DNA of 13,447 bases from the NCBI GenBank assembly GCA_021372695.1, contig JAJFTY010000073.1, positions 1 through 13,447 of the forward strand, given 5' to 3'. Positions 1 to 13,447 of the stretch are shown one piece after another. The position numbers were made by a program, and so were the translations under genes. The notes beneath the pieces are model-generated. The model saw only the letters and a program-made list of their open reading frames with translations. It did no database searches and had not been told where the DNA came from. The DNA comes from Deltaproteobacteria bacterium (lineage in GTDB: Bacteria; Desulfobacterota; Syntrophia; Syntrophales; UBA5619). Positions within the stretch are counted from its first letter, which is position 1. The number at the start of each line of letters is the position of its first letter.

Positions 1-378
1 CTCCCGTCCAACTTCAGGTATGCCCCGTTCGTGCCGGGATTGACCATGGCCGAAAAGAGCGATCTCTTGATCCATCACGGCGGCTACGGTTCGTGCCAGA
101 CCGGACTGTTTACAGGGACGCCGGCGCTGGTCATTCCAACCTTTTCAGAACGGGAAAGCAACGCGCGGCGCGTAGCTGCGGCGGGAGCGGGTGACTTCGT
201 GCTGCCGACGACCGACGCCGCGAGGATAAAGCGGGTAGACGCAGCCGAGGTGCGCGAGAAGGCCCATCGTATTCTTTCGGACCCGTCGTACAAAAAGAAC
301 GCGAGGCGCGCAAGCGGGAAGCTTCGTGCTTACGGCGGTGCGCGGTATGCGGCGGGTCTCATTGAGGAGTCCGTCTGA
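1..378 (+). CDS. UGT/MGT-like glycosyltransferase, C-terminal part (5' end outside window)
   Basis: The frame is open from base 1, so the 5' part lies outside the window; the in-frame GTG at 31 is internal. The visible 125 residues look like the C-terminal, nucleotide-sugar-binding half of GT-B glycosyltransferases of the UDP-glucuronosyl/macrolide transferase type. A segment reading FVPGLTMAEKSDLLIHHGGY (bases 28-87) holds the HHGG motif. It is followed by a glycine-rich stretch (GSCQTGLFTGTPALVIPTF), the usual place of the donor-binding motif, and then E-R-E-S-N-A-R-R, matching the family's 'E..NA' element. In this family the HGG histidine contacts the donor phosphates. Acceptor and sugar cannot be told because the acceptor-binding half is missing. 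The last about 40 residues form the usual C-terminal helix. The stop at 376-378 overlaps by one base an ATG that opens only a short unconvincing frame. Confidence 0.85.
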   Translation, partial: LPSNFRYAPFVPGLTMAEKSDLLIHHGGYGSCQTGLFTGTPALVIPTFSERESNARRVAAAGAGDFVLPTTDAARIKRVDAAEVREKAHRILSDPSYKKNARRASGKLRAYGGARYAAGLIEESV

Positions 379-391
379 TGTCTGTTCCAGT

Positions 392-407
392 CCGGCTGCG
401 CAGCCGG
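392..407. terminator. Perfect 16-base palindrome after the glycosyltransferase, possible terminator
   Basis: CCGGCTGC followed directly by its reverse complement GCAGCCGG, 14 bases after the glycosyltransferase stop. It can fold into a G+C-rich hairpin. There is no immediate T-run, so intrinsic termination is uncertain; a protein-binding dyad is the alternative. Confidence 0.25.
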
Positions 408-513
408 CAGTCGAAGCTGCGGGAACAAGTTTTACAACAAACCGCTGAAGCCGATGCCGCCCGGCGGGTTCTTCCGGCTTGGCTTTTGGCTCATCCGGCC
501 CAGAGGCGTTCCA

Positions 514-545
514 GCGGATCGAGGGGTCCCCAGGGGCTGATCCGC
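514..545. terminator. Hairpin with 7-base arms, possible terminator or leader structure
   Basis: GCGGATC (514-520) pairs with GATCCGC (539-545). The 18-base interior contains GGGG/CCCC runs able to pair further. It lies about 36 bases upstream of the next gene. No T-run follows, so its role (terminator, or structure in the 5' leader of the next gene) is unresolved. Confidence 0.25.
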
Positions 546-581
546 ATGGTACGGTGAACTCGGTTTAGTTGTTCTCAGGGG

Positions 582-1100
582 GTGCGCTTGTCTGCTGAGG
601 GAATCGCTCGAAAGGTGCCGGCCCATGCGGCGCGGCTGCTCGCGCCCGGTGAAGAAGTGCGCTACCTGACGCGGCCCCGTCTGCTGCCGATGTGCATGCT
701 GGTGTTCACGGCAGCGGTTGTCCTGGCAGTGGTCGTATTCTCGGCGGTCATCGAGGATCCGGGGTTCATGCGGTTGCTGAGCATTCCCGCCTTGCCGCTG
801 GTGGGAGGCATTGCAGCGTACTTCCTGCACTCGCCGGCGATTCTTGTGACCGACCATCGTGTCCTTTCGGCACGCCGGTTCGTTAAACCGCTCTCCCTCG
901 ACCTCGAAAATCTGGAGAAGACGCTGGTCCGGCAGACCCGCCTCGGGCGTCTGCTCGGCTATGGCACGCTCCACCTGCTGTTCCCCCATCCCCCGGACCG
1001 CAGCGAAGGGGTCTTCCTGAATTACTCGCTGGAACGGCTTCCCGATGCCGCCTCGCTTGCCGCGGCGGTCTCAGAGGCTGCGGGCGCGCTTCGGAATTGA
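582..1100 (+). CDS. Membrane protein with bacterial PH-like (bPH2/YdbS-type) domain
   Basis: Product of up to 172 residues. A short cytoplasmic N-terminus containing LAPGEEVRYLTRP is followed by two hydrophobic segments at about residues 35-57 and 65-88, forming a membrane hairpin. A C-terminal soluble domain begins AILVTDHRVLSARRF and continues LSLDLENLEKTLVRQTRLGR and LLGYGTLHL. This 'TDHRV...DLENLEKTLVRQ...LGYGTL' pattern is typical of the bacterial pleckstrin-homology-like domain bPH2 (formerly DUF304) found in YdbS-type membrane proteins. The molecular role of these proteins is not settled and no substrate is implied. Start choice is open: GTG at 582 gives the longest frame but overlaps the purine-rich SD (AGGGGG, 577-582). 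The in-frame TTG at 588 has better SD spacing and would remove two residues. The gene appears monocistronic, with hairpins upstream and a 61-base gap downstream. Confidence 0.75.
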   Translation: MRLSAEGIARKVPAHAARLLAPGEEVRYLTRPRLLPMCMLVFTAAVVLAVVVFSAVIEDPGFMRLLSIPALPLVGGIAAYFLHSPAILVTDHRVLSARRFVKPLSLDLENLEKTLVRQTRLGRLLGYGTLHLLFPHPPDRSEGVFLNYSLERLPDAASLAAAVSEAAGALRN

Positions 1101-1161
1101 CATCATGAGGGTAGGGACTTCATCGATGACTGATTCATCATTCAACTTCTGAGGTGATCCG

Positions 1162-3084
1162 ATGAGATGTGGCAGCGTGTTTTTTCTCCAGTGCAGGGCG
1201 GTGGTTATTATCTGGCTGGTTTCCGCAACCCTTTTTCTGCCCGCTCCCGGGCGGGCCTCTCTGACCTCGGCCGATTGGCGGCCGGCGTCCGAAGACGGGT
1301 GGATCACGCAGGAGTCGGAGTCGGGGCTGGATTGGCTCGATGTTACGTTGACAACGAATCAGACCTTCGATCAGGTTCGTACGGGGATCTGGTACGAACG
1401 GGGATTTCGCCATGCCACGGTCGATGAGCTGAGAACCCTCTTCATCCATGCCGGCACGCCGGACGACGGTTTCGATACAGCCGTGACGCACCGCGTGGAA
1501 ACCCAGACCCTGATATCACTGGTGGGCGCCACCCCGGATGGGGGAAGCAATACCATGGGGCTTACGGGCAGCGACTTCTGGGGCCATGACATCACGACAG
1601 CCAACTATCCGATTGGCGTCCGGTTTTCGGCGCTTTTGGGTAAACTCCAGGTGGGCCCTTCCTGGGGCGAAGCGAGTTTCAGCGGCGGCCATCCATTCAG
1701 CGACGAGGCATCTCCGTCCTGGGGGAGCTTTCTGGTCAGGACGACGCCCCCGCCACCGGCCGTTTCCAACGTGAGCCCCTTCCATAAGGCAACGGGGGTT
1801 CCGCTGAGCCCGAGGCTGCAGATCGAGGCCTCTTCCGCCAACGGTTCAGGCAAAACACATCGATCAACGGACTGGGAGGTGTCGTCCGATGTGGCTTTTT
1901 CGGCAGATACCGTTGTTTTCAAGAGTCTTTCGGACAGGCGTAACTTGACCGCGATCATCGTGCCCCCCGGATGCTTGAAGCCGGATACAACCTACTATTG
2001 GCGGGCCAGGATGAGAGACACAGCTGGTCAATCTTCCGGGTCCGACCTCTCCCTGACAACCTCCTTCAGGACGCTCGCCGTGGCTCTCGACGCTGGGGGC
2101 GTCGTGGTGGAAGGGATAGCCGTCAAACGGCTGGGCGTCCAGGTGGTGAATCTCAATGGGCTGACGGACGCCGAGCTTAAAGAAATCGGGGCCGTTTCAT
2201 CGCGCCTCGTCGCCGCATTTCCGGTCGTCAACGCGGGGCTCACCGCGGATATCACCCAAGCAGGGATGATGATTGCCAGGGCAAACGACGGCGACGGCAC
2301 CGTAATCGGCCTGGTCACCCCCGCGGGCGTCCGAATCGCGTCATTTTCGACCATGACGGTCTCCGATCCTGGGTTCGATCACACCCCCCTGCCGCCGAAG
2401 ACGAATTTCCCTCACGGGATCGTCGGCTTCAGGCTGGCAGGCGTTGCGCCCGGCGGTTCCATGGATGTCCGATTGTATCTGCCGGAGGACCTGCCGCCCG
2501 ATGCGGCGTGGTACAAGTACCATCCCGCACGGGGTTGGATGAAGGTCAATGCCGTTGGAACGCACGATACGGACGGAACGCTGTTGAGTGCCGCCACAAG
2601 ATTCGTCGTGAACGACGGCATCGGAATCCTGACCGTGACCGACGACGATCCACTGATCGATTTCAGCACCGAAATCTCTGGTGGGACGGGAGTCATCGTG
2701 GACCCGGGGGGGATAGGCATCCCGGTCGCGGCGGGCGACAGCGGCGGCTGTTTCATCGCCACAGCGGCTTACGGCTCGGCCCTTGAACCACGGGTCGCGA
2801 CGCTACGGGCGTTTCGTGACCGTTATCTGCTTCATCGCCCGTGGGGCAGAGCCTTCGTACGATTTTACTATGCTTACTCTCCGGCAGTAGCGGATTCCAT
2901 CGCGGGACACGGTAGTTTGCGCGCCGCCGTGCGGCTTGTCCTGCTGCCCTTTATCGGCTTCAGCAGCCTCGCCCTGATGATAGGCTTTCTTCCGGCCTTT
3001 GCCGGACTTGCTATCATTCCGGGACTCGGGATCATCGGCTGGCGGATGATACGAAACAGAGGGGCCGGCGGGGGTGAAAAATAA
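1162..3084 (+). CDS. Secreted, membrane-anchored Fn3 / choice-of-anchor U / CFI-box-CTERM protein
   Basis: 640 residues; the ATG has a strong SD (GAGGTGAT, 1151-1158). Residues 1-32 are a signal peptide ending about G-R-A|S. Residues 35-190 resemble the N-terminal module of many PEP-CTERM-class exported proteins ([18 protein letters not shown], then [12 protein letters not shown]). Residues 196-303 look like a fibronectin-III domain with the typical [15 protein letters not shown] strand. Residues about 400-520 match the choice-of-anchor U region: [31 protein letters not shown], and the closing [10 protein letters not shown]. The C-terminus starts with [10 protein letters not shown] at residue 530, the CFI-box signature, followed by an amphipathic stretch and a hydrophobic tail (about 592-630) ending W-R-M-I-R-N-R-G, a membrane stop with basic residues. 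The layout implies export, anchoring by the tail and possible processing at the Cys region. The binding partner of the outer domains is unknown. Domain names are from recalled family signatures, not a search. Confidence 0.8.
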
Positions 3085-3110
3085 CGGACGGAGGGAGAAC
3101 TCGGTGAGGA

Positions 3111-3722
3111 ATGAATTCTTTGACCAATCGTAAACCGCTCGTTGTCGTGGGCGTCGACCTGGCAGGATCGACGGCCCGGCCGACGGGTATCTGCATACTG
3201 CGCGGCCTGAGGGCCGAAACGCACGTCGTCTACGGCGACGACGAGATCCTGCGGTGGGTGTCGGAGGCGCGGCCCGCGGTCGTTCCGATCGATGCGCCGC
3301 TCAGTCTCCCCGAAGGGCGGGCCACGATCCATGACCGCTCGGGCGGCCATTTCCGGGAGTGCGACCTCGAACTCAGGCGGCTCGGCATCCGCTTCTTCCC
3401 CATCACCCTGGGTCCGATGCGGATGCTCACCGAGCGCGGCATGGCGCTCAAGGCGAAGATGGAAGCGCTGGGGTTCCGGGCGGTCGAGTGCTATCCCGGG
3501 GCGGCCCAGGACCTCTGGGGGATTTCCCGCCAGCACAAGGACCGCGTGGGCCTTCTGGCCGGGCTGCGGAAGCTGGGACTGAGAGGGTTGCCGGAGGGTC
3601 TGACCGGCGACGAACTGGACGCCGTGACCGCGGCCCTGGTCGGCCGGTGGTTTCTCCGGGGAAAGGCGGAGCTGATCGGCGGCGACGCGGGGATCGTCAT
3701 CCCTTCCGTGGACCGGAGGTAA
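3111..3722 (+). CDS. DUF429 family protein (predicted RNase-H-fold nuclease)
   Basis: 203 residues. The N-terminal strand VVVGVDLAGS (D16) begins a ribonuclease-H-like fold, followed by VVPIDAPLSLP (D61), a conserved ECYPG element (E126) and DELDAVTAALVGRW (D170). These are the family's hallmark positions; the acidic residues D16, D61, E126 and D170 could form a metal-binding site as in other RNase-H-fold enzymes. DUF429 proteins are predicted nucleases without a settled substrate, so a cytoplasmic nucleic-acid role is inference. No signal peptide or membrane segment is present. The ATG at 3111 is immediately preceded by GTGAGGA, too close for a standard SD. The in-frame TTG at 3120 would have ideal spacing and would remove only three residues. 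The methyltransferase gene starts 23 bases after the stop, so the two are probably co-transcribed. Confidence 0.8.
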   Translation: MNSLTNRKPLVVVGVDLAGSTARPTGICILRGLRAETHVVYGDDEILRWVSEARPAVVPIDAPLSLPEGRATIHDRSGGHFRECDLELRRLGIRFFPITLGPMRMLTERGMALKAKMEALGFRAVECYPGAAQDLWGISRQHKDRVGLLAGLRKLGLRGLPEGLTGDELDAVTAALVGRWFLRGKAELIGGDAGIVIPSVDRR

Positions 3723-3745
3723 AGGTACTCAAATAGGGAGAAATC

Positions 3746-4315
3746 ATGAGCAACAAACCCGCCGGCGCCGGGAGAAGCAGCTTCGATTTGATCGATCCTG
3801 CCCGTTTCTTCTCGAATATCAAGATCCATCCAGGCGCCCATATCCTCGACGCGGGCTGCGGCGTTGGCCGATACAGCATCGAACTTTCGAAGCTGCTGGA
3901 TGACAAGGGCGTGATTTATGCCGTGGATGATTGGGATGAGGGGCTCGATAGCCTGAGAAACGCGATACGGGAAAATGGCCTGTCGAACATCAATCCGATA
4001 AAAGCCGACATCACGGCACACATTCCCCTTGGAAATGGGTCGATCGACCTCTGTCTGATGGCGACCGTTCTTCATGATCTGCCGCCCGGGGGACAGGATT
4101 CGGCGCTCAGAGAGATCGCCAGGGTTCTGAAGCCGGATGGCGTTTTCGCGTTGGTCGAGTTCAAAAAGATCGATAAAGGACCCGGACCTCCGATCGGCAT
4201 CAGGATTTCCGAACAAGAGGCTGAGGAAAAAATCGCGAAATACGGATTTTCAAGAACGTATTTGGGAGAAATCGGCGAATTCAATTACCTGCTGACTCTC
4301 CGAAAGACCACATGA
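3746..4315 (+). CDS. Class I SAM-dependent methyltransferase
   Basis: 189 residues with SD AGGGAG (3735-3740) well placed before the ATG. Motif I is ILDAGCGVGRYS (residues 33-44), the glycine-rich S-adenosylmethionine loop. The acidic residue after strand 2 is in IYAVD (D61), the motif with the adenine-contacting acid is KADI (D88), and motif IV/post-motif is SIDLCLMATVLHDLP (99-113). ARVLKPDGVFALVEFKK is the usual post-III strand. The layout matches the Methyltransf_11/25 and UbiE/arsenite-methyltransferase-like group, but the cysteines typical of arsenite methyltransferase are not evident. The substrate is unknown. It is short for the family and has no extra C-terminal domain. It follows the DUF429 gene by 23 bases and is followed by a strong palindromic terminator candidate, so the two genes look like one unit. 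Confidence 0.88.
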   Translation: MSNKPAGAGRSSFDLIDPARFFSNIKIHPGAHILDAGCGVGRYSIELSKLLDDKGVIYAVDDWDEGLDSLRNAIRENGLSNINPIKADITAHIPLGNGSIDLCLMATVLHDLPPGGQDSALREIARVLKPDGVFALVEFKKIDKGPGPPIGIRISEQEAEEKIAKYGFSRTYLGEIGEFNYLLTLRKTT

Positions 4316-4380
4316 TGACCGTCCGGGGCCGACCGGGGGGCGGGAAACAGGGATCAAGAGGCTGCGATGCCCGGTTCCGA

Positions 4381-4408
4381 AGGTCAGTTCGCCGCGGCGA
4401 ACTGACTT
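4381..4408 (+). terminator. Perfect 24-base palindrome (terminator candidate) after the methyltransferase
   Basis: The half-site GTCAGTTCGCCG (4383-4394) is followed directly by its exact reverse complement (4395-4406). Flanking A-T and G-T pairs extend the stem by two. A TTAAATATA stretch follows on the + strand. It lies 66 bases past the methyltransferase stop. The hairpin plus A/T-rich tail fits an intrinsic terminator. A dimeric-regulator operator is the alternative. Confidence 0.5.
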
Positions 4409-4545
4409 AAATATACGGCATCATTATTGTTGTGACGACACGTCTTATCGTTTTGTCATAAAAGGCGTTTTCCGGGGCGGTTTTCAGTCAAGACAGGTCC
4501 GAAATAGGTGTTTCCAGGAGTAACGGAACATAAATAGGAGAAAAC
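4409..4545 (+). promoter_or_regulatory. A/T-richer leader upstream of the DUF3465 gene, probable promoter region
   Basis: This stretch is clearly richer in A/T than its surroundings, especially 4407-4465, which fits a promoter for the gene starting at 4546 after the preceding terminator candidate. TTGTGA at 4430-4435 could be a -35 element, but I see no well-spaced -10 box to go with it, so no exact promoter is called. SD AGGAGA sits at 4536-4541. Confidence 0.3.
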
Positions 4546-4980
4546 GTGAAAAAGCTGCTGGCCATCGCCATTCTGGGATTGGCGCTTTACGGGCTCTACG
4601 AAAGTCATCCCGGCTTCATTTCAACCTTCCGGGGAGAGGGCACCCGGAGCGAGCAGCTTCTTCAGAGCGCGTTTGAAAACAGGCAAAGCAACGTTCAGGT
4701 CGGAGGTTCCGGCGTGGTCGCCAAGATTCTGTCGGACGATCGACAGGGGAGTCGTCACCAGCGGTTCATTCTCAGGCTCTCATCGGGCCAAACCGTTCTC
4801 GTCTCCCACAACATCGACCTTGCCCCGCGCGTCGACGCCCTTCGCGAAGGCGATACGGTCGAATTCTTCGGCGAGTACGAATGGAACTCGAAAGGGGGCG
4901 TCGTCCACTGGACGCATCACGATCCCGACGGTCGGCATCAAGGCGGATGGCTGAAGCACCAGGGTTCCACATACCAGTAG
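4546..4980 (+). CDS. DUF3465 family protein, membrane-tethered or secreted
   Basis: 144 residues from a GTG start, fixed by AGGAGA 4-5 bases upstream and the clear K-K-L-L leader. Residues 1-19 form a signal anchor or signal peptide without a lipobox cysteine. The remainder is a strongly conserved domain: HQRFILRLSSGQTVLVSHNI (71-90), then DLAPRV, GDTVEFFGEYEWN (102-114), GGVVHWTHHDPDGRH (117-131) and a closing GGWLKHQGSTYQ. This matches my recollection of DUF3465, a small periplasmic family of unknown function that resembles an OB-fold strand order. The conserved histidines H121, H124, H125 and H131 could bind metal or nucleic acid, but that is speculation. The gene stands alone between two hairpins (4381-4408 and 4992-5017), so it is probably monocistronic. 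Confidence 0.85.
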   Translation: MKKLLAIAILGLALYGLYESHPGFISTFRGEGTRSEQLLQSAFENRQSNVQVGGSGVVAKILSDDRQGSRHQRFILRLSSGQTVLVSHNIDLAPRVDALREGDTVEFFGEYEWNSKGGVVHWTHHDPDGRHQGGWLKHQGSTYQ

Positions 4981-4991
4981 CCGTATGATCG

Positions 4992-5017
4992 GCCGCCGAA
5001 GCGGACGGTTCGGCGGC
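4992..5017 (+). terminator. Hairpin after DUF3465 gene, terminator-like
   Basis: GCCGCCGAA (4992-5000) pairs with TTCGGCGGC (5009-5017) across the 8-base loop GCGGACGG. The stem is perfect and begins 12 bases after the stop. There is no immediate T-run (a TTTT occurs near 5041), so termination is plausible but not proven. Confidence 0.4.
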
Positions 5018-5089
5018 GTGAGTCGCTCAATCCTGTCGTCTTTTGGCGCGCCATCGCCTGGTTCCCAGCGGCGCAGATAAGGAGGAACA

Positions 5090-5596
5090 ATGATCTACGC
5101 GGGGTTCTGGCGGCGATTTGCAGCGTATTGGATTGACGCATTTCCGATCTTCCTGGTGACCGGTCTCGTGTTTTACTTCTTCCTCGGCTTCGATGAGACG
5201 GTCCGGGCCTACTGGCACGGCCCGAAAGACATTGAATCTCGCGAGCTTTTCCTGGCTGAACGCAACCATATCCGGGACCTCTCGCTTGCCCTGTGGATGA
5301 TCTATGGCGTCCTGATGGACGCCTCTCGTTTACAGGGCACATTTGGCAAACGACTGATGGGCATGTGCGTCGTGGACGAGGCAGGCGGCCGCCTCTCCTT
5401 CAAGAGGGCGCTGGCGCGTAACGCGGGGAAGATTCTATCGGCATTGCCCCTGTTTTTGGGATTCCTGTGGATCGGCTGGTCGAAGACGAAACAGGGATGG
5501 CACGACAGGATGTCCCATTGCTTCATCGTGAGGATACCGAAAGAAACCGGATCACCAGCCTGCCTTCATCCGTACAGGGTTAACCGCGCCGGATAG
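5090..5596 (+). CDS. RDD family integral membrane protein
   Basis: 168 residues; the start is set by AAGGAGGA a few bases before the ATG. The family is named for conserved Arg-Asp-Asp positions. Here YAGFWRRFAAYWID (3-16) carries the R8-R9 and D16 pattern at the first membrane helix (about 15-35). A second helix covers the LALWMIYGVLMDASR region. GTFGKRLMGMCVVDEAGGRL is the conserved cytoplasmic GKxxxG loop, and a third helix (SALPLFLGFLWIGW) is followed by the diagnostic KTKQGWHDRMSHCFIVR. The function of RDD proteins is mostly unknown; some have been proposed to act in ion exchange or osmoadaptation, so no specific transport role is claimed. The C-terminal tail after FIVR (about 20 residues) is not conserved-looking. 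It is followed by a lipoprotein gene 43 bases later. Confidence 0.88.
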   Translation: MIYAGFWRRFAAYWIDAFPIFLVTGLVFYFFLGFDETVRAYWHGPKDIESRELFLAERNHIRDLSLALWMIYGVLMDASRLQGTFGKRLMGMCVVDEAGGRLSFKRALARNAGKILSALPLFLGFLWIGWSKTKQGWHDRMSHCFIVRIPKETGSPACLHPYRVNRAG

Positions 5597-5639
5597 GTCG
5601 ACTCTCCGGCCGGGAGATGATGAACCAAGGAGGCCACTT

Positions 5640-6062
5640 ATGCGTAACTTAATAAGGTTGACTGCGGTATTGATTCTGGCGGCCCTTATCCTATCGTGCG
5701 CGGGTCTGACGAGAGAGCAGACGAATCACTGGCTCAATTCGAAGAATGGGGGGCCGGTCATCGACATGGCGGGGAAATGGTACTCCGGCGGCGTAACGAC
5801 CGGCGGCTGGGGCGATGCCGTTTTTATTCAGGAGGGCAAACATTTCCATGGGTCGCTGGGGATGTACTATGTCGATGGCGTCGCCGCCGGGGAAGACGTA
5901 TACATGGCCATCAGTTCCGGCAAGAGAGTCTACTACACGGCCCATCTGAAGAAATTGGCCGACGGGACGATCACGGGCAAAGCGGTCAGGGACATGATGA
6001 TCGATCAGCCGGAAGCGACTGGCGGCGTGATCTATCTGATCTCCCTGAAAAGGTCGGAATGA
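5640..6062 (+). CDS. Small lipoprotein of unknown function
   Basis: 140 residues with SD AAGGAGG upstream of the ATG. Residues 1-19 are a signal peptide with the lipobox I-L-S-C, placing the lipidated cysteine at position 20 (residue +2 alanine, compatible with outer-membrane sorting). The mature part has one recognisable rhythm: DMAGKWYSGG, GGWGDAVFIQEGKHFHGSLG, YYVDGVAAGEDVYMAISSGK, and TAHLKKLADGTITGKAV. These alternating short strands resemble a small beta-barrel (lipocalin- or META-like, 'G-K-W...G...F.Q.G..V.G..G.Y.V.G...G'). I do not recognise a named family and do not assign a function. It lies between the RDD gene and the ankyrin pair with a separate SD. Confidence 0.75.
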   Translation: MRNLIRLTAVLILAALILSCAGLTREQTNHWLNSKNGGPVIDMAGKWYSGGVTTGGWGDAVFIQEGKHFHGSLGMYYVDGVAAGEDVYMAISSGKRVYYTAHLKKLADGTITGKAVRDMMIDQPEATGGVIYLISLKRSE

Positions 6063-6108
6063 GGATCGAACTGCGGGAAAAGGATGACGGCTGAGAACCG
6101 TTGCATCG

Positions 6109-6513
6109 ATGGATGCCGCCTTGGAGAACGCAATCAAACACGATGATGCCCGAACCGTCCTCGACCTTCTCGGACGGGGCATCGACGTGAATGTTCCCGA
6201 CCGGCACGGGCAGACGGCCCTGATGCTGGCCGCCCACGCCGGCCGGCACGCGATAGTCGAGATCCTGATCGCCCATAGGGCGAACCTCGACGTCACGGCC
6301 AAGTTCGGGCTGAGTGCCCTGATGCTCGCGATCGTCGCCGGTCACGCGGAGGTTGCGCGGCTTCTGGTAAAGGCCGGGGCCGATCTGTCGCTCAAGGGAA
6401 CCGGCGCGCCGGAATTCGCTGGCAAGACGGCCGGCGATCTTGCGCTCGCCCGCGGCATGCGGGAGCTGTCCGCTGAATTGAAGCCCGGATCACAGGAGAT
6501 GAACGGAAAATGA
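6109..6513 (+). CDS. Ankyrin-repeat protein 1
   Basis: 134 residues made almost wholly of ankyrin repeats: a degenerate first unit (1-33), two clear units HGQTALMLAAHAGRHAIVEI (33-66) and FGLSALMLAIVAGHAEVARL (66-98), and a degenerate fourth (GKTAGDLALARGMRELSAEL, about 104-123). The G-x-T-A-L-x-x-A-x-x-x-G-H pattern is diagnostic. These are protein-protein interaction modules, and with no other domain and no signal peptide the partner is unknown. The SD for ATG 6109 is poor, and no better in-frame start is visible upstream. The 3' end overlaps the next ankyrin gene by four bases (ATGA, 6510-6513), indicating translational coupling. Confidence 0.85.
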   Translation: MDAALENAIKHDDARTVLDLLGRGIDVNVPDRHGQTALMLAAHAGRHAIVEILIAHRANLDVTAKFGLSALMLAIVAGHAEVARLLVKAGADLSLKGTGAPEFAGKTAGDLALARGMRELSAELKPGSQEMNGK

Positions 6514-6845
6514 AGCCGGAGGCCGACCGCTGCGCAGAATACCGGAAGTTCCAAAAGATCAACGCCGCCTTTCACGCCGGCGATCTGGCGGCGCTCTATG
6601 CCGCGGTCGATGATCCTGCCGACGTGCCGAACGGGCCGATGCCGCTTGCGATCGGCCCATGCCTCGAATACGCGATATACCACAGCCCGCTTTCCTTCAT
6701 CCGCACGCTGCTGGAGATCGGCGCCGACCCCCGACTCCGCACACGCATCGACGACTGCGAAACGCCGCGGGAGACGGCCGAGAGAGCGGGCTTGCGCGAG
6801 ATTGCCGAACGGCTCGCCGAGAAGGAGGCGCGAATGGACACTTGA
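6510..6845 (+). CDS. Ankyrin-like protein 2, translationally coupled
   Basis: 111 residues, starting inside the stop of the first ankyrin gene, with AGGAG (6494-6498) upstream. FQKINAAFHAGDLAALYAAV (14-33) is a helical capping unit, LEYAIYHSPLSFIRTLLEIG (52-71) plus ADP is an ankyrin unit, and CETPRETAERAGLREIAERL is a degenerate final unit. The repeat of the form 'leyAIyhSPlsFIrtLLeiGADP' resembles a subset of bacterial ankyrin proteins. The product is short, with about one and a half good repeats, and probably folds against, or together with, its coupled neighbour. No catalytic residues or export signals are visible. Confidence 0.78.
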   Translation: MKPEADRCAEYRKFQKINAAFHAGDLAALYAAVDDPADVPNGPMPLAIGPCLEYAIYHSPLSFIRTLLEIGADPRLRTRIDDCETPRETAERAGLREIAERLAEKEARMDT

Positions 6846-6902
6846 AGAGCGATCGACCGCGATTGAGCGCCCGGTTATAGCGAACGATAGGGGAGACGAG
6901 AC

Positions 6903-7610
6903 ATGAAGAAGAACTACGTCCTCATCGACTATGAAAATATCCAGGTGAAATCGCTTGCTCTCTTAAAGGGCGAGCAGTACGAGGTGCGTGTATTCCTCGG
7001 TCCGAAGAATACGAAGCTTCCGGTTGAGCTTGTTCTGGCAATGCAGGAATTGGGTGACCGTGCGGAATACATCGTTCTCGAAACATCCGGAGCGAACGCG
7101 CTCGATTTTTACATCGCGTACTACCTCGGCGTCTTGGCGGCAACTGACCCGTCGGGGTTTTTTCACATCATTTCGAAAGATACGGGATATGATCCGCTTA
7201 TCAAGCACCTGAAGGCCAGGAAGGTCTTCTCTGCCCGCTCGGCTTCGATCGAGGAAATGCCGTGCTTCAGCAAGGCTGCGGTCAGCCCGGTTGATACAAG
7301 GCAGGCCGCCGGCGGAGCCAGGACCGGACCCACAGATAAACGATCACCCGTCGATGCCTTGATCGAGGTGGCGGTGGACGACTTGATCAGGCGAAAGGCC
7401 GCGATGCCTCGCACCCCGAAGACCCTGCGCAGCACCATTCGTGCCAAGCTCGGCAAGGAACGCCCTGCCGCGGATATCGATGCCGTCTATGAAGCCCTGG
7501 TGAAGCGCGGCTATGTCAATGTTCTCGGGCAAAAACTGGTCTACGCGCTTCCCGCGGCGCAGCCGGAACCCGGCAATCAGCCGGACGCGAGTTTCCGTCT
7601 GGTGATGTGA
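6903..7610 (+). CDS. NYN/PIN-like domain protein with C-terminal winged-helix-like region
   Basis: 235 residues, SD-like GGGGAGACG upstream. The N-terminal domain (1-105) begins MKKNYVLIDYENIQVKSL, the classical NYN/PIN 'hDxENh' start (D9, E11, N12). It continues YEVRVFLGPKNTKL, GANALDFYIAYYLGVLAATD (D68) and HIISKDTGYDPLIKHL (D93, D97). These conserved acids could form the metal-binding centre of a PIN-fold nuclease, so an RNase role is expected for the family but unproven here. A linker of about 45 residues (105-150, Ala/Gly/Thr-rich) leads to a C-terminal helical domain (about 150-220: ALIEVAVDDLIRRKAAMPR, LRSTIRAKLGKE, IDAVYEALVKRGYVNVLGQK) that looks like a winged-helix, possibly nucleic-acid-binding, module. 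Cytoplasmic, no signal peptide. It may act on RNA together with or independently of the ankyrin genes upstream, from which it is 57 bases away. Confidence 0.82.
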   Translation: MKKNYVLIDYENIQVKSLALLKGEQYEVRVFLGPKNTKLPVELVLAMQELGDRAEYIVLETSGANALDFYIAYYLGVLAATDPSGFFHIISKDTGYDPLIKHLKARKVFSARSASIEEMPCFSKAAVSPVDTRQAAGGARTGPTDKRSPVDALIEVAVDDLIRRKAAMPRTPKTLRSTIRAKLGKERPAADIDAVYEALVKRGYVNVLGQKLVYALPAAQPEPGNQPDASFRLVM

Positions 7611-7792
7611 CAAGAATCGGCACTGCGGAAACGATTCCAGCCGACAAGAGGCTCTCTGGGGGTTGCAGAGAAGAGCACTTGGGGGTATTTAGGGCGGACC
7701 GATCGGCCGGACCTCCGGAAATCCGCATGACTGCCGGCCGAATTTCGCCATGAACCGGCGGCGGGACGTTCCAGTATGAAAGGCGATGGACC
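7611..7792 (+). promoter_or_regulatory. Hairpin-rich 5' leader of the large propeller gene
   Basis: The 182-base gap holds three foldable elements. GAATCG (7614-7619) pairs with CGATTC (7632-7637). GCTCTCTG (7651-7658) pairs with CAG and AGAGC (7666-7676), with a small bulge. GCGGA (7694-7698) pairs with TCCGC (7722-7726) around an inner CCGG/CCGG hairpin. None has a T-run, and I could not match the set to a known riboswitch class. The first may terminate the upstream gene and the others may structure the next gene's leader. Confidence 0.3.
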
Positions 7793-10700
7793 ATGATGAG
7801 ATCGATCCTCAGGAACGGCATCTTCATTTTGGCGGTTTTCCTCATCTGCTGGCTGCCCATTCGTCCGGCCTATGGTGCAGGCACATTCATCTCCGCGCCG
7901 GATCGTGTCGATATGGTGCACGATCCCAGCCGCAACATCCTCTACATCACTTCCGGCACGGATGTCCTGGTTTACCAGCTCGACACGAAACAGTTCCTTG
8001 CGCCATTCGCGCTGGGAACCACTTTGAGGGGGATCGATCTGTCGCCGGATGGAAATACGCTCGCGGTCGCGGACGCTTCCAGCGCCGGCATCTATCTGAT
8101 CGACCTCCAAACCCGTTCGAGCCGGAAGGTCTCTTTCTCGCCACCTTACAGCGTTGAAGGCGGCTCATCTTCCGTGGCGTTCGGCATAGATGGAAGCATC
8201 GTCGTTTCGCCTCTCACGTTGATAGGCTCCCTGCGAAGGTACAATCCTGCGACCGAAGAGGTTACGCCACTCCTAGAATGGGCCTCCGGAGATATGATGG
8301 TCTGCGGCAGCGCCGATGGCAAAACCATCGGCTACTTTGATCAATCATGGGGCCCTTACCGGGTGCTCGACGGCAGCCTCGTCGAAAGAACCGTTATCAC
8401 GAATGTCATCTCTTCCTATTATGGGATCGGCACCAATCGCAATGGCACCCAATTTGCCATTCCCACGTCCGACGGTACCTATGTTTACAACACGGATTTC
8501 GTGCAGATTGCGACGCTTGGCCGGCGCCCCGGTGTACCCGTTGGTGTGGTCTACGCCCCTTCGGAAGACATCGTCTACTTCGCATGGGCAGAAACGCAGG
8601 AGGTGCGCGCCTTCGAAACCGCCGATTTTGCGCAGGTCGCTTCCTACAATTTTGAAGACACTTTCAAGAGTACGGGCAACCCGGGCTACCAGCAGGGGCG
8701 ATTGAAGATCTCCCGCGATGGGACCCTGCTCTTTGCCGCCGTGGAGGGTGGAATCCGTTACGTCAATACGGGAACGGATGCCACGCCTGCCCATCCATTG
8801 ACGATTCAGACGACGGGTGCCGGCGCCGGCTCGGTGACCAGTTCCCCGGAGGGAATCTACTGCCCATCCGTCTGCACCCGGGACTATCCGGGCGGCAGCC
8901 GGGTCACCCTGAGCGCCAGAGCGCATCAAGGGTCCGTATTTGCGGGATGGTCCGGGGCGGGATGTTCCGGAACGGAAGCATGCACAGTTTCTATCGATGG
9001 GGAAACGACGGTGACTGCCACCTTCAGCAAGGGCCATGATCTCGGGAGGAGCCACTTCATCCCCTCGCCCGACAGCGTCGACATGGTCCACGACCCCGGC
9101 CGCAACATCCTCTACATCACTTCGGGCGCGGATGTCGTGCGTTATGACGTCGCTACCCAACAGTTTCTAACGCCGTTCTGGCTGGGGGGCGATTTAAAGG
9201 GAATCGACCTGTCACCGGACGCCAATATGCTGGCCGTTGCAGACCGTTCCATTGCCGGGGTACACCTGATCGATCTTCAGACCGGTTCGAGCCGGAAGGT
9301 CCTTTTCCCTCAAACCACAAATAACGCAGTTTCGTTCTCCGTGGCGTTCGGAAGTGACGGAAACATGCTCGTTTCCTCCCAGTCTCTGCTCAAATACAAT
9401 TCGACAAACGGAGAGGTGACGACAGTCTTACAACCTGTTCAAGGAACCACGATGCTGAGCGCCAGCGCCGACGGCAGTGTGATCGGTTTTGCAGAAGGTG
9501 GCCGATCGGACGGGCCCTGGGGCCGTTACCGGGTGAATGACGGCGACATCGTCGAAAGAATCGGCTATACCGACGGTACCGGCTGGTCCAACTATGAAAT
9601 CGGTACAAATCGTAACGGTACGCAATTCGCTCTGCCGACAGCCGCGGGTATGTCTATCTACGATGCCGATTTCCGCAAGATCACCACGCTGGGTGAGTAT
9701 GCAGGTCCCCACCCCACCGGCGTCGTTTATGACCCTTCCGAAGACATCGTCTATTTCGCATGGGGGGGAACGCGGGAGGTGCGTGCCTTCGAAACCACCC
9801 ATTTCACGCAGGTCAATTCCTACAATTTTGAATACACCTTCCTCGAGACGGGGAATCAATCCTACAAGCCGGGACGATTGAAGATGTCCCGGGATGGTTC
9901 GCTGCTCTTCGTGATCGTTGAAGGAGGGATCCGTTATACCGAGACCCACCTCCGGGGCGATATCGATCGGAACGGCACCGTGGGTCTGGACGATGCGATC
10001 GGGGCGCTTCAGGTGGCCTCGGGCGTTCAATCATCACAACCCTTTTCACCGCAGGCCGACGTTGACGGCGACCATCGCATCGGCGGAGCGGAGTCTGTAT
10101 ACGCTCTCCAGGTTGTCTCCGGCCTGCGCGGCAACAACAGGAATCCCGTGTTGAACGTCAGCGGAGAGAAAACCTGTTATGAAGGACAATGGATCTACCT
10201 CACCGTCTCTGCCACGGATCCGGACAACGATCCTCTCGTTTTTTCAGCGACCTCTTTGCCGGCGGGCGCGGGGTTCGACCCGGTCCACGGAACATTCTCC
10301 TGGAGGACTGCGTCCTCCCAAACCGGCATTCACCCCGTCACGTTTACCGTCACGGATGATTTTGGAGGGCAGACCTCGGAAACCGTCAATATCATCGTGA
10401 ACGAGTATCCTCTATTCGTGGCGGGGGATTACTATCCGTTGAATGTGGGTGACTGGATCGATTACGACAGGCACACGCTTTACAGTTCTGGTACCGGACG
10501 TGTGGCGGTAACCGGCACAAAAATAATCGGAGATGCCGTCACGAAAGTCGTCTCTTACACCGGTGGCGCGACCGATTATTACACTTCCGACGAAAACGGA
10601 ACCGGTGTCAAATTCTACGGAGAGTATGACCCTTCCTCCGGGGAGGAAGTGCTGTTTGTCGCGCCGCTGGTCCTGATTCCCGGAGACATGGCGATCGGAA

Positions 10701-11005
10701 CCAGCTCCGATTGCTCTTCCTCCTGGACCTTCGATTACTCAGGGACGACATACCATGTCGAAATCACAGCCCATACCAGCTACATGGCGCTCGAGGATGT
10801 TCAGACGGAAAATGAGACTCTGCACGATTGCATCAAGATGTCTATGGAGATTGACCAGCATCTTGTCGAGAAAGACCAGTCTCTGAGCACTGGAACCCGC
10901 TACTTTTGGTATTACAGGGGGGTGGGAATCGTCAAGGAAGCGCAGGGAAGCGACACCAGCGTGATCAAGCGATCCTACATCAACGGGGTCCTACGGAATT
11001 ATTGA
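7793..11005 (+). CDS. Large secreted protein with two tandem seven-blade propellers, InlB-type repeat, dockerin and Ig-like domains
   Basis: 1070 residues. Residues 1-29 are a signal peptide (ends PAYGA|G). Residues about 30-324 form the first beta-propeller, with seven consecutive strand-rich segments recognisable as repeats: VDMVHDP, GIDLSPDG, VAFGIDG, SADGKTIG, IGTNRNG, VYAPSEDI, LKISRDG. A module at 336-413 resembles divergent InlB B-repeats (GSVTSSPEGIYCPSVC, FAGWSGAGCSGTEACTV), with four cysteines that could pair. Residues about 421-718 repeat the whole propeller (VDMVHDP, GIDLSPDA, GTNRNGTQFA, PSEDIVYFAW). Residues 721-780 are dockerin-like, with two EF-hand loops (D723-x-D725-x-N727...D734 and D756-x-D758-x-D760...E767). 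An Ig-like domain (about 784-871, YEGQWIYLTVSATDPDNDP) and a 200-residue C-terminal domain starting YYPLNVGDWIDYDRH follow. Propellers are usually binding platforms and the dockerin suggests calcium-dependent attachment, but the ligand is unknown. No anchor is visible, so it may be secreted. Confidence 0.85.
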   Translation: MMRSILRNGIFILAVFLICWLPIRPAYGAGTFISAPDRVDMVHDPSRNILYITSGTDVLVYQLDTKQFLAPFALGTTLRGIDLSPDGNTLAVADASSAGIYLIDLQTRSSRKVSFSPPYSVEGGSSSVAFGIDGSIVVSPLTLIGSLRRYNPATEEVTPLLEWASGDMMVCGSADGKTIGYFDQSWGPYRVLDGSLVERTVITNVISSYYGIGTNRNGTQFAIPTSDGTYVYNTDFVQIATLGRRPGVPVGVVYAPSEDIVYFAWAETQEVRAFETADFAQVASYNFEDTFKSTGNPGYQQGRLKISRDGTLLFAAVEGGIRYVNTGTDATPAHPLTIQTTGAGAGSVTSSPEGIYCPSVCTRDYPGGSRVTLSARAHQGSVFAGWSGAGCSGTEACTVSIDGETTVTATFSKGHDLGRSHFIPSPDSVDMVHDPGRNILYITSGADVVRYDVATQQFLTPFWLGGDLKGIDLSPDANMLAVADRSIAGVHLIDLQTGSSRKVLFPQTTNNAVSFSVAFGSDGNMLVSSQSLLKYNSTNGEVTTVLQPVQGTTMLSASADGSVIGFAEGGRSDGPWGRYRVNDGDIVERIGYTDGTGWSNYEIGTNRNGTQFALPTAAGMSIYDADFRKITTLGEYAGPHPTGVVYDPSEDIVYFAWGGTREVRAFETTHFTQVNSYNFEYTFLETGNQSYKPGRLKMSRDGSLLFVIVEGGIRYTETHLRGDIDRNGTVGLDDAIGALQVASGVQSSQPFSPQADVDGDHRIGGAESVYALQVVSGLRGNNRNPVLNVSGEKTCYEGQWIYLTVSATDPDNDPLVFSATSLPAGAGFDPVHGTFSWRTASSQTGIHPVTFTVTDDFGGQTSETVNIIVNEYPLFVAGDYYPLNVGDWIDYDRHTLYSSGTGRVAVTGTKIIGDAVTKVVSYTGGATDYYTSDENGTGVKFYGEYDPSSGEEVLFVAPLVLIPGDMAIGTSSDCSSSWTFDYSGTTYHVEITAHTSYMALEDVQTENETLHDCIKMSMEIDQHLVEKDQSLSTGTRYFWYYRGVGIVKEAQGSDTSVIKRSYINGVLRNY
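7881..8765 (+). repeat. Propeller unit A of an intragenic tandem duplication
   Basis: First copy of a unit of about 890 bases, repeated at 9053-9945. The 25 bases at 7929-7953 are identical to 9099-9123, and many other blocks match with silent differences, for example the region encoding PSEDIVYFAW in both. The identity at DNA as well as protein level indicates a fairly recent or conversion-maintained duplication. The two copies are separated by the InlB-type module. Confidence 0.85.
9053..9945 (+). repeat. Propeller unit B of an intragenic tandem duplication
   Basis: Second copy of the unit at 7881-8765, in the same gene and frame. The start-to-start offset is about 1170 bases. Differences include small insertions, so the copies have diverged but keep the same seven-blade order. 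Confidence 0.85.
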
Positions 11006-11059
11006 GCGAACCATTCATCTCTGTGGTATTGCGGATGCGGCGCCTGTGAGGAGAAATGG

Positions 11060-11659
11060 ATGAGATCCGCACGTACTCTTTTCGCCGCAATCGTCGCAGC
11101 AACCATGCTGAGCGGCTGCGCGGCAGGGCAGATTCTGGGAACCGCCGATCCGGGCAAGAAGATCGAAGAGGCCTACAGCCATCTGGATGAACTGCGGCCT
11201 CTGGCGGCGGAGCCGCTCATCCGGGAGTCCATAGAGGCCTACAGGCGGGGCAATGACGAAGCTGGGCTGGCGGAGGCCTATCGCGCCTACGGGTTCTTCT
11301 TCAGGTCGCAGGCCGTCGAGAAGTGGCAGCAGCACTACGAAGCGGTCGGCTTCCAGGACAAGACGGCCACGTTCAAAAACAGATACGAAAAATCCGCCGA
11401 GAACTTCGAAGAATCCGCCCGGCTGCTGGCCAAGAGCGGCCAATACGACAAGCTGACCAATGTCTACGCGAACCTGGGATTCTCCTTCGAGGTTGCCGGG
11501 AAAAACGACAAGGCCTGCGAAGCCTACAAAGCGAGTCGGGAGGCCAACCGGAGGTTCGCCAAGGATACACCGGGCGTCTCCGTGACCCTGCCCCAGGGTT
11601 TTACCGGCACCTATGAAGAGTACATCAACGGTTTCCTGGAAAGGCTGGGATGCAAATGA
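11060..11659 (+). CDS. Lipoprotein with TPR-like helical repeats
   Basis: 199 residues; SD GAGGAGAA precedes the ATG at 11060. The signal peptide ends with lipobox L-S-G-C (17-20), giving a lipidated cysteine at position 20 followed by alanine. The mature protein is almost all helical. GKKIEEAYSHLDELRPLAAE, IRESIEAYRRGNDEAGLAEA with YRAYGFFFRS, YEKSAENFEESARLLAKSGQ with YDKLTNVYANLGFSFEVAGK, and KACEAYKASREANRRF have the spacing of tetratricopeptide helices (A at positions 8/20 and Y/F at 11/24), with about three recognisable units. TPR lipoproteins often serve as adaptor proteins at the inner face of the outer membrane. The partner is unknown. The C-terminus YEEYINGFLERLGCK is a final helix. 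It is followed 19 bases later by the GNAT gene, so the two may be co-transcribed. Confidence 0.8.
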   Translation: MRSARTLFAAIVAATMLSGCAAGQILGTADPGKKIEEAYSHLDELRPLAAEPLIRESIEAYRRGNDEAGLAEAYRAYGFFFRSQAVEKWQQHYEAVGFQDKTATFKNRYEKSAENFEESARLLAKSGQYDKLTNVYANLGFSFEVAGKNDKACEAYKASREANRRFAKDTPGVSVTLPQGFTGTYEEYINGFLERLGCK

Positions 11660-11678
11660 GAAGCCGGAAGCGAAGTCG

Positions 11679-12533
11679 ATGATGCAGAAAGACAGCTACA
11701 CCATCCGGACCATGACACGGCCGGAGGTGGATATCGCGATCCGGATGGCCGCGGCGGAAGGCTGGAACCCGGGCTTGCACGATGCGGATTGCTTTTACGC
11801 GGCCGACCCGGCCGGATTCCTGGTGGGGCTTCTCGGGGACGAGCCCATCGCGACGATTTCCGCCGTCCGGTACGGCGCTTCCTTTGCCTTTATCGGGCTG
11901 TACATCGTGAAGCCGGAGCACCGCGGCCGGGGCTACGGCCTCGGGATCTGGAATGCCGCCCTGGCGACGCTCCCGGGCCGGACGATCGGTCTCGACGGAG
12001 TCGTGGCCCGGCAGGAGAATTACCGGAAATCCGGGTTTGCCCTGGCGTATCGCAATATCCGCTATCAGGGCACGGCTGGCGGGTACGCGCCGGCCGCCGC
12101 GGGGATCGTCCCGCTGTCCGGGCGGCCCTTTCTCGAAATATGCGAATACGACAGGCCCTTTTTCCCCGACGACCGGAAGCGATTCCTGGAGTGCTGGATC
12201 AGCCAACCCCGGGGCGCGGCGCTGGGCGTTCTGGAGAGCGGCAGGCTGGCGGGTTACGGCGTGCTCCGGGCCTGCCGCACCGGGTATAAGATAGGGCCGC
12301 TGTTTGCGGATACCCCGGAGCTGGCCGACCGCCTCTTCACGGCCCTGCAGGCGGAGGCTCCGGCCGGCGCTCCCATCTTCCTGGACGTGCCGGAAGTGAA
12401 TCGGGCAGCGGTCGATCTGGCGAATCGGCATCGCCTGGGTGTCGTGTTCGAGACCGCCCGCATGTATCGGGGAGCGGTTCCGGATCTGCCTCAGGACCGG
12501 ATTTTCGGCGTGACGACTTTCGAACTGGGCTGA
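11679..12533 (+). CDS. GNAT-family N-acetyltransferase with C-terminal Acetyltransf_18-like domain
   Basis: I place the start at ATG 11679 (284 residues), which follows GGAAG with fair spacing. An upstream ATG at 11613 would add 22 unconserved residues overlapping the previous gene. The first domain (residues 1-130) has the GNAT fold signature: TIRTMTRPEVDIAIRMAAAE with GWNPG, a central FIGLYIVKPEHRGRGYGLGI containing the acetyl-CoA pyrophosphate loop RGRGYG, and GVVARQENYRKSGF. The second half (about 145-284) begins YAPAAAGIVPLSGRPFLEIC and contains SGRLAGYGVLR with CRTGYKIGPLFADTPELADR, typical of the Acetyltransf_18 extension seen in a bacterial two-domain GNAT group. The acceptor is unknown. 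The selenoprotein candidate begins 34 bases downstream. Confidence 0.87.
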   Translation: MMQKDSYTIRTMTRPEVDIAIRMAAAEGWNPGLHDADCFYAADPAGFLVGLLGDEPIATISAVRYGASFAFIGLYIVKPEHRGRGYGLGIWNAALATLPGRTIGLDGVVARQENYRKSGFALAYRNIRYQGTAGGYAPAAAGIVPLSGRPFLEICEYDRPFFPDDRKRFLECWISQPRGAALGVLESGRLAGYGVLRACRTGYKIGPLFADTPELADRLFTALQAEAPAGAPIFLDVPEVNRAAVDLANRHRLGVVFETARMYRGAVPDLPQDRIFGVTTFELG

Positions 12534-12567
12534 CCGCGACGAAGAATCATGAAAGGAGATGAGAGGT

Positions 12568-13110
12568 ATGACCTGGACGACATGGATTGAAACGGAGCCC
12601 GAGGGCAGCGCCGATGAAACCATCCGGGAGTTGTACGGCCGTACGCGCGACATGACCTCCGGCCGTCCCCCCGACACGGTCCGACTGACGAGCCTGACGC
12701 CCACGGTTTCCGGTCTACTCTTTGACCTCCAGCGGGCCATCTATCAGGAATCGAAGGGGCTGACGCTCCGGGAAAAAGAGATTGCGGCGCTCCTCGTTTC
12801 TGTCTATAACGGCTGCGTGCATTGAACGGCGAGCCATCTGGCGGCCCTCGGTCGAGCGGCCAAAGATCAGAAGTTGGCGGAGCAGGTCAAGGAGGATTTC
12901 ACCAAGGCGGACCTGAGCCCGCGGGAGAGGCGGATCGCCGATTTCGCCGTCAAGGTGACCCGGGCGGCGAACGCATGCAGCCCAACGGATGTCCAGGCGC
13001 TCCGGGAAGCGGGGCTGAGTGACAGGGATATCCTGGGCCTTGTGGAGATTGTCGCGTACTACAACCTGAGCACCCGGCTCTTCGAGTCGCTCAGCACCGT
13101 AGATCCGTGA
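12568..13110 (+). CDS. AhpD-like / peroxidase-related selenoprotein candidate (in-frame TGA read as selenocysteine)
   Basis: Read through TGA 12823-12825, the frame gives 180 residues, close to the length I recall for the AhpD-related 'uncharacterized peroxidase-related enzyme' family (carboxymuconolactone decarboxylase superfamily). I start at ATG 12568, with AGGAGA (12554-12559) well spaced; ATG 12559 is too close to it. The N-terminal half ends LTLREKEIAALLVSVYNGC, and the other half continues TASHLAALGRAA, LSPRERRIADFAVKVTRAA, VQALREAGLSDRDILGLVEI and YYNLSTRLFESL, all family-like. The TGA codes residue 86 in C83-V-H-U86-T-A-S-H90, exactly the CxxC-xxxH active-site pattern of AhpD-type enzymes with the second Cys replaced. 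Such enzymes act on peroxides through this thiol pair. A Sec there is likely catalytic, and the SECIS-like hairpin follows directly. A single Cys-to-stop mutation or base error is the alternative, less likely given the hairpin and the intact downstream frame. Confidence 0.82.
12836..12867 (+). promoter_or_regulatory. Candidate bacterial SECIS element
   Basis: GGCCCTC (12843-12849) pairs with GAG (12854-12856) and GGCC (12858-12861), with one bulged C at 12857 and the apical loop GGTC (12850-12853). A weak lower helix ATCT/AGAT (12836-12839 with 12864-12867) may extend it. The loop begins 24 bases after the TGA. Bacterial SECIS hairpins lie just downstream of the UGA and carry a G (often GGU, as in E. 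coli fdhF) in the apical loop that SelB contacts. The hairpin is inside coding sequence. Confidence 0.72.
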
Positions 13111-13152
13111 TCCGGTCCGAAACCTCGCGAGGCTGATGGATCAGAGGCAGGT

Positions 13153-13447
13153 ATGGCGCATGTCACGCTGAGATCCGGTTACCGCGAACTGGTCGACCGG
13201 CTGAACCGTTTTCCGCAAGGGGCGCCGCCTTCGGAAACGCTTTACCAGATTCTGAGGATTCTGTTCAGCGAACGCGAAGCCGGGTTCGTCGCGCAGCTGC
13301 CCATCAAGCCTTTCACGGCCGGGCAGGCCGCCCGGATCTGGAAAACGGATCTGACCGAAGCCCGGCGGGTCCTGGATGAACTGGCCGGCCGCGCCATCCT
13401 GGTGGACGTCGAGTTGCAGGGTCAGACCACCTACACCCTGCCGCCCC
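13153..13447 (+). CDS. N-terminal part of a protein resembling a 4Fe-4S protein leader domain (3' end outside window)
   Basis: ATG 13153 follows AGAGGCAGG and the frame is open to the window edge, giving 98 codons. The visible sequence VTLRSGYRELVDRLNRFPQG, then YQILRILFSEREAGFVAQLP and IKPFTAGQAARIWKTDLTEA, RRVLDELAGRAILVDVELQG and TTYTLPP, is a helix-rich region with a winged-helix-like close. From memory, deltaproteobacterial proteins with this leader continue into 4Fe-4S ferredoxin domains; no cysteine of such a cluster is visible here, so that assignment is inference. It begins 42 bases after the selenoprotein stop and could share its transcript. A short palindrome (CCTCGCGAGG, 13123-13132) lies between them. 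Confidence 0.6.
   Translation, partial: MAHVTLRSGYRELVDRLNRFPQGAPPSETLYQILRILFSEREAGFVAQLPIKPFTAGQAARIWKTDLTEARRVLDELAGRAILVDVELQGQTTYTLPP

Follow-up and report, generated by a model that had tools for sequence, protein, structure and literature searches.

The window analyzed in this study, a stretch of 13,447 nucleotides from a Deltaproteobacteria bacterium of the Syntrophales (GCA_021372695.1, contig JAJFTY010000073.1), almost certainly contains a selenoprotein gene. The gene, which is located at 12568–13110 on the forward strand, very probably encodes an AhpD-like oxidoreductase of the TIGR01926 family with a C-x-x-U...H site, in which UGA at codon 86 is read as selenocysteine (Sec) by means of a hairpin that lies downstream. 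Comparison with homologous sequences supports the assignment of UGA at codon 86 to the place of the second catalytic Cys and strongly supports the predicted recoding of this UGA.

The AhpD-like gene, its family and its fold

The coding frame specifies 180 residues and is open apart from the TGA at 12823–12825, which is codon 86 and the predicted Sec codon, and the terminal TGA at 13108–13110. Reading of the upstream sequence revealed a ribosome-binding-like site, AAGGAG (12553–12558, forward strand), 9 nt before the ATG at 12568. The read-through product passed two models, TIGR01926, 'peroxidase-related enzyme', with 121.1 bits (cut-off 81.8) and Pfam CMD with 56.5 bits (cut-off 23). The query protein P0001 used for the family, structure and model runs carried one extra C-terminal Cys, which came from the terminal TGA. 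The earlier note had placed the TGA exactly at the second Cys of the AhpD CxxC...H motif, with family-like flanks on both sides in a single frame. Both points were borne out: in the alignment with PDB entries 2prr and 3c1l, codon 86 falls on the second Cys of their CxxC site, and a tblastn match of the window product to the related locus L001 covered residues 1–180 at 81%. The other residues of the putative active site, all on the forward strand, are Glu71 (GAG, 12778–12780), a proposed proton relay; Cys83 (TGC, 12814–12816), the first residue of C-x-x-U and the proposed resolving Cys; and His90 (CAT, 12835–12837), the catalytic His of the family motif. With TGC at codon 83, the window gene is of the CxxU form and not of the UxxU form, which has TGA at both codons 83 and 86.

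AhpD-like selenoproteins have been reported from ocean metagenomes and genomes (PMC1088965, PMC2398784, PMC9312934, PMC1794560), and three of these papers give the CxxU form, as AhpD-like/COG2128 (PMC1088965, PMC2398784, PMC9312934). Table 1 of a 2026 review also contains the entry 'AhpD-like protein, TIGR01926, CxxU, 1, MCB9421940.1' (PMC13188914). The earlier note was therefore right that the concept is not new. Given that AhpD-like selenoproteins were already published, the window gene is a further member of a known family, which it extends without opening a new one. A literature search for peroxidase-related selenoproteins in Planctomycetes found no paper.

Similar to the published AhpD-like selenoprotein, the window product belongs to TIGR01926, has the CxxU form with one Sec and is followed by a SECIS-like hairpin in its gene. 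Within this family, whose published representative is MCB9421940.1, the clade of the window gene is marked by a loop 24 nt past the UGA and by the fixed sequence CTCGGTCGAG. The NF041238 AhpD-related (seleno)protein, with its CFYUT motif, also shares the AhpD/CMD fold and has C-x-x-U at the same place. Different from the window product, however, NF041238 is longer (357 positions), and the window product scored only 29.3 bits against it (cut-off 175). Likewise, canonical AhpD (TIGR00777) has a CxxC...H-type site and a similar fold, but the window product scored 16.6 bits against that model, whose cut-off is 191.95. NF041047, a distant AhpD homolog, was absent from the seven NCBIfam families that matched the window product at E up to 0.1.

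An AlphaFold2 model, built with Cys at position 86 from a 13-row alignment, had a mean pLDDT of 94.5. Its best PDB matches were AhpD or peroxidase-related proteins, of which AhpD-type 6k40 (TM 0.87) and peroxidase-related 2prr (TM 0.86) resembled the model over the whole chain, each at 29% identity to the window product. The CxxC of 2prr is aligned with the CxxU of the window product, so that 2prr has Cys where the window gene has TGA. The chains of Mycobacterium tuberculosis AhpD were weak fold matches only (E 0.085 or worse). The Glu-Cys-Cys-His spacing of the window protein is presumably that of M. tuberculosis AhpD.

These features suggest how the enzyme might work. SelB would deliver Sec-tRNA(Sec) to UGA 86 under the direction of the hairpin. 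Sec86 would then attack peroxide or a similar oxidant with the aid of His90 and Glu71, and Cys83 would resolve the oxidized Sec86 through a selenenylsulfide. This division of labor among Sec86, His90, Glu71 and Cys83 is reasonably likely in our view, and family membership and the motif suggest that the reaction may be AhpD-type reduction of peroxide. Alternatively, a Sec-containing protein could use the AhpD/CMD fold for other thiol or selenol chemistry, e.g., disulfide exchange or reductive dehalogenation, which we regard as possible but somewhat doubtful. The name of TIGR01926 goes no further than 'peroxidase-related', the score against canonical AhpD is far below its cut-off and the debrominase Bmp8 was among the fold matches of the model. 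Gene context gives no hint of the reaction either, as none of the 11 other proteins of the window had a match at E 1e-3 in the loci of the relatives, whose flanks are short, so that a shared context may exist elsewhere. On the other hand, the relatives of known structure nearest to the window product bear the names AhpD or peroxidase-related, although these are mostly structural-genomics names that appear not to rest on assays.

Two other proteins of the window were also inspected. The 1070-residue protein encoded at 7793–11005 (forward strand) has putative Ig (He_PIG, Big_9) and InlB B-repeat-like domains according to Pfam, and its first part resembles, by eye, two repeats of a propeller-type unit. 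The 640-residue protein encoded at 1162–3084 (forward strand) had no Pfam match. A stretch of 10 residues precedes its hydrophobic C-terminal region, and this arrangement resembles a CFI-box sorting tail.

Codon 86 and Sec machinery among relatives

A scan of genome contigs identified 11 loci (L001–L011), all from MAGs, whose record titles were Deltaproteobacteria, Desulfohalobiaceae, Candidatus Aquidulcis, Acidobacteria, Gemmatimonadota/Gemmatimonadetes, Planctomycetota and Calditrichaeota. An in-frame TGA was found at the codon-86 column in 10 of the 11. For the comparison of homologs at codon 86 that the earlier note had proposed, 97 of the 98 fetched loci were combined with the window in a codon table of 100 rows, 93 of which were distinct. 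L009 was left out of the table. At L009:3001–3299 the first and last parts matched the family and the active-site stretch was absent, which may reflect decay of this copy or an error in the assembly.

Codon 86 was TGA in 61 of the 93 distinct rows, TGC/TGT in 30 and TTC (Phe) in two, and TAA or TAG was found in none of them. Both TTC rows were the second domains of two-domain proteins, L034 and L038, each of which also has a Cys row. His90 was retained in all 61 TGA rows as well as in all 30 Cys rows. Glu71 was retained in 59 of the 61 TGA rows, with Val in the other two, and in 29 of the 30 Cys rows, and codon 83 was TGC/TGT in 60 of the 61 TGA rows. Among the database proteins from the first protein search, of which 20 of 23 sequences were read (P0019, P0020 and P0022 were left out), P0005 had the Cys motif CVHC, at 53% identity. 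The middle part of another, P0006, departs from the family frame and looks misread.

Five phylum samples were also searched with alignment A1, at E cut-offs that differed between the samples. Exactly one internal TGA was found in 14 of the 71 listed matches in the phylum sample of genome G001 (E 1e-10; none in 56 and a TAA in one), in 45 of 83 in that of G003 (E 1e-25; none in 37 and two TGA in one), in 93 of 104 in that of G004 (E 1e-30; none in 10), in three of three in that of G002 (E 1e-40) and in 94 of 96 in that of G007 (E 1e-40; none in two). The remaining match in the sample of G004, G1078:C68, had two TGA and a TAA and is a decayed copy. Strong family matches were therefore mostly TGA-bearing in the samples of G004 and G007, compared with the smaller share in that of G001, for which the cut-off was laxer. 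All of these counts are biased frequencies, given the unequal cut-offs, the predominance of Sec forms in A1 (11 of its 13 rows) and the repetition of G001 genomes in the G002 sample. Moreover, they refer to internal TGA at any position, codon 86 itself having been read at the fetched loci only. Two exact-pattern scans of viral contigs yielded no match.

In principle, the TGA could truly end a dead gene, or it could result from misreading of TGC/TGT, and decayed copies such as L009, which lacks the active-site stretch, and G1078:C68 do exist. This explanation is nevertheless very improbable for the window gene: TGA is the most frequent codon 86 among the distinct rows, the frame and the His are conserved downstream of it and a dead gene would not keep the synonymous constraint described in the next section. 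A variant code that assigns every TGA to Trp or some other residue, without any Sec, is hardly credible: although the database entries P0003, P0004, P0007 and P0025 read codon 86 as Trp, Trp never occurs there in rows that lack TGA, where the column is Cys, both the window gene and the preceding GNAT gene (which ends at 12533) stop at TGA where their homologs or family end, and the constraint on the SECIS would be left unexplained.

The search for selA, selB, selC and selD that the earlier note had proposed was made in genomes of relatives, namely the 11 MAGs of the contig scan. selB was over the cut-off in 10 of them and selA in 9. selD was found in 10, and 8 of these selD genes carry a TGA of their own. 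A clear tRNA-Sec (at least 67 bits) was present in 9 MAGs. With 46.6 bits for G001 and 47.7 bits for G004, the tRNA-Sec candidates of these two genomes lay at the 47-bit threshold, a score that was also exceeded in 5 of 14 control genomes, and were counted as unclear. selA, selB, selD and tRNA-Sec were all present in 5 of the 11 MAGs (G003 and G007–G010), the other 6 being incomplete at the thresholds used. G009, one of those with all four components, is the genome that holds L009, the copy without an active site. In the phylum sample of G003, two sets of 25 genomes were compared for selB: those listed first among the 42 with a TGA row (G003 excluded) and those listed first among the 34 with no-stop rows only. 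selB was over the cut-off in 22 genomes of the former set and in 15 of the latter, which is a weak association between selB and TGA. In the latter set, selB can be kept by other selenoproteins.

The hairpin downstream of UGA 86

The SECIS-like hairpin described in the earlier note is present. The segment GGCCCTCGGTCGAGCGGCC (12843–12861, forward strand), a predicted bacterial SECIS, folds as a 7-bp stem (GGCC-CUC / GAG-c-GGCC) with one bulged base and a GGUC loop at 12850–12853, 24 nt past the UGA, and has a folding energy of −9.9 kcal/mol alone. The bacterial SECIS model set out in the accessible part of PMC13188914 has a loop of 3–9 nt, a stem of 4–16 bp, a G within the first two loop positions, a spacing of 16–37 nt and an MFE of at most −7.5, and the hairpin at 12843–12861 falls within these constraints. 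By itself, however, such a hairpin is weak proof. Among the 404 TGA trinucleotides on both strands of the window, 120 precede a hairpin that fits a similar model, 43 of these hairpins having a G[G/U] loop. The folding energy was no better than that of shuffled sequences (z −0.41 and −0.23 in two tests) and was dropped as uninformative for the presence of a SECIS. Rfam at the gathering threshold matched no family in the window.

The signal of the hairpin is its conserved apical part. Nine close Sec homologs were compared, i.e., the window gene and L001–L008, which were picked as close Sec forms and are not a random sample. Their third-base pairwise identities over the gene ranged from 0.26 to 0.60. 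A single degenerate amino acid was shared by the nine at 49 columns. Of these columns, codons 94–96 (CTC GGT CGA) alone were identical throughout, and none of 20,000 synonymous within-gene codon shuffles reproduced this identity or any two adjacent invariant codons. L058, which is outside the original nine, has the identical apical decamer. The stem pairs were retained in 96.8% of cells, vs. 28.6–46.0% when the stem was slid. The CUC[GGUC]GAG hairpin was within the minimum-energy fold of seven of the nine homologs, L001 and L005 preferring other folds. Covariation was mild, its score being matched by 23 of 500 shuffles. One stem pair was changed on both sides, from C-G to G-C in L006, and as many such changes occurred in 146 of 500 shuffles. 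The hairpin thus stands above chance because of the comparative signal, that is, codon choice and stem-pair retention, and not because of its energy or mere presence. These comparisons support the view that an RNA hairpin downstream of UGA 86 is under selection at synonymous positions. The decoding of UGA as Sec, which the earlier note had proposed, is supported by TGA or TGC/TGT in the homologs as well as by hairpin codons that are kept beyond what the protein needs.

The position of the hairpin varied among more distant relatives. In the distant Sec relatives at L011:834–877 and L013:1744–1787, the SECIS-like loop is about 6–7 nt closer to the UGA than in the clade of the window gene, and many rows of the codon table look, by eye, like L011 and L013 in their loop placement. 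The register of the hairpin seems to have shifted within the family. In addition, L003:3256–3299 contains an extra stem directly after the UGA (z −2.06), whose UCAU loop has no G in its first two positions.

Apparent double-TGA relatives and database annotation

L003 (DYJA01000002.1, Candidatus Aquidulcis) has TGA at both codons 83 and 86 (L003:3247–3258). It is the sole row of this kind among the 93 distinct rows, and its genome, G003, is among those with all four Sec components. A search with the first 82 residues of L003 returned 16 proteins, 7 of 82 residues and 9 of 85 residues. The former (P0028–P0034) are exactly 82 residues long and end directly before codon 83; P0028 is L003 itself, P0029 is from a Chloroflexota record, and P0030 and P0031 are identical past residue 1. 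The latter (P0035–P0043) end directly before codon 86. Similar to P0028–P0034, P0014 also ends directly before codon 83. In P0002, positions 83 and 86 are both W. From these protein ends and W residues, we infer TGA at codon 83 in P0029–P0034, P0014 and P0002.

In the UxxU form, the distance from the UGA to the SECIS loop would be 33 nt for the first UGA and 24 nt for the second one. As these two spacings are inside the published range of 16–37 nt, one hairpin could serve both UGAs. We consider it fairly probable that the window gene belongs to a subclade with the fixed SECIS decamer and the loop 24 nt past the UGA, and that within or beside this subclade, a group of bacteria that are at least partly Chloroflexota have replaced both active-site Cys with Sec to give a UxxU form, which predicts a diselenide enzyme whose two UGAs a single hairpin could serve. 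The accessible parts of the literature give UxxU for Prx-like and some other families, TIGR01926 not being among them there (PMC2398784, PMC13188914, PMC9312934), and a search of open-licence literature did not find a UxxU form of TIGR01926. A tree of 36 rows, built from the N-terminal 82 residues, was poorly resolved, with 19 of its 33 inner branches open and 5 starred; in its input, L005–L007, L010 and L011 extended beyond codon 82 by one to three residues and P0025 was cut at the wrong place. No claim on the number of UxxU origins was drawn from this tree.

Further database forms of the family look misread: P0003, P0004, P0007 and P0025 have W at the Sec position, and the 85-residue products P0035–P0043 stop before codon 86. 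Standard annotation cuts such genes at the active site, as in the nine 85-residue database proteins of the clade. When the UGA is read as Sec, one whole enzyme is restored. Moreover, one small enzyme occurs with Cys, as CxxU and apparently as UxxU, a natural series in which the contribution of selenium to an AhpD-type site can be studied.
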